A DNA stretch of 50,919 nucleotides from a virus: positions 1 through 50,919 of IMG/VR virus record IMGVR_UViG_3300025674_009487; one strand, 5' to 3'. Both the position numbers and the translations under genes were made by a program. This document shows, piece after piece, positions 1-50,919 of this stretch; positions within the stretch are counted from its first letter, which is position 1; each line of letters opens with the position of its first letter. The notes under the pieces are model-generated. The model did no database searches, was not told where the DNA came from, and saw only the letters and a list, made by a program, of their open reading frames with translations.

Positions 1-49
1 CATCTTAAAACTCCAGATTGTATACTTATGTTTAATGAAAGGTGTAAAC

Positions 50-1087
50 ATGAAAAAGAAGAGAGAAATAATTCATGAAAACGGCCAAACGTTTTTATTA
101 AATACCCGTGGATCAAAATATCTTGTTGAAGGCCACAATGTATATCATGGCCCCAATAAAAAATGTGTTTTGGAAAGATTAGATTTTCCTAAAATGCCAA
201 TTTCAGATTTTGGATTCAAAAGAATTGAGGAACTTAAAGAGCTTCTCATTCAATTAGTTGCTGAGGAACTTAATATTCCTATTGAAACAATGAATCAAAT
301 GTTTGAAACAAGTAACAACGTTCACATGTTAAATCCATTATATGATGATTGGGATAAATATAGGAATTGCAATGCGTTGTACAGTAATCCCCATTACTTA
401 TTAGAAACATTACATTGTAGCTTATATGTTACAGCTGAGTTTCATAGAAAAAGAAATAACTTGGGGCAAAACTGTATTGTTGAAAATGTTTTGAGAAATC
501 TACATGTTCTTGATTTTTATGATAAAGAACTACACATAGGTGATTGGGGTGCCGGCTTGGGATTAACTTCAATTTGGATGGCTAAAGCATTACCCAAAGC
601 AAAAATATATTATATTGAAATCAATCAACAATCAATAAATATATTTAAAAAACTTAAAGAAAGATTTAAGTTAAATAACTTAATTATTATTAATAAACTT
701 GAAGATCTTCCAAAGCTTGATGTCGCGGTATGTATTGAGTATATTGAACACATACCTTCAGATATTCATTCAGATTGTGGTGATGTTATGAAGGCAACTG
801 ATGAGGTTTTAAGTTATACAAATGATAATGGTTTAATAATGTATTCAACTAAATGGAACGAAGTTCATGCAAGAACAAGCTTAGGCCACTTCTCGCAATA
901 TGATTTTGATGGTGAAATTATCCCTATAACTAAAGGAACCAAGAAGCCTCATAAAGCTTTTGGTAAATGCATGAAGAAAAGAGGTTGGCATGTACAAAAT
1001 GGAAGCCCTGCGAGCACCTTATTTGATTTTAAACCGCATCGCCCCTATGTTTATAGTAAAACAAAAAGAAAATTAAAACAGAAGTAA
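50..1087 (+). CDS. Class I SAM-dependent methyltransferase-like protein
   Basis: A 345-residue protein whose middle part looks like a Rossmann-fold methyltransferase. Motif I is IGDWGAGLG at about residues 163-171, followed by an acidic residue at the end of the next strand (YYIEIN, about 187-192) that would hold the SAM ribose, and a later strand DVAVCIEYIEHIP (about 224-236). The N-terminal 110 residues are not recognised. The start at 50 is preferred over an upstream in-frame ATG at 35 because AAAGG lies 7 nt before it. The substrate (DNA, RNA, protein or small molecule) cannot be told; no DPPY/NPPY-type DNA amino-methylase motif is visible. It is convergent with the cyclase gene, with only 5 nt between the two stops. 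Confidence 0.65.
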   Translation: MKKKREIIHENGQTFLLNTRGSKYLVEGHNVYHGPNKKCVLERLDFPKMPISDFGFKRIEELKELLIQLVAEELNIPIETMNQMFETSNNVHMLNPLYDDWDKYRNCNALYSNPHYLLETLHCSLYVTAEFHRKRNNLGQNCIVENVLRNLHVLDFYDKELHIGDWGAGLGLTSIWMAKALPKAKIYYIEINQQSINIFKKLKERFKLNNLIIINKLEDLPKLDVAVCIEYIEHIPSDIHSDCGDVMKATDEVLSYTNDNGLIMYSTKWNEVHARTSLGHFSQYDFDGEIIPITKGTKKPHKAFGKCMKKRGWHVQNGSPASTLFDFKPHRPYVYSKTKRKLKQK

Positions 1088-1101
1088 CGTCGTTATAGAT
1101 T
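1071..1101. repeat. Dispersed motif copy 1 (ACAGAAG..AACGTCGT)
   Basis: This short segment spans both convergent stop codons. It reads ACAGAAGTAACGTCGT and contains the small palindrome TAACG-T-CGTTA. The core ACAGAA(G/A)-N-AACGTCGT also occurs near 5003-5026, 41752-41780 and 44293-44320. Its function is unknown. Confidence 0.35.
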
Positions 1102-1971
1102 GTATTTCTTAAAATTTTCCCAAAACCAAATTACAAAATCTCTTAAAGGTACCAAACATGCATTAATCCATTCGAATGGAATTAAAAACCAGTAATCAAT
1201 TCCCCAAGAAGCCTTTGCCCAAGGATCAACCAACAAAGGCCAGAGAAAATAAATCCAAATTACTACTGCTGCAAATCCAATGCGCCAAAATATATATTCT
1301 ACTTTTTCTTTAAGTGATTTATATTTTAGGCGCATTTTTATTTTCTTCGCACCACCCAAACGTTTTACTTTCTCACCATCAGGAGGAGGTTGTAATTGTG
1401 CTTCAGTTAAGCCAATAGCATAAACTTGCTCAGGATTTGATACACCTTTGAACTGGTATAAACCAACAAGAACAATCATTGTTTGCTTTGGAATATGTCG
1501 ATGATGTGATAAACGTTTTTTGAATTGTAAATGAGCTGAATATGATAACAAAATCTGATCAGGCCCGCAAATGCTCATAATACGTGCACAAACATTTTTA
1601 CCAATGCCTTCAATGTTCATTCGCTTTGCACCACCTTTTACCAGCTTTTGGTTTGTTTTTGTGATAATCATATCATCCCAATGAATACCCAGCCTGCTTC
1701 TGAAAGGGAATTTCTTTTGTCGCAGCTTCTTTTTATATGCAAATCCAAAAGCTATAGCATCACCAACAGATGCAAAATAACAAAGCATACCATCAGATGC
1801 ATCAATAAACTGCCCACCATATTCATAGATTAACGACATGGTTATTTTATCATGTATTGAAAACCATTGAGCAGCAACAGACGCTCCGTGTTTTTGCACG
1901 AACTTTGTGCTACCAATAATGTCAGTCATTACAATTGCAATGCTGGCATTTTCCATATTTTCAGGCAACAT
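1093..1971 (-). CDS. Membrane-anchored class III nucleotidyl cyclase
   Basis: A 292-residue protein with a class III cyclase homology domain at about residues 8-190 and a hydrophobic C-terminus. The two metal-binding aspartates are visible as D17 (TDIIGST) and D60 (ASDGMLCYF), at the usual spacing; the transition-state pair is N126 and R130 (KNVCAR). The segment LYQFKGVSNPEQVYAIG matches the typical end of the domain. The canonical adenine-reading Lys and Asp appear replaced (about I56 and N119), so the product nucleotide is uncertain. Residues about 229-247 and 257-285 are hydrophobic, placing the enzyme at the membrane with an inverted layout (domain first, anchor last). GGGAG 7 nt upstream supports the start; the preceding gene ends 2 nt before it. 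Enzyme class is strong, biological role unknown. Confidence 0.85.
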   Translation of the reverse strand: MLPENMENASIAIVMTDIIGSTKFVQKHGASVAAQWFSIHDKITMSLIYEYGGQFIDASDGMLCYFASVGDAIAFGFAYKKKLRQKKFPFRSRLGIHWDDMIITKTNQKLVKGGAKRMNIEGIGKNVCARIMSICGPDQILLSYSAHLQFKKRLSHHRHIPKQTMIVLVGLYQFKGVSNPEQVYAIGLTEAQLQPPPDGEKVKRLGGAKKIKMRLKYKSLKEKVEYIFWRIGFAAVVIWIYFLWPLLVDPWAKASWGIDYWFLIPFEWINACLVPLRDFVIWFWENFKKYNL

Positions 1972-1973
1972 GA

Positions 1974-2252
1974 TTATCTCCCGTCAAAAAATTCTGCTAT
2001 TATTTCAGAACACTCCATTTCTAAAAATTTTTCAGGTGTTTCTTCTTTACAATACTCATCCCAATTAGGAAAGTAAATTACATATTCATCAGTTTTTAAT
2101 GTACATTCTGAAATGTGTTGGTGTGCTCGCTCACAAGGAGTATACACAGGTTGAACCATGTTATCTCTGTTGCAACTTTGCATCATAATAGATATGTTTA
2201 CACCAATCGCAAATAAAGATAAAGCAGCAACAATCCTCGTAATTAAATTCAT
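1974..2252 (-). CDS. Small membrane or exported Cys-containing protein
   Basis: A 92-residue protein beginning with a hydrophobic segment (about residues 5-24) followed by a polar, cysteine-containing, acidic tail with five Cys in total. The hydrophobic start may be a signal peptide or a single membrane anchor; MMQSC at residues 23-27 is a poor lipobox, so a lipoprotein is possible but not supported. Its ATG overlaps the upstream stop as ATGA, and the cyclase starts 2 nt after its own stop, so it is translationally coupled on both sides. The family is not recognised. Disulfide-linked periplasmic placement would fit the Cys content, but that is inference. Confidence 0.6.
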   Translation of the reverse strand: MNLITRIVAALSLFAIGVNISIMMQSCNRDNMVQPVYTPCERAHQHISECTLKTDEYVIYFPNWDEYCKEETPEKFLEMECSEIIAEFFDGR

Positions 2253-2476
2253 TTGCTTTCCTTCTCTTGTTTGTTAATACACACAGGCCCTTTGCACTTG
2301 GTAGCTTCTCTACCACAATTACATATTTGTATTGTGCATATGCAATCAACTTTTCCACAAAGCGCACATACTGTAGGATCATCCCAGTTTATAAACTCAG
2401 GATTCCAGCTTTCTAATATTCTCGAAGCATCATCTGAAGGAGGTATGATTTTTTGAACATTGTTTTTCTTCTTCAC
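2249..2476 (-). CDS. Cys-rich small protein, probable zinc-binding
   Basis: A 75-residue protein with eight cysteines packed into residues 37-66, in a CxxC-x4-CxC-x4-CxC pattern followed by two more Cys. Closely spaced Cys pairs of this kind usually bind zinc. The start is a GTG at 2476: AAGGAGG sits 7 nt upstream of it, while a nearby ATG at 2481 is only 2 nt from that site and runs into TGA after two codons. It overlaps the next gene by 4 nt (ATGA). No family is recognised. Confidence 0.65.
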   Translation of the reverse strand: MKKKNNVQKIIPPSDDASRILESWNPEFINWDDPTVCALCGKVDCICTIQICNCGREATKCKGPVCINKQEKESK

Positions 2477-2497
2477 TTCATAACCTCCTTAGGTTTG

Positions 2498-2800
2498 TTA
2501 ATCTTTTTTCTTAAGCTCTTCTATTTCTTTTTTTAATTTCTGATCTTCACGATCAAATATTTCAACAGCTGAATGTAGGTATTTATCAAGGCTCGATTGT
2601 CCGATAACGTATCCTATTGTTAATGCTGAAGATGATACAACCATTGCAAGTAGTATCGACATTTCATACAAATCAATTGTTCCAATGTGTGTGATAAGCC
2701 ATCCCATCAATCCTTTTGTTGAAAGTTCTGCTAATAAATAAGCTAAAAACTTTTTGCTTTGCATAGGCTTACTGCTATCAGCTACTGGTTTTTTATCCAT
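2498..2800 (-). CDS. Small membrane protein, possible holin
   Basis: A 100-residue protein with a hydrophobic stretch around residues 45-68 (EMSILLAMVVSSSALTIGYV), a weaker one at about 20-40, and a charged lysine/glutamate-rich C-terminus that could form a coiled coil. Size, the central membrane segment and the charged tail resemble phage holins, and the position after the tail genes is a common site for lysis functions. No endolysin is visible beside it, so the holin call is tentative. Its Shine-Dalgarno overlaps the stop of the preceding structural gene (TAGGAG). Confidence 0.5.
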   Translation of the reverse strand: MDKKPVADSSKPMQSKKFLAYLLAELSTKGLMGWLITHIGTIDLYEMSILLAMVVSSSALTIGYVIGQSSLDKYLHSAVEIFDREDQKLKKEIEELKKKD

Positions 2801-2810
2801 AACTTTTCTC

Positions 2811-4919
2811 CTATTCAGTTTCTTCCAAAATAAAGTTTGTTTCTAAATCAACTTCAACCAATGATGGATTTGAGTTAGGCAATGCATGTGTTCCAAAATT
2901 ACCACCTCTTCTTCTCTTTGTAATCATACCAATCACACCTGAAGATAAGAAATCATTTAAACCTAAATCAGCTGATACACGACGTGATCCTTCTGCATCA
3001 GTACTATCAAGGAATATATCAAAATCAATAAAGTTATTATCGATAAATGATAACAGTACATCAAGAACGCTATCATCAATTTCAAGAGTAAATCTTCCAT
3101 CCCAATCTTGCTTCCAGAACCAAGGAAGGATTTCGCAGAAATATAATTTACCTGTTTCTAATCTTGCTGTTCTTGCAACGCCAGCTTCTACAGATGTTTG
3201 TGTTCTTAGATCTTGACGTGCAATAATATTTCCATCATCATCTATAGGAAATCCATCTTCGTTTAAGTTGTGATACTCATATAAACCACGCCAATATGCA
3301 GTATCATTTGGCTCAAGAGTAAATCCTTGTTTTACTGAGCCATTTGTATAAAATATACTGTCTCTTTCAAGATCAAATATAGGTGTTTCTTGAATAACAA
3401 TAGCTCTTCTTTCATGTGATCGATTCAATGTTCGGTTTCTTAAGTTTTGTTTAAGATTATCCTGAATATCAAATGGTAATGCATCATATATCGCATCATA
3501 ATCACCAACAGGTGCAGTTATAATAGCACCTTGATCATTTAATGTTGCTAAAAATCTAATGTTTAGAGATCTGAATAGATGAAAAAAGTAATTAAACAAT
3601 ACAGGTTGCGTATTAAATGCACCTTGATAAACTCTTCTGAATGCTGCATACCAGTTTGTATCACTTATTTCAAATCCTGGGCGAGGCAAATTAAAGTTTT
3701 GGCGTTTATAAATGTTTTCTATTTCACTCCACTCACGATGATTATAATTTACTTTTGTTCCAACTGGAAGGCGTTTCTTTATCTGCCCTGTTGTATACTC
3801 GTTTAGTGTAAGCAATCGTGATGTTTTAACTTCATAATCATATACATCGCCACCAATATTAACTTGGCCAAATGAAGGCATGCCTTTTGTGCTTTCAACT
3901 TCAACTATATAATTAAGCGGCCCAGGATTATCAACCGGAAACAGCTCTTCAGTTGTTACAGTATAATCGCTATCGATCATATAATTTGTTGCTTCTGATA
4001 TAGCAGATGTTATTACAGCAGCATTACTTTCAGTTCCTTTAATATAAGGTACTGGTGGAGTAAAGTTATCAGATCTTTCACCTGCATTCCAAAACGAAGG
4101 CAAAGCAGCACGAGTGCCCATTGTTCTATCGTTTCTATTTCTATGAACAACAAGCAAGGCATTGTTTATATAAGCCATATTCCATATGCCTTCACCGTTT
4201 CTATACTGAATATTGATTTGATATCTACCTTGAGGCATCGGATTTGTGCAGAAATGTAATTTGTTTTGTGCCAAGTTTGAATATAAAACTATTCCTTGTT
4301 GTGCAACACCTGAAAATGTTGGGTATCTAATATTATCTGCTTCGTTTTGCAATGTAACAATAAACGGGCCCATTGGGCCAACAGCATTCGGGTCGTCAAA
4401 TATACGTTTTAATTGAATATTTATCGTTACTACATCGCCACCATTATCAGCAATATCTAATTGCCCTTTACTGAGCAAACCAAACGACGCGCCATCAAAA
4501 TTCCCAGGAGGATCTGGCTCACCCCACCCTCGAGGAAGTGCATCCCAATCAATATCATTAAAAATATCAGGGTCAACTCCCGGTTCATTTTGAAGTTCTT
4601 CAATTAGGTTTTCTGAATAATCAATACTGATTCCACCAAAGCCAAGATCAGGAATTGCTCTTACAAATCCATCGTTATCAGCTTCTGCATCAGCTCCTGC
4701 TCTAATTAAAGCATCAGGGCTAAGTTCAGGAAGTGTAATTTCTCCAAAAGGCACGGGAACTCTTGAGCCAAATCCTAAAAATTCATTTGTAAAAGGCACA
4801 GTTGCTTCTGAAAAATCAGGAAAATTTGCATCAAAGCCAAGTTCTATCGCAAGAGGATCCACCTCAATTGCATACTCAGCTGGTGATACTCGATAATAGT
4901 TTTTAAACGTTGATGCCAT
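2811..4919 (-). CDS. Probable tail/baseplate-associated structural protein
   Basis: A 702-residue protein, last of the large virion genes in the direction of transcription. It is soluble-looking, rich in Asn, Asp, Pro and aromatic residues, with no signal peptide or membrane segment. It contains no motif I can assign. Its size and position directly after the fibre and baseplate genes suggest a baseplate, fibre-attachment or receptor-binding component. AAGGAGA lies before the ATG. A 106-nt gap with hairpins separates it from the preceding fibre gene. Confidence 0.6.
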   Translation of the reverse strand: MASTFKNYYRVSPAEYAIEVDPLAIELGFDANFPDFSEATVPFTNEFLGFGSRVPVPFGEITLPELSPDALIRAGADAEADNDGFVRAIPDLGFGGISIDYSENLIEELQNEPGVDPDIFNDIDWDALPRGWGEPDPPGNFDGASFGLLSKGQLDIADNGGDVVTINIQLKRIFDDPNAVGPMGPFIVTLQNEADNIRYPTFSGVAQQGIVLYSNLAQNKLHFCTNPMPQGRYQINIQYRNGEGIWNMAYINNALLVVHRNRNDRTMGTRAALPSFWNAGERSDNFTPPVPYIKGTESNAAVITSAISEATNYMIDSDYTVTTEELFPVDNPGPLNYIVEVESTKGMPSFGQVNIGGDVYDYEVKTSRLLTLNEYTTGQIKKRLPVGTKVNYNHREWSEIENIYKRQNFNLPRPGFEISDTNWYAAFRRVYQGAFNTQPVLFNYFFHLFRSLNIRFLATLNDQGAIITAPVGDYDAIYDALPFDIQDNLKQNLRNRTLNRSHERRAIVIQETPIFDLERDSIFYTNGSVKQGFTLEPNDTAYWRGLYEYHNLNEDGFPIDDDGNIIARQDLRTQTSVEAGVARTARLETGKLYFCEILPWFWKQDWDGRFTLEIDDSVLDVLLSFIDNNFIDFDIFLDSTDAEGSRRVSADLGLNDFLSSGVIGMITKRRRGGNFGTHALPNSNPSLVEVDLETNFILEETE

Positions 4920-4999
4920 TGATGTCTCCTTATAACAGCAGATTGGCTTCTGCTTGTTTTTTATGTAATCTATATATGTTTAATTATCTTTTAACAGAA

Positions 5000-5019
5000 A
5001 CGTTAACAGAAGTTAACGT
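5000..5019 (-). terminator. Hairpin after the fibre gene, weak terminator candidate
   Basis: Just past the stop of the 752-residue fibre gene (- strand) lies a perfect 8-bp inverted repeat ACGTTAAC/GTTAACGT with a 4-nt loop, followed by TTCTGTT. The following T-run is broken, so termination would be partial. The site also contains copy 2 of the dispersed ACAGAAG..AACGTCGT motif. Confidence 0.35.
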
Positions 5020-5027
5020 CGTGATTT
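5003..5027. repeat. Dispersed motif copy 2 (ACAGAAG..AACGTCGTGATT)
   Basis: It reads ACAGAAGTTAACGTCGTGAT on the + strand and overlaps the fibre stop codon. It shares ACAGAA and AACGTCGTGATT with the copies near 41.75 and 44.3 kb. Confidence 0.4.
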
Positions 5028-7284
5028 ACGATAATGATTTTTCACATTCGAATGATATAACAATTCGGCGATCATCTCTATTAAGAACTGGTATATCTGT
5101 ACAGCAGATTCCTAAGTATTCTCCTGCTGCAATAGTAGCTGAAGTAAATACTGAAGTTTGAGCTTGCCCAATAACATTATCGGCTCCTGAAGAGTTTGTT
5201 ATAGTAAATGCACTTCCTACCTGCGTCCAAGTATTTGAAATAGCATTTGAAGCTGATGTAGCCTTGCATAAACTGAAAGATAGTGTTAGGTTCTTCATTT
5301 CACCAACGTGAATATGTGTTGATTTAAGTGTAAGTGTTGAACCAGTGTTATTCTGGAACCAATACATACAAGCTTGTTGATTACCAGTAAACACCATATT
5401 TCCTGCAGAGAATGATGCTTCTTCAGTAACTTCACGAGAAACGTGTGTTGAGAAAACAATTCTTTCTTTAACAGCTTCAAATTCAACTTCAACATCTCGA
5501 CCTAAAACCGCGGTTGTTCTTAAGAAATCACCAACAGATGGCGCACTTACCATTGCAGGAAGTTTGATTGAGTTGTTATTAGAAAGTTTACCACTGTTTG
5601 ATAAAATCTTTTGTGTTGCTACTGCACCTGCTCCTGCCTTAAATTCCAATGAAGCTTCACCACCACTTGCAACACTTTCAATAATAACGTTATCAGTAAG
5701 ATTTCTAATGCTACCTGTAACTACACCGTTTTCACCTGCAGTAAACAATAAACTTCCAGCAGCTCCATCATCATTTATAAATGCAAAATCCTGCATGATT
5801 TGCTGACCACCAACTGTTAAATCACCCTCAACTCTTACGTCGTCGTAGAACTGACCATCATAAGCATAAATCTTTCTAACACGATTTGTTGAAGTTCCAA
5901 CATCATAAGCATTAGTTGTAATTGGAGCTAAGTGATTTGTTGAATTGAATTGCCAGTTTGAAGCAATAAATCCTCCACTTCCGTCTGAAAGCTGAATGTC
6001 GTATTGGTCACCAACAGAAGCACTTCCACTACTTGCTTGAATTAAATCATTAATAGCAGCAGCACTCATCAATTGAGAATCAGTATCTACAAATGTTTCA
6101 CCACCAAGTTGTATTTCTCCTGCAGCAAACTCACTTAATGTTAATCCACTTACGTTTAATGTAACGGATCCACTTGTTCCACCACCATTCAACCCTGTTC
6201 CTGCAACAACAGCAGTAATATCACCGTAGTTTTTGCTTTCAATTAAATCATTGATAGCAGCAGCACTCATAATTTTATCATCTACATCTGAAAACGCTTC
6301 AGTGCTAATAATAAGTGCATCAGCTGCAATATGTGTTGTATCAATATCAGAAGCAACTAATGTAACATCACCACTTGAACCTCCACCTGCTAAACCGCTA
6401 CCTGCAATAACTGCCGTGATATCACCAGTATTTAAGGTTACTGTTGAAGGTGCCCAGTTTGTTCCATTCCAAACAAGGAAATCGCCATTTGAAGGTGAAA
6501 GCGTAGTTGTATCAACATCATCTAAATCATCAATGTTTCCACTTATACTTACATTTCCTGGCTGCCATTCACTTGCACTATCATTCCATATCAAACCTTG
6601 CCCATCTGTAGGTGTTGTTGTTGCAACATCTCCAATTGCTGAAAGTACATTTAAACCTGCATCATGTGCCCAACGATTAGTTAAACTTAATTCAAGTGCA
6701 GTTTGTGATGTATTTCTTAAATCAAGTGCATCTTTAAGTATTGCAGGTGTAATTGCCAAAGAAGCACCAGTTAAACCGGTTGCCGATGCAGTACCCATTT
6801 CAGTTATATTTGCTAATTCAACAACACCTTTGATACTTGATGTAGCATTTACCATGGTATTGTTTAAATCATTAACTACATCAAACAACTTCCAAAGTTT
6901 TGGTTGCCAATCTCTTTCAGAAACTGCAGGCTTTTCAAGCTCTTTTGCTGTTGAAACAACTGAAAGATCAATGAAGTTTGCACCGGGTGCTCTGAAAACA
7001 TCTGATGTCGTTTGTTCAAGGGTATCTTCATTGCGAACAACAACAAATAAACGATACGTTCCCCAAACATCTAATGATATTGTATTTGAAGTACCTGTTT
7101 TTGAGTTTAATGAAGCACCACTTCCTGCGGGTTTATCAATTATAAACCAATGCTGAGTTAAAACTGCACTTGGATTTTCACTATCAACTGCTGTACAATT
7201 TAATGTAACTGTTTGTGGCAAATCAGCTTCAGCAACTTTGTTGTTCGTTAAAGAACTGGTAATCGAACTTATTGTTATAGCCAT
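5026..7284 (-). CDS. Tail fibre protein with N-terminal Ig/PKD-like domain
   Basis: A 752-residue modular fibre. Residues about 1-120 look like a beta-sandwich (Ig or PKD-like: TVTLNCTAVDSEN, WFIIDKPAG, WGTYRLFVVV). A collar-like linker follows (GVVELAN, AITPAILKDALD, about 150-190), then repeats of the type GDITAVxAGxGLxGGGxSGxVTL at about 285-310 and 350-375 alternating with LMSAAAINDLI segments, typical of trimeric phage fibres. The C-terminal 170 residues are beta-rich and may form the tip. Its role would be host recognition or shaft building at the baseplate. AAGGAG precedes the ATG. Confidence 0.75.
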   Translation of the reverse strand: MAITISSITSSLTNNKVAEADLPQTVTLNCTAVDSENPSAVLTQHWFIIDKPAGSGASLNSKTGTSNTISLDVWGTYRLFVVVRNEDTLEQTTSDVFRAPGANFIDLSVVSTAKELEKPAVSERDWQPKLWKLFDVVNDLNNTMVNATSSIKGVVELANITEMGTASATGLTGASLAITPAILKDALDLRNTSQTALELSLTNRWAHDAGLNVLSAIGDVATTTPTDGQGLIWNDSASEWQPGNVSISGNIDDLDDVDTTTLSPSNGDFLVWNGTNWAPSTVTLNTGDITAVIAGSGLAGGGSSGDVTLVASDIDTTHIAADALIISTEAFSDVDDKIMSAAAINDLIESKNYGDITAVVAGTGLNGGGTSGSVTLNVSGLTLSEFAAGEIQLGGETFVDTDSQLMSAAAINDLIQASSGSASVGDQYDIQLSDGSGGFIASNWQFNSTNHLAPITTNAYDVGTSTNRVRKIYAYDGQFYDDVRVEGDLTVGGQQIMQDFAFINDDGAAGSLLFTAGENGVVTGSIRNLTDNVIIESVASGGEASLEFKAGAGAVATQKILSNSGKLSNNNSIKLPAMVSAPSVGDFLRTTAVLGRDVEVEFEAVKERIVFSTHVSREVTEEASFSAGNMVFTGNQQACMYWFQNNTGSTLTLKSTHIHVGEMKNLTLSFSLCKATSASNAISNTWTQVGSAFTITNSSGADNVIGQAQTSVFTSATIAAGEYLGICCTDIPVLNRDDRRIVISFECEKSLS

Positions 7285-7298
7285 TTTATTTTATCTCC

Positions 7299-9326
7299 TT
7301 AAGTATTTTTCTTGGTGCCGTATACTTCAACTATTAATGTGAACGGGAACTGTGCGAAGCCTCTTTGTATACCTGAAGATGCTAAGCCAGAAGTGTGGCT
7401 ACTGAAAGAAGCGTTGCCGTCTTCATCTTTAAATGCATTCATGTTTGTATCAAAAGATGTTGTATCAAATTCAAAAATTCTTTCCATATCATCTTGCATT
7501 AATGCAGGAGAAACAAGAGGTGTGTTTATTCGAACAGCATATCGAAACGTTCCAGGAGCAAATATTTCTTGGGCCTTTGTAGGATTTTCATAAACAGGAT
7601 CTGAAAGGCGATTATCATTTCCTACACCTAAAGTGTGTTGTGATATTGAATCGCTTCTGCCATATATGCCTTTGTAATCACTCCCAGCGTAAGCATCACC
7701 AAAAGTAGTTGTTATGTAATCTGTTGATAGAGGGCCTGCCCACGTTAGAGGTGATACCAAATGAATATATTTATTTATGCTGGATGCTGTTCCTTGTTGT
7801 ACCATAAAACATTTTTCAAGATTTTTCTCATGAGTATTTTTGTTATAGTACGAAGTACCTTCAGCAATACATTTTATATTAACTGAATGTATTGCAAAAT
7901 CATTTTCAAATCCTGGGCGAAGCATTAAATATAAAGCACCGTAGGGGTTCAATGCAGGTGTAAAGATGTAGTTAAATCTATATGTGTAATCATTACCAAA
8001 ATCGTCTGTATAATCCAAAGGAGTTCCAAAACCGAATGAATAGTTTTCTGAAGTAACTCTATCTGCATTCACAGGATAAGTTACACCATGGTATTTTCCA
8101 AGAATAGGATCTCCATTTTCATCAGTTTCATTTTTCAGTATCAGCGGAGGATATGGTGCCATAGTTGCATCGTATGTAGATGTTGGCACGCGATCTTGCA
8201 AAAAGAATTCATTAAAATGCAACGTTGCTCTTGCTATAATTTTACCAGTTGTACTTTCATTGGCAACAGCAGGAGTATCAATATCATTTAAAGCATCTTG
8301 TTCTGTGGTGATTACTTCAGAAGTTTCCAAGAAAGTATCAATACGTTTTCTTAATCCTGCTAAGCTGTTAACAGGTTTTGCATTTTCAATAACATTTCTA
8401 TTTCTTTCAAATGATGTTAATTCTACAGGATCATCGGAACCATCATTATTCATCTTAGCCATATAATCAGCAAGATTACGAAGTGCTGCAAGTATTGAAT
8501 TTTGTTGATCGTTTGAAGAAGAGCTGTAATCAACTCTTATTTTTTCCATTATATTTTTGCCCGGATCCATTATCTGCATATTTGTAACACGTGTTCTTTC
8601 AACACCTGAAACTGTTACTGTTCCATATGCACGTGAATATCCAATAAGGAAATCACCTAACGACCATGTACTATCAGTTTGACGATCAAGTATATTATCT
8701 CTAACTTCCAAACGAAGCTGAACAAGAAATTCTTTTCTTGTTTCAACATTTGTTGCTGTTGCTGATTGAGCAATATCGTCGTATATATTTCTACTTTCAA
8801 CAACACCATCAGTTGGAACAACCTGCCCAACAAGGTAAGTTGTAAATCCTGCAGTTGTACCTGCTGCAATTGCTGCAAAGTATTCTGCCTTAGTTGCACC
8901 TGGGTATACTGCTTGATATGATGCTAATCCTAAAGTAACTTTTTGTTCGAGTGCTGTATAATAATCATCTGCAGCAAAAGTAATTAACGAATCACCATTC
9001 TGCCAACCAATATTAAATACCCCATCAAAATCTTCATATAAGCTTGATGATGCAGAAACTTCATCCCATTTATCAGATCGAGGTCGAAATATAAAATCTT
9101 TTGAAGGTAACATTATTGCGTTTCCGTTTTCAAGCTCAGAGGCATTCATTTGAAAACCAAAACCACCTGTAAGTAATCCGTAATAATTGCCAAATACACC
9201 TCTTGCAAAATCAGCAAGGCGATGATTGTTTATAAGATTCTGTAAATCCGCAGCGTCTTTTAAAACAAACTGTTGATTTTCATGGAACTTTATATCTCGT
9301 GTAACGTTTGTGCCTTTGTAAGCCAT
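7299..9326 (-). CDS. Structural protein of the baseplate/fibre region
   Basis: A 675-residue protein lying between the J-like baseplate gene and the fibre gene. Its N-terminus (MAYKGTNVTRDIKFHENQQF) and long beta-rich, aromatic body resemble large virion proteins placed downstream of gpJ in myoviruses, where a tail-fibre connector is expected. No catalytic motif is seen. AAGGAG lies ahead of the ATG, and 14 nt separate its stop from the next gene. Function is inferred only from size and position. Confidence 0.6.
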   Translation of the reverse strand: MAYKGTNVTRDIKFHENQQFVLKDAADLQNLINNHRLADFARGVFGNYYGLLTGGFGFQMNASELENGNAIMLPSKDFIFRPRSDKWDEVSASSSLYEDFDGVFNIGWQNGDSLITFAADDYYTALEQKVTLGLASYQAVYPGATKAEYFAAIAAGTTAGFTTYLVGQVVPTDGVVESRNIYDDIAQSATATNVETRKEFLVQLRLEVRDNILDRQTDSTWSLGDFLIGYSRAYGTVTVSGVERTRVTNMQIMDPGKNIMEKIRVDYSSSSNDQQNSILAALRNLADYMAKMNNDGSDDPVELTSFERNRNVIENAKPVNSLAGLRKRIDTFLETSEVITTEQDALNDIDTPAVANESTTGKIIARATLHFNEFFLQDRVPTSTYDATMAPYPPLILKNETDENGDPILGKYHGVTYPVNADRVTSENYSFGFGTPLDYTDDFGNDYTYRFNYIFTPALNPYGALYLMLRPGFENDFAIHSVNIKCIAEGTSYYNKNTHEKNLEKCFMVQQGTASSINKYIHLVSPLTWAGPLSTDYITTTFGDAYAGSDYKGIYGRSDSISQHTLGVGNDNRLSDPVYENPTKAQEIFAPGTFRYAVRINTPLVSPALMQDDMERIFEFDTTSFDTNMNAFKDEDGNASFSSHTSGLASSGIQRGFAQFPFTLIVEVYGTKKNT

Positions 9327-9345
9327 TTAAAATTCTCCTTATGTA

Positions 9346-10749
9346 TTAAAATACGCTATCAACGTTAATATCAATTTCGCGTGAGCGAATAACTTCTTTT
9401 CCTGATGTTGTGAATATATCTTCTAAAGGTAATCCGCCTGCTGCAACCTGAAATGATATTGAAACAATGTTTTGTGTCGTCATTATTTCACGCGTCATAT
9501 CAGCAATTCTTAATTCTTGCCCAACATCACGTGAGTTAACAAATTCAATAACAGCATCTTTTACAGCAGCTAATGTTTCATCAACATCAAAGTTAGGATC
9601 AACAATAACATTAACTTGAAAGCTTGCAAACTGAATATCAGGATAAACTACACGAATTCTGCAACCAGCTGAACGCCAGCCGGTTAATGTATTTCCAAAT
9701 GATGGATTACCTTCAATTTCTCTTTGCAACTCTTTCATTGCACCTTTGAAAACACGATAATCACTTATTTGATATGAATATCCGCCCAATAAAACACCAT
9801 CATCAAAATAAATTATACCTCTTTCAGGAATTGATTTAATCTGGGAAGGTAATATAGGAATAACGTCTCCGTTGAAATCAGTTATAACAATATTATCAAC
9901 AGTAAGATCTTCAATTGCAGGAAAATCATGAGCTAAATAATTCATGCCACCAGCAGGAACTGTGCCTGTTATTAATTGGCCAGGAGCATCTTGTCCACGA
10001 ATGCCGGTACCATCATCAACAACAAGCTCTGAATATCCGGGTTGCCTATTATCTTCATATAATGCTGCAAATCTGAAAACTGTGTTATCAGATGATAAGA
10101 ATGATTCACCTAAAAATTCAACGGCATCAGGTGTTGTTCTGTTTAATGATTTAATAAATCGAAGTGCTCTTGCTTGTAATGATGCGTCGCTTTCCTCGTT
10201 TACACCATTCGTTAAAGGCTTTGTGTTTGTTACCGTAATATCTTCAGCAAGGCCAGAATCAATTACAGTAATGATTTTACCTGATTCGCAATTGCCATCT
10301 TCACCCGGTGAAATTGCAACAACAAATATATCTTCTTTTATTTGCTCACCAGCAGCAAAAACAATATCTGTTGTTGTTTCATAGTTTATTCCTGTAGAAG
10401 GATTTTGAAATATTGCAGGTGCTGTTATAGTAAGTGCTGGGAGTGCAGGATTTAATCTTGTAAATTTCATCACTGCACCACTTGCATTTGTTGAAGTTAA
10501 ACGTTCTATTCCTGAAGGTGGCAACTCAGCAACACGTGCATCCAAATCCGAACCAAATGAATTCTGTATTGCAAAACTTCTACGCATATTAAACATTCTT
10601 GCTTCCATTGATGAAAGCTCTGTTGCAACTGCGTTAGCTAATGTTTGAAGAGTTGAGCCAACGTTTACATCGTTCAAGTTTGTTCGGCCTAATATTTTGG
10701 CTAAGATGTCGCGTTCAATAGCACCCGGTAATCTTGGTGTAAATGCCAT
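9346..10749 (-). CDS. Baseplate J-like protein (gp6/gp47 family)
   Basis: A 467-residue protein with the organisation of the baseplate J family: an N-terminal helical part (TPRLPGAIERDILAKILGRT, then ATELSSMEARMF), a beta-rich middle with the diagnostic APGEDGN-like segment (AISPGEDGNCESGK, about 145-160) and TNGVNEESDASLQARALRFI (about 178-200), which reads like the family's G-x-D-x-E-SD-x-x-x-R signature. The C-terminal part (VDPNFDVDETLAAVKDAV) matches the family end domain. In the virion it forms the wedge ring around the hub. A promoter-like element and AGGAG lie upstream. Confidence 0.9.
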   Translation of the reverse strand: MAFTPRLPGAIERDILAKILGRTNLNDVNVGSTLQTLANAVATELSSMEARMFNMRRSFAIQNSFGSDLDARVAELPPSGIERLTSTNASGAVMKFTRLNPALPALTITAPAIFQNPSTGINYETTTDIVFAAGEQIKEDIFVVAISPGEDGNCESGKIITVIDSGLAEDITVTNTKPLTNGVNEESDASLQARALRFIKSLNRTTPDAVEFLGESFLSSDNTVFRFAALYEDNRQPGYSELVVDDGTGIRGQDAPGQLITGTVPAGGMNYLAHDFPAIEDLTVDNIVITDFNGDVIPILPSQIKSIPERGIIYFDDGVLLGGYSYQISDYRVFKGAMKELQREIEGNPSFGNTLTGWRSAGCRIRVVYPDIQFASFQVNVIVDPNFDVDETLAAVKDAVIEFVNSRDVGQELRIADMTREIMTTQNIVSISFQVAAGGLPLEDIFTTSGKEVIRSREIDINVDSVF

Positions 10750-10769
10750 AAAAATTACTCCTATTCTTT

Positions 10770-10808
10770 CTTAATTATATCTCAAGTATTGTTTTTTTAA
10801 ATTTATTT
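10770..10808 (-). promoter_or_regulatory. Promoter-like element before baseplate J
   Basis: Read on the - strand it has AAATTTAAAAAAAC, then CTTGAGA, then TATAATTAAG, about 20 nt before the gene start. The A-tract, spacing and TATAATTA core are shared with the elements at 26631, 35557 and 41068. Confidence 0.5.
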
Positions 10809-10810
10809 TT

Positions 10811-12676
10811 CTAAACTTTCACAGTAAAATCTTCACCTGAAAGTGTACGAACCTGAACTGATATTCTTACAATATCGTTCTCAACTTCAGCAACTATATT
10901 ACGTACATCAGCGATACGAGGATCTTTAATAAGAACTTCACGTATTTGTGCTGCTGTATAATCTACATCATTTACAAATGAAAGCCTTGGCAAACCTACT
11001 TGTTCGTAATTAGGCATTTCACCTTTGAATGTTAATAATTTATTTTTAACACCTTGGCGTAAGTTATCAATTCCACTTATCAGTTCAAAATCATTTACGT
11101 CCTGAGATATTATTTCTAAATCATCGTAAGGCATTGATATATCAACTGAATAAATATCTCCCTTTTCAGAGAATGTGTTCATACCTAACACGCCATCAAA
11201 AGGAATAAAGATAACATCACCTGCATCTAATATACCACCATCAGCTTTTCTTCTGCTATCAGGCATGCCATTTAATTCAGCAATCACAGGCCATAAATCA
11301 TGTGTTCCAAAAAACTTCTTTGAAATCTTCTTAAGATCTTCGTTTCTTTGGCATCTATATGGTACAGTATCTTCAGGAGCATTTGCTGTTTGCTCAATAT
11401 CTTCAAGTATGCCAGCTAACTTACCTAAGTTTGCTTCATCCGACAGGAATTCACCAGATGGATCTGTTTGAACATAAATAGCTGGGTTAATAAAGTTATT
11501 GTATTCACGCAAAGAAACACTTCCACGCATAATACGTATTAGGTTTTCAACATTAATTTGAAGTGCTGCATAATAATTGAATAAATCATTTGTAATTTCT
11601 GAATTTGTTTCAGGTGTTTCTATTGTGTTGTTTTCATGATGGTGAACAACCTGTATTCCATTTTGCGTTTCTGGTTGGAGCGCTTCATTTGTAGATTTAA
11701 CTGCAGATTTTGTTTCAAAGTATGAACGTTTTGCATCATCATACGCTTTTGATATTGAAGATGCTGTATACTTTAAACTTGTAAATGATCTGCCTAATTG
11801 ATCAACTGCACCTAAAGGAGATTGTACGCTTCTAATTATGTTTTTAACTTTAGATGCATGTGAATCAACATTCTTTATAACGTTATCAGCAATCATTAAC
11901 GAACCAGTTAATTGGCCAATTGCGTTATTAACAATGTTTTCTGCTGCCATCAAAGGCATAAACGGTTTTGTATCATATGCATATGCCCAAGCTTGAAGCT
12001 GAAGAACATATTGATAATCATGGCGGTTTGTGCTAGCTGATCTGCTATATTCAAATGCAAGAGGCTCTACTTTAAGATGTAAATCATCATCAAGGCAACG
12101 CAAAATTAATTCATATTCATGTTTTGTTGTATAACCTTGTTTAAGATTTTTTTGTGTATCGCGATTTGATTGAGGATATTCAGCCGTCATCAATGATTTT
12201 ACACCATGCGTTTCAGCACTCTTTTCAATATAAAATTTAAGAAACTCATCAAACTCTTTGAAAATAGTTTGTCCGCTTCTGAATATTGCATAACCATCTC
12301 TGTTAAATCCGCTTCGTACCGCTGTTCCACTTCTCCCTCTCAGTGCAACCATGTGTGTACGAATTGAAGAAGTTTCTCTTACAGTTCCACCATAAGTATG
12401 TGTAATAGTTACAGGATTTGGGCGTGAAACTGTTATTGCTTCAGGATCATAAGGAAATCCTGTAACAGCAATGATGTCTTCGCCCTGCCTTATTTCAAGA
12501 TAAAACTTTCGTGGCTGTTTTGTTAAACCATATGGGCCAGTTAAAAAGTTATTACCACTATTCGATAAAGGTAATAAGTTAACTGCTTCTTCAAGAACAC
12601 TGTTTCCTGCTTTTGTTCTTGCTCCGGGATAACGCTGATCATTTCCTAATAAATTTTCTGATAACCAATTACCCAT
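10811..12676 (-). CDS. Baseplate protein fusing a LysM domain to a gp25-like domain
   Basis: A 621-residue protein. The first half (residues about 50-250) is a beta-rich tail domain followed by helices. A LysM-like domain follows at about 433-493 (VPYRCQRNEDLKKISKKFFG, then LWPVIAELNG, then DAGDVIFIPF). The last 100 residues (GVKNKLLTFKGEMP, YEQVGLP, IREVLIKDPRI, VRISVQVRT) resemble T4 gp25/phage W-type wedge proteins. In T4 the LysM-like gp53 and gp25 are separate wedge proteins, so this looks like a natural fusion. It lies between spike and J genes, as expected for a baseplate wedge/inner-ring component. Confidence 0.75.
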   Translation of the reverse strand: MGNWLSENLLGNDQRYPGARTKAGNSVLEEAVNLLPLSNSGNNFLTGPYGLTKQPRKFYLEIRQGEDIIAVTGFPYDPEAITVSRPNPVTITHTYGGTVRETSSIRTHMVALRGRSGTAVRSGFNRDGYAIFRSGQTIFKEFDEFLKFYIEKSAETHGVKSLMTAEYPQSNRDTQKNLKQGYTTKHEYELILRCLDDDLHLKVEPLAFEYSRSASTNRHDYQYVLQLQAWAYAYDTKPFMPLMAAENIVNNAIGQLTGSLMIADNVIKNVDSHASKVKNIIRSVQSPLGAVDQLGRSFTSLKYTASSISKAYDDAKRSYFETKSAVKSTNEALQPETQNGIQVVHHHENNTIETPETNSEITNDLFNYYAALQINVENLIRIMRGSVSLREYNNFINPAIYVQTDPSGEFLSDEANLGKLAGILEDIEQTANAPEDTVPYRCQRNEDLKKISKKFFGTHDLWPVIAELNGMPDSRRKADGGILDAGDVIFIPFDGVLGMNTFSEKGDIYSVDISMPYDDLEIISQDVNDFELISGIDNLRQGVKNKLLTFKGEMPNYEQVGLPRLSFVNDVDYTAAQIREVLIKDPRIADVRNIVAEVENDIVRISVQVRTLSGEDFTVKV

Positions 12677-12691
12677 GATGTTAATCCTTTC

Positions 12692-13528
12692 TTATCTTGG
12701 TAACGCCATTTTTTGATTTAATACAGTATTTGCTTCTGAAGCTTGTTGTGTTAATTGTGCTGTTGTTGGTAAAACTGCACCTGCTGCGCCAGAAAGCCCT
12801 GCTGCTGCGCTTGCTGCTGAGGTTGAGGCTGATGCTGCATTTGCTTGTGCAGTTGCTTGAGGAGGCGTAACAAGTGTTGAAGTATTCCCAGCAAGAACAG
12901 CAGCTGTTGCAGCTGTTGCAGTATTTGCAGCTGCATTTGCTACACTTAAAGCTTGTATAGCCAGAATCTTTGTTTCAAGTGCCTGAAGATATGGAAATAA
13001 AACATTAATGAAGTTTTGCCCGTTCAAAGGATTATCAATAACACCATCAGTTTCTGAAGCAACTCTTAATATATCCTCTATTTGTAATCTGATTACATCT
13101 GCTTTAACAGTAATGCCTTTATCCTTAGATATATTCATGTAATTGGATTTGTTTTGCTGATGTAAATCTGTGATATCGATTTGATTTGCTGGGTGATTTT
13201 CTCCTGATGTAACTGAAAGGTTTTCTTTATAGCCTTCAAATGCAGCTGCTGGTAATCCACCTAATATGATAGGTTTCTTTGTATCGTTTGTTATTATATA
13301 TAAAACAATTTGCCCAACTTCCAAACCAAAGTTTGAAATACTCCCATCAGTATAATAATAGTTTGCAATCTGAACATCACGATATATGTTTCCCGTAAAA
13401 ACACAAACAATTTCAGCAAACAATAAGTTATCACGCACATAAGCTTTTGAAACTCTTGCTCTTCTTATGTATGTTGAATTGCCAGATTGTGCTTGCTGAT
13501 TTGCGCCATATAAGTGGTATGGTTTCAT
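12692..13528 (-). CDS. Baseplate spike/gpV-like protein
   Basis: A 278-residue protein with an N-terminal beta-rich OB-like part (RVSKAYVRDNLLFAEIVCVF, then FGLEVGQIVLYIITNDTKKPIILGG) of the kind found in puncturing-device proteins, and an alanine-rich C-terminus (about residues 180-270) that may be a helical linker. The start at 13528 is chosen because AGGGAG lies about 7 nt upstream and the ATG overlaps the stop of the hub gene by one base (TAATG); a longer in-frame version reaching 13588 lies inside the hub gene and has no ribosome site. Position between hub and LysM protein supports a spike role. Confidence 0.65.
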   Translation of the reverse strand: MKPYHLYGANQQAQSGNSTYIRRARVSKAYVRDNLLFAEIVCVFTGNIYRDVQIANYYYTDGSISNFGLEVGQIVLYIITNDTKKPIILGGLPAAAFEGYKENLSVTSGENHPANQIDITDLHQQNKSNYMNISKDKGITVKADVIRLQIEDILRVASETDGVIDNPLNGQNFINVLFPYLQALETKILAIQALSVANAAANTATAATAAVLAGNTSTLVTPPQATAQANAASASTSAASAAAGLSGAAGAVLPTTAQLTQQASEANTVLNQKMALPR

Positions 13529-15696
13529 TATAATCTCCCTAATTTTCCGATCTTTGTTGGTGGAAGTACTTGTGATACGCCACCCCAAGAACCTCTTGAG
13601 AATCTTATTTTATGCATTGTTTCAACATGGCCTGATGATGGATCAACCTGTAATGTATTATGAATTTCTTCAACATAACAAATAAAACTTTTTTTCCTGA
13701 GTTCTGCTTCAAGCAATGCAGTTGATCGATTTCCGTTATCGTTAATAAACTTTTCTTCTTGGGAAAGCTTTATCTTTGCATCTACTTGTGCTAAAGTATC
13801 TCCTGCTTTTGCTGCAGCATTAAATGCAGCTTGATCAAAGCTAAATTCTTTATCAGCAGCAGATTCTGTAAGTGTTTCAACTTCATCATATGGAATTGGG
13901 CCAAGTGTTAACCATGTACCAGGCTGAAACATTGTTCCCTTTGATTTGAAGGTTACTTCACCTGTATAATATTTTTGTTGCTGTGCTGATGCTAAATATA
14001 AATACTCAGCAATTGCACTACTATCACCTTTCAATAAATCCTGAAATGGGTAATTCATATCATACATTTTCAAACCGTGATGTAATGCATCATACACGTC
14101 GATAACAGGCTCTGATAGTAAATTGCCTGTGAAAGTTAAATCATCTGTATCTAATATTGGGTTCTCAACGTATGTTGCGTTAATTCTTGCAATCTCATTA
14201 ATGTTTGTATCAAATTTTATAACTTCGCTAAACGGCAAGTAATGCCCGTAATTATAAATAAACGAAGTAGGTGCTGTTCCATATTGAAATCTTCCTATCT
14301 TTTCAGCAACAGATTTATATTCTAAGTTCTGAAATTTTTCTGGTGATTTCATATATTTGTTTTTAAATTCAGCAACTTTGTTTAGTTTCTCTTTGTTGAT
14401 TTCAACATCCGGATGTAAAGGTTTAAATCTCCACAGGATTGTTGGTGTTCCTCCCAATGAAGCACTAAAGCTTGAATCTGGTGGCACAAAATTATCATCA
14501 CGCATATCAGGTATAAATACACACATCAGTTCAATAACTGCTTCGTCAGGTGAGAATGTATGCCTAATTAAATCATAAACAGATCCGCCTTTGAAGAAAG
14601 GTGTTTCTAAACGCTGAAGATTAGCAAACTTTGGTCGATCTTTTGCTGAAGGTAAATAATTCCTGTATACAGAATCTTCTGGCAAATCTTCTTTTGCAGT
14701 TGCAACGTTTATTGTATATCCTATTCTCATCTTGCTTTCATGTGATGTTAAATTTTCACCAGGCAAACGTCCACGTTTATTAAAATTATATGCTTTAATA
14801 TCATCAAGCCCACCCTCTAATAATGTATCAATTTCTGCTTGATTAAATCCTGCCAATTCAAGATATGATTCAAGCATTTCCTTGTTTCCATATCCTACAT
14901 CATAAAAATATTTATAAAGCAAACCTGATAAATCATGAGGATCTACACTAAGTGCTGGGGGTAATCTCATATACCCTAAACTTTGTATAAGTTTCGTAAT
15001 TGATGATTTAATATCAGTTACTTCAACACCACTTACTATTTCAGATACCATAAAGTTTTCCCAATCTTCTCCTGAAATAATAAACTCACCAATTCCGGGA
15101 TTGTTAACAATAGCATCTTCTGGTAGGTTATATGCAGTTGTTCTGTATTGGCCTAACATTAAAGGTGTTGCCCATGAAGAACACTGTATCTCTATATCTG
15201 CAAATTCAATATGCCCATCAGCACCTACTCTCATTGATGTGCCAACGTTTGTTACAACACCAAAAAACTCAGTAACTCTTTCAGCTGTAACACTATCAGG
15301 TAGCTTGTGTTTTTGTTTTTGATGTGGCCTTTTAATTAATACATATTGCCCAGTTGTTGGAAAACCTGTGTTATCCATAAACATTGTATAATACATATTT
15401 GCTGGCAACTTGCATGTGATTACAGCTTGCTCATATGGATATCGTATTTGTTTGTTAACGTGAACTGATGTTATAAATGGTGTTAATGGTATTGGGAAAT
15501 GAATCTCATGAAAATACAAATTAACAAAATAATCAACACCTTCTAACGAAAGGTTATCTTGATCTTCAATAAACTTAAAAAAGTTATCAGCGATTGCCAA
15601 TCGATTTCTTGATCCTTCTGTAACAGCACCTCTTTTAAGTGCCTCATCAAATCTTTTAACACCTTCACGTAGTTGTTTGAAAAAATCTTCTGCCAT
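13528..15696 (-). CDS. Baseplate hub protein candidate
   Basis: A 722-residue protein directly after the tape measure, where myoviruses place the baseplate hub (gpD/gp27 type). The N-terminus is helical; residues about 70-190 are beta-rich with EFFGVVTNVGTS and FADIEIQCSSW, consistent with hub domains built from barrel folds. The C-terminal 200 residues contain a second beta-rich part (GEVTFKSKGTMFQPGTWLTL). No lysozyme motif is visible. It overlaps the spike start by one base, suggesting coupled synthesis of hub and spike. The call relies mostly on gene order. Confidence 0.6.
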   Translation of the reverse strand: MAEDFFKQLREGVKRFDEALKRGAVTEGSRNRLAIADNFFKFIEDQDNLSLEGVDYFVNLYFHEIHFPIPLTPFITSVHVNKQIRYPYEQAVITCKLPANMYYTMFMDNTGFPTTGQYVLIKRPHQKQKHKLPDSVTAERVTEFFGVVTNVGTSMRVGADGHIEFADIEIQCSSWATPLMLGQYRTTAYNLPEDAIVNNPGIGEFIISGEDWENFMVSEIVSGVEVTDIKSSITKLIQSLGYMRLPPALSVDPHDLSGLLYKYFYDVGYGNKEMLESYLELAGFNQAEIDTLLEGGLDDIKAYNFNKRGRLPGENLTSHESKMRIGYTINVATAKEDLPEDSVYRNYLPSAKDRPKFANLQRLETPFFKGGSVYDLIRHTFSPDEAVIELMCVFIPDMRDDNFVPPDSSFSASLGGTPTILWRFKPLHPDVEINKEKLNKVAEFKNKYMKSPEKFQNLEYKSVAEKIGRFQYGTAPTSFIYNYGHYLPFSEVIKFDTNINEIARINATYVENPILDTDDLTFTGNLLSEPVIDVYDALHHGLKMYDMNYPFQDLLKGDSSAIAEYLYLASAQQQKYYTGEVTFKSKGTMFQPGTWLTLGPIPYDEVETLTESAADKEFSFDQAAFNAAAKAGDTLAQVDAKIKLSQEEKFINDNGNRSTALLEAELRKKSFICYVEEIHNTLQVDPSSGHVETMHKIRFSRGSWGGVSQVLPPTKIGKLGRL

Positions 15697-15709
15697 TTAT
15701 AACTCCTTA

Positions 15710-18376
15710 TTAGAACGGTGAAGGTATTATTGCTGGTGCACCTGAGATTGGGCCACCACTTGCTGGAGCCGGATATGAAGAGCTCGCTGGGATTGTGTTT
15801 CTCATCTTCTGAACTGGCCCGTTTGTTACATTGCTTTGTACCATATTGGTCAATGTATCATGTAAGAACGCACCCATGCGTTGGAATTCACGCGTCATTT
15901 CAAGAACACCTTCAACCTTAATACCTCTATCCAAGTGTTGTTTAATTTCAGCATTTATATCTGTAAGTTTTTGGAATGCTTGGAATACGTGTTGGCGATT
16001 TCCGGCTGCATCTTTTTCTGGTGTTGGCCCAACATAAAAATCTGTAAGCCTTCTTACATTTGCTTGTGCTACTGCACTTCTTGCTCTAAACTGGCCACGA
16101 CCAGCAGTATCTAATTCTTGTAAATTGGTTTGGCCCATTGTTATCGTAGCAGGATTTGCCATGGCACCTATTGCAACATCTGTTTCTTCGTGCGTCATAC
16201 CTGCACCACGTGTTAACATATATTGAATATCACCACTAAATAATCTACCTAACATCGCAGTTTCTTGTCCGGGTGTTAATGTTCCTGCTTTTTGCATTGC
16301 ACCTCTCAATCCAAATCTTGAAACCAATTGAGAGAAAATAACTTTATCTTTTATTCCTGAAAATAAGCTTGCACCAAATTTATCAGTTGATTTACCCATC
16401 TTCAAATCCATTCTTTGATATGCGCCAAATGCATTTCTTTCCCTGAAATTTGAATATTGGCTATCTTGTAATGCTGCTATTTCTCTTTCAATACGTTCAG
16501 CACGATATCCACTTGGATTCATTGTTCGAACACCACCGATATCCGACATAAACGCGCCTTCGAATTTTGTTTGCCCACGCCCAAATTCGTATCCCAACTG
16601 AGTATATTGATTACCCATTTGCTCAATTGCAGCCATATACCTATCTGCACCGGCGCCTGTAAGATTGTGATATTTCATTTGCTGAAGTACACTTCGTCCA
16701 CCAAAAACACCAATCAAACCTAAGTTAGATGCTTGCCCTTGCATAGAAAAAGCTCGACCTACTTGTGTTGGTGTAAATCCATCATATTGAGCTGCGATAA
16801 GTTCTTCATGTGAAAATCCAATTGCGTTTCCTGATTGGCCACTTACCATTGGGCCGGCTCCTCCACTTGAAGGATATCCTGTAACTCTACGACCACCAGA
16901 TGTAGGAATTACTGCAGCTGCTGCTGAACCTAACCTATTACCACCATATTCAGTAATAAATCCACTCCTGAAACCTTGTGCTGCTAATGCATCAGCGTAT
17001 TGCCCGATTGCAGCATTTGGGCTTAATCCTAAATATTTTGCTGAAGCTGTTAACATAGGTAACAATAATGTTGCACCACTTGTTCTTGATGCAGCGTGCA
17101 TACCACCAACTGCAGCTGTTCCTGTTGATGCAAGCAAACGAGGATCTTGTGTAGGATCTGTTCCAAACATATCCATATTAACACCCATCATGCCCATTGT
17201 TCTGAATGCACCAAACTCAAAGCTTTGTGCTGCTGAACCACTTTGCATAACAGATGCCGCTCTTGCAGCCTGATAAGCACCAGTGTGAGGTCGTTGGGCC
17301 ATCATTGAAACAACATCACCTCTTGAACCTACGTTTGATAAATGTTCCATCATTCCTATGGTAACAGCTTGCTCATTTGATGTAGGAACACCGGGAAGAT
17401 AGGCTCGTATACCACCAACTATAGCATTTAAACCTCTAACAACATTAGCACCTATGTTCAAACCAGGAATACCAGCTGTCATCTTTGCAGCAACTTCACC
17501 GATACCACCTGCATAGTTATAAAGTTGTGTAAAAGGATCATTTCCTAATACTTGGTTAAAACTATCATCTCGGCCCATAGCTGCATCAGATGCAACAGCT
17601 GCTCTAAATGCGCCGCCTATTCCTCCAACACTAAATCCACCTACTATAGCTGCTCCCATTCGTGCCATCTGGCCAAAAGAAGCTGATCCTCCGCGTCCTT
17701 GAACACCGGACAGTGCACCAAACATTGAATTACTTGCAGTTGCAAATGTTGGTGTTGCGCTAAACCCTAAGCTTCCTGGTGTTCCCGGCGCATTAATCAT
17801 TCCTGCTTGCTGTATCATACCTACAGGATCACCACTTGGTAATGCACTGTTTCTTGGAGCACCTGCACCAACTAATCCTGCTCCTGGCTGAAATCCTCCT
17901 TGAGTTGGAAGGCCACCACCAAGCCCTGAATATCCACCTGAATTAATTGCACCTGATAACTTATCAACTGCTTGCGAAAACTTATCTGCACCTTTTGAAA
18001 ATGTTGCACCAGCAGTAGCTAAATGCCCACCGCCAGTTCCTGTATTTGGTTGCCCACCAAAGTTAGGTAATCCTTGCGCTTGCCCTGCTCCTTTTCCTAA
18101 GAAGTGTGAAGCAGGATTAGCGCTTCCTGCTGGAGATTGTGGATTCTGATCTGGGAATTGTGTTGCATGGCCAAGCATTGCCTGAACTGGGCTTCCGTGA
18201 TAAGGAAAGAAATCATTTGCACCTTTAAATTGTGGGCCTGAGTAGTTATCAACAGGAATTCTTGTTACACCTGGGCCGCTATACAATAAATTAGGATTAG
18301 GCTGAGCTGCCAAAGCTGCTGCTTCTGCCCTGGTTTTTTCAACGGGATTTCCCATTCCCATGCTATACTTTGCCAT
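15710..18376 (-). CDS. Tail tape measure protein candidate
   Basis: An 888-residue protein rich in Gly, Ala and Met, with a disordered Gly/Pro-rich N-terminal 220 residues and hydrophobic segments around 240-270 (MGAAIVGGFSVGGIGGAFRA) and 295-330. It lies immediately after the two overlapping tail-assembly genes and before the hub, the invariant place of the tape measure. If it spans the tail at about 1.5 angstrom per residue it would set a tail of about 130 nm. The hydrophobic segments could insert into the host membrane on ejection. Its ATG overlaps the preceding reading frame by 14 nt. Unlike many tape measures it has little coiled-coil pattern. Confidence 0.7.
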   Translation of the reverse strand: MAKYSMGMGNPVEKTRAEAAALAAQPNPNLLYSGPGVTRIPVDNYSGPQFKGANDFFPYHGSPVQAMLGHATQFPDQNPQSPAGSANPASHFLGKGAGQAQGLPNFGGQPNTGTGGGHLATAGATFSKGADKFSQAVDKLSGAINSGGYSGLGGGLPTQGGFQPGAGLVGAGAPRNSALPSGDPVGMIQQAGMINAPGTPGSLGFSATPTFATASNSMFGALSGVQGRGGSASFGQMARMGAAIVGGFSVGGIGGAFRAAVASDAAMGRDDSFNQVLGNDPFTQLYNYAGGIGEVAAKMTAGIPGLNIGANVVRGLNAIVGGIRAYLPGVPTSNEQAVTIGMMEHLSNVGSRGDVVSMMAQRPHTGAYQAARAASVMQSGSAAQSFEFGAFRTMGMMGVNMDMFGTDPTQDPRLLASTGTAAVGGMHAASRTSGATLLLPMLTASAKYLGLSPNAAIGQYADALAAQGFRSGFITEYGGNRLGSAAAAVIPTSGGRRVTGYPSSGGAGPMVSGQSGNAIGFSHEELIAAQYDGFTPTQVGRAFSMQGQASNLGLIGVFGGRSVLQQMKYHNLTGAGADRYMAAIEQMGNQYTQLGYEFGRGQTKFEGAFMSDIGGVRTMNPSGYRAERIEREIAALQDSQYSNFRERNAFGAYQRMDLKMGKSTDKFGASLFSGIKDKVIFSQLVSRFGLRGAMQKAGTLTPGQETAMLGRLFSGDIQYMLTRGAGMTHEETDVAIGAMANPATITMGQTNLQELDTAGRGQFRARSAVAQANVRRLTDFYVGPTPEKDAAGNRQHVFQAFQKLTDINAEIKQHLDRGIKVEGVLEMTREFQRMGAFLHDTLTNMVQSNVTNGPVQKMRNTIPASSSYPAPASGGPISGAPAIIPSPF

Positions 18377-18773
18377 TATCTTCCTTCTTTCTAATGTTTT
18401 GATCTAACATTTTCAGTCGCATCAATGCTTCTTCTTGGCCCATACTTTCAAATGCATCTTCAATGTTCTTTAAGTTTTCATCACCAAGTTTTGAAATACT
18501 TCTATTTGCTCGTAGTTTGATTATTTCTTTGTTTTCTGAAGCGTACTTCTTTCTATTATCAAACATATAATCTTCATACAACAAATCAAAGTGTTGTGAA
18601 TCCATCGAGATAAGAACATGTTCTAAGTTAAAAACATCTGATATATGTTCAGGATCAGTTATAGGAAGCTGCCCAGGATTTGCTTGCAAATAATCATTCA
18701 CTAATGCGAAACCTGGTTGCTCCCGATAATGCTTCATCCTTGGTATTATAGTTGTAAAAAAATCGGTTCTCAT
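18363..18773 (-). CDS. Tail assembly chaperone, second frame (T-like extension)
   Basis: An open frame of 136 codons from its first ATG, overlapping the end of the upstream chaperone by 80 nt. It is in the +1 (equivalently -2) frame relative to that gene. The nearest good Shine-Dalgarno (AGGAGGGG) ends about 12-14 nt before the ATG, too far for efficient separate initiation. In lambda-like, P2-like and Mu-like phages this arrangement expresses the second frame as a frameshifted C-terminal extension of the first, and the pair loads the tape measure. The protein is charged and helical, without a recognised motif. Confidence 0.7.
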   Translation of the reverse strand: MRTDFFTTIIPRMKHYREQPGFALVNDYLQANPGQLPITDPEHISDVFNLEHVLISMDSQHFDLLYEDYMFDNRKKYASENKEIIKLRANRSISKLGDENLKNIEDAFESMGQEEALMRLKMLDQNIRKKEDNGKV

Positions 18774-19188
18774 GATCGACGAGAACCCCTCCTAACTCGT
18801 AGCAAAAACTCATATCTTCAGCAGCTGCTTGTAAAAGCCACTCAGGAGGATCGACAAGTTGGCAAACAATTCTCGCCAAACTAAAATGCCTGTTTTTTAT
18901 TTCAACAGGCATATTTGCAAAATTAATACCTGCAGAAAGATTTGATAATACACGTTCAAAAGAAACTCTTGCATCACTATCCATTACTTTGGATTTAATA
19001 TTTGCTGAAAGTGTTTTTCCTTGATCTGATACATATTCCACAGAAAAAGTTTTTACGCGTTCAGCGAATTCAAGCTTCTTTTCCTCAAGAGGTGTTTCAC
19101 TCTCAGGTATCTTTTTCAAATCTTTTACAGATTTATGTTTTGTTTCTTTACTTTTAAGATTTTCTTCTTTTAATTTTTTTAAATCCAT
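18694..19188 (-). CDS. Tail assembly chaperone, first frame (G-like)
   Basis: A 164-residue mostly helical protein placed between the tail tube and tape measure. The start is the ATG at 19188 with AAGGAG 8 nt upstream; a TTG two codons earlier is too close to the site. It contains one conserved-looking patch PPEWLLQAAAEDMSFCYELG before the overlap. Its 3' end overlaps the second frame, and the overlap holds a run of seven T (coding strand). The role inferred is a tape-measure chaperone that is absent from the mature virion. Confidence 0.7.
   Translation of the reverse strand: MDLKKLKEENLKSKETKHKSVKDLKKIPESETPLEEKKLEFAERVKTFSVEYVSDQGKTLSANIKSKVMDSDARVSFERVLSNLSAGINFANMPVEIKNRHFSLARIVCQLVDPPEWLLQAAAEDMSFCYELGGVLVDHENRFFYNYNTKDEALSGATRFRISE
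18756..18762 (-). promoter_or_regulatory. Candidate programmed frameshift site (T7 run)
   Basis: On the coding strand the first frame reads CGA TTT TTT TAC and the second reads GAT TTT TTT ACA, so the two share a run of seven T. A +1 slip on Phe-TTT, or a -2 slip, joins them. The usable window is bounded by an in-frame TAG of the second frame at 18792-18794 and the first-frame TGA at 18694-18696; AGGAGGGG lies about 24 nt upstream of the run. Confidence 0.5.
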
Positions 19189-19224
19189 GTTCAACTCTCC
19201 TTGATGAATAGATTTTATTTATAT

Positions 19225-19249
19225 ATTAATAATTATGCGCTAAATTTAC
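19225..19249 (-). promoter_or_regulatory. Promoter-like element before tail chaperones
   Basis: On the - strand it reads AAATTTAGCGCATAATTATT, a variant of the AAAGTTAGCGTATAATTATA element before the scaffold/capsid unit. It follows a terminator and precedes the chaperone start by about 36 nt. Confidence 0.5.
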
Positions 19250-19278
19250 TTTTTAATAAATTATTTTCTCCAATAAAC

Positions 19279-19306
19279 AAAAAAGGCCGTGCATAATGCA
19301 TCGGCC
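19279..19306 (-). terminator. Intrinsic terminator after the tail tube gene
   Basis: On the - strand GGCCG/CGGCC plus TGC/GCA (one bulged A) closes on a short loop and is followed by six T. It ends the sheath-tube transcription unit; a new promoter-like element follows at once. Confidence 0.8.
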
Positions 19307-19409
19307 CTCTAAATTAACACACGTTAAATTTCGTGCGCAAACAATATGTTTATATACGTTTTTATTTTAAGATTAAACAGAGGGCAATCTCGTGATCCTT
19401 AACTATATA

Positions 19410-19916
19410 TTAAAGCCCACTGTGGCGAACAAGGTAACGTGCATCCATTGTTACCTGAACACCCATCATTGATCCTCTATCTACAACAATATTTTGTGAT
19501 GAAGGTTTACAATCAACAACTGTGTACATCAACACATCTTCACCATCAAGATCACCCTGAGGTGCGCTATCAAATATTTGTAGATCGATTCTCTGATCAC
19601 CTACACCAAAGTTAAGTGCTTCTACTGTTCTTTCATCATCAGAACTTTCAACAGCATCTGAAGTGTAAGTGAGTGCTGTTTCATCACTTTCACCATCAGC
19701 CAAGCCATTTGCATCTGATGTTTTAAATATACGTATAAAGTTACATGTACATGTTACGACGCGTCCAATTGGAGTTATCTCACGTGTATCAATACGGCCA
19801 AGCGACTCAACGCGACCATTCATGATAGCTTCGGTGATTGAGATACCAGTTGCATAACCAGCAACCTCACCACCTACTTTAACTATAGCTTTCGCTCCTG
19901 TAATTACATTTGCCAT
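19410..19916 (-). CDS. Tail tube protein
   Basis: A 168-residue beta-rich protein directly after the sheath gene, as in contractile tails. The pattern of a short N-terminus (MANVITGAKAIVKVGGEVAG), the conserved-type segment ESLGRIDTREITPIGR (residues about 37-52) and a closing strand GVQVTMDARYLV resembles XkdM/P2-FII-like tube proteins. It would form the inner tube polymer through which DNA passes. A terminator follows about 100 nt downstream. Confidence 0.8.
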   Translation of the reverse strand: MANVITGAKAIVKVGGEVAGYATGISITEAIMNGRVESLGRIDTREITPIGRVVTCTCNFIRIFKTSDANGLADGESDETALTYTSDAVESSDDERTVEALNFGVGDQRIDLQIFDSAPQGDLDGEDVLMYTVVDCKPSSQNIVVDRGSMMGVQVTMDARYLVRHSGL

Positions 19917-19942
19917 TTTATTTTATCTCCTCTGTTTAATTC

Positions 19943-21757
19943 TTAAAATTCGCTATTTCTTACAAGATTAGCAGTAATGCGGATGAAGTTCAATGGTTCA
20001 ACGAGTGCAACGTCAAAATCAACGAACGCGGTATCATCAGCAACTCTTACTGCCACATTTCTAAATCCAAAGATTATACCTGCATCAAGGATAGTTTTTA
20101 ATCTTCTTTCTGAAAGAGATTTTAATTTATCTTTTGTTGCTGATGTAACTCTTGTACCAAGTTGTGCTTCAAGGAATGAACGAAGTTCTCTTACACATGT
20201 GTTGATGCTTTCGCGTGCTGAAACTTCTGAATTGTATGATAGGTTATCTTCACGCCATGATGTAATGCTTCTTTCAACACGAAGCTGATTGTTTACACCT
20301 AATCCAACTACAACCACACCAGCTTTAATTGCTGCGTTTACATCTCTTTCACGATCCCAAAGCTCTGTTGTGTTAAGAAGATTTGGGCGTTTACGAGTTA
20401 ATGGCTCTGCAGGAGGAAGTGCACCTTGCATACACATCATCATCAAAGCTCCCCAGAACGGATCGCTTTCTGTTCTTGCGTTTCCTTGGTAATCTTGGAA
20501 TGTAATACCTTGTGAGAAATATGAAATCAACGGAGAGTTCAAACGTTTAACATAATCAGCGTTAATTTCAGCCAATGTTTCACCACCTGCTGAAGGGAGC
20601 CATGCATTTCTTTCACGACCTGCAATTTCAGCTTGCTCAAGGTGTAGTTTAATTTGCTCATGTGTGCCTGCATTTGATGTTTGTACACACATTGAAGTGA
20701 AATCTTTGTTTTCCAATGAAGGAAGAACCTCAACAATTTTGCTGTTTTGAATTGCAGCTTCTTGTGTACCACCTGCGAGTGCTGTTAATACGAATGTTGC
20801 TAATGGATAATATCCTGCAGGAGCAGCTGCTTCAGCTTCAACTGAAATGGGAAGTGAATCATTATTGTTTACAGCATCAACAAGAGCTTGTGTATGTGCG
20901 TGAACTCTTACAGCATCATCAAGAGCTGTTATACCATCACCTGCGTAAATACCTTTATCAAGATTTTTAGGATGCGTATCAAAGTTAAATGAAGTTGCAA
21001 CAAAATCGATACCTTGATCAGAACAAATTACTTCAAGTAATCCCATCAAAGCTTTGTTTGAAGCAACATCTTCAAGAACGATTACTTCACCTAATGCTGT
21101 ATCAGGAGCAGCAACTGTTGCCATGTGTGCTTTTACTTTATCATCAGAAGCGTCTGTATAAACAACAAGATTATGTGTTGCTGCACATTTGAAAAGCAAC
21201 TGATCAGGATAACCAACAGTTACGTCAACATCAGCAAATCCTGGCTCTTTAATAGTTAAACGATATGCATCTTCTGAAGCAGCATCCAATTCAGCAGGAA
21301 TTGTTGATTCATCATCAAGTTTGATTTGAACTCTATTACCGTATGTACCGTAATATCTTGATGAGAAAGTAAGCTGAGGAAGTGCTGCATCCTCAAACAA
21401 AGCAGAAGCTGCAGTAGGATCAGGATTAATGCTATCAGCATCAAGCTCAGCTGCAGTAGATTGATTAACGTTGATCAAAGTTAATCTTGCTGAAACTGCA
21501 TCGCTTCCTGAAACAGATGATTTCCAGATTTTATCAACATCTCTAATATCTCTGAAATGTGGAAAAACATCAGAAACCTCGAGGCCACCTGTTGAACTGA
21601 ATGTATGTGTTACATTCGGTTGCATTTGTGGAAAATCACCAATTACACATAATGATTTACCGCCGAGGCTATCGGGGCTTATAAGATTGTTATTAACATC
21701 TACGAGGACGCTTGGCTGATAAACGCGACGACCTCTAAAATTTACAAATGAAGGCAT
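19943..21757 (-). CDS. Contractile tail sheath protein
   Basis: A 604-residue protein with the layout of tail sheaths: N-terminal strand used for subunit linking (MPSFVNFRGRRVYQPSVLVD), a variable middle, and a conserved C-terminal domain (DRERDVNAAIKAGVVVV, SINTCVRELRSFLEAQLG, then FVDFDVALVEPLNFIRITAN). This C-terminal pattern, ending in beta strands after a helix bundle, is characteristic. It marks the phage as a myovirus. It probably forms one unit with the tube gene 27 nt downstream. Confidence 0.9.
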   Translation of the reverse strand: MPSFVNFRGRRVYQPSVLVDVNNNLISPDSLGGKSLCVIGDFPQMQPNVTHTFSSTGGLEVSDVFPHFRDIRDVDKIWKSSVSGSDAVSARLTLINVNQSTAAELDADSINPDPTAASALFEDAALPQLTFSSRYYGTYGNRVQIKLDDESTIPAELDAASEDAYRLTIKEPGFADVDVTVGYPDQLLFKCAATHNLVVYTDASDDKVKAHMATVAAPDTALGEVIVLEDVASNKALMGLLEVICSDQGIDFVATSFNFDTHPKNLDKGIYAGDGITALDDAVRVHAHTQALVDAVNNNDSLPISVEAEAAAPAGYYPLATFVLTALAGGTQEAAIQNSKIVEVLPSLENKDFTSMCVQTSNAGTHEQIKLHLEQAEIAGRERNAWLPSAGGETLAEINADYVKRLNSPLISYFSQGITFQDYQGNARTESDPFWGALMMMCMQGALPPAEPLTRKRPNLLNTTELWDRERDVNAAIKAGVVVVGLGVNNQLRVERSITSWREDNLSYNSEVSARESINTCVRELRSFLEAQLGTRVTSATKDKLKSLSERRLKTILDAGIIFGFRNVAVRVADDTAFVDFDVALVEPLNFIRITANLVRNSEF

Positions 21758-21807
21758 AGTTCGAACTCCTTTTAATTTAAATTATTATCCCTTGATTTCA
21801 TTCTGTA

Positions 21808-22404
21808 TTAAAATTCAGTATTTCCCTTGAGTATTGGATTAAGTTCCCAAGGAAGATCAAATGATTCATTACCGTTAAGGCGAGGTTTAACATTGAGTTC
21901 CTGAGAAGCCACAAACGAAAGTACTCTGTTATATACAATTACATCTTGTGTTGTAACATCATAACGAGGTTCTAAATCTTGAGCACCTACAAAGTTTATA
22001 TCCAAATAACCTTTTGAGAGGAAATTTGATTTAAAGCCCAGAATTGAAGCTTTACATATTCTTTCAATGATACGTATCATATCGAAATCATCTGCAAATA
22101 TGTGGATGTCGCATTGAGATGTTATAAATATTGTTTTATTATTTTGCGCACCTTGATTACCTAAAAGCTTTTGTGTACTGTCTGTCATCTCAACAAGCTT
22201 TGTTGTAATTAAAGGATATTTTTCTTTCTTTCTTGAAAACGCTTTATCAAAATTAATATCAGTTGCAACTAATTTATCATGCCACTTTGTTGATAGTGAT
22301 TGTGCAACATCATAAAATAGATCCCTGAATATATCGTTGTTGTTTGTTTTATATAATTTCAAACCGTTATATAGAACATGCTGAATGTGTAAATCTACAG
22401 CCAT
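21808..22404 (-). CDS. Tail terminator/completion-type protein
   Basis: A 198-residue protein just upstream of the sheath, where tail-completion or neck proteins are encoded. The ATG at 22404 is preferred; an earlier TTG at 22428 lies inside the previous gene and lacks a ribosome site. The body has mixed helices and strands (FITSQCDIHIFADDFDMIRI, about residues 95-115), without a diagnostic motif. It would cap the tube/sheath or join the head, by position. Confidence 0.5.
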   Translation of the reverse strand: MAVDLHIQHVLYNGLKLYKTNNNDIFRDLFYDVAQSLSTKWHDKLVATDINFDKAFSRKKEKYPLITTKLVEMTDSTQKLLGNQGAQNNKTIFITSQCDIHIFADDFDMIRIIERICKASILGFKSNFLSKGYLDINFVGAQDLEPRYDVTTQDVIVYNRVLSFVASQELNVKPRLNGNESFDLPWELNPILKGNTEF

Positions 22405-22405
22405 T

Positions 22406-23206
22406 TTATGTGTTCTCCAATCTAACAACGCATCTTACAGGAAGAGGTTGATTTTTCTCAACACCTTTAATAAGCGTTTTTGTATCACGAATTATATAAG
22501 GATGTGATGTAACAACAAACTCAGGATGTGCATAATATTTTATAGAAAATTCATGCGTATCAGCAGGTAAATTTACGCCAGGTAATCCTGATATAAATCT
22601 AATTTGATTGTTTGCAACGTCTATTTGGTAATTCGAAGGATCTAACAAGAAAGCGTTTTGGCCTGTTGCATCATTTATATATACTTCAAGTGCTGAAACT
22701 GTTTGAGGTGTAGGATCTAAATCCAGTTCTCTTTCAGTTATGTTATATGATAAATCGTATATAAATTGCCCAGCTGAAGCTGTGATTTTTTCTGTTCTTA
22801 CGATTGCACTGTTTAATATACGAAATCTATCACCAAATGAAGGTAAATGCTCAGGTAATAATGTTACACCTGCTGCTGCATTTAATGATGTACCATAATC
22901 AGATATATCATTTGAACCTGCATTTCTTTGGAATAATATTTTTATATCTTGTGCATCATAACGAATAAATCCGGAACCTTTGCATGATGTACATGTTGGT
23001 GCATGATCTAAACCAGTTACTTCATCAGTTACATTAAATAAATCCATCCCAGCTTCTGAAGAAGGTTGAGAACATGGGCAAGTTATTGTTTGAATCCAAG
23101 AAACTTCAACACCTTTTTGTTCCATGAGAACACGGAACTTATCCATATCAAAATCAACACGACCTTGAGTTTTGGCTTTTGGTGGAACTCTTGTAGGAAA
23201 CAACAT
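22406..23206 (-). CDS. Neck protein with Cys motif
   Basis: A 266-residue protein in the head-tail joining region. Near the N-terminus it has CPCS (residues about 43-46) and CTSCKGSG (about 72-79), Cys pairs that could bind zinc; CxxCxGxG also resembles half of a DnaJ-type zinc motif. The rest is beta-rich. It starts one base after the previous stop. A role as neck or head-completion protein is inferred from order (capsid, two such genes, terminator, sheath). Confidence 0.5.
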   Translation of the reverse strand: MLFPTRVPPKAKTQGRVDFDMDKFRVLMEQKGVEVSWIQTITCPCSQPSSEAGMDLFNVTDEVTGLDHAPTCTSCKGSGFIRYDAQDIKILFQRNAGSNDISDYGTSLNAAAGVTLLPEHLPSFGDRFRILNSAIVRTEKITASAGQFIYDLSYNITERELDLDPTPQTVSALEVYINDATGQNAFLLDPSNYQIDVANNQIRFISGLPGVNLPADTHEFSIKYYAHPEFVVTSHPYIIRDTKTLIKGVEKNQPLPVRCVVRLENT

Positions 23207-23207
23207 G

Positions 23208-24206
23208 TTATATTACTCCAAACTTAATGTGCTGATAATCTGCTTTAAGTGCTTTAACATAAGCTTTCAATGTATTCTTATAACTTAATATTCTCGCACC
23301 ATAACCACTGTTTGTTGCTGAAGATGTTGTATCAACTTCTTGGCGTAAATCGTCAACAGAAACTTGGAATCTTGCTATACCTGCACCTACAATCAAATCA
23401 CCTGCAATATCCAATGGAAGGATAGCTGCAAGTAAACCTACGCAACGTATCAATACTTCAGGCACAGTATGAACTTTTAATTCAATAATACAATCACCTG
23501 CATCAGGTGCAGTATTTAAACGTATTTCAACCTCGTTACTTCTGTAGCCACCATAACCTCGTACTGTGTGTTTCGCAGTTGCATCCAGTAAACCGGTTTG
23601 CGTTACATCAAATATGAAATTAGGGCGATCAACTAAAGTTTCGCCAAGATCAACTGTGATACTCGTTTGGCCTTGAGGAATTGTTATTGTGCGTTTAATA
23701 TAATTGAAACCTGCATTATATTTCAATCTGAAATATGAAGGTACATAACGATAATAAGAATAATTTGTTATAGGATCAACAAGTAAAGGAATTGCATTTG
23801 AAAAACTGAATGTTCCTAATGTTTCAGCTGAAGGTATGAGGTGTATTTGCCCAGCATTTTCACTATCAATATTTACCCAGCTTAAAGGAATACTTGTTGG
23901 TTCATAATTTCCGTATGTAATCGCAATATCTTCAACAGATTTCAAAGGACGATGATCAACACTTATTGGCCACCATGCTCTCTTGTTATCAGAATTAGCA
24001 TCATGTCGTTCTGCTGTAATAGGTGTATCATCAACAACAATACCTAATTCATTTTCAATCATTCTTAATGCAGCTGCAATTGAATGCTCAAACATAGTTT
24101 CTGAATATGGAGTACCATCATCAAGCGTTAAATCCACGCCAGCGATATACGTATCCTTCAAAAATTGAGGCGTAACTATATCAATGAATTTAAAATCAGC
24201 TGTCAT
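23208..24206 (-). CDS. Head-tail connector/adaptor protein candidate
   Basis: A 332-residue protein that follows the capsid gene. It begins with a segment FEHSIAAALRMIENELGIVV (about residues 39-58) like the helical start of gp6-type head-tail adaptors, then a long beta-rich part (LIPSAETLGTFSF, RLKYNAGFNY). The C-terminus is helical and could contact the portal ring. GGAAGG lies upstream. It begins a new unit after the capsid terminator, although no strong promoter motif is seen in the 130-nt gap. Confidence 0.5.
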   Translation of the reverse strand: MTADFKFIDIVTPQFLKDTYIAGVDLTLDDGTPYSETMFEHSIAAALRMIENELGIVVDDTPITAERHDANSDNKRAWWPISVDHRPLKSVEDIAITYGNYEPTSIPLSWVNIDSENAGQIHLIPSAETLGTFSFSNAIPLLVDPITNYSYYRYVPSYFRLKYNAGFNYIKRTITIPQGQTSITVDLGETLVDRPNFIFDVTQTGLLDATAKHTVRGYGGYRSNEVEIRLNTAPDAGDCIIELKVHTVPEVLIRCVGLLAAILPLDIAGDLIVGAGIARFQVSVDDLRQEVDTTSSATNSGYGARILSYKNTLKAYVKALKADYQHIKFGVI

Positions 24207-24237
24207 ATTTTTCCTTCCTATGTTTGATATGATGTCG

Positions 24238-24277
24238 AAAAAAACCTCATAAGCTCGGAGAGAGAAAAGCTTTGAGG
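24238..24277 (-). terminator. Intrinsic terminator after the capsid gene
   Basis: On the - strand CCTCAAAGCT pairs with AGCTTATGAGG (one bulged A), with a 12-nt CT-rich loop and seven T after the stem. It limits read-through from the highly expressed capsid gene into the neck genes. Confidence 0.8.
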
Positions 24278-24339
24278 AAAAACTGCATTCGCTTGTTTTA
24301 TTGAACTGTTAACCAGCCACCCCAATTAACCTAAGTTAA

Positions 24340-25851
24340 TTAGAATACTTGGCTGTAAGGAATACCGCGAACTGTGAAGCACTTACGAGGAACCTTAACT
24401 ACTGGTGAACCGAAGAGCATGAGCAAGAACTGCTTAGCAGCGCTTGTCTCAGCGAGAGGGCGACGTAAGAAATCAAGCATGCGAGCGAATTCAACAACGT
24501 TGCTATCCATTTGCATGAAGAGTGCGCGACCACAAGAGTGGCGCTCGATACCACGATCGATGAAAGAAAGGCTACCATCAGCTTCAGCAGGAACCTCATA
24601 AAGAAGTACGCATGAATCAAGATCTACAGCGTTTGCTGCAGCTGCGCTCTCTGAACGATAGATGCGGTAATAACCACCTTCCATTGCAGCAGAAGCACCG
24701 AGCTCAACCTGAAGGCCAGCTGCACCAACTTCCACACCGGCGCCTGCGCCATCATCGATAGTTACAGGAGCTGAATAACCGAGAGGTGAAACACCAATTA
24801 CTTTGTATTTGTAGAATTTACCAGCAGCAAATTCACCTTCAAGAGCAACACCATCAGCAACCTGTGCAAGAGCTGCAGCAGCACCAAGTGCAGGAGCTGT
24901 ACCAGCAGAAGCTGCAGGAGCTTTAAATTGGCGATGAAGGAAAGGAGCACTCATAACAGGAACTGGTCCCATAGGGCCCATGATGTGGAGCTGAGGGCCA
25001 GCACCATAAGTAAGAGTACCGCTACCACCGCTTACGAGAAGCTGATCATTACGGCCACCTTGGATAGAAGCTTTAACGAGTTGGCTGTAGATGCGAGGCT
25101 CTACAAAAACAACGTCAGGCTTACCAAAGCGAGGTGCAGAGTGTAGCTCACCAAGAACGTCGTTGAAGAGCTCAGGGATTGCAGTGTTTGTTGCAACAAC
25201 GCCACCCATATCGTGAGTATTATCTGAAAGGTCGCTTGAACGAAGATCACTTTGTGTGTGAAGTGCATCAGCTCTTTCAATTTGTTTGAGGATACCGTCG
25301 AAACCACGACCTGAAGCAGCCTCATCACCGTAGAAGAGTTGGCTTTCAACTTTACGCATAAGGCTCATTGTACCACGCTCAGTTTCCTCAGCAAGAGCGT
25401 TAGGGTTAGCACCGATGATACCAACAAGGTTAGCAACATCACTTACTGAACGACGCTCAGCCATGTATTTGATCTTAATTGCTTTACGCTCATAAGAAGT
25501 GCGTGAGCTACCAAAATCAGCGGAACCGCCGCCGCCCTCTTCGATGAAGGGATCAAGATCTTGGCCGTGCTCGTTGATTACTGCGAACTCGTGGATTGTG
25601 TTAGTAACCTGTACTTTAGGAAGTTTCTGCCAAAGAACGAGATCGTTCATGGTGAAAGTTGCAGAAGCAAGAACACTCTCAATGCTCTGAGGAACGATAG
25701 GTGAAAGCGCACCATTATCGCCACCTGCAGTTACAGCAGCTGTTTGGTAACCAACTTGGCTGTTTTTAACCATATCAGCGTTTTTACGTAGGGTATCATT
25801 TAAACGAGTAAGCTCGTTAACTGTCATTGTATCATTCATTTGAGGTAACAT
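24340..25851 (-). CDS. Major capsid protein (HK97 fold) with inserted domain
   Basis: A 503-residue protein. The N-terminal region (SIESVLASATFTMNDLVLWQ, TIHEFAVINEHGQD, FIEEGG, residues about 57-106) and the following KAIKIKYMAERRSVSDVA and ETERGTMSLMRKVESQLFYG match large-phage HK97-fold capsid proteins. Residues about 310-435 form an extra stretch, Ala/Gly-rich, then YKYKVIGVSPLGYSAPVTI and GYYRIYRSES, which reads like a fibronectin III/Ig-like domain before the C-terminal capsid core resumes (RALFMQMDSNVVEFARMLDF). The gene is clearly richer in G+C than its neighbours (31 of 60 bases at 24421-24480), as expected for codon selection in a very abundant protein. Confidence 0.88.
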   Translation of the reverse strand: MLPQMNDTMTVNELTRLNDTLRKNADMVKNSQVGYQTAAVTAGGDNGALSPIVPQSIESVLASATFTMNDLVLWQKLPKVQVTNTIHEFAVINEHGQDLDPFIEEGGGGSADFGSSRTSYERKAIKIKYMAERRSVSDVANLVGIIGANPNALAEETERGTMSLMRKVESQLFYGDEAASGRGFDGILKQIERADALHTQSDLRSSDLSDNTHDMGGVVATNTAIPELFNDVLGELHSAPRFGKPDVVFVEPRIYSQLVKASIQGGRNDQLLVSGGSGTLTYGAGPQLHIMGPMGPVPVMSAPFLHRQFKAPAASAGTAPALGAAAALAQVADGVALEGEFAAGKFYKYKVIGVSPLGYSAPVTIDDGAGAGVEVGAAGLQVELGASAAMEGGYYRIYRSESAAAANAVDLDSCVLLYEVPAEADGSLSFIDRGIERHSCGRALFMQMDSNVVEFARMLDFLRRPLAETSAAKQFLLMLFGSPVVKVPRKCFTVRGIPYSQVF

Positions 25852-25874
25852 AATATTATTTTCCTTTACTTATA

Positions 25875-26438
25875 TTAAAATTTAACGTGTGCGGGATTAA
25901 CACCGCTGTTTAGTTGCACAATTGCTTTGTTAAGGGCACGAGCTCTGTTAAGATCAGTACATGATTCAAGTTCAACGAGAGCTTTGCTAATTAAATCGTC
26001 AGTTGTAATTGCTTTGGGAGCTTCAACAACTTCTTTTTCTTCAACAGGCTGAATAGCTGTAACGCTCTTTTGAACAGGCTCGTTCTCAAGTGCATCAACT
26101 GATTTCTCAATTGTTTCTACCTTTTCAGCAGCTGCTTCTGCGCTTTTCTTGATCTCTTCAACTTTGTCGTCGATTTCAGATTTAGCTGCTTCAACTTTAT
26201 CATTGATGCTTTTCTCAATTTCCTCTACTGAAGGAACTTGAAGTGCATCAAGTTTAGCAACCAATCCTTCAACTTTTTCAGTTAAAGTATCAAGGTTCTT
26301 TGAGAAAGCTTCAAATTTCTCACTCTGCGCTTTGACGATTTCATCAGCAGAGTTTGCTAAAATTTGAGCGACTTTCTTTTCGTTGTTCAACTGCTCTTTG
26401 ATTTCCTCAAGAGCTGTAACAATGTTATTATCGGCCAT
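25875..26438 (-). CDS. Scaffold-like coiled-coil protein
   Basis: A 187-residue, highly charged protein made largely of heptad-like helix (residues about 5-115: EEIKEQLNNEKK, VEEIEKSINDKVEAAKSEID, VEEIKKSAEAAAEK), an acidic linker, and a short C-terminal helical region ending in HVKF. Such proteins directly upstream of the capsid gene usually act as capsid scaffolds, with the C-terminus touching the capsid protein. AGGAG precedes the ATG, and 23 nt separate it from the capsid gene. Confidence 0.6.
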   Translation of the reverse strand: MADNNIVTALEEIKEQLNNEKKVAQILANSADEIVKAQSEKFEAFSKNLDTLTEKVEGLVAKLDALQVPSVEEIEKSINDKVEAAKSEIDDKVEEIKKSAEAAAEKVETIEKSVDALENEPVQKSVTAIQPVEEKEVVEAPKAITTDDLISKALVELESCTDLNRARALNKAIVQLNSGVNPAHVKF

Positions 26439-26630
26439 TTTTTTACTCCTATATTTAAATTAAATTTCGATAAACATTTTAACAAACCCTATGTGCAAAC
26501 TAAACGCATTGGCGAAAATAATATCTGCAATGTGGTTGTTGGCTGCCTGTGTGGCGAGCCGAGGTCGTGGCATACTATATTAATATATATACCGTAGCTT
26601 TTTATTTTACAAAAATAATTTTATTAACGT
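26439..26630 (-). promoter_or_regulatory. About 190-nt leader of the scaffold-capsid unit
   Basis: This gap has no gene. It would be the 5' untranslated leader of the scaffold-capsid transcript. It contains an AT-rich near-palindrome at 26569-26593 (GGTATATATA / TATGCC arms with wobble pairs) near the 5' end and a GC-richer stretch at about 26535-26570. A leader of this length before the most abundant gene may serve mRNA stability or translation control; this is inference. Confidence 0.35.
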
Positions 26631-26662
26631 ATATAATTATACGCTAACTTTCCTTTTTTTAA
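26631..26662 (-). promoter_or_regulatory. Promoter-like element before scaffold/capsid
   Basis: On the - strand: TTAAAAAAAGG, then AAAGTTAGCG, then TATAATTATAT. It is nearly identical over 22 positions (one difference) to the element at 41068-41089, in a different intergenic region, which supports a specific promoter class. Confidence 0.6.
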
Positions 26663-26669
26663 TTTTATT

Positions 26670-28100
26670 TTATAATTTTTTTGGGTGTTTTGGTGCAACA
26701 CCTTCTGTTTGATACATTCTACGCATTTGCTGCAACATTTCCATAAACATTGCTTGATGATCTGCTTTGTCCATATCAGGATATTTTCTTACAATGAATT
26801 CCAAAAGTGTTTTAGCATCTTCAGAACTCATTCCATAATCAGCATATGCAATATCATCTTCCAATGATTGACGTGTAATAGGAGCAATTGCCTCTGTTGT
26901 TGATGCATTCATTTCTTCTTCTTCAGGAAGTTCATGATCATGATCAGCTTGATTTTCAAGTTTAGCACTTTGCATTTCTGTAAAATCAGGTGCTGAATGT
27001 TCTGGATCTTTGTTTTCCTGCGCAGTTATGTGATCATCATACTCAGAAGGCGTCATATCATCAGGATCTCCTCCTTTATCCATATCATCAATCATCTCAT
27101 GTAGTTTATCCATTACATCAGGATTCTTTAATTCAGGATAACGCTCGAGAAGCATTTCAAGTGTATCATATATCTTATGATCATCTTCATCTTTCATCTC
27201 TTTTTTAACTCTTTGAAGTTCCATATGATATGATTTATCACTGTGATATTGGCATTCTTTATCCATATCTTTGCAATCAGGGCAATCTTCTGCTTTCTCT
27301 ACTTCTTCCATCATCTCTTCTTTTGCTTCTTCCATCATTTCTGGTAAAGAAACTTTCATATAGTGATAGCTTGCTTGAAGATAATCTAATGCACGTGTAA
27401 TTTTTGTTTGTACCCATTCCTGTAAATCAATCTCATCAGGTAATTGTTCAAACATTTCTGCTAAATCGCTAACATATTCCTGAAGGATTTGTATTTGACG
27501 ATGCGTCATATCTTTATCGTGATATTCATGATCACTCTTTTCGATTTGTTCAACCATGCTTTTAATTATTTCCATAGTTGCATCAGCATTGCAAGGTGAA
27601 GATGTAATAGAAACATTCAAAACCTTTGATCTTTTAATGATTTTAGGATTTAAACGATCTCTTTCAATAACTTGGCCTTCAACTGATAAACCTATTGTTC
27701 TATCAGCACCAGCTTTTTTCATTGCTTCCATTGTTTCTATTAAAGATTTAACGGAAGGTTTATCAGAATATAAATAACCTTTAAGCATTGTTGCTCCATA
27801 ACCTTTGTATGAAGTTTTTTGTACAGCTTCAGGTTGCCCCATAACAAACTCAGGGCCTTGCTTGTGCTCTAAATTAAGAAAACCACGTTTTAAAAAGTAG
27901 TTCCAATCAATGCCATCTTGTATAATAATCTCACCAACTTCATCAGGTGCTTCTGTTGATGCGATACCCATAATCTTAATTCTCTGTGGTAAATCACGTG
28001 GCTCACCATCTTGGAATTCTGAATGTGTATATTGTAATTCTTTGCCAAGATTGATTGGCATCCACATATTAAAACTATCAATTTTCTTTTTATGTTTCAT
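26670..28100 (-). CDS. Prohead maturation protease with long acidic C-terminal region
   Basis: A 476-residue protein whose first 190 residues match the HK97-type prohead protease: IKIMGIASTEAP (about 41-52), catalytic His in FLNLEHKQG (H79), catalytic Ser in RTIGLSVEG (S139) and the closing VLNVSITSSPCNADATMEI. Residues about 200-470 are acidic and helical, with a small Cys/His cluster (CPDCKDMDKECQYH, about 274-287), and could act as an internal scaffold or be removed during maturation. It overlaps the upstream gene by 11 nt. Position between portal and scaffold is canonical. Confidence 0.85.
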   Translation of the reverse strand: MKHKKKIDSFNMWMPINLGKELQYTHSEFQDGEPRDLPQRIKIMGIASTEAPDEVGEIIIQDGIDWNYFLKRGFLNLEHKQGPEFVMGQPEAVQKTSYKGYGATMLKGYLYSDKPSVKSLIETMEAMKKAGADRTIGLSVEGQVIERDRLNPKIIKRSKVLNVSITSSPCNADATMEIIKSMVEQIEKSDHEYHDKDMTHRQIQILQEYVSDLAEMFEQLPDEIDLQEWVQTKITRALDYLQASYHYMKVSLPEMMEEAKEEMMEEVEKAEDCPDCKDMDKECQYHSDKSYHMELQRVKKEMKDEDDHKIYDTLEMLLERYPELKNPDVMDKLHEMIDDMDKGGDPDDMTPSEYDDHITAQENKDPEHSAPDFTEMQSAKLENQADHDHELPEEEEMNASTTEAIAPITRQSLEDDIAYADYGMSSEDAKTLLEFIVRKYPDMDKADHQAMFMEMLQQMRRMYQTEGVAPKHPKKL

Positions 28101-28554
28101 CTTTATTTCCTTTAAACTCTTGATTAAGTGCTTGGTTTATATCCATGCCATTATCTAAATAACTGAATAACAATAATGTTCCCCAGCCACCACATAATTT
28201 AAAATCACCATGCTTTGGATTGTTATTTCGCATTATATGATTTTTTGCTTTAATTAAATGTTCAGGTTTACATTGCCCACTTACAAAATGTTTTGCAATT
28301 CTTTTGCATTTATTTGTTGTTCTCAGCTTCTTTGAATTAAGTAAACCAATTTTAGCACTCTGCATAATCGCATCACCAATAGTTATATATCCAGGAGTAT
28401 CTGTTTTAACTTCTGTTTTAACTTCTTTAATTTCTGGTGTGTTTATATTTGCAGAAGGTTTTGTTTCTGCAGTGATTTGTTTTGTGCTTTTTTGAATTGC
28501 TGATATTTCAGCTGCATCTAAATATGCTTTTTCAAGTATTTCTGCAAAACTCAT
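28090..28554 (-). CDS. Unrecognised head-region protein
   Basis: A 154-residue protein between the protease and the portal-side genes. The N-terminal 60 residues are low-complexity (Lys, Thr, Glu); residues about 60-140 look folded (GDAIMQSAKIGLLNSKKLRT, LCGGWGTLLLFSYLDNGMD). AAAGGAG precedes the ATG and its end overlaps the protease start by 11 nt. It may be a capsid-morphogenesis accessory protein; family not recognised. Confidence 0.5.
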   Translation of the reverse strand: MSFAEILEKAYLDAAEISAIQKSTKQITAETKPSANINTPEIKEVKTEVKTDTPGYITIGDAIMQSAKIGLLNSKKLRTTNKCKRIAKHFVSGQCKPEHLIKAKNHIMRNNNPKHGDFKLCGGWGTLLLFSYLDNGMDINQALNQEFKGNKDET

Positions 28555-28581
28555 GTTCTCTCCTTTGATATTTACAGATAT

Positions 28582-29487
28582 TTATTTTTTTTGATCTTCT
28601 TTTTTAAATCTTTCAACCATCATTGCTGCATAATCCCTGCCTGCATTACCCCCCCAAATTTCCCACGCAGTATAACCTGCATCTGCCCAAGGAAAATCAG
28701 AATGTTTTTCAGCATATTCCTCATTTCCTTTGTGCCTGCTGAAGAATGAATGCATACGTTTGATTGTATCTTCTGAAAGCGCTTCACCATTTGCCAATTG
28801 ACGTGCTCTCGTCCAACCAACTTGTGTTCCACCTTTTACTTTATCACCATGTTCTTCACGAGCTTTGATCGCACGTTTAGCACGCTCCTGAACTGCTTTA
28901 GGAGGAACATATGTTTTACTTTTTGCAAGCATTTCCAAAACATCTTCGTGTTTTGCTGTAATCATTTTCATGATTGATTTCTTGTGTTTATCCCATAAAT
29001 GTGCATCAGCTTTTCTTGCACCGCTTTTTGAATCAAATAAAAACGCATAGACACGCGCACGTGCCCAGGATTGAGGTGTTTGCCCAGGGCGATGGCCGCT
29101 TGTTGCTGCTGCTTTTAATCCCTTATCATATACTTCTTCAATAATACTTCTTGATACACCTGATACTTTACTTGCAGCACGAATAAATTCTTTTTTGCCT
29201 GGCTTCTTAATTTCTTCACGAACAGCATCAGCTTTCTTTGATTTCGTTCCCTTGTTTTGTTTCTTTGATTTATCTAAATCATAATCATCACCAGGGAGTG
29301 GGCCCTCTATAATTTCCCCAGTTTCTTTTAAATGAAGTTGCCTTCTTTCAATCTCTTTTTCTCTTTTGAGTGCAATATCTTTAGGTAATCCTTCGAAGTA
29401 CTGGGCTGGGTGTTCTTTGCCATCTTTATCATGATCTACTTTTGATTTGATTAAATCGTAAGCTTTCGAAAGTGCTTCACTAAACAT
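28582..29487 (-). CDS. Conserved phage head-region protein with ARQLA..WGGxAGR C-terminal motif
   Basis: A 301-residue basic protein. The start is the ATG at 29487 (AAGGAAG upstream); it lies 8 nt inside the end of the endonuclease gene. A middle segment (HRPGQTPQSWARARVYAFL, then GARKADAHLWDKHKK, residues about 155-195) and a C-terminal segment (ARQLANGEALSEDTIKRMHS, then GYTAWEIWGGNAGRDYA, about 225-290) recall short domains that occur in phage proteins near portal and protease genes; I know them as conserved but without settled function. A DNA-binding or head-assembly role is possible. Confidence 0.6.
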   Translation of the reverse strand: MFSEALSKAYDLIKSKVDHDKDGKEHPAQYFEGLPKDIALKREKEIERRQLHLKETGEIIEGPLPGDDYDLDKSKKQNKGTKSKKADAVREEIKKPGKKEFIRAASKVSGVSRSIIEEVYDKGLKAAATSGHRPGQTPQSWARARVYAFLFDSKSGARKADAHLWDKHKKSIMKMITAKHEDVLEMLAKSKTYVPPKAVQERAKRAIKAREEHGDKVKGGTQVGWTRARQLANGEALSEDTIKRMHSFFSRHKGNEEYAEKHSDFPWADAGYTAWEIWGGNAGRDYAAMMVERFKKEDQKK

Positions 29488-30052
29488 TGCTCTTCCTTTT
29501 CTTGCAGTTGTTTTGATGCCATCGTTTCCAGTTACCTTTAGATGTTTCTTTACCGCAATGGCTACATTTATATTTAACACCATTCTTAAATCTATCAGCA
29601 AGCGATTTGCCTTCTGATATCATTTTTTGATGTTGATCTAATGCATGTTCAGATAATGATTTTCTCAATTCAGCATTGTTTTCAAACTTTTTGATTGCTG
29701 CTTTACTCATGTTTCTTTTAGCTTCTTCAGTATGCTTAAATCCTATTAATTTGCTTGGTTGAGAATTGATATGATGAAACCCACCTTTTCCGCCTATTGT
29801 TATGTTATAACTCTGAGGATTGTTTACCATTTTTTGATTTACTACTACAGCTTCATATTCATATGCTTCTTCTTCAGAATCAAACCAAAGCAAGATTTCT
29901 TTGCTGAAATTATCTATTCCGTACTTTTTGTATGCTTTTTTTAAAGCTACACCGCTGCCCATATAAGTTTCTGTATTAGAGCCATCATGCACGCCATAAT
30001 AGAATTTTCCATTTACGTTATTAGTTATTTTGTAAATGTGTGGCTTATTCAC
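29480..30052 (-). CDS. Free-standing GIY-YIG homing endonuclease
   Basis: A 190-residue nuclease of the GIY-YIG class: the core begins HIYKITNNVNGKFYYGVH, followed by MGSGVALKKAYKKYGIDNFS and an EYEAVVV segment carrying the expected glutamate. A DNA-binding part follows with a NUMOD3-like stretch (GFKHTEEAKRNMSKAA) and a C-terminal zinc finger (CSHCGKETSKGNWKRWHQNN then C). A GTG at 30052 is preferred as start because GAGG sits 6 nt before it; another GTG at 30064 lacks one. It overlaps the portal stop by 8 nt and the next gene by 8 nt, so it sits flush between two virion genes. Confidence 0.85.
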   Translation of the reverse strand: MNKPHIYKITNNVNGKFYYGVHDGSNTETYMGSGVALKKAYKKYGIDNFSKEILLWFDSEEEAYEYEAVVVNQKMVNNPQSYNITIGGKGGFHHINSQPSKLIGFKHTEEAKRNMSKAAIKKFENNAELRKSLSEHALDQHQKMISEGKSLADRFKNGVKYKCSHCGKETSKGNWKRWHQNNCKKRKSNV

Positions 30053-31853
30053 TATCTTCCTCACTTATTTTTGTTTCATCATATGCTTTTTGTAATTCAT
30101 CTTGTATTTCAGTTTCAAATGATTTACCAATTGCATGTGTTAAGTATGAAGGATCATCAGAAGTTCCCATTGATGTTGGCGCGTCTGGTTTATCGTCATC
30201 ATCTTGTTGGCTGCCACTTCTTGATTGTTTCTTTGGCTTCTTTACATTTTCTTCTTTTAAACGAGCAAGTGCAATCTTCTTATCATCTGTTTGAGGCCTT
30301 GTTGATGTATCCTCTTTTATTTGATTGCCAGCAGAATCCATTATATCCACACCACCTGCACCATATCTTTCAGCAACTTCCAAACCTTCTCTATTGATTG
30401 CTGTTGATTTGAGTGATGCATAGTGAATACCAATAATATCACCATCTGCAAGAGGAGGTAAATCATGATAATGACGAATTTCATTAATCGTCATATAACT
30501 CATTTTGTGGTGCTCAATTTTGATTTTATCAATCGCTGAAATAGAATCCATTCCTGTAAATTGGAATACATACTTTGGGTTTATTTGTTTAACAATATAT
30601 TTGTTTATCCACACCTCAATTGATCTAACAAGTGGGCGTAATCCTTTCTCACGTCCTAAAAGAACACGAGCAAATGGATCTTGTGTAAATAAAGTATTCT
30701 TAATACGTTCAACCGTAAATTGGAAACCTATTTCTGCAGGATCTAACTGATAAACACCACAGATAACTTTAATTAAATAGTGCAGCCATTCCTGATATTC
30801 CATTTCAGAGTTTGATGAACCTAATTGAACTGATTGAATTTGTTCATCGTTATCAGGGTCGAGCTGAATAAGTGGTGTACGTTTTGCATTGTTTACACCA
30901 GTTAACATCTGGTAAAACTCTCTTCTAAACGCACGGAATAACTTGGGGTTCATTTTTGATTTAACTGCGATAATTCCTGATGTTGATATACCATTTGTGA
31001 AGTTTGCTGTATTGTAAGCTTCAGCATTAAATATGTTTTGAAGTGATTCATATATTTCTTCAAGCTCTGGGAAACCATATCCCATAACTTCAATATCAGA
31101 TCTTGGCCTACGAACACCAAAACATAAATCTTCTTGATTGTAATTTGCAACAATTTTATTATCAATAATCTGAACGTAATGTGTTCCATTAGGATCACGA
31201 CGTCCTGTTTGTAATTCTTTCTCAGTTAAACCTGCTCTTCTTATTGTTGATGCATCAACAGGTGTAAATGCAACAATCTTTCCTTTTTTATTACGAATGA
31301 TTTCGAAATTACATTGATCATATACTAAACTATCACGAACAATTTGACGCATGAAATGTTCAAACGTCATTTCCATATTTTCTTGTTCACTTCCACAGTT
31401 CGACATGAATGATTCTAATTCACGCATTTCTTCGTATTGTTCAGGTGTAGGAGATTCGCTGGGATCAGCAAGATAAATCCTAAATCCTAATCCATCTTCA
31501 TCCGCAAGCGAAGCAAATTCAGCCATCTGATTTACACGTGTTTGAATAATTGCTGCTATTATAGGATGCGATGCTAAAGCTCTCAATGTATGATAATTAA
31601 ATTTTCTTTTTCCAACTGTTGCATCGCTAAAAAAATAACCTCGCCCTGAGCCATCAGAAGCGAAGCTTGTTTGTGCTGCATCACGTGGATTGAAATCATA
31701 CGTCATACCTTGTGCTTTTAAGATGTCGTCCTGAAGCTCATTGATTATCGTGCTATCCTCAAATCTTTTTTGTAGAGCTTCTTCCATAGCAACTTCTTCG
31801 AGAACCTCGTCATATGTTTTATTTAAACCAAATAATTTATTAATTAAACTCAT
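30045..31853 (-). CDS. Portal protein
   Basis: A 602-residue protein with features of dodecameric portals: N-terminal region with HTLRALASHPIIAAIIQTRV (about residues 88-107), a beta-rich wing (PVDASTIRR, YVQIIDNKIVANYNQEDLCF), and a long conserved helix-rich part (YEWLHYLIKVICGVYQLDPAEIGFQF-type segment at about 345-372, here YQEWLHYLIKVICGVYQLDP). The C-terminus is disordered and charged (KKQSRSGSQQDDDDKPDAPT). It forms the DNA entry/exit ring at one capsid vertex. GGAGAG precedes the ATG. Confidence 0.88.
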   Translation of the reverse strand: MSLINKLFGLNKTYDEVLEEVAMEEALQKRFEDSTIINELQDDILKAQGMTYDFNPRDAAQTSFASDGSGRGYFFSDATVGKRKFNYHTLRALASHPIIAAIIQTRVNQMAEFASLADEDGLGFRIYLADPSESPTPEQYEEMRELESFMSNCGSEQENMEMTFEHFMRQIVRDSLVYDQCNFEIIRNKKGKIVAFTPVDASTIRRAGLTEKELQTGRRDPNGTHYVQIIDNKIVANYNQEDLCFGVRRPRSDIEVMGYGFPELEEIYESLQNIFNAEAYNTANFTNGISTSGIIAVKSKMNPKLFRAFRREFYQMLTGVNNAKRTPLIQLDPDNDEQIQSVQLGSSNSEMEYQEWLHYLIKVICGVYQLDPAEIGFQFTVERIKNTLFTQDPFARVLLGREKGLRPLVRSIEVWINKYIVKQINPKYVFQFTGMDSISAIDKIKIEHHKMSYMTINEIRHYHDLPPLADGDIIGIHYASLKSTAINREGLEVAERYGAGGVDIMDSAGNQIKEDTSTRPQTDDKKIALARLKEENVKKPKKQSRSGSQQDDDDKPDAPTSMGTSDDPSYLTHAIGKSFETEIQDELQKAYDETKISEEDSE

Positions 31854-31906
31854 TTTCTCTCCAATAGAAGTTGTGTATCATGTTGTTTGTCTCTTGATGC
31901 TTTTAA

Positions 31907-32122
31907 TTAGGCATCATATTTTTCTGAATTGGCTTTTTGTTTTTCAAGAAGCTCATCAATATTAGATAAACTTCCATCGAGCAATTTCCTTATATTTTTC
32001 TGCATATTATCACACATTTTCATGCAATCTCTTACTTCAGATTGTATCTCAGCAAGTGTATCTAAAGTTCTATCACAGAATAATTCAGTATTTTCAGCAA
32101 ATATTTCTTTATCGTTTTTCAT
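31907..32122 (-). CDS. Small helical protein, unknown
   Basis: A 71-residue, mostly helical, charged protein with three Cys (FCDR, DCMKMCDN) and likely coiled-coil character. AAAGGAGATATAAT precedes the ATG, and a TATAATTA promoter-like element lies at 32141-32160. It is cotranscribed ahead of the portal gene. No family is recognised. Confidence 0.55.
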   Translation of the reverse strand: MKNDKEIFAENTELFCDRTLDTLAEIQSEVRDCMKMCDNMQKNIRKLLDGSLSNIDELLEKQKANSEKYDA

Positions 32123-32140
32123 ATTATATCTCCTTTTATA

Positions 32141-32160
32141 CTTAATTATACACTTACAAT
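32141..32160 (-). promoter_or_regulatory. Promoter-like element before small gene and portal
   Basis: On the - strand it reads TTGTAAGTGTATAATTAAG, matching the AAGT..G-TATAATTA core of the other virion-block elements. It lies about 20 nt before the small gene start. Confidence 0.4.
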
Positions 32161-32181
32161 AGAATTTATTGAAATTATTTT

Positions 32182-32439
32182 TTATTGCATCAAATTTTGT
32201 ACGTTTGTATCAATTCGTGTGAGTGTTTGTTGCATATCATTCATATCATTTTTCATATCACTTAATTCAGTTTTAAGTTCTTTGATATCTTGCTTGTAAT
32301 CTTTTAATTGCTCAACTTCAGTTTCAAGTTTCTGAATTAACTTTGCCGTTTCTTTACTATCTTTGTGCCACTGATAGAACAATGTTATTAATCCTATAAG
32401 TGAACCTAAGCTTAACGCAATTGGTGTATCCATTTCCAT
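32182..32439 (-). CDS. Membrane-anchored coiled-coil protein
   Basis: An 85-residue protein with an N-terminal membrane segment (about residues 6-23, PIALSLGSLIGLITLFYQW) and a long coiled coil (residues 28-82, repeated L/I heptads and K/E/D). This layout occurs in phage spanin-like or membrane-effector proteins, but its place between fibre and portal genes is unusual for lysis. AGAGG stands 4 nt before the first ATG; a second ATG two codons later is also possible. Confidence 0.6.
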   Translation of the reverse strand: MEMDTPIALSLGSLIGLITLFYQWHKDSKETAKLIQKLETEVEQLKDYKQDIKELKTELSDMKNDMNDMQQTLTRIDTNVQNLMQ

Positions 32440-32462
32440 TGTTCCTCTGAGATTATATACGT

Positions 32463-32518
32463 AAACAGGCCCCGCCAGCCTGTTCTTGCCTCAATTGGCG
32501 CCACCTTCTACAAGAAGG
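32463..32518 (-). other. Structured intergenic segment with two hairpins
   Basis: On either strand it can form AACAGGC/GCCTGTT (7 bp, loop 7; 32463-32483) and CCTTC/GAAGG (loop 5; 32504-32518). It is GC-richer than the AT-rich surroundings and lies between the fibre terminator and the membrane coiled-coil gene, in its leader. No tRNA T-loop sequence is present. Confidence 0.35.
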
Positions 32519-32592
32519 GAAACTTCATTTAAAATAATCATCAGATTTATCCCAGTTAATTCTTTATATATTTTCCTTAAAACCTATTAAGT

Positions 32593-32626
32593 AAAAAACG
32601 AGAATTTAACCAGAGTTAAACCTCGT
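32593..32626 (-). terminator. Intrinsic terminator after the 946-residue fibre gene
   Basis: On the - strand ACGAG-(G)-TTTAAC pairs with GTTAAA-(TT)-CTCGT around a TCTG loop and six T follow. It starts 5 nt after the gene's stop codon. Confidence 0.8.
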
Positions 32627-32631
32627 TATTC

Positions 32632-35472
32632 TTAGAAGGTGCTTAGAGCAATTCTCTTCCAAGTATTAGTTGCTGTGCAAATGTACATGTAATCTGCATC
32701 ATAGCGAAGATCACCAGCTGTACCTGTATCACTTGAAGAAGAAGGAGCTGAGCCTGTTAGGCGATGTGCAGCACTAACAGTTCCAGTTGCTAAAACGTCT
32801 ATACAAGTAACGTCTGCTACCTGAAGATCTGCTTTTGTATTTGCACCAACAGTAGTTGTAGGCTCGCCATTAGAGGTGAATGCAATAAAGCGTGAAAGCG
32901 ACTCATCCCATGCAAAACCAGCAAAACCATTTGAACCACCGATGCCATCACCACGTTGGCCGTAGAAACCAATATCTTCAAGATCTGTATTGTTAACACC
33001 AAATTCGATAAGGTTATCAGCAAAGGTAATGTTAGCACCAGTAGCTGTAAGGCCTGCAGCTGAGATATTACCAGTAGCAGAAATGTTGCCACCTACAGAA
33101 AGAGCACTACCAACATCAAGGTTTGTAGAGATAGTAACGCTATCAGGAAGCCCGAATGTGAATTTGTTAAGAGATGAGCTGTATGTAACATCAACCTCAG
33201 AGCTTGTTCCACCGAAGTAAAGCGTATCACCAAGAGAGATTGCTTCGCTTGTTGAAGTATCAGAAACTGTGATACTTGAGTTTGCAAGCATTACATTATC
33301 AACGGCACCATTTGCGATAGTAGTTGAGATACTTGCATTTGCTGATCCGTTGAATGAAGCAGTACCTACAACATCACCAGTAAGTTGGATATCACGTGAA
33401 GTTTCAAGAATTGTTGCAGTAGCAGCGTTTCCTGATGTATCAACATTGATTGATGAAGGTAGGCTGAATGTAAGGTCGTTATTAACGCTATCGTAAGAAA
33501 CGTTAACTTGTGAAGCAGTTCCTGAGAAATCAAGGAATCCACCAAGTTCAATAGTTTCTTGTGAAACACCAGCAAGCTTAATCTCAAGGCCTGGGTTTGC
33601 AAGCATTGCGTTTGTGATTTGATCATCTGCAATAGAAGATGTGAGGCTCACGTTCCCGGTTCCGTCGAAGCTTATACCAGAAGCTTGAACTGGGCCAGCT
33701 CCAATGCTGAATGTACGTGCTGTTTCAAGTGCTGTAGCTGTTCCTGCATTACCTGAAGTATCAACAGTAAGATTTGAAGGAAGATTGTATGTAATCTCAT
33801 TATCAACAGCTGAATAGCTTAGGGTTAAATCACCACCCTTTGCAAACTTAAGTGTGCTACCAAGTGCACGATCATAATCAACAGAATCAACCTGAATAAC
33901 AAGTTTATCGTTTTGAAGCATCGCATTTGTAATTTGATCATCAGCGATTGTTGTTGTGAGGCTAACATTCCCGGTTCCATCAAATGCAACAGCTGCTGCT
34001 TGAACTGGGCCTGAACCAATACTGAAGTTACGTGATGTTTCAAGAGCAGTTGCAGTTGATGCGTTACCAGATAATTCAGCAGCAATTGTATCAGGTAAGC
34101 CGATAGTAAATGTTCCTGCTGAATATCCAACCTCAACCTCAGAAGAAGTTCCTTGGATTACCACGTCGCCACCTAAAGCAATATCAGAAGAAGTAACACC
34201 ATTTCCGAATCCAATATCACTATTAGCAAGTTTGCTGTTTGCAACGCTTCCAGTTTGAATAGAAGGAGATAAAATTATACTTCCTGTACCGTCAAAGCTT
34301 TGAGCTCCAGCAACGATTTCGCTTGAATTAATGCTAAAGCTTCTTGCAGTTTCAAGAGCAGTAGCTGTTGCTGCGTTTCCACTTGTATCTACGTTAATTG
34401 TAGAAGGAAGGCTGAATGTTAAATCATTATCAACAGCACTATAAGCAACAGAAACCTGCGAAGCTGTTCCATTGAAATCAAGCTTCTCACCGAGTTGAAC
34501 TCTTTCTTGTGAAACACCATCAACATAAATGTCGAGGCCATTGTTAGCAAGCATTGAATTATCTACAGAACTTCCTTGGATTGTTGCTGCGATATTAATA
34601 TCCCCAGATCCGTCGAATGATGCGCTACCTGCAACATCACCACTGATTTGAATTGTTCTTGCAGTTTCAAGAGTTGATGCAGTTGAAGCATTACCAGTAA
34701 GTGCACCAGTAAATCCAGTAGCAGAAACAGAAGTTAAACCGCTGATTGTTGAAGGTAAACCAATGGTAAATTCACCGGGTGAATATGAAACCTCAACTTC
34801 ATTCGCGGTTCCGCCTATTTGGAGTGAACTACCTAAGTTGATAATAGCAGGAGTTCCGCCACTTTCACCAACATAAAGGCCAGGATTTTGAATCATTCCG
34901 TTTTCTACTGAGTTGCTCTGGATTGTTAAAGCAACAGAACTTACGTTGTCGGATCCGTCGATGTTAAAGCTACCTGTAACATCTCCACCTGTAAATTCAA
35001 CAAGACGTGAAGTTGACCATTTGTCTGCGCTTGTAGCATTACCCGTCATATCACCAGTGATATCACCTTCAATGTTTGCAACGATTGTTGCTTTATTGCC
35101 TGCTGAAAGTGTAGGCATTGTTGTTGAAGGCTCAGAGCTTAAATCCTTAAAGAGATAAAATTTTCCATCGTCCGCATCACGTGCAATACCATGATACTTA
35201 TCGGATCCATCATTTGATTGGCCATAAAAACCAATATCAAGAACGTCTCCACTGTTGTTACGTGCAAGCTTGATCATAGGATCTTCAGCTTCAACAGTTG
35301 AAACCTGCAATGAAGTTTGTGTTCCAGTAACTGTTAGGTTACCTGCAATTTCAACGTTTCCAGTTGTTGTTAATGTTTCTGCAAGAACATCACCCACATG
35401 CAATTCATTCCATTTCTTTGTTGAAGAACCGAGTGAGTGGCCTTTATTTGTATTTGGTCGTAATGCTGACAT
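32632..35472 (-). CDS. Large repeat-containing fibre/virion protein (946 residues)
   Basis: The N-terminus (GHSLGSSTKKWNELHVGDV, then NVEIAGNLTVTGTQTSLQVS) is a known type of marine-phage fibre start. A central part carries about six repeats of roughly 105 residues, each with a TATALETARxFSI-like segment, FDGTGNVSL, an xDNxML/ITNAML segment, a hydrophobic strand and a TFxLPSxI ending. A DIGFYGQ module with an aromatic continuation occurs both near residue 77 and again near residue 850. The C-terminus (GTAGDLRYDADYMYICTATN) is typical of fibre ends. It would form a long trimeric beta-structured filament. AAGGAG precedes the ATG. Confidence 0.75.
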   Translation of the reverse strand: MSALRPNTNKGHSLGSSTKKWNELHVGDVLAETLTTTGNVEIAGNLTVTGTQTSLQVSTVEAEDPMIKLARNNSGDVLDIGFYGQSNDGSDKYHGIARDADDGKFYLFKDLSSEPSTTMPTLSAGNKATIVANIEGDITGDMTGNATSADKWSTSRLVEFTGGDVTGSFNIDGSDNVSSVALTIQSNSVENGMIQNPGLYVGESGGTPAIINLGSSLQIGGTANEVEVSYSPGEFTIGLPSTISGLTSVSATGFTGALTGNASTASTLETARTIQISGDVAGSASFDGSGDINIAATIQGSSVDNSMLANNGLDIYVDGVSQERVQLGEKLDFNGTASQVSVAYSAVDNDLTFSLPSTINVDTSGNAATATALETARSFSINSSEIVAGAQSFDGTGSIILSPSIQTGSVANSKLANSDIGFGNGVTSSDIALGGDVVIQGTSSEVEVGYSAGTFTIGLPDTIAAELSGNASTATALETSRNFSIGSGPVQAAAVAFDGTGNVSLTTTIADDQITNAMLQNDKLVIQVDSVDYDRALGSTLKFAKGGDLTLSYSAVDNEITYNLPSNLTVDTSGNAGTATALETARTFSIGAGPVQASGISFDGTGNVSLTSSIADDQITNAMLANPGLEIKLAGVSQETIELGGFLDFSGTASQVNVSYDSVNNDLTFSLPSSINVDTSGNAATATILETSRDIQLTGDVVGTASFNGSANASISTTIANGAVDNVMLANSSITVSDTSTSEAISLGDTLYFGGTSSEVDVTYSSSLNKFTFGLPDSVTISTNLDVGSALSVGGNISATGNISAAGLTATGANITFADNLIEFGVNNTDLEDIGFYGQRGDGIGGSNGFAGFAWDESLSRFIAFTSNGEPTTTVGANTKADLQVADVTCIDVLATGTVSAAHRLTGSAPSSSSDTGTAGDLRYDADYMYICTATNTWKRIALSTF

Positions 35473-35556
35473 GTTTACTCCTTAAGTTTTTTAAATTAAT
35501 TTGTTAGCTAACCATATTGATTTTTGCAAATCAAAAAAAAAGTTATTTGTTACTTC

Positions 35557-35595
35557 TATAATTATATGCCAAACTGAGTTTTTTTAAATTTATTT
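35557..35595 (-). promoter_or_regulatory. Promoter-like element before the 946-residue fibre gene
   Basis: On the - strand: AAATTTAAAAAAAC, then CAGTTTGGCA, then TATAATTATAG. The A-tract half is identical to that before baseplate J. It begins inside the last codons of the upstream gene and lies about 85 nt before the fibre start. Confidence 0.55.
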
Positions 35596-35859
35596 TGTAA
35601 AAAATATCTCAGGAATTCCTTTGAATATTTTCTCAGCTTTGTTTCTATTTTTCGGCGTTGAAACAATTAGATGTCCGCGTGCAAGACGATCAAAAACATG
35701 TTCAATCTTACATGGGTAAGAACGAGAACTCGTATCCTTTTTCATATATATGCATGAATTTTTGATTGTATCAGATCTTTTGGCATTTATTTCAATCATA
35801 TCATCTGATGATTTTGTTTCCCAAAAATTTTTCATTGCATACGAAAGGTTCTCGTTCAT
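35590..35859 (-). CDS. Small basic protein, unknown
   Basis: An 89-residue lysine- and serine-rich protein with a probable folded end (RLARGHLIVSTPKNRNKAEK). AAGGAATAAACA precedes the ATG and 23 nt separate it from the preceding long-repeat gene, so it is likely in the same unit. No family is recognised. Confidence 0.5.
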   Translation of the reverse strand: MNENLSYAMKNFWETKSSDDMIEINAKRSDTIKNSCIYMKKDTSSRSYPCKIEHVFDRLARGHLIVSTPKNRNKAEKIFKGIPEIFFTK

Positions 35860-35882
35860 TGTTTATTCCTTATTGAAATCGA

Positions 35883-38800
35883 TTACGGAATTGGATATCC
35901 TGCATATTTTCCTGTGAACTCAACATTTCCATCACCAAGAACTGCAAAGTTTTTATCACCATTAACAGGAGCTTTTTCTCCGTAGAATACTAAATCAGTA
36001 ACGTTAGTTGTTACAAGATCGTTAAAGTTAATTTCCCAAGGGCCAAGGTGTGCTTTGAACATAAGAAGTGATCCATCCATTTCAACAGCATCAGCAGAGT
36101 TATCATCCCAGAAGATGCCTCCGCCACGTGTTTCTATTGAATCAAGTCGTGTTTCAACAGCATCCATATCAGTTTGAGCTGCTTTAAGAGCAACTGCATC
36201 AGCATTTGATTTAACTTGTGTATCAAGAGCAGAAATCTCACCAACGATTGATGTAGCACTATCGAGATAGTTTGTTCCGCTGCGTGCAACGTGTGAGCCA
36301 TCAGTAGCTAATCCAACACCACTTTGAGTATCATCCAATTCACTTTGAAGGTTTGCGAGATCGCTTCCACCTAAGCCACTAATATCATCAGCATTACTTT
36401 TAACTTGTGTATCAAGAGCTTCAATCGCAGCTTTAAGGCTTCCTGAAATATAGTTTGTTGAACTATAAGCAGTTAGCGTTCCTGTTGAAGATAATCCTGC
36501 AGAATTTCTGATGTTTGCTTGAACATCTGACAAGAACTTCTGGTTTGTATCTAAAACATCAAGAGCATAAACGATAGAAGTTGATGAGTTAAGGTAGTTT
36601 GTTCCAGTAATACTTAAGCTACCATCTGCTTGTAATCCAACACTTGCTTCAACAGTATCAATCTTACCACTTAAAACATTATCTTGCGATGCACGTGTAG
36701 AAGCTTCAGAATCAATATTATCTTGGCGTGCTTTGATTGCTGCATCCAATAACTCCATTCCACCCTTAAGAGAAGATGCACTGTTAAGGTAGTTTTGGCC
36801 TGTGAATGAAACGAATGTTCCATCTGTTGCCAATCCTACAGCGCTTTCAATTGAATCAACTTCACTTTGGAGTGTTGCCAACTCTGAAGATGTTGCACGA
36901 AGAGCGATAGCATCTGCGTTTGTTTTAACTTGTGTATCTACACCAGCAATTGCTCCCTTAAGAGTTGATGCTGTGTTGTAGTTTCCAGTTAAAGCAGTAT
37001 AGCTACCATCAGTATTTAAACCGATTGAGCTTTCATGAGTATCTGCCAAAGCTTGAAGGTTTGATATATCAGTATCATTTGAAGAAATATTATCAGCGTT
37101 AGATTTAGCTTGTGTATCAAGTAAGGTTAATGCACCCTTAACTGTAGATGCACCATCCAAATAGTTTGATCCACTATGAGGAACATATGCTCCAGAAGAG
37201 CTTAAACCTACTGCCGTTTCTATCCCATCAACTTCTGTTTGTAAACTACTTACAGATGCAGAAGATGCCTTAGAAGCCAAACTGGTGTTTATAGAAGATA
37301 TATCACTATCATTAGAAGCGATTGCATCTGCATTTAACTTAATTTGTGCATCCAATTTCTCATCAGCATCTTTAAGGCTTGAAGCAGATGCAATATAATT
37401 CATACCAGAGTTTGCTGTATAACTTCCATCAGTTCCTAAGCCAGCGCCTGATTGCGTAGCATCAACTTCACTTTGTAATGTAGAAACTGTTGAAGAAACA
37501 CCAGCAACTGCACTTTGACGATTAGTAACTTCTGTTGAAATCGCATCAGCATTAGTTTTAGCTTGAGCATCAAGTAATGTAATCTCACCACGTAATGATG
37601 TTGCGCTATCTAAATAGTTGGAGCCACTTCTGCTTTGATAAGTACCATCAACTGCAAGGCCTAATGCTGTTTCGTGAGTATCTGCAAGAGTTTCAAGAGC
37701 AGCAATATCAGATGCATTTGTAGAAATACTTCCAGAATTAGTTGAAATATCATCTGCGTTATCCTTAATCTGTGTATCGAGCAAGGTTAATGCACCCTTA
37801 ACAGAGCTTGCGCCATCGATGTAATTACTTCCGCTGTGAGCAGAGTATGTTCCATCTGTGTTAAGGCCTACAGAAGATTGAGTTGCAGTAAGCTCAGTAG
37901 ATATTGCACTAACTGTTGAGCTATCCGCTTTAAGTGCAATGTTTGAAGTATTCGTCGAGATATTGGAAGTATTTGTTGAAATGTTTCCAGCATTTGTTGA
38001 GATGTTAGAAGCATTGGTTGCAATATCTGATGTGTTGGTTGCAATATCTGCAACAGCTGAAGATAAATCACTTGAAGAAGCTTTAAGTGCAATTGCATCT
38101 GCATTGATTTTGATTTGAGCATCAAGTTTATTATCAGCATCCTTTAATGATGTAGCACTTCCAAGATAGTTCGAAGCGCCAGGAGCTGTATAAGCTCCAG
38201 TTCCACTTAGGCCGGCACCAGTTTGTGTTGTATCTAACTCAAGTTGCAATGCATCAATAGCATCACTGTTGCTATCACCTGAAGAAGTAATAGTTGCTAC
38301 AGTTGCCTCAAGGTTTGTAATATCATCAGCATTTGTTTTAGCTTGCGCATCCAATAAACCTAAAGCACCTTTTGTTGAAGTTGCGCTATCAATGTAATTA
38401 CTTCCACTATGTGCAGAATAAGTTCCATCTGTATTGAATCCAGCAGCTGCCTGAGTTGCTGTTAATTCTGTAGAGATAGCTGAAACTGTAGAACTATCTG
38501 CTTTCAATGCAATATTTGAAGTGTTTGTTGAAATATTTGATGCGTTTGTTGCAATACTATCTGCACGGTTTTTAACCTGTGTATCTAATTTAACAATCTC
38601 ATCTCTAACACTTGTTGCACTATCAATATAATTTGTACCTGAAGGCGCTGTATAAGATCCGTCAGTTCCAATTCCAACACTTGCTTCAATAGCATCAACT
38701 TCTGCCTGGTTATTTCCACCTAAACCTGAAACAGTTGCTTCAAGAGTATCAAGATCATCTTGCGTTGATTTAAGTTGTGTATCAAGAGCATTAATTTCTC

Positions 38801-39863
38801 CACGTACTGAAGAAGCACCTGAAATATAATTACCACCTGTATTTGCAGCAAATGATCCATCAGCACTTAAGCCAATAGATGTTTCATGTGTATCAGCAAG
38901 TGTTTCAAGCGAACTAATATCACTTGCATTTGTTGCAATGTTTGATGTGTTGGTTGCAATATCTGCTTCTGCTAAAGTTAAATCTGATTCAGTTGCGTAA
39001 ACGGATAACGAGGATGCATCTGCTTTTAACGCAATTGCGTCCGCATTAGTTTTTATTTGCGCATCGAGAAGTGTTATCTCACCTACAACAGAAGCTGCAG
39101 AATCAATATAGTTTGAACCACTTCTTGCAACATGTGAACCATCGCTTGCTAAACCAACACCACTTTGTGAAGCATCAAGCTCACTTTGAAGTGCTGTAAT
39201 TGCAGATGAAGATGCCAAGTTTGCAATATCATCTGCATTAGCTTTAATTTGCGTATCAAGTGCAGAAATTTCACCACGAACAGAAGTTGCTGAACCGATG
39301 TAATTACCACTTTGTGCAGTAAACGAACCATCTGTTCCAATACCAACAGAACTTTCAATTGAATCAACTTCTGCTTGAAGTGCTGCAATATTCCCGCTTC
39401 CCATTGAAGCTATTGCATCTGCGTTTGTTTTTATTTGTGCATCTAATTTACTATCAGCATCTTTCAAAGATGTTGCTGAACCTAAATAATTTGAACCTGA
39501 AGGTGCTGTATAACTACCATCAGTTCCTAAACCGGCACCTACTTGTGTATCATCAATTTCATCTTGTAGGCCACTTAAATCGCCGCCTGCGAGTGTATTG
39601 ATTTGTGTTTGTAAATCAGCAATTGCTGCTGCTTGTGTTTGAAAGAAATTTTCATCACTATTAATAGCATCAGCAAGTTCTTTTAATGTATCAAGAGCTT
39701 CAGGTGCTTCACCAACAAGCTGGGCTAAGCGTTGCTCGAGCAATGCAGGTGTAATTGCCTTGAACTCATTTGTTCCGGCAAGTGCTTCTGCAACTGTTGC
39801 AACTTGTATTAACCCGGGCTCAAGGGATGTGCCCTGGGATATACTTGCGTATTTAATCGACAT
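35883..39863 (-). CDS. Giant 16-repeat fibre-like protein (1326 residues)
   Basis: The N-terminus (GLIQVATVAEALAGT, AITPALLEQRLAQLVGEAPE) is a fibre/collar-type attachment segment. The body holds 16 recognisable repeats of about 70-85 residues, each with VGLxTDGSYTAxSGxNYLDS, ATSLxGEIxLLDxQIKTNAD and a variable coiled-coil spacer. The last 80 residues (GIFWDDNSADAVEMDGSLLM, LVFYGEKAPVNGDKNFAVL) are unrelated to the repeats and may cap the fibre. Alternating short beta turns and helices suggest a segmented trimeric coiled coil. It overlaps the preceding stop by one base (TAATG). Confidence 0.75.
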   Translation of the reverse strand: MSIKYASISQGTSLEPGLIQVATVAEALAGTNEFKAITPALLEQRLAQLVGEAPEALDTLKELADAINSDENFFQTQAAAIADLQTQINTLAGGDLSGLQDEIDDTQVGAGLGTDGSYTAPSGSNYLGSATSLKDADSKLDAQIKTNADAIASMGSGNIAALQAEVDSIESSVGIGTDGSFTAQSGNYIGSATSVRGEISALDTQIKANADDIANLASSSAITALQSELDASQSGVGLASDGSHVARSGSNYIDSAASVVGEITLLDAQIKTNADAIALKADASSLSVYATESDLTLAEADIATNTSNIATNASDISSLETLADTHETSIGLSADGSFAANTGGNYISGASSVRGEINALDTQLKSTQDDLDTLEATVSGLGGNNQAEVDAIEASVGIGTDGSYTAPSGTNYIDSATSVRDEIVKLDTQVKNRADSIATNASNISTNTSNIALKADSSTVSAISTELTATQAAAGFNTDGTYSAHSGSNYIDSATSTKGALGLLDAQAKTNADDITNLEATVATITSSGDSNSDAIDALQLELDTTQTGAGLSGTGAYTAPGASNYLGSATSLKDADNKLDAQIKINADAIALKASSSDLSSAVADIATNTSDIATNASNISTNAGNISTNTSNISTNTSNIALKADSSTVSAISTELTATQSSVGLNTDGTYSAHSGSNYIDGASSVKGALTLLDTQIKDNADDISTNSGSISTNASDIAALETLADTHETALGLAVDGTYQSRSGSNYLDSATSLRGEITLLDAQAKTNADAISTEVTNRQSAVAGVSSTVSTLQSEVDATQSGAGLGTDGSYTANSGMNYIASASSLKDADEKLDAQIKLNADAIASNDSDISSINTSLASKASSASVSSLQTEVDGIETAVGLSSSGAYVPHSGSNYLDGASTVKGALTLLDTQAKSNADNISSNDTDISNLQALADTHESSIGLNTDGSYTALTGNYNTASTLKGAIAGVDTQVKTNADAIALRATSSELATLQSEVDSIESAVGLATDGTFVSFTGQNYLNSASSLKGGMELLDAAIKARQDNIDSEASTRASQDNVLSGKIDTVEASVGLQADGSLSITGTNYLNSSTSIVYALDVLDTNQKFLSDVQANIRNSAGLSSTGTLTAYSSTNYISGSLKAAIEALDTQVKSNADDISGLGGSDLANLQSELDDTQSGVGLATDGSHVARSGTNYLDSATSIVGEISALDTQVKSNADAVALKAAQTDMDAVETRLDSIETRGGGIFWDDNSADAVEMDGSLLMFKAHLGPWEINFNDLVTTNVTDLVFYGEKAPVNGDKNFAVLGDGNVEFTGKYAGYPIP

Positions 39864-40615
39864 TATTTAACCTCCTCAGAAATAAATGTAAGGTAAACAT
39901 TTGCATCTGATCCTGTTACGCCTGAAAGAACAACCTTAACACCATCAAATACAATTGAGTTTGATTGGCCACCAACAATTACCACGTCGGTTCCTGCAAC
40001 ATTATCATCTGCTGCATCTGCATATACTTCTGAGCCTGCTGGACGAACTGCAACATCAAATCTTCCAGCACCTGCGCCTTCAAAATCATTACAGTTAACT
40101 TGAAGTTTAAGTGTATCAAGTGCAGGATTAAATCCTAAGTTACTGCTATCAACAACCAAAGTAGCTGCTCCTGCAACAATATCAGGATTTACATCACCAT
40201 CAGAACCTGCAGCGACTTCTTCGATTACAAGCTTTAATGCATCAGAAACAACAGCTGAAACAACATCACCAGCAACAGTTTGCTTAACTGAAATGTGATC
40301 ATCACCATAACCTAAAATAAGGGTATCAGGTGCTTCATGAGCTGCGTATGCTGCAACTGCTCTCTTTGCAATTTCTTTTTTATCTGAAATGTTTTTGATA
40401 CCAACAATAACTTGGCTGGCACCATTAAGTGATCCATCAAATACACTTGAAGCAGAATCAAAAGCAAGAACAACATCAACACTATCAGCAAGATCTGTAA
40501 GTGTGATTGTTTCTCCATCGAGATCGACTGAAGCTAAGTTAATTTTAACTTCCTCTTTAACTTTATTAACCTTCAAAGGTATTGAAAATTTACGTGTTCT
40601 GTATGAAATGGCCAT
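39863..40615 (-). CDS. Structural protein upstream of the giant repeat protein
   Basis: A 250-residue beta-rich, acidic, Cys-poor protein (KINLASVDLDGETITLTDLA; VDVVLAFDSASS; LKLQVNCNDFEGAG). Its stop overlaps the start of the 1326-residue gene by one base, implying coupled and perhaps stoichiometric synthesis. It could be a head-decoration or fibre-base protein; it is not recognised. AAGGAG precedes the ATG. Confidence 0.5.
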   Translation of the reverse strand: MAISYRTRKFSIPLKVNKVKEEVKINLASVDLDGETITLTDLADSVDVVLAFDSASSVFDGSLNGASQVIVGIKNISDKKEIAKRAVAAYAAHEAPDTLILGYGDDHISVKQTVAGDVVSAVVSDALKLVIEEVAAGSDGDVNPDIVAGAATLVVDSSNLGFNPALDTLKLQVNCNDFEGAGAGRFDVAVRPAGSEVYADAADDNVAGTDVVIVGGQSNSIVFDGVKVVLSGVTGSDANVYLTFISEEVK

Positions 40616-40674
40616 TATAACTCCTTAATCAATTAAATTTTTTGTGAAACCATGGTTCAAGATCCAAAAAAACT

Positions 40675-40989
40675 CTAAGCGAGTTGCTCCCCTTTAACAG
40701 AAAGAGGCTGCGCTTTTTGAATGATGTCGTGATCAACCTTCTTCCAAGGGTATGCCTTCTTTATTTTTCGAGCAAAGAAAGATCCTTTACTATCTGAACA
40801 AAGAAAGCTTCTAAAAATATTCTTGGGAAGATTGTAATAATATATATCTTCTGAGTTCTCAAATTTAACAAGTAATAATTCATCTTCTGATGAATAGAAG
40901 TAGGCCTTCAATAAAGAACTTTCTACTTCAGTAAAATCTTTATTTAAGTAATTAACTATCTTGTTGTTGAAATCTGAATGTAACTTCAA
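40675..40989 (-). CDS. KTSC-domain protein
   Basis: A 104-residue protein matching the KTSC domain (named for its occurrence at the end of lysyl-tRNA synthetases): EVESSLLKAYFYSSEDELLL (residues about 21-40), VKFENSEDIYYYNLPKN, and KGSFFARKIKKAYPW (about 67-82). The domain's biochemical role is not established; it is common in phages. The start is a TTG at 40989 with a weak ribosome site (AGG 11 nt upstream), so the N-terminus is uncertain. Two TATAATTA elements lie upstream. Confidence 0.65.
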   Translation of the reverse strand: MKLHSDFNNKIVNYLNKDFTEVESSLLKAYFYSSEDELLLVKFENSEDIYYYNLPKNIFRSFLCSDSKGSFFARKIKKAYPWKKVDHDIIQKAQPLSVKGEQLA

Positions 40990-41000
40990 TTTATTTTTAC

Positions 41001-41021
41001 CTACTAATTATATCTATTTAA
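41001..41021 (-). promoter_or_regulatory. TATAATTA element before the KTSC gene
   Basis: On the - strand it reads AAATAGATATAATTAGTAGG, close to the KTSC gene start. It lacks the A-tract of the better copies. Confidence 0.35.
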
Positions 41022-41067
41022 TATTATATGTGTTAACTGAAACTTGTAAAATATTTTTATGCATCAG

Positions 41068-41089
41068 ATATAATTATACTCTAACTTTC
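41068..41089 (-). promoter_or_regulatory. Promoter-like element, best match to the capsid one
   Basis: On the - strand it reads AAAGTTAGAG then TATAATTATAT, preceded by an A-run at about 41092-41105. It differs from 26631-26652 at one of 22 positions. Confidence 0.6.
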
Positions 41090-41396
41090 TTTTTTTTAAA
41101 AAAAAATTTTACAAACTGAAAATTAAGTATAGTATATAAATAGAGAGAGATCGAAGAGCTCTCGCTTACTGAAGTATTATATCTATCTTATAATTATCTA
41201 TCTTATCTATTATATATATCTATCTATACTATAAATTACAAATTATTTTAATTTTTATTTAAGTTGTTTTAAGTTGAGGTACGAAACTTAAATAAAATCT
41301 TAAATAAATCATATACTTATAACTACTATAATAAATAAAAATAAATTTTTATGTAATTAATTTATAAGTTTCATACTATCTATAATATATATAATT

Positions 41397-41493
41397 AAAG
41401 AGATCTATATAACTACTAATTATCCTCAGCTATCAGATGTATATCTTAAGAATAGAATAAAGTAATAAACATAATGTAGTTATAGATCTCTTT
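41397..41493. repeat. Long inverted repeat (arms 41397-41416 and 41476-41493)
   Basis: The arm AAAGAGATCTATATAACTAC is the reverse complement of the other arm except for a missing AT. The 59-nt loop is AT-rich. It lies 60-160 nt upstream of the small + strand gene and could form a large hairpin or be a protein-binding site pair. Confidence 0.55.
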
Positions 41494-41555
41494 ATTTATT
41501 TTCAGTATCAGTAGATATAAAATCATTAATTAATTAAATTTCAGGAGAGAAAAAT

Positions 41556-41741
41556 ATGAATGATTCAACAGAACCAAAAATGGAATTAACCCTTCAGCAA
41601 ATTCAAGGATTGAAGATTTTACTTGAAGGTGTTATGCTTGCACAAAAAGCAGGTGTATACTCACTCAAAGATGCATCAGTTCTTCACGAAGCAGTTAGTT
41701 TATTTGTTCAACCTAAAGAGGAGGTCGTTGCTGAAGGTTAA
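41556..41741 (+). CDS. Small conserved-type phage protein, unknown
   Basis: A 61-residue helical protein (MELTLQQIQGLKILLEGVML, residues about 9-28, then AQKAGVYSLKDASVLHEAVS). CAGGAGAG precedes the ATG. It stands alone on the + strand between two - strand blocks, followed by a strong + strand terminator, so it forms its own short unit. Short helical proteins of this pattern recur in phages without known function. Confidence 0.6.
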   Translation: MNDSTEPKMELTLQQIQGLKILLEGVMLAQKAGVYSLKDASVLHEAVSLFVQPKEEVVAEG

Positions 41742-41747
41742 ACATAT

Positions 41748-41873
41748 ATGCCAGAATCACGACGTTTGTTTCTGTTAAAACTTCTGGCAAAACATATAAA
41801 AACATATACACCAAAAATAAAAATAAAACAGAGATCAATTTTCTATCTACTAAAACCTTGGCCCAAAAGCTGA
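41748..41873 (+). CDS. Possible 41-residue basic peptide
   Basis: A short frame starts 6 nt after the previous stop, with GAAGG about 10 nt before its ATG. It reads MPESRRLFLLKLLAKH and then a Lys-rich, hydrophobic end; its TGA lies inside the terminator stem. Its 5' end coincides with copy 3 of the dispersed motif, so it may be accidental. Confidence 0.25.
   Translation: MPESRRLFLLKLLAKHIKTYTPKIKIKQRSIFYLLKPWPKS
41752..41780. repeat. Dispersed motif copy 3
   Basis: On the + strand it reads AATCACGACGTTTGTTTCTG, the reverse complement of the ACAGAA..AACGTCGTGATT core. It is the loop and inner part of a GCCAGAA/TTCTGGC hairpin (41750-41788). Confidence 0.4.
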
Positions 41874-41884
41874 GGTTTTTTTAT
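41852..41884 (+). terminator. Intrinsic terminator, + strand
   Basis: AAAACCTTGGC pairs with GCTGAGGTTTT (11 bp, two wobble pairs), loop CCAAAA, followed by a T-run. It ends the small-gene unit starting at 41556. Confidence 0.85.
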
Positions 41885-41914
41885 ATTCAAAAAAAGTAGC
41901 TGTACATAAAAAAT

Positions 41915-41988
41915 AACTTAAATCAAGTTAATTAACTTAAATAACTTAAATCAACTTAATTCGAACTTAAATAACTTAAATAACTTAA
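41915..41988. repeat. Iteron-like array of eight TTAAGTT/AACTTAA repeats
   Basis: Seven AACTTAA copies start at 41915, 41934, 41943, 41953, 41964, 41973 and 41982, with one inverted copy (AAGTTAA) at 41925. Spacing is 9-11 nt, one helical turn each. The last copy overlaps the terminase stop. Related TTTAAGTT copies occur at 41258 and 41268. Confidence 0.65.
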
Positions 41989-43679
41989 TTATCTTTTTTA
42001 TCACTGAAATAATTAGGATCGGCATGTTCTTCCCAATCATCAGAGGCACGGAACTGCATCCAAAAATCATCAAGCGTTTTTGCTGCACCTTTTCTTTCAA
42101 TCAATTCCCCATCAGCACCATATTGATCTTTACCAAAGCTAACACTATAATTTCCACTGTTTGAATCAACTTCTTCAACAGCCCATTTCAGTGATGTTAA
42201 AGTATCGTCATGCTTCCCAAATGGAAATGATATAGCTTCTTCTTCAAAAGCATCAATAAATCTTCTGCAGCTTTCATCCATATATGGCAACCTAAACATT
42301 TTATTTTCAAATAAAACTGCAAGCCTGTGAATTTTTATTTTCAAAGAATTCTTTTTCGTCATGTTCACACCGCGCACAGGTAAATCTGTATCTTTCATAA
42401 GTGATGAAACATGCAATGCACCAAAAGAGTTTTTCTCCACAGCAACACGACGAATATATTCTCTATGTTTGTTATACATCTTCACAATCTCATCCATGAT
42501 TTGCTGTTGTGTTAATCCTCTGCCCCTAAAACAATCCAACACCCAATATATTCCTGTTTTAGGATCTTTGGCAATCGTCCAACCAACAGTATAATCCGTA
42601 TCATTTTTAGCTGCTTTCTTTGCATCAGATTCAATCGCTAAATCCCATCCTTGAGCAACTATACATTTTGAAAGATCTAACTGCGGTGGTGGCATATCGA
42701 AACTGTATGAACTTGTTTTGCATTCCTGAATCCAATCACCTTTAATAACACTATCTTCAGCTGCAATAACTTTATTCTGCATTTCTCGCTCAAATAAAGT
42801 TGAACCCATTGAACGCCTTTCCATAAGAAGATATTTGATATCACGGAATGCAGGCCATAAAACCTGTTCATCACCTGAAGTTTTAACATCTTTCAGCACT
42901 TCACGTCCGCTATCCATCTTATCAACAACATATTCATAATGAGTTGGCCACTTAAGTATCGCACTTTCTTCAATAACTTCAAACGTTGGGTCGTTTATCA
43001 TGTGGCCATATATATCATCTTCATGTTTTCTCGTACCAATTACCAACATCAAACCACCCTGATTTAAGATAGGTGTTACAGTTGCAGCTAACCAATCTCT
43101 TGTTTTTTGGCGAACGCCGGCTGAAGCACATGTTCTTTCATCTTCCAAGTCGTCAATGATAACCACATCAACGTGCGCACCAGTTATAGATCCACCTGCA
43201 CCAACAGCTTCCAATGTAGGATCAACAGATTTTCCATCACGCTGAACGTATATTTGTGTTGCAGTAAACTTCGCGGAGCCTCCATCAAATGGTATACAAC
43301 CTTCGCCACACCAATCTTGCTGAACAACTTCTGAATCCATAAATGTTTTTATCAAACGAACTCTCTTCTCAGCTTGGCCTGATGATGCAGAGATAAACAG
43401 AATACTCACATTTCGATCCAAACAAATTTTCCTTAAAGCATATGATGCTGAAAGTAATGATTTACCATGTGATCTTGGGGATAATACAAGCAACTTCTTT
43501 TTTTGCCCGCTTTCTTTTGCTTCTTTCTCCAGCCTATCAATTGTATTCAACCAGTTTGAACGATGATCTGCTGGCGACATCTTTAAATAATATTTATCAA
43601 AAAATATAGGGGATGCTGCTGAAAGAGCTCTTCGCCCTCCTGCAGTACCAATCAATTCATTTAACGCGTTTGCTTTCAT
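41985..43679 (-). CDS. terL: Terminase large subunit
   Basis: A 564-residue packaging motor. The ATPase has Walker A LSPRSHGKS (residues 66-74) and Walker B VVIIDDLEDE (about 172-181), with a coupling segment LMLVIGTRKHEDD after it. The RNase H-like nuclease starts at GWDLAIESD (about residue 350), with further acidic residues near KNDTDYT and DTLTSLKWAVEE (about 510-521). It cuts and pumps DNA into the prohead through the portal. Its ATG overlaps the upstream gene's stop by 4 nt. Repeats abut its 3' end. Confidence 0.92.
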   Translation of the reverse strand: MKANALNELIGTAGGRRALSAASPIFFDKYYLKMSPADHRSNWLNTIDRLEKEAKESGQKKKLLVLSPRSHGKSLLSASYALRKICLDRNVSILFISASSGQAEKRVRLIKTFMDSEVVQQDWCGEGCIPFDGGSAKFTATQIYVQRDGKSVDPTLEAVGAGGSITGAHVDVVIIDDLEDERTCASAGVRQKTRDWLAATVTPILNQGGLMLVIGTRKHEDDIYGHMINDPTFEVIEESAILKWPTHYEYVVDKMDSGREVLKDVKTSGDEQVLWPAFRDIKYLLMERRSMGSTLFEREMQNKVIAAEDSVIKGDWIQECKTSSYSFDMPPPQLDLSKCIVAQGWDLAIESDAKKAAKNDTDYTVGWTIAKDPKTGIYWVLDCFRGRGLTQQQIMDEIVKMYNKHREYIRRVAVEKNSFGALHVSSLMKDTDLPVRGVNMTKKNSLKIKIHRLAVLFENKMFRLPYMDESCRRFIDAFEEEAISFPFGKHDDTLTSLKWAVEEVDSNSGNYSVSFGKDQYGADGELIERKGAAKTLDDFWMQFRASDDWEEHADPNYFSDKKDN

Positions 43680-43945
43680 GATTTACCTCTGTTCTGATTA
43701 CCAATCATACTTTGCGCAATTGCATCACGATGTGCAGGATCGAGAGATCTTCCCCTCAAAGCTTCAGCAATCTTTGCATTATGTTCAGCACTTCTCTTTC
43801 TTTTTATCTTTTTTGTTGGATCTTTTCTTACATATTTTCTTTTTGGTCGATCTGGGCAAGGTTCTTCACAATGCTCATCACATTTATGAATTTGCTCTTC
43901 TTCAACAACATCAACCTCAGAATCAATTATTTGATCTTCACTCAT
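43676..43945 (-). CDS. Small-terminase-position protein with NUMOD3-like motifs
   Basis: An 89-residue protein: acidic N-terminus with a Cys/His cluster (HKCDEHCEEPC, residues about 20-30), a strongly basic linker (RPKRKYVRKDPTKKIKRKRS), and two short repeats SAEHNAKIAEALRGR and DPAHRDAIAQSMIGNQNRGKS that look like NUMOD3 DNA-binding motifs. Its stop overlaps the large terminase start (ATGA), the position of a small terminase. A DNA-recognition role in packaging is plausible, but no typical TerS oligomerisation domain is visible; a remnant of a homing endonuclease is the alternative. Confidence 0.55.
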   Translation of the reverse strand: MSEDQIIDSEVDVVEEEQIHKCDEHCEEPCPDRPKRKYVRKDPTKKIKRKRSAEHNAKIAEALRGRSLDPAHRDAIAQSMIGNQNRGKS

Positions 43946-43983
43946 AATTTTTTTCTCCTTTTATTTATAAAATGATATTTACG

Positions 43984-44010
43984 TATATAATTATATCTAC
44001 TAATACTAAT
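43984..44010. promoter_or_regulatory. Divergent promoter region with palindromic ATATAATTATAT
   Basis: The palindrome at 43985-43996 gives a TATAAT box on both strands. On the - strand the context TTAGTAGATATAATTATATA resembles the virion-block element; on the + strand the zinc-ribbon gene starts about 40 nt away. Confidence 0.5.
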
Positions 44011-44033
44011 TTATAAAAAAATAAGGAGAAAAA

Positions 44034-44294
44034 ATGGCCACTTACCGTTATGCATGTACAAATGAAGAATGTGAAGAAAGAGAATTTATATTCAGGCGAC
44101 CGATGGATGAGCATGATCAACCAGCACCTTGCCCACAATGTGGAACATCTTGTGAAAGATTAGCAACAGATTTCTGCAAAAACTTTGCGCTGAAAGGTGG
44201 AGGTTGGTACAATAGTGGATATACCGGAAAATCCAACGGCGGCGCATCTTGGGCCAATGAAGCACGCAAAGCAGGAAAGGATCCATTCGCATGA
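44034..44294 (+). CDS. FmdB-like zinc-ribbon protein
   Basis: An 86-residue protein with a zinc ribbon: CTNEEC (residues 8-13) and CPQCGTSC (33-40), then FALKGGGWYNSGY (about 51-63), the typical continuation of FmdB-family regulators. In bacteria this family is annotated as a putative regulatory protein; in phages its role is unknown. AAGGAG precedes the ATG. It overlaps the lipoprotein gene by 4 nt (ATGA). Confidence 0.75.
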   Translation: MATYRYACTNEECEEREFIFRRPMDEHDQPAPCPQCGTSCERLATDFCKNFALKGGGWYNSGYTGKSNGGASWANEARKAGKDPFA

Positions 44295-44758
44295 AATCAC
44301 GACGTTTGCTTCTGTTTAATTTTCTTTTTGCGCTTATGTGTTTAATCGGATGCGGTGAAATAATTGATACAGAAACAAACGGAGATTCTCTATCATCATT
44401 CATTGAGGAATATCACGAGTGGCAAATCAAAGCATTATGCCCTGATATTGGTTTAACCTACCAAACATGGGAATTGAACGAAGAAGGTGAAAGAGAGCTG
44501 AAAAACTATACACAATGTTATACTTCAGGCGGAAGATTAACAAAAACAGAATTTTACACAAAAAGATATAGTGCTGATACACATTGTTCTGATGAATATT
44601 GTTTATATTCATACCAAGAATTTAAATACTACGAAACATTTTACGATATATGTGGGCACAACAGAAACTGGGATACAGGAGAATGGCAAATTGTTGCCTG
44701 TTCTTCATATGAATACGAACAATTACAACAAAGAAACCAAGGAGATTTAACATGGTAA
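44291..44758 (+). CDS. Phage-encoded lipoprotein
   Basis: A 155-residue protein with a clear lipoprotein signal: basic MKSRR, hydrophobic LLLFNFLFALMC, and lipobox LIGC (Cys at residue 21). The mature part has six Cys (in CPDIG, QCYTSG, HCSDEYC, ICGHN, ACSS), suggesting disulfides outside the cytoplasm. A surface or periplasmic role such as superinfection exclusion is known for some phage lipoproteins and would fit, but is not shown. Coupled to its neighbours (4-nt overlap before, 7-nt overlap after). Confidence 0.75.
   Translation: MKSRRLLLFNFLFALMCLIGCGEIIDTETNGDSLSSFIEEYHEWQIKALCPDIGLTYQTWELNEEGERELKNYTQCYTSGGRLTKTEFYTKRYSADTHCSDEYCLYSYQEFKYYETFYDICGHNRNWDTGEWQIVACSSYEYEQLQQRNQGDLTW
44293..44320. 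repeat. Dispersed motif copy 4
   Basis: On the + strand AATCACGACGTTTGCTTCTG lies in the first codons of the lipoprotein. It differs from copy 3 at one position over these 20 bases. Confidence 0.4.
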
Positions 44759-45024
44759 GCTTCGAAATGCAATTACACGAACTAAATAGAGAGATGGCTT
44801 TAAGAATCACGAAAATGCTCACAGCAAAACATTGTTTTACAATAACTGAATTATATGGGGATTTAAGCAAAAGCCCTGCAGAAACAAAAGAACGTTATCT
44901 ATATGTAACAAATGAATGGGGCCCGGAAACACCATCTGATCTTAAAGGCCTCGCAGAGAGAGAAAATGCAACCGCACCTAAAAACATTCACGGCATGTCG
45001 CCCGGAAGGTGCCCGATCTCATGA
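44752..45024 (+). CDS. Small protein, unknown
   Basis: A 90-residue protein, helical at the start (MQLHELNREMALRITKMLTA) and charged after it, without a signal or membrane segment. CAAGGAG precedes the ATG, inside the lipoprotein gene's end. Part of a four-gene coupled series. Confidence 0.5.
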   Translation: MVSFEMQLHELNREMALRITKMLTAKHCFTITELYGDLSKSPAETKERYLYVTNEWGPETPSDLKGLAERENATAPKNIHGMSPGRCPIS

Positions 45025-45242
45025 GCAAATTCGATGTGCAGATATTCCATCACGACCCAAAAGAAGGAGAATTATGGGAAGTTCATGATCCTTTCTATTC
45101 AGTATGGATGGCAGATGATCCGCACATTGTTGTTCTTATCATCAAACAAATCAATCCACAAAAAGTGCTTGTTCTTAATCCAAAAGGCCTCGAAGAAATG
45201 TGGCTTTGGACGTTTAACAAGGACGCAAAAAAACTAAATTAA
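45021..45242 (+). CDS. Small protein, unknown
   Basis: A 73-residue protein (FDVQIFHHDPKEGELWEVHD; VVLIIKQINPQKVLVLNPKG). The ATG at 45021 overlaps the previous stop (ATGA) and is preferred over a GTG at 45009, whose only GGAAGG abuts it. No family is recognised. Confidence 0.5.
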   Translation: MSKFDVQIFHHDPKEGELWEVHDPFYSVWMADDPHIVVLIIKQINPQKVLVLNPKGLEEMWLWTFNKDAKKLN

Positions 45243-45271
45243 AATCATCCGAGAGAGAAAGGAATACACAT

Positions 45272-46420
45272 ATGCACTGTGCATACATACTGCTAAGTAG
45301 AAAGGATTTGTTAGATATACAAATCGAAACGTTTTATTACAAAAGAAAAATTGATCACGACATTTTTATTGTTGTTGATGATCGAGTTGTTGATTCACAA
45401 GATATTAAGAATATTGTAGCCAAACACAACAACCCGAACTTTATACCCAACAACGTTTTAAAGATGAGCGATATTAACGCAAGAGTCGCTGAGGTTTTGG
45501 ATTTATCAGAACAAGGCAAAGAAACAATAAACATGTACAAAATGTCGGGTGATCAATCTCCTTTTGTATACTTCGAAGATAAAGGCTACACAAATATATT
45601 AATGCTTGAAGATGATATGTTCATCTTGGGGCCAATAGCTGAAATGCTTGAGGTTGAACAAGAATTCGCACATAGAAGCTGGGGAATCATAACACTTCCT
45701 CGCTTAGGCAAAGATCCAAAATGGCGCGGAAGGCAAGATCCAAAGCTATATGAAGAATTGTTTAACTTAAATCCAACACAATGGGAAGCATTTAAACATA
45801 CGTATCAGCAAATACTTATTCGTGCTCCTTATAAATTAGGCCCAGTTTGCTTGCCCTTTCTCAAAGATATGTACAAGAGATATCTCGAAAGCGATCTCGT
45901 AAACAAAAAGTGGAAAGAAGATGGTTACTCTTCCAAAAGCAAAAACGGAATGCCAGCAAACCTATTCCATCACGGATCAATGCTACAACAAAACATTATC
46001 TATAACGCATGGAAAAGCAATCCCAAGATTGTATTAGGCTCTTTTGGAAGAGCTCAAAGAGTTATCGATAACATAATTCATTTACAAAACATATACGAGA
46101 AAGAAATTCCCCTATGCCTGAAAGAATATGTTATTCATAACGCATGTGGCGTAAACAAACACATCGTTCACCCAAAAATAAAAGCCCAACTTGATAAATT
46201 AGGATACGATGGCGAAAACTCACCAGATGAACCACAATTTAAAACAAGCAGAAAAATGCAAATCCGCACACACTGGTACATTCAAAACTCAAACCTCACA
46301 CCCGAAGAAAAATTGGCATACAAACAAGGCACATGGCTCCATCCCAATGCACTATACTTTGATTTACTTCGCACACAGAAAGGCAGAATGCAACTCCGCA
46401 AGGAAGGCAAAATAATTTAA
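45272..46420 (+). CDS. GT-A-like glycosyltransferase
   Basis: A 382-residue protein with a nucleotide-sugar transferase look: an N-terminal strand-helix start (CAYILLSRKDLLDIQIETFY), IFIVVDD at about 31-37, and a metal-binding acidic motif NILMLEDDMFILG (residues 108-120, D114/D115) as in GT2/GT25-type enzymes. A later GPVCLPFLKDMYKRYLES segment and basic C-terminus are unassigned. The acceptor is unknown: phage DNA, virion proteins or a host surface sugar are all possible. AAAGGA precedes the ATG. Plus-strand coding yet C-rich, unlike the genes after 48 kb. Confidence 0.65.
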   Translation: MHCAYILLSRKDLLDIQIETFYYKRKIDHDIFIVVDDRVVDSQDIKNIVAKHNNPNFIPNNVLKMSDINARVAEVLDLSEQGKETINMYKMSGDQSPFVYFEDKGYTNILMLEDDMFILGPIAEMLEVEQEFAHRSWGIITLPRLGKDPKWRGRQDPKLYEELFNLNPTQWEAFKHTYQQILIRAPYKLGPVCLPFLKDMYKRYLESDLVNKKWKEDGYSSKSKNGMPANLFHHGSMLQQNIIYNAWKSNPKIVLGSFGRAQRVIDNIIHLQNIYEKEIPLCLKEYVIHNACGVNKHIVHPKIKAQLDKLGYDGENSPDEPQFKTSRKMQIRTHWYIQNSNLTPEEKLAYKQGTWLHPNALYFDLLRTQKGRMQLRKEGKII

Positions 46421-46497
46421 AAAAATATTTTTCTCTTTTTTTACATTTCACGATTTTATAATATACTTATAAACATCAAAACAAAAAAGGAGAAAAT

Positions 46498-46944
46498 ATG
46501 AGCTACTACACAATGGATAACCTTGAACAATTTTTCGCAGCAATGATCGACGATATCACCCAAATTGATAAAGATTGGAACGTCAAAACATCAAACGGCA
46601 AAACTTCACCCATTGAACGCCTCGTTTGCATGGCATATGATCGTGAATACGAAGATTTCTGCGATACAAAAGATCAAGAAGGCAAAAGCTTCACTGAGGA
46701 AGAGGCATATAATTACGCTTTCCATGGAGCAAAAGAAGAAGCCATGCACTGGCTCATCGAAAACATCGAAGGCGACGATCCACTCGACTACCTCAATGAA
46801 CAACTCGGCACAGCCGAGGCGCCCTCACACAGGTGGATAAACTTCGACCAACTCACACCCGAAACAAACCTCTTTCAGTACATCGGCTTACTACCACTCC
46901 CATGGGTTCATGAAAATATTATCAAAAAAAATCATCAAAAATAA
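46498..46944 (+). CDS. Unknown soluble protein
   Basis: A 148-residue acidic, aromatic protein (IERLVCMAYDREYEDFCD; AKEEAMHWLIENIEGDDPLD) ending with a basic tail (IIKKNHQK). AAAAAGGAG lies before the ATG. The coding strand is C-rich (24 C against 12 G at 46801-46860). No family is recognised; it is the last gene before the non-coding region. Confidence 0.55.
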   Translation: MSYYTMDNLEQFFAAMIDDITQIDKDWNVKTSNGKTSPIERLVCMAYDREYEDFCDTKDQEGKSFTEEEAYNYAFHGAKEEAMHWLIENIEGDDPLDYLNEQLGTAEAPSHRWINFDQLTPETNLFQYIGLLPLPWVHENIIKKNHQK

Positions 46945-46989
46945 ATTTAATTTTTGTTATACAAAATAAAAAGCACACATATAATTAAT
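46945..46989 (+). promoter_or_regulatory. Possible promoter of the structured region
   Basis: TATAAT at 46980-46985, with a weak TTGTTA about 19 nt upstream, precedes a hairpin-rich stretch lacking a gene. The call is weak because the region is AT-rich. Confidence 0.25.
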
Positions 46990-47266
46990 ACATAAGCTTT
47001 AACAAAGCTTCGAAAATTAAAGAAAGAAATCTGAGCTTCCAACTTTACCAAGCCTTGGTCGTTACGTAATTTCATTGGTGTTCAATGATCCCAAGGTTCT
47101 TTTCGAAAAGATTTGTTAGGTTTAAATATTCTTCCGGGGCGTCACACCCCCAACACAATATAAGCGAAGCACCTTCACGACAACTACAACAACAACTTGC
47201 AATGAGGATGATGAAATCCTCCCATTTTTCTTTTGAAAGCCCGGCCCTCCAACCGGGTTTTCTTTT
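46990..47266 (+). ncRNA. Candidate structured non-coding RNA
   Basis: No supported reading frame, but a series of hairpins: AAGCTTT/AAAGCTT (46994-47010), GGGG/CCCC with a 7-nt loop (47136-47150), GAGGAT/ATCCTC (47204-47221) and a terminator (47236-47266). A TATAAT lies just upstream. Together they would give an RNA of about 280 nt. The AUGs present lack ribosome sites. The class is unknown. Confidence 0.35.
47236..47266 (+). terminator. Intrinsic terminator, + strand
   Basis: AAAGCCCGG pairs with CCGGGTTTT (one wobble) around an 8-nt loop and is followed by TTTTCTTTT. Confidence 0.75.
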
Positions 47267-47708
47267 ACCCGCATTTCGATCACACACCTATCAGCACAAT
47301 CACGAAAATATATCACCGTTTTATCTTTAACAAAAACATATGAAAACATATAGCCCAATAAAACAAAATTAAACAGGGAACATTCTGCAACCTTCCACCC
47401 CCATTGAATATACATCTGATGAACTGAAAATATATGTAAGGGCAAAAGTTCCCCCGTTTCTGCAAAAATTTTTTTTCATCGAATCACACAGGCAAATCAA
47501 TTTCCCCAATTTTCTTTTCGAGCCCTGGCCCCCTTCACCCCAATTCCCTTTCAGTTATATTCGTTATATTGATTTTCTACTTACTGATGTGCAATTACAA
47601 GTTACTGGAGCTCATTGGCGTCGGTCCGAAACAATTTTATAGTACGGACAGGGCCTTAGGCTTGACAGACCGATTTTTTTTTAAAAAATTTGACAAGTTT
47701 TTTATACA

Positions 47709-47737
47709 TTGTCCGTTTATTTTATATAATATATATA
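47709..47737 (+). promoter_or_regulatory. Right-arm promoter P1
   Basis: TTGTCC at 47709-47714, 17 nt, TATATA at 47732-47737, with TATAATA before the -10. The arms GTCCG and CGGAC flank it and could be an operator. Confidence 0.5.
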
Positions 47738-47837
47738 TCGGACGGATTGGAGGTATAAATTTTGGACTGGATAAAAAAACTGACACCAACAAAAAAAATG
47801 GACTGGACCTAAAAAAAAATTAAAAATAAATTATACA

Positions 47838-47866
47838 TTGACAGATTTATTCATATAATATATATA
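47838..47866 (+). promoter_or_regulatory. Right-arm promoter P2
   Basis: TTGACA at 47838-47843, 17 nt, TATATA at 47861-47866; preceded by TTATACA as in P3, P4 and P6. Confidence 0.6.
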
Positions 47867-48007
47867 TAAAAAACGGACAGCAACAAAAATGGACTGGATA
47901 AAAAATCAAAAAATTAAATTAAAAACTGACAGCGCAAAATTTACACAATTAACGGACAAAAAAAAGTTGGACTAAGACCTAAAAAAAAAATTAAAAAAAA
48001 TTATACA

Positions 48008-48036
48008 TTGACAAGAATTTTACTATAATATATATA
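48008..48036 (+). promoter_or_regulatory. Right-arm promoter P3
   Basis: TTGACA at 48008-48013, 17 nt, TATATA at 48031-48036; about 65 nt before the gene at 48103. Confidence 0.65.
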
Positions 48037-48102
48037 TCAAATAACAACACCAAAAAAAAATTGGACTGGTAAAAAACACCATCAAACACAAAGGAGACAA
48101 AG

Positions 48103-48438
48103 ATGGATACAACAACGGCAAAAGAATTATTCACATATTGGCATGAAAATGGCTCAGCGCCTGGACTGGTGACAAATATTTTCCTAACTCTTAATGAGCA
48201 TGACCGAGATTTTCTATCACCTTACTTCACATCTGACCGTGAAGGTGATTGGCAAAATGGACTGGAATTATTTTGTAATTTGAGAATTCCGTTTTACCTA
48301 AATGTAGAATTAAGGTCGGAGTGGGGAGGAGATAGCATGTTCATAGTGGACTCAGTCCGAATGAGTTGGGATGAGTTTGAGTATGACGGTTTTAGGAATG
48401 AAATTCTGACTGAAAATATTACTATTATTGCGTATTAA
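48103..48438 (+). CDS. Right-arm small acidic protein 1, unknown
   Basis: A 111-residue acidic, aromatic protein (FTYWHENGSAPGLV; YFTSDREGDWQNGLELFCNL; VRMSWDEFEYDGFR). No signal or membrane segment. AAAGGAGAC lies before the ATG and promoters P1-P3 precede it. Three TGGACT-type motifs fall inside it. No family is recognised; an early host-takeover role is only suggested by size and promoter. Confidence 0.6.
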   Translation: MDTTTAKELFTYWHENGSAPGLVTNIFLTLNEHDRDFLSPYFTSDREGDWQNGLELFCNLRIPFYLNVELRSEWGGDSMFIVDSVRMSWDEFEYDGFRNEILTENITIIAY

Positions 48439-48454
48439 ACCGTCGGAAAAATGT

Positions 48455-48467
48455 TGGACTTAGTCCA
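48455..48467. repeat. Palindromic TGGACT-T-AGTCCA between genes
   Basis: Inverted pair of the TGGACT motif 17 nt after the stop of the first right-arm gene. It precedes an A-run, not a T-run, so it is no + strand terminator. Confidence 0.4.
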
Positions 48468-48560
48468 TAAAAAAAAATAAAAATAATGAAAAAAAATGTA
48501 AAAGAAAGCAAAGTTGCTTAATATATATATATAGGAAACAACAACAAAGGAAAAAATATT

Positions 48561-48890
48561 ATGGAAAAAACAATCACATTTGAAAATGACTCAAACCTTC
48601 TCATCGGTGCAAGCATTAATGATAATGGAAGATATGCGAAGGACTTAAAAAATATGCTTTTGAAAAATAGGTGTAATGTTTATACTGTGGAATGGAGTAA
48701 AATGCATGACAATTGTTATATGTTTGAAATGACGCCGAATGTAATGTGGATGGATGACTGGAATGATGATGATTTATCGGAGCATGTTGATTGTAGATTT
48801 GTTATTAATAATAAAAATAGCGCAGATGAATTAAAGAAAATTTGGACTTATATATGTGATATGGCGCGCTGCCTTGGCGTTGAAGTTTAA
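48561..48890 (+). CDS. Right-arm small protein 2, unknown
   Basis: A 109-residue protein with acidic centre (MWMDDWNDDDLSEHVDCRF) and four Cys. AAAGGA precedes the ATG. Upstream AAAGCAAAGTT and TATATATATATAGG (48507-48534) resemble the promoter before the fifth gene. No family is recognised. Confidence 0.6.
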   Translation: MEKTITFENDSNLLIGASINDNGRYAKDLKNMLLKNRCNVYTVEWSKMHDNCYMFEMTPNVMWMDDWNDDDLSEHVDCRFVINNKNSADELKKIWTYICDMARCLGVEV

Positions 48891-48928
48891 GGCCAGTCCA
48901 AAAAAAAAAATTAAAAATAAATTATACA

Positions 48929-48957
48929 TTGACGGTAATTTGATTATAATATATATA
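48929..48957 (+). promoter_or_regulatory. Right-arm promoter P4
   Basis: TTGACG at 48929-48934, 17 nt, TATATA at 48952-48957, preceded by TTATACA; about 140 nt before the gene at 49098, which also has a TATATATATATAGG box near 49050. Confidence 0.6.
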
Positions 48958-49072
48958 GGTAAAAAAATTGGATATAAATTTTGAAATATGGACTGGAAAA
49001 TAATTGATAAAAAAGTGAAAATAATTTTATAAAATCACATGTCAGTGCATATATATATATAGGAACTAAAAA

Positions 49073-49099
49073 ATAGCAAAACAAAAAGGAGACAGCTAT
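49073..49099 (+). promoter_or_regulatory. Leader hairpin over the start codon, copy 1
   Basis: ATAGC (49073-49077) is complementary to GCTAT (49095-49099), which contains the first two bases of the ATG at 49098; AAGGAG lies in the loop. Confidence 0.5.
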
Positions 49100-49460
49100 G
49101 AATAAGTATGAAATGTTGAATGATAATAAAGGGGTATTTTTTGAGAGTATTATTGAAGGCCATGTTATTAAATGTAGGTTGATTGAAGGGCAAGATGGAC
49201 TAAGTGATTTTTACTTTAACATGGAAAATTTTGAGGAATTTAAGAAGGTATTACTTGGCCATCATAATACATGGATGTTGGAAATACAAGCGGATATGGC
49301 AAATGCGTTAAATATCAGCCTTGATGATTTTAGGTTTGATATAATTTGTAATGATGTGTGTATATATCCGAATTGTGGTATTGATTGGTGTGCGATTGAT
49401 CACGTTATAAATGATTACCGCCATGATTATAAAGGGGATTTGGACTGGCAACCTTTATAA
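49098..49460 (+). CDS. Right-arm small protein 3, unknown
   Basis: A 120-residue acidic protein (FYFNMENFEEFKKVLLGHHN; DDFRFDIICNDVCIYPNCG) with four Cys in the last third, ending GDLDWQPL; the DW codons come from a TGGACTGG motif. AAGGAG precedes the ATG within the leader hairpin loop. No family is recognised. Confidence 0.6.
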   Translation: MNKYEMLNDNKGVFFESIIEGHVIKCRLIEGQDGLSDFYFNMENFEEFKKVLLGHHNTWMLEIQADMANALNISLDDFRFDIICNDVCIYPNCGIDWCAIDHVINDYRHDYKGDLDWQPL

Positions 49461-49491
49461 GGTAAAAAAAAGTGAAAAAAAATTATACAAA

Positions 49492-49519
49492 TTGACAAGT
49501 AATGATATAATTATATATA
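49492..49519 (+). promoter_or_regulatory. Right-arm promoter P5
   Basis: TTGACA at 49492-49497, 16 nt, TATATA at 49514-49519; it also contains TATAATTATATA, linking the two promoter classes. Confidence 0.6.
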
Positions 49520-49530
49520 GGAAATAAAAA

Positions 49531-49562
49531 ATAGCAAATCAAAGAAAGGTAATATAAGCTAT
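49531..49562 (+). promoter_or_regulatory. Leader hairpin over the start codon, copy 2
   Basis: ATAGC (49531-49535) pairs with GCTAT (49558-49562) containing the ATG start at 49561; AAAGG is in the loop. Confidence 0.5.
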
Positions 49563-49905
49563 GAGTAATGTAAAGATGATTGATTATGAGTTTGAAGTAA
49601 AAGCATGGGTAAAATTTAATATCCCGCCTGAGGAAGTATTGATGGCAAATGTTGATGAAGCGCCTGAAAATGTATTTAATGTTGATAAGGCAATTGAAAA
49701 TGGACTGGATATATGGGATTATTGGGATGATGAGGCGTGGAATGGGTTGGATATTAGCCGATGTGATGCGACGGGTGAAACGTGGCAGGATGATTTATAT
49801 AATGAGGATGAATTGGCCGAGTTATTAAGTGATGAAGATATTATGGGTGATAGTGTGTTGGTTGGTAAAATCATTGATTTAATTAAACAACATCAATCAA
49901 CGTAA
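49561..49905 (+). CDS. Right-arm strongly acidic protein 4, unknown
   Basis: A 114-residue protein with about 29 Asp/Glu against 7 Lys/Arg and six Trp (DIWDYWDDEAWNGLDI; NEDELAELLSDEDI). Such charge is seen in DNA-mimic anti-restriction proteins, but also in many unrelated small phage proteins, so no function is assigned. AAAGGTAATATAA lies before the ATG. Confidence 0.6.
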   Translation: MSNVKMIDYEFEVKAWVKFNIPPEEVLMANVDEAPENVFNVDKAIENGLDIWDYWDDEAWNGLDISRCDATGETWQDDLYNEDELAELLSDEDIMGDSVLVGKIIDLIKQHQST

Positions 49906-49925
49906 AATAATTAAAAAAAAGTAAA

Positions 49926-49964
49926 AATAAATGTAAAAAAAGCAAAGTTAGGATATAATTATAT
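49926..49964 (+). promoter_or_regulatory. Promoter-like element of the virion-block class in the right arm
   Basis: AAATGTAAAAAAAGC, then AAAGTTAGGA, then TATAATTATATA. It matches the capsid-unit element (A-tract, AAAGTTAG, TATAATTATA) at the same spacing, but on the + strand before the gene at 50027. Confidence 0.6.
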
Positions 49965-50026
49965 ATATAAGGATTAAAAATCCTAACACAAAAAATACAA
50001 AACAAAGAAAGATAAAGGAAAAAATT

Positions 50027-50443
50027 ATGTATTACATTGAAGAAATTATGAATATTGAAGTTCGTGGTGATGATAGTTGTTTTGATGTTGAGGGAACAAA
50101 GATCAAACGCCATTACTTTGAAAGTAAAAATGAGATGATGGGTTTTGTGGTGAATAATGAGTTTGATTTTTGGAATGAGTATAGTGATATTGATGTGGAT
50201 GATTTAGAAAGTAATTCACACATCCTCCCTGAATTTAAGTTTTATGAGTTTGATAAGGTATTGGTTGATGTGTGTAAAGAGAATGGTTTATCTTTGGATA
50301 AGTTAAATGGCAATGAAATACCTGAAATGGGTTTTAGCTTGGCAAGAGTTTATTATGATTTAACCTCACAACACACAATCCCAACTATTAGCCAGTTAAA
50401 GGTATTGTTTGAGTTGGAATATTTAAACTCACTCTCAAAATAA
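50027..50443 (+). CDS. Right-arm small acidic protein 5, unknown
   Basis: A 138-residue protein (DFWNEYSDIDVDDLESNSHI; SLDKLNGNEIPEMGFSLARV), soluble and acidic. TAAAGGAAAAAATT precedes the ATG. Its leader carries AGGATT/AATCCT (about 49970-49986) instead of the ATAGC hairpin. No family is recognised. Confidence 0.6.
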   Translation: MYYIEEIMNIEVRGDDSCFDVEGTKIKRHYFESKNEMMGFVVNNEFDFWNEYSDIDVDDLESNSHILPEFKFYEFDKVLVDVCKENGLSLDKLNGNEIPEMGFSLARVYYDLTSQHTIPTISQLKVLFELEYLNSLSK

Positions 50444-50452
50444 AATTATACA

Positions 50453-50481
50453 TTGATAAAAAATTGAATATAATATAGATA
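50453..50481 (+). promoter_or_regulatory. Right-arm promoter P6
   Basis: TTGATA at 50453-50458, 17 nt, TAGATA at 50476-50481, preceded by TTATACA and containing TATAATA. Confidence 0.55.
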
Positions 50482-50488
50482 TATAAAA

Positions 50489-50517
50489 ATAGCAAATCAA
50501 AGAAAGGAAATCGCTAT
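50489..50517 (+). promoter_or_regulatory. Leader hairpin over the start codon, copy 3
   Basis: ATAGC (50489-50493) pairs with GCTAT (50513-50517) containing the ATG start at 50516; AAAGGAAA lies in the loop. Confidence 0.5.
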
Positions 50518-50878
50518 GATAAATTTATACAACAACAAAAACTTGGATTATGGTGTTATTTATAATGAGGAAGTAAATGGATATAAGTATCAGGCAAAGA
50601 TTTGTATGAATGATTATAATTTGAATATTGATACAGGCGCATTGGCAACTTATGCGATGTGTGTAAATAATAAAATACCTCAGGATATCCATTTGGATTT
50701 GAATGAAAGTTTTGGCGGGCAATATATGGTTGATGTTTATAGAGAAGGTTTATATATGCTAACTGCAAAGATGGATGAGATTGATTGTGAGGAATATGAA
50801 AATTACTTTGAAATGAATGATGTTGATGAAGATAATGTATCAGCCGAAGATATTGCCAGAATATTTGGTAATGATTAA
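50516..50878 (+). CDS. Right-arm small acidic protein 6, unknown
   Basis: A 120-residue protein (GVIYNEEVNGYKYQAKICMN; ECEEYENYFEMNDVDEDNVS-like acidic tail, ending ARIFGND). Its promoter P6 and leader hairpin repeat the pattern of genes 3 and 4. The last 41 bases of the window after it show no feature. Confidence 0.6.
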   Translation: MINLYNNKNLDYGVIYNEEVNGYKYQAKICMNDYNLNIDTGALATYAMCVNNKIPQDIHLDLNESFGGQYMVDVYREGLYMLTAKMDEIDCEEYENYFEMNDVDEDNVSAEDIARIFGND

Positions 50879-50919
50879 GGAATGATATCGCCGTTTTATT
50901 TAATGGGTTTATTTGATTG

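Follow-up and report, generated by a model that had tools for sequence, protein, structure and literature searches.

The window analysed here is the whole IMG/VR record IMGVR_UViG_3300025674_009487, a stretch of 50,919 bases from an uncultured virus. Its minus strand carries a contractile-tail structural set, with genes for a portal, head protease, major head protein, tail sheath and baseplate; a homing-endonuclease-like gene (29480-30064, minus strand; phrog_314, E = 1.9e-43) adjoins the portal gene. The tail run ends with a gene for a 702-aa protein (2811-4919, minus strand), after which four genes follow on the same strand in the order 2498-2800, 2249-2476, 1974-2252 and 1093-1971. They encode a 100-aa membrane protein with two hydrophobic segments and a charged C-terminal tail (c0), a 75-aa Cys-rich protein starting from GTG (c3), a 92-aa lipoprotein-like protein with a conserved-Cys motif, and a predicted 292-aa divergent class III nucleotidyl cyclase. 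A purine-rich, ribosome-site-like stretch lies upstream of each of the four. The c3 gene overlaps the lipoprotein-like gene, its stop codon overlapping the ATG of the latter, and at most 3 bases separate the lipoprotein-like gene from that of the cyclase. On the plus strand, a methyltransferase-like gene (35-1087; Pfam Methyltransf_23, E = 9.2e-7, above the cut-off) runs from the contig end, which is base 1 of the window, convergent to the cyclase gene, and occupies the place that another gene, c2, holds in relatives.

Profiles built without the window recovered the cyclase (3e-127), c0 (1.2e-35), c3 (3.9e-11) and the lipoprotein-like protein (6.4e-10) in it, and all four belong to families that recur around the cyclase in other uncultured phages. 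An earlier note on this DNA had placed four genes after the tail genes as a cassette and proposed a neighbourhood search in other phages. The four genes and their recurrence in relatives stood, and the boundaries did not, because the core consists of the cyclase and c2, which lies outside the window, and c0 can lie elsewhere. The product of the third gene, described there as a membrane or exported protein, is instead short and lipoprotein-like and contains conserved cysteines.

The cyclase (1093-1971, minus strand) is composed of a catalytic domain at about residues 6-187, a basic linker and a C-terminal membrane anchor. It matched NCBIfam TIGR04510 (E = 1.6e-31, 109.6 bits, residues 12-204), NCBIfam LipJ (E = 1.8e-7) and the PADLOC PycC profile (E = 3.1e-5), and its best match among PDB sequences was Rv1900c (E = 7e-6). 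Searches with Pfam Guanylate_cyc (PF00211), the family suggested in the earlier note, and with PHROGs profiles gave no match for the cyclase, and we call the domain divergent for this reason; the PF00211 cut-off is a detection criterion, and other profiles and the fold do match. The AlphaFold model of the cyclase, built with 22 relatives, had a pLDDT of 83. Its best solved folds were the CHD of Rv1900c (E about 2e-13, TM-score up to 0.90 on the target), Ma1120 and CyaB. Taken together, the TIGR04510 match, the Rv1900c match among PDB sequences and the likeness of the model to the Rv1900c CHD indicate that the cyclase call is not due to chance. Among the profiles, TIGR04510, a bacterial putative peptide modification system cyclase, matched the catalytic domain best; its cut-off is 400 bits, far above the score of the phage protein, the match covers positions 7-204 of an 814-position model, and the phage protein contains a cyclase domain followed by a membrane anchor only.

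Residue conservation was counted in 79 distinct phage cyclases, of which 75 to 78 were aligned at each position. The first metal-binding Asp, D17 (codon 1921-1923, minus strand; motif MTDIIGST), was Asp in 75/75 aligned relatives, and the second, D60 (1792-1794, minus strand; motif IDASDG), in 76/76, as was the nearby D57. The transition-state Asn and Arg lie in the motif GKNVCARI (N126 to R130, 1582-1596, minus strand); R130 was kept in all 78 aligned cyclases and N126 in 75 of 78, with Ala replacing it in the other three. K116 and K125 were also kept across the aligned phage cyclases. Behind the catalytic domain, residues 231-249 (1225-1281, minus strand) form a predicted membrane anchor with a Kyte-Doolittle mean of 2.01 over 19 residues, and the position of this segment was the same in most relatives. 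By the positive-inside rule, a basic linker followed by a hydrophobic segment would place the catalytic domain in the cytosol. The earlier note had described both the occurrence, among the genes of a phage, of a cyclase whose metal and transition-state residues are intact and the order of catalytic domain first and anchor last, and both were borne out. As to what would have spoken against its reading, namely the absence of a class III match, or that of the cassette from all related phages combined with the lack of a nucleotide product, matches to TIGR04510 and Rv1900c were found, as were the cassette families in related phages. The C-terminal part of the cyclases showed at least two unrelated-looking anchor types after the well-conserved catalytic domain (for example, in locus L012 compared with the window), which suggests that anchors have been exchanged. 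Pairwise dN/dS values of the cyclase were 0.05-0.24; purifying selection on the gene in the phages is strong. Judged by its fold, its metal-binding Asp residues and its transition-state residues, the product of 1093-1971 is a class III cyclase with putative catalytic activity.

Relatives of the cyclase came from viral contigs. No match was found in 50,697 phage records to the window cyclase, to a second member of the family (E up to 10), to c0, or to c2 from two lineages. One distant phage-record match of a cyclase from the 50-55% GC phages described below, MT838110, was rejected, as it lies in a GC-rich, bacterial-chromosome-like stretch and is fused to an ATPase-like region. Single-sequence pattern searches of viral and cellular genomes gave no cyclase relative, and cellular genomes scanned with alignment-based cyclase patterns likewise gave none. 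In IMG/VR, the alignment-based queries yielded 26 loci, with contigs of 95, 211 and 239 kb among the carriers. The closest IMG/VR phage by head protein (G001, 89% identity) carries a cyclase 60% identical to that of the window, in the same place after a tail gene product 64% identical to the 702-aa protein. In this phage (locus L009), a 224-aa exported protein with DxDxDG-type, calcium-binding-like repeats is found in place of the lipoprotein-like gene. The jumbo phage contig G021 has 239,550 bases, with a direct terminal repeat of 141 bases, a feature expected for a complete circular assembly. It has 29% GC and genes resembling PurA, IMP dehydrogenase, GroEL and three long sheath-like proteins, and the best identity of its terminase to phage records was 38.6%. 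Overall, the carriers are numerous; they are uncultured, water-borne phages, most of them very large.

When neighbouring genes were clustered, all of the other loci obtained with the cyclase query (26/26) proved to have c2 downstream of the cyclase. When viral contigs were queried with c2, 297 relatives were obtained and the best 80 were analysed; a cyclase lay within 4 kb in 79 of these best 80 of 297, and the 80th (L099) is on the contig of L039, with the cyclase 4.8 kb away, giving 80/80. As these loci include repeat assemblies of one phage, repeats were removed, after which c2 was present in the flank of 76/78 cyclase loci, the other two (L150 and L161) being on contigs with c2 further out. 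In 114 of 121 pairs, c2 followed the cyclase on the same strand, often overlapping it by 4-20 bases. The window contig ends before the c2 position, and c2 is assumed to lie beyond its end. The core unit is the cyclase plus c2, and among the phage loci found, with the c2 query limited to its best 80 of 297, the linkage is exclusive.

The c2 protein has about 157 aa and is modelled as two transmembrane helices followed by a long helix (residues 74-126). In 45 diverse sequences, 33 positions were invariant, and c2 was more conserved than the cyclase in most comparisons across genome contexts. Its best profile scores were with two-transmembrane effector families and stayed below the cut-offs: SLATT_fungal in 12/19 members (best E = 0.0054), and RTasSLATT (E = 3.6e-4) and PycTM (E = 0.012) in one member each of the 19. 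The unrelated membrane family AbrB also scored (E = 9.7e-5), so this similarity is a lead only and may reflect hydrophobic composition. A fold search with the c2 model returned nothing significant (best E = 6).

The other neighbours were less tightly bound to the pair. The c0 gene (2498-2800, minus strand in the window) was near the cyclase in 27/27 loci from the cyclase search and was divergent in 18 of them. Querying with c0 gave 73 loci, 29 of them without a cyclase nearby; among the contigs behind these 29, all six of at least 195 kb carried the cyclase elsewhere, and those lacking it were at most 149 kb. In some phages, the cyclase, c2 and c0 follow one another on one strand (L031:5619-6345; L088; L183), which suggests that the trio is kept together through rearrangements. 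The c3 and lipoprotein-like genes were beside the cyclase in subsets of loci, the lipoprotein-like family being directly upstream of it in 12/78 non-redundant loci. The c3 protein (2249-2476, minus strand) has 7 invariant Cys in 14 distinct cyclase-adjoining relatives and is likely zinc-binding.

The module was found in at least three genome contexts. In context A (n = 20), which includes the window, it follows the tail genes. In context B (n = 56), that of jumbo phages, it is transcribed divergently from c0 and helicase genes, and lysozyme-like genes follow it. In context C (n = 28), in phages of 50-55% GC, terminase and portal genes flank the pair and ThyX is nearby; 45 further loci were left unassigned. 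A ThyX-like gene was near the pair in 26/28 context C loci (e.g., L133:2374-3057) and in several unassigned loci. The window phage and the jumbo phage G021 have only the cyclase (60% identity) and c0 (41%) in common at E < 1e-3. In the cyclase tree, contexts A and B were intermixed, A needing four changes and B six, of which the supported branches force at least two and six, respectively. The pair is present in phages of 29% to 55% GC. The module appears mobile and has spread across unrelated phages.

What the module does can be proposed from these features. Our prediction, held with a confidence just short of even, is of a module that moves between phages, with a cyclase that produces a cyclic mononucleotide and with c2 as the membrane partner dedicated to it, most likely the effector. 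Anchored in the inner membrane at its C-terminal end, the cyclase would expose its catalytic domain to the cytosol, dimerise and make the nucleotide during infection. The long, very conserved helix of c2, presumably cytosolic, together with its two transmembrane helices, could answer to the nucleotide or to the cyclase, and c2 would then most likely act as the effector on the inner membrane. No cNMP-binding domain was found in 20 phage records of this group (a weak match in G021, E = 0.025, contained an internal stop and was taken as noise), so c2 or a host protein would have to read the signal. Phages may use the module to schedule or force a late event at the membrane, lysis for example, or to block a competing phage. 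Within the short flanks covered, endolysin genes were near the module in 13/20 context A and 16/56 context B loci, which favours a late membrane event. An endolysin does not adjoin the module in every lineage: with short flanks of 4 kb, none was found in the 28 context C loci, so a role in lysis would not be general.

An unlikely alternative is that the phage reprograms its host, the cyclase raising cAMP or cGMP for host receptors and c2 being merely an anchor or regulator. The lack of a phage-encoded cNMP receptor domain in the 20 records is in line with this, as are the nearest folds, the mycobacterial adenylyl cyclases Rv1900c (LipJ) and Ma1120, which have the fold and the positions of the metal Asp, Asn and Arg residues in common with the phage cyclase. 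They are about 20% identical to it, Rv1900c has an N-terminal hydrolase domain instead of a C-terminal anchor, and the base-selecting Lys is replaced in the phage protein. In the HMM alignment, the purine-selecting Lys of Ma1120 corresponds to the invariant D57 (76/76), with a one-residue gap nearby that makes the register somewhat doubtful, and the second purine determinant is Glu, Asn, Ser or Ala. The Lys/Asp or Glu/Cys pair of purine (ATP or GTP) cyclases was thus not found in the aligned phage cyclases, which speaks against this alternative. The occurrence of the pair from 29% to 55% GC, presumably in different hosts, also fits a self-contained effect better than a dependence on host receptors.

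We consider it quite improbable that the pair is a phage-against-phage defence, a form of superinfection exclusion that kills or depolarises the cell upon entry of a second phage. The layout of Pycsar, a synthase with a small transmembrane protein (PMC11224242), is the model for this explanation, and the PycC profile match and the movement of the module between unrelated phages, typical of conflict genes, speak for it. The earlier note had also drawn the comparison with Pycsar, and it holds for the logic only, since PycC plus PycTM and the present pair both combine a class III cyclase with a small transmembrane protein. The base-selecting residues, in contrast, match neither the purine cyclases nor the PycC sets. 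These sets are Y50/D94/R97 (Bc), F60/K104/F109 (An) and F100/R142/Q144 (Ea), with the aromatic residue two positions before the first Asp (PMC11224242); the corresponding phage position 15 was Leu in 70/75 and Phe in 2/75 aligned cyclases, and the PycC residues were absent in this alignment. With D57 at the Lys position and Leu at the PycC aromatic position, no substrate can be predicted from sequence. Pycsar sits in bacterial defence loci, whereas the present module is in phage genomes and its cyclase is itself membrane-anchored; where Pycsar has a PycTM or PycTIR effector as neighbour, relatives of the window have the two-transmembrane c2, and PycTM scored with only one of 19 c2 members. Moreover, the pair was present in 10/10 c0-bearing contigs of at least 195 kb examined, which looks core-like and unlike a variable defence gene. 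By the tests run, the module appears Pycsar-like in logic and a non-member.

A narrow lysis cassette, with c0 and c2 as holin/antiholin or spanin-like proteins, the lipoprotein as outer-membrane spanin subunit and the cyclase as a bystander, has in our view a small chance of being right. Phage holins such as phrog_9987 and phrog_5871 are likewise small two-transmembrane proteins near endolysins, PHROG holins weakly matched c0 (best E = 0.004, 7/20 members) and c2 (E = 0.022, 4/19 members), and contexts A and B have endolysins close to the module. These scores are marginal and insignificant after many tests, context C has no nearby endolysin, and c0 in large genomes is often away from the module with no endolysin marker near. 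We demoted this explanation because it is the cyclase, rather than the endolysin, that c2 tracks. Finally, a decoy signal, a phage nucleotide that would occupy but not activate host immune receptors of the Pycsar, CBASS or CARF type, is very improbable, for although PMC12657230 and PMC12657218 describe inhibitory nucleotide signals in bacterial immunity, it leaves the exclusive c2 linkage and the membrane anchor unexplained.

Phage proteins with an annotated cyclase domain are present in BFVD, so the presence of a cyclase in a phage is not by itself new. Two of them from uncultured Caudovirales, A0A6J5KRX6 and A0A6J5RWB7, have the class III fold of the phage cyclase with 10-16% identity in structural alignment, and one has a long N-terminal sensor region; we know of no c2 paired with either. 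What appears to be new is a class III cyclase family in a phage module of Pycsar-like layout that fails the PycC residue test. In the open-access full-text literature, queried partly in narrow terms, we found no paper on this cyclase family or the cyclase-c2 pair.

In phage biology, cyclic nucleotides are known chiefly as alarm signals of the bacterium, which phages destroy. The relevant passages of a jumbo-phage survey treat them as host signals to counter and describe no such cyclase (PMC7824862). A conserved phage cyclase tied to one partner points in the opposite direction, to a signal made by phages. The fuller form of our preferred reading is a phage-own second-messenger circuit, passed between unrelated phages, in which a membrane cyclase would make a cyclic mononucleotide of a non-standard kind and a membrane effector dedicated to it would read this signal, so as to control a late event at the membrane, for instance lysis or the exclusion of rivals; we think it less likely than not and hold it with considerable doubt. 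The association of cyclase and c2 suggests that, during infection, some phages maintain chemical signalling of their own.
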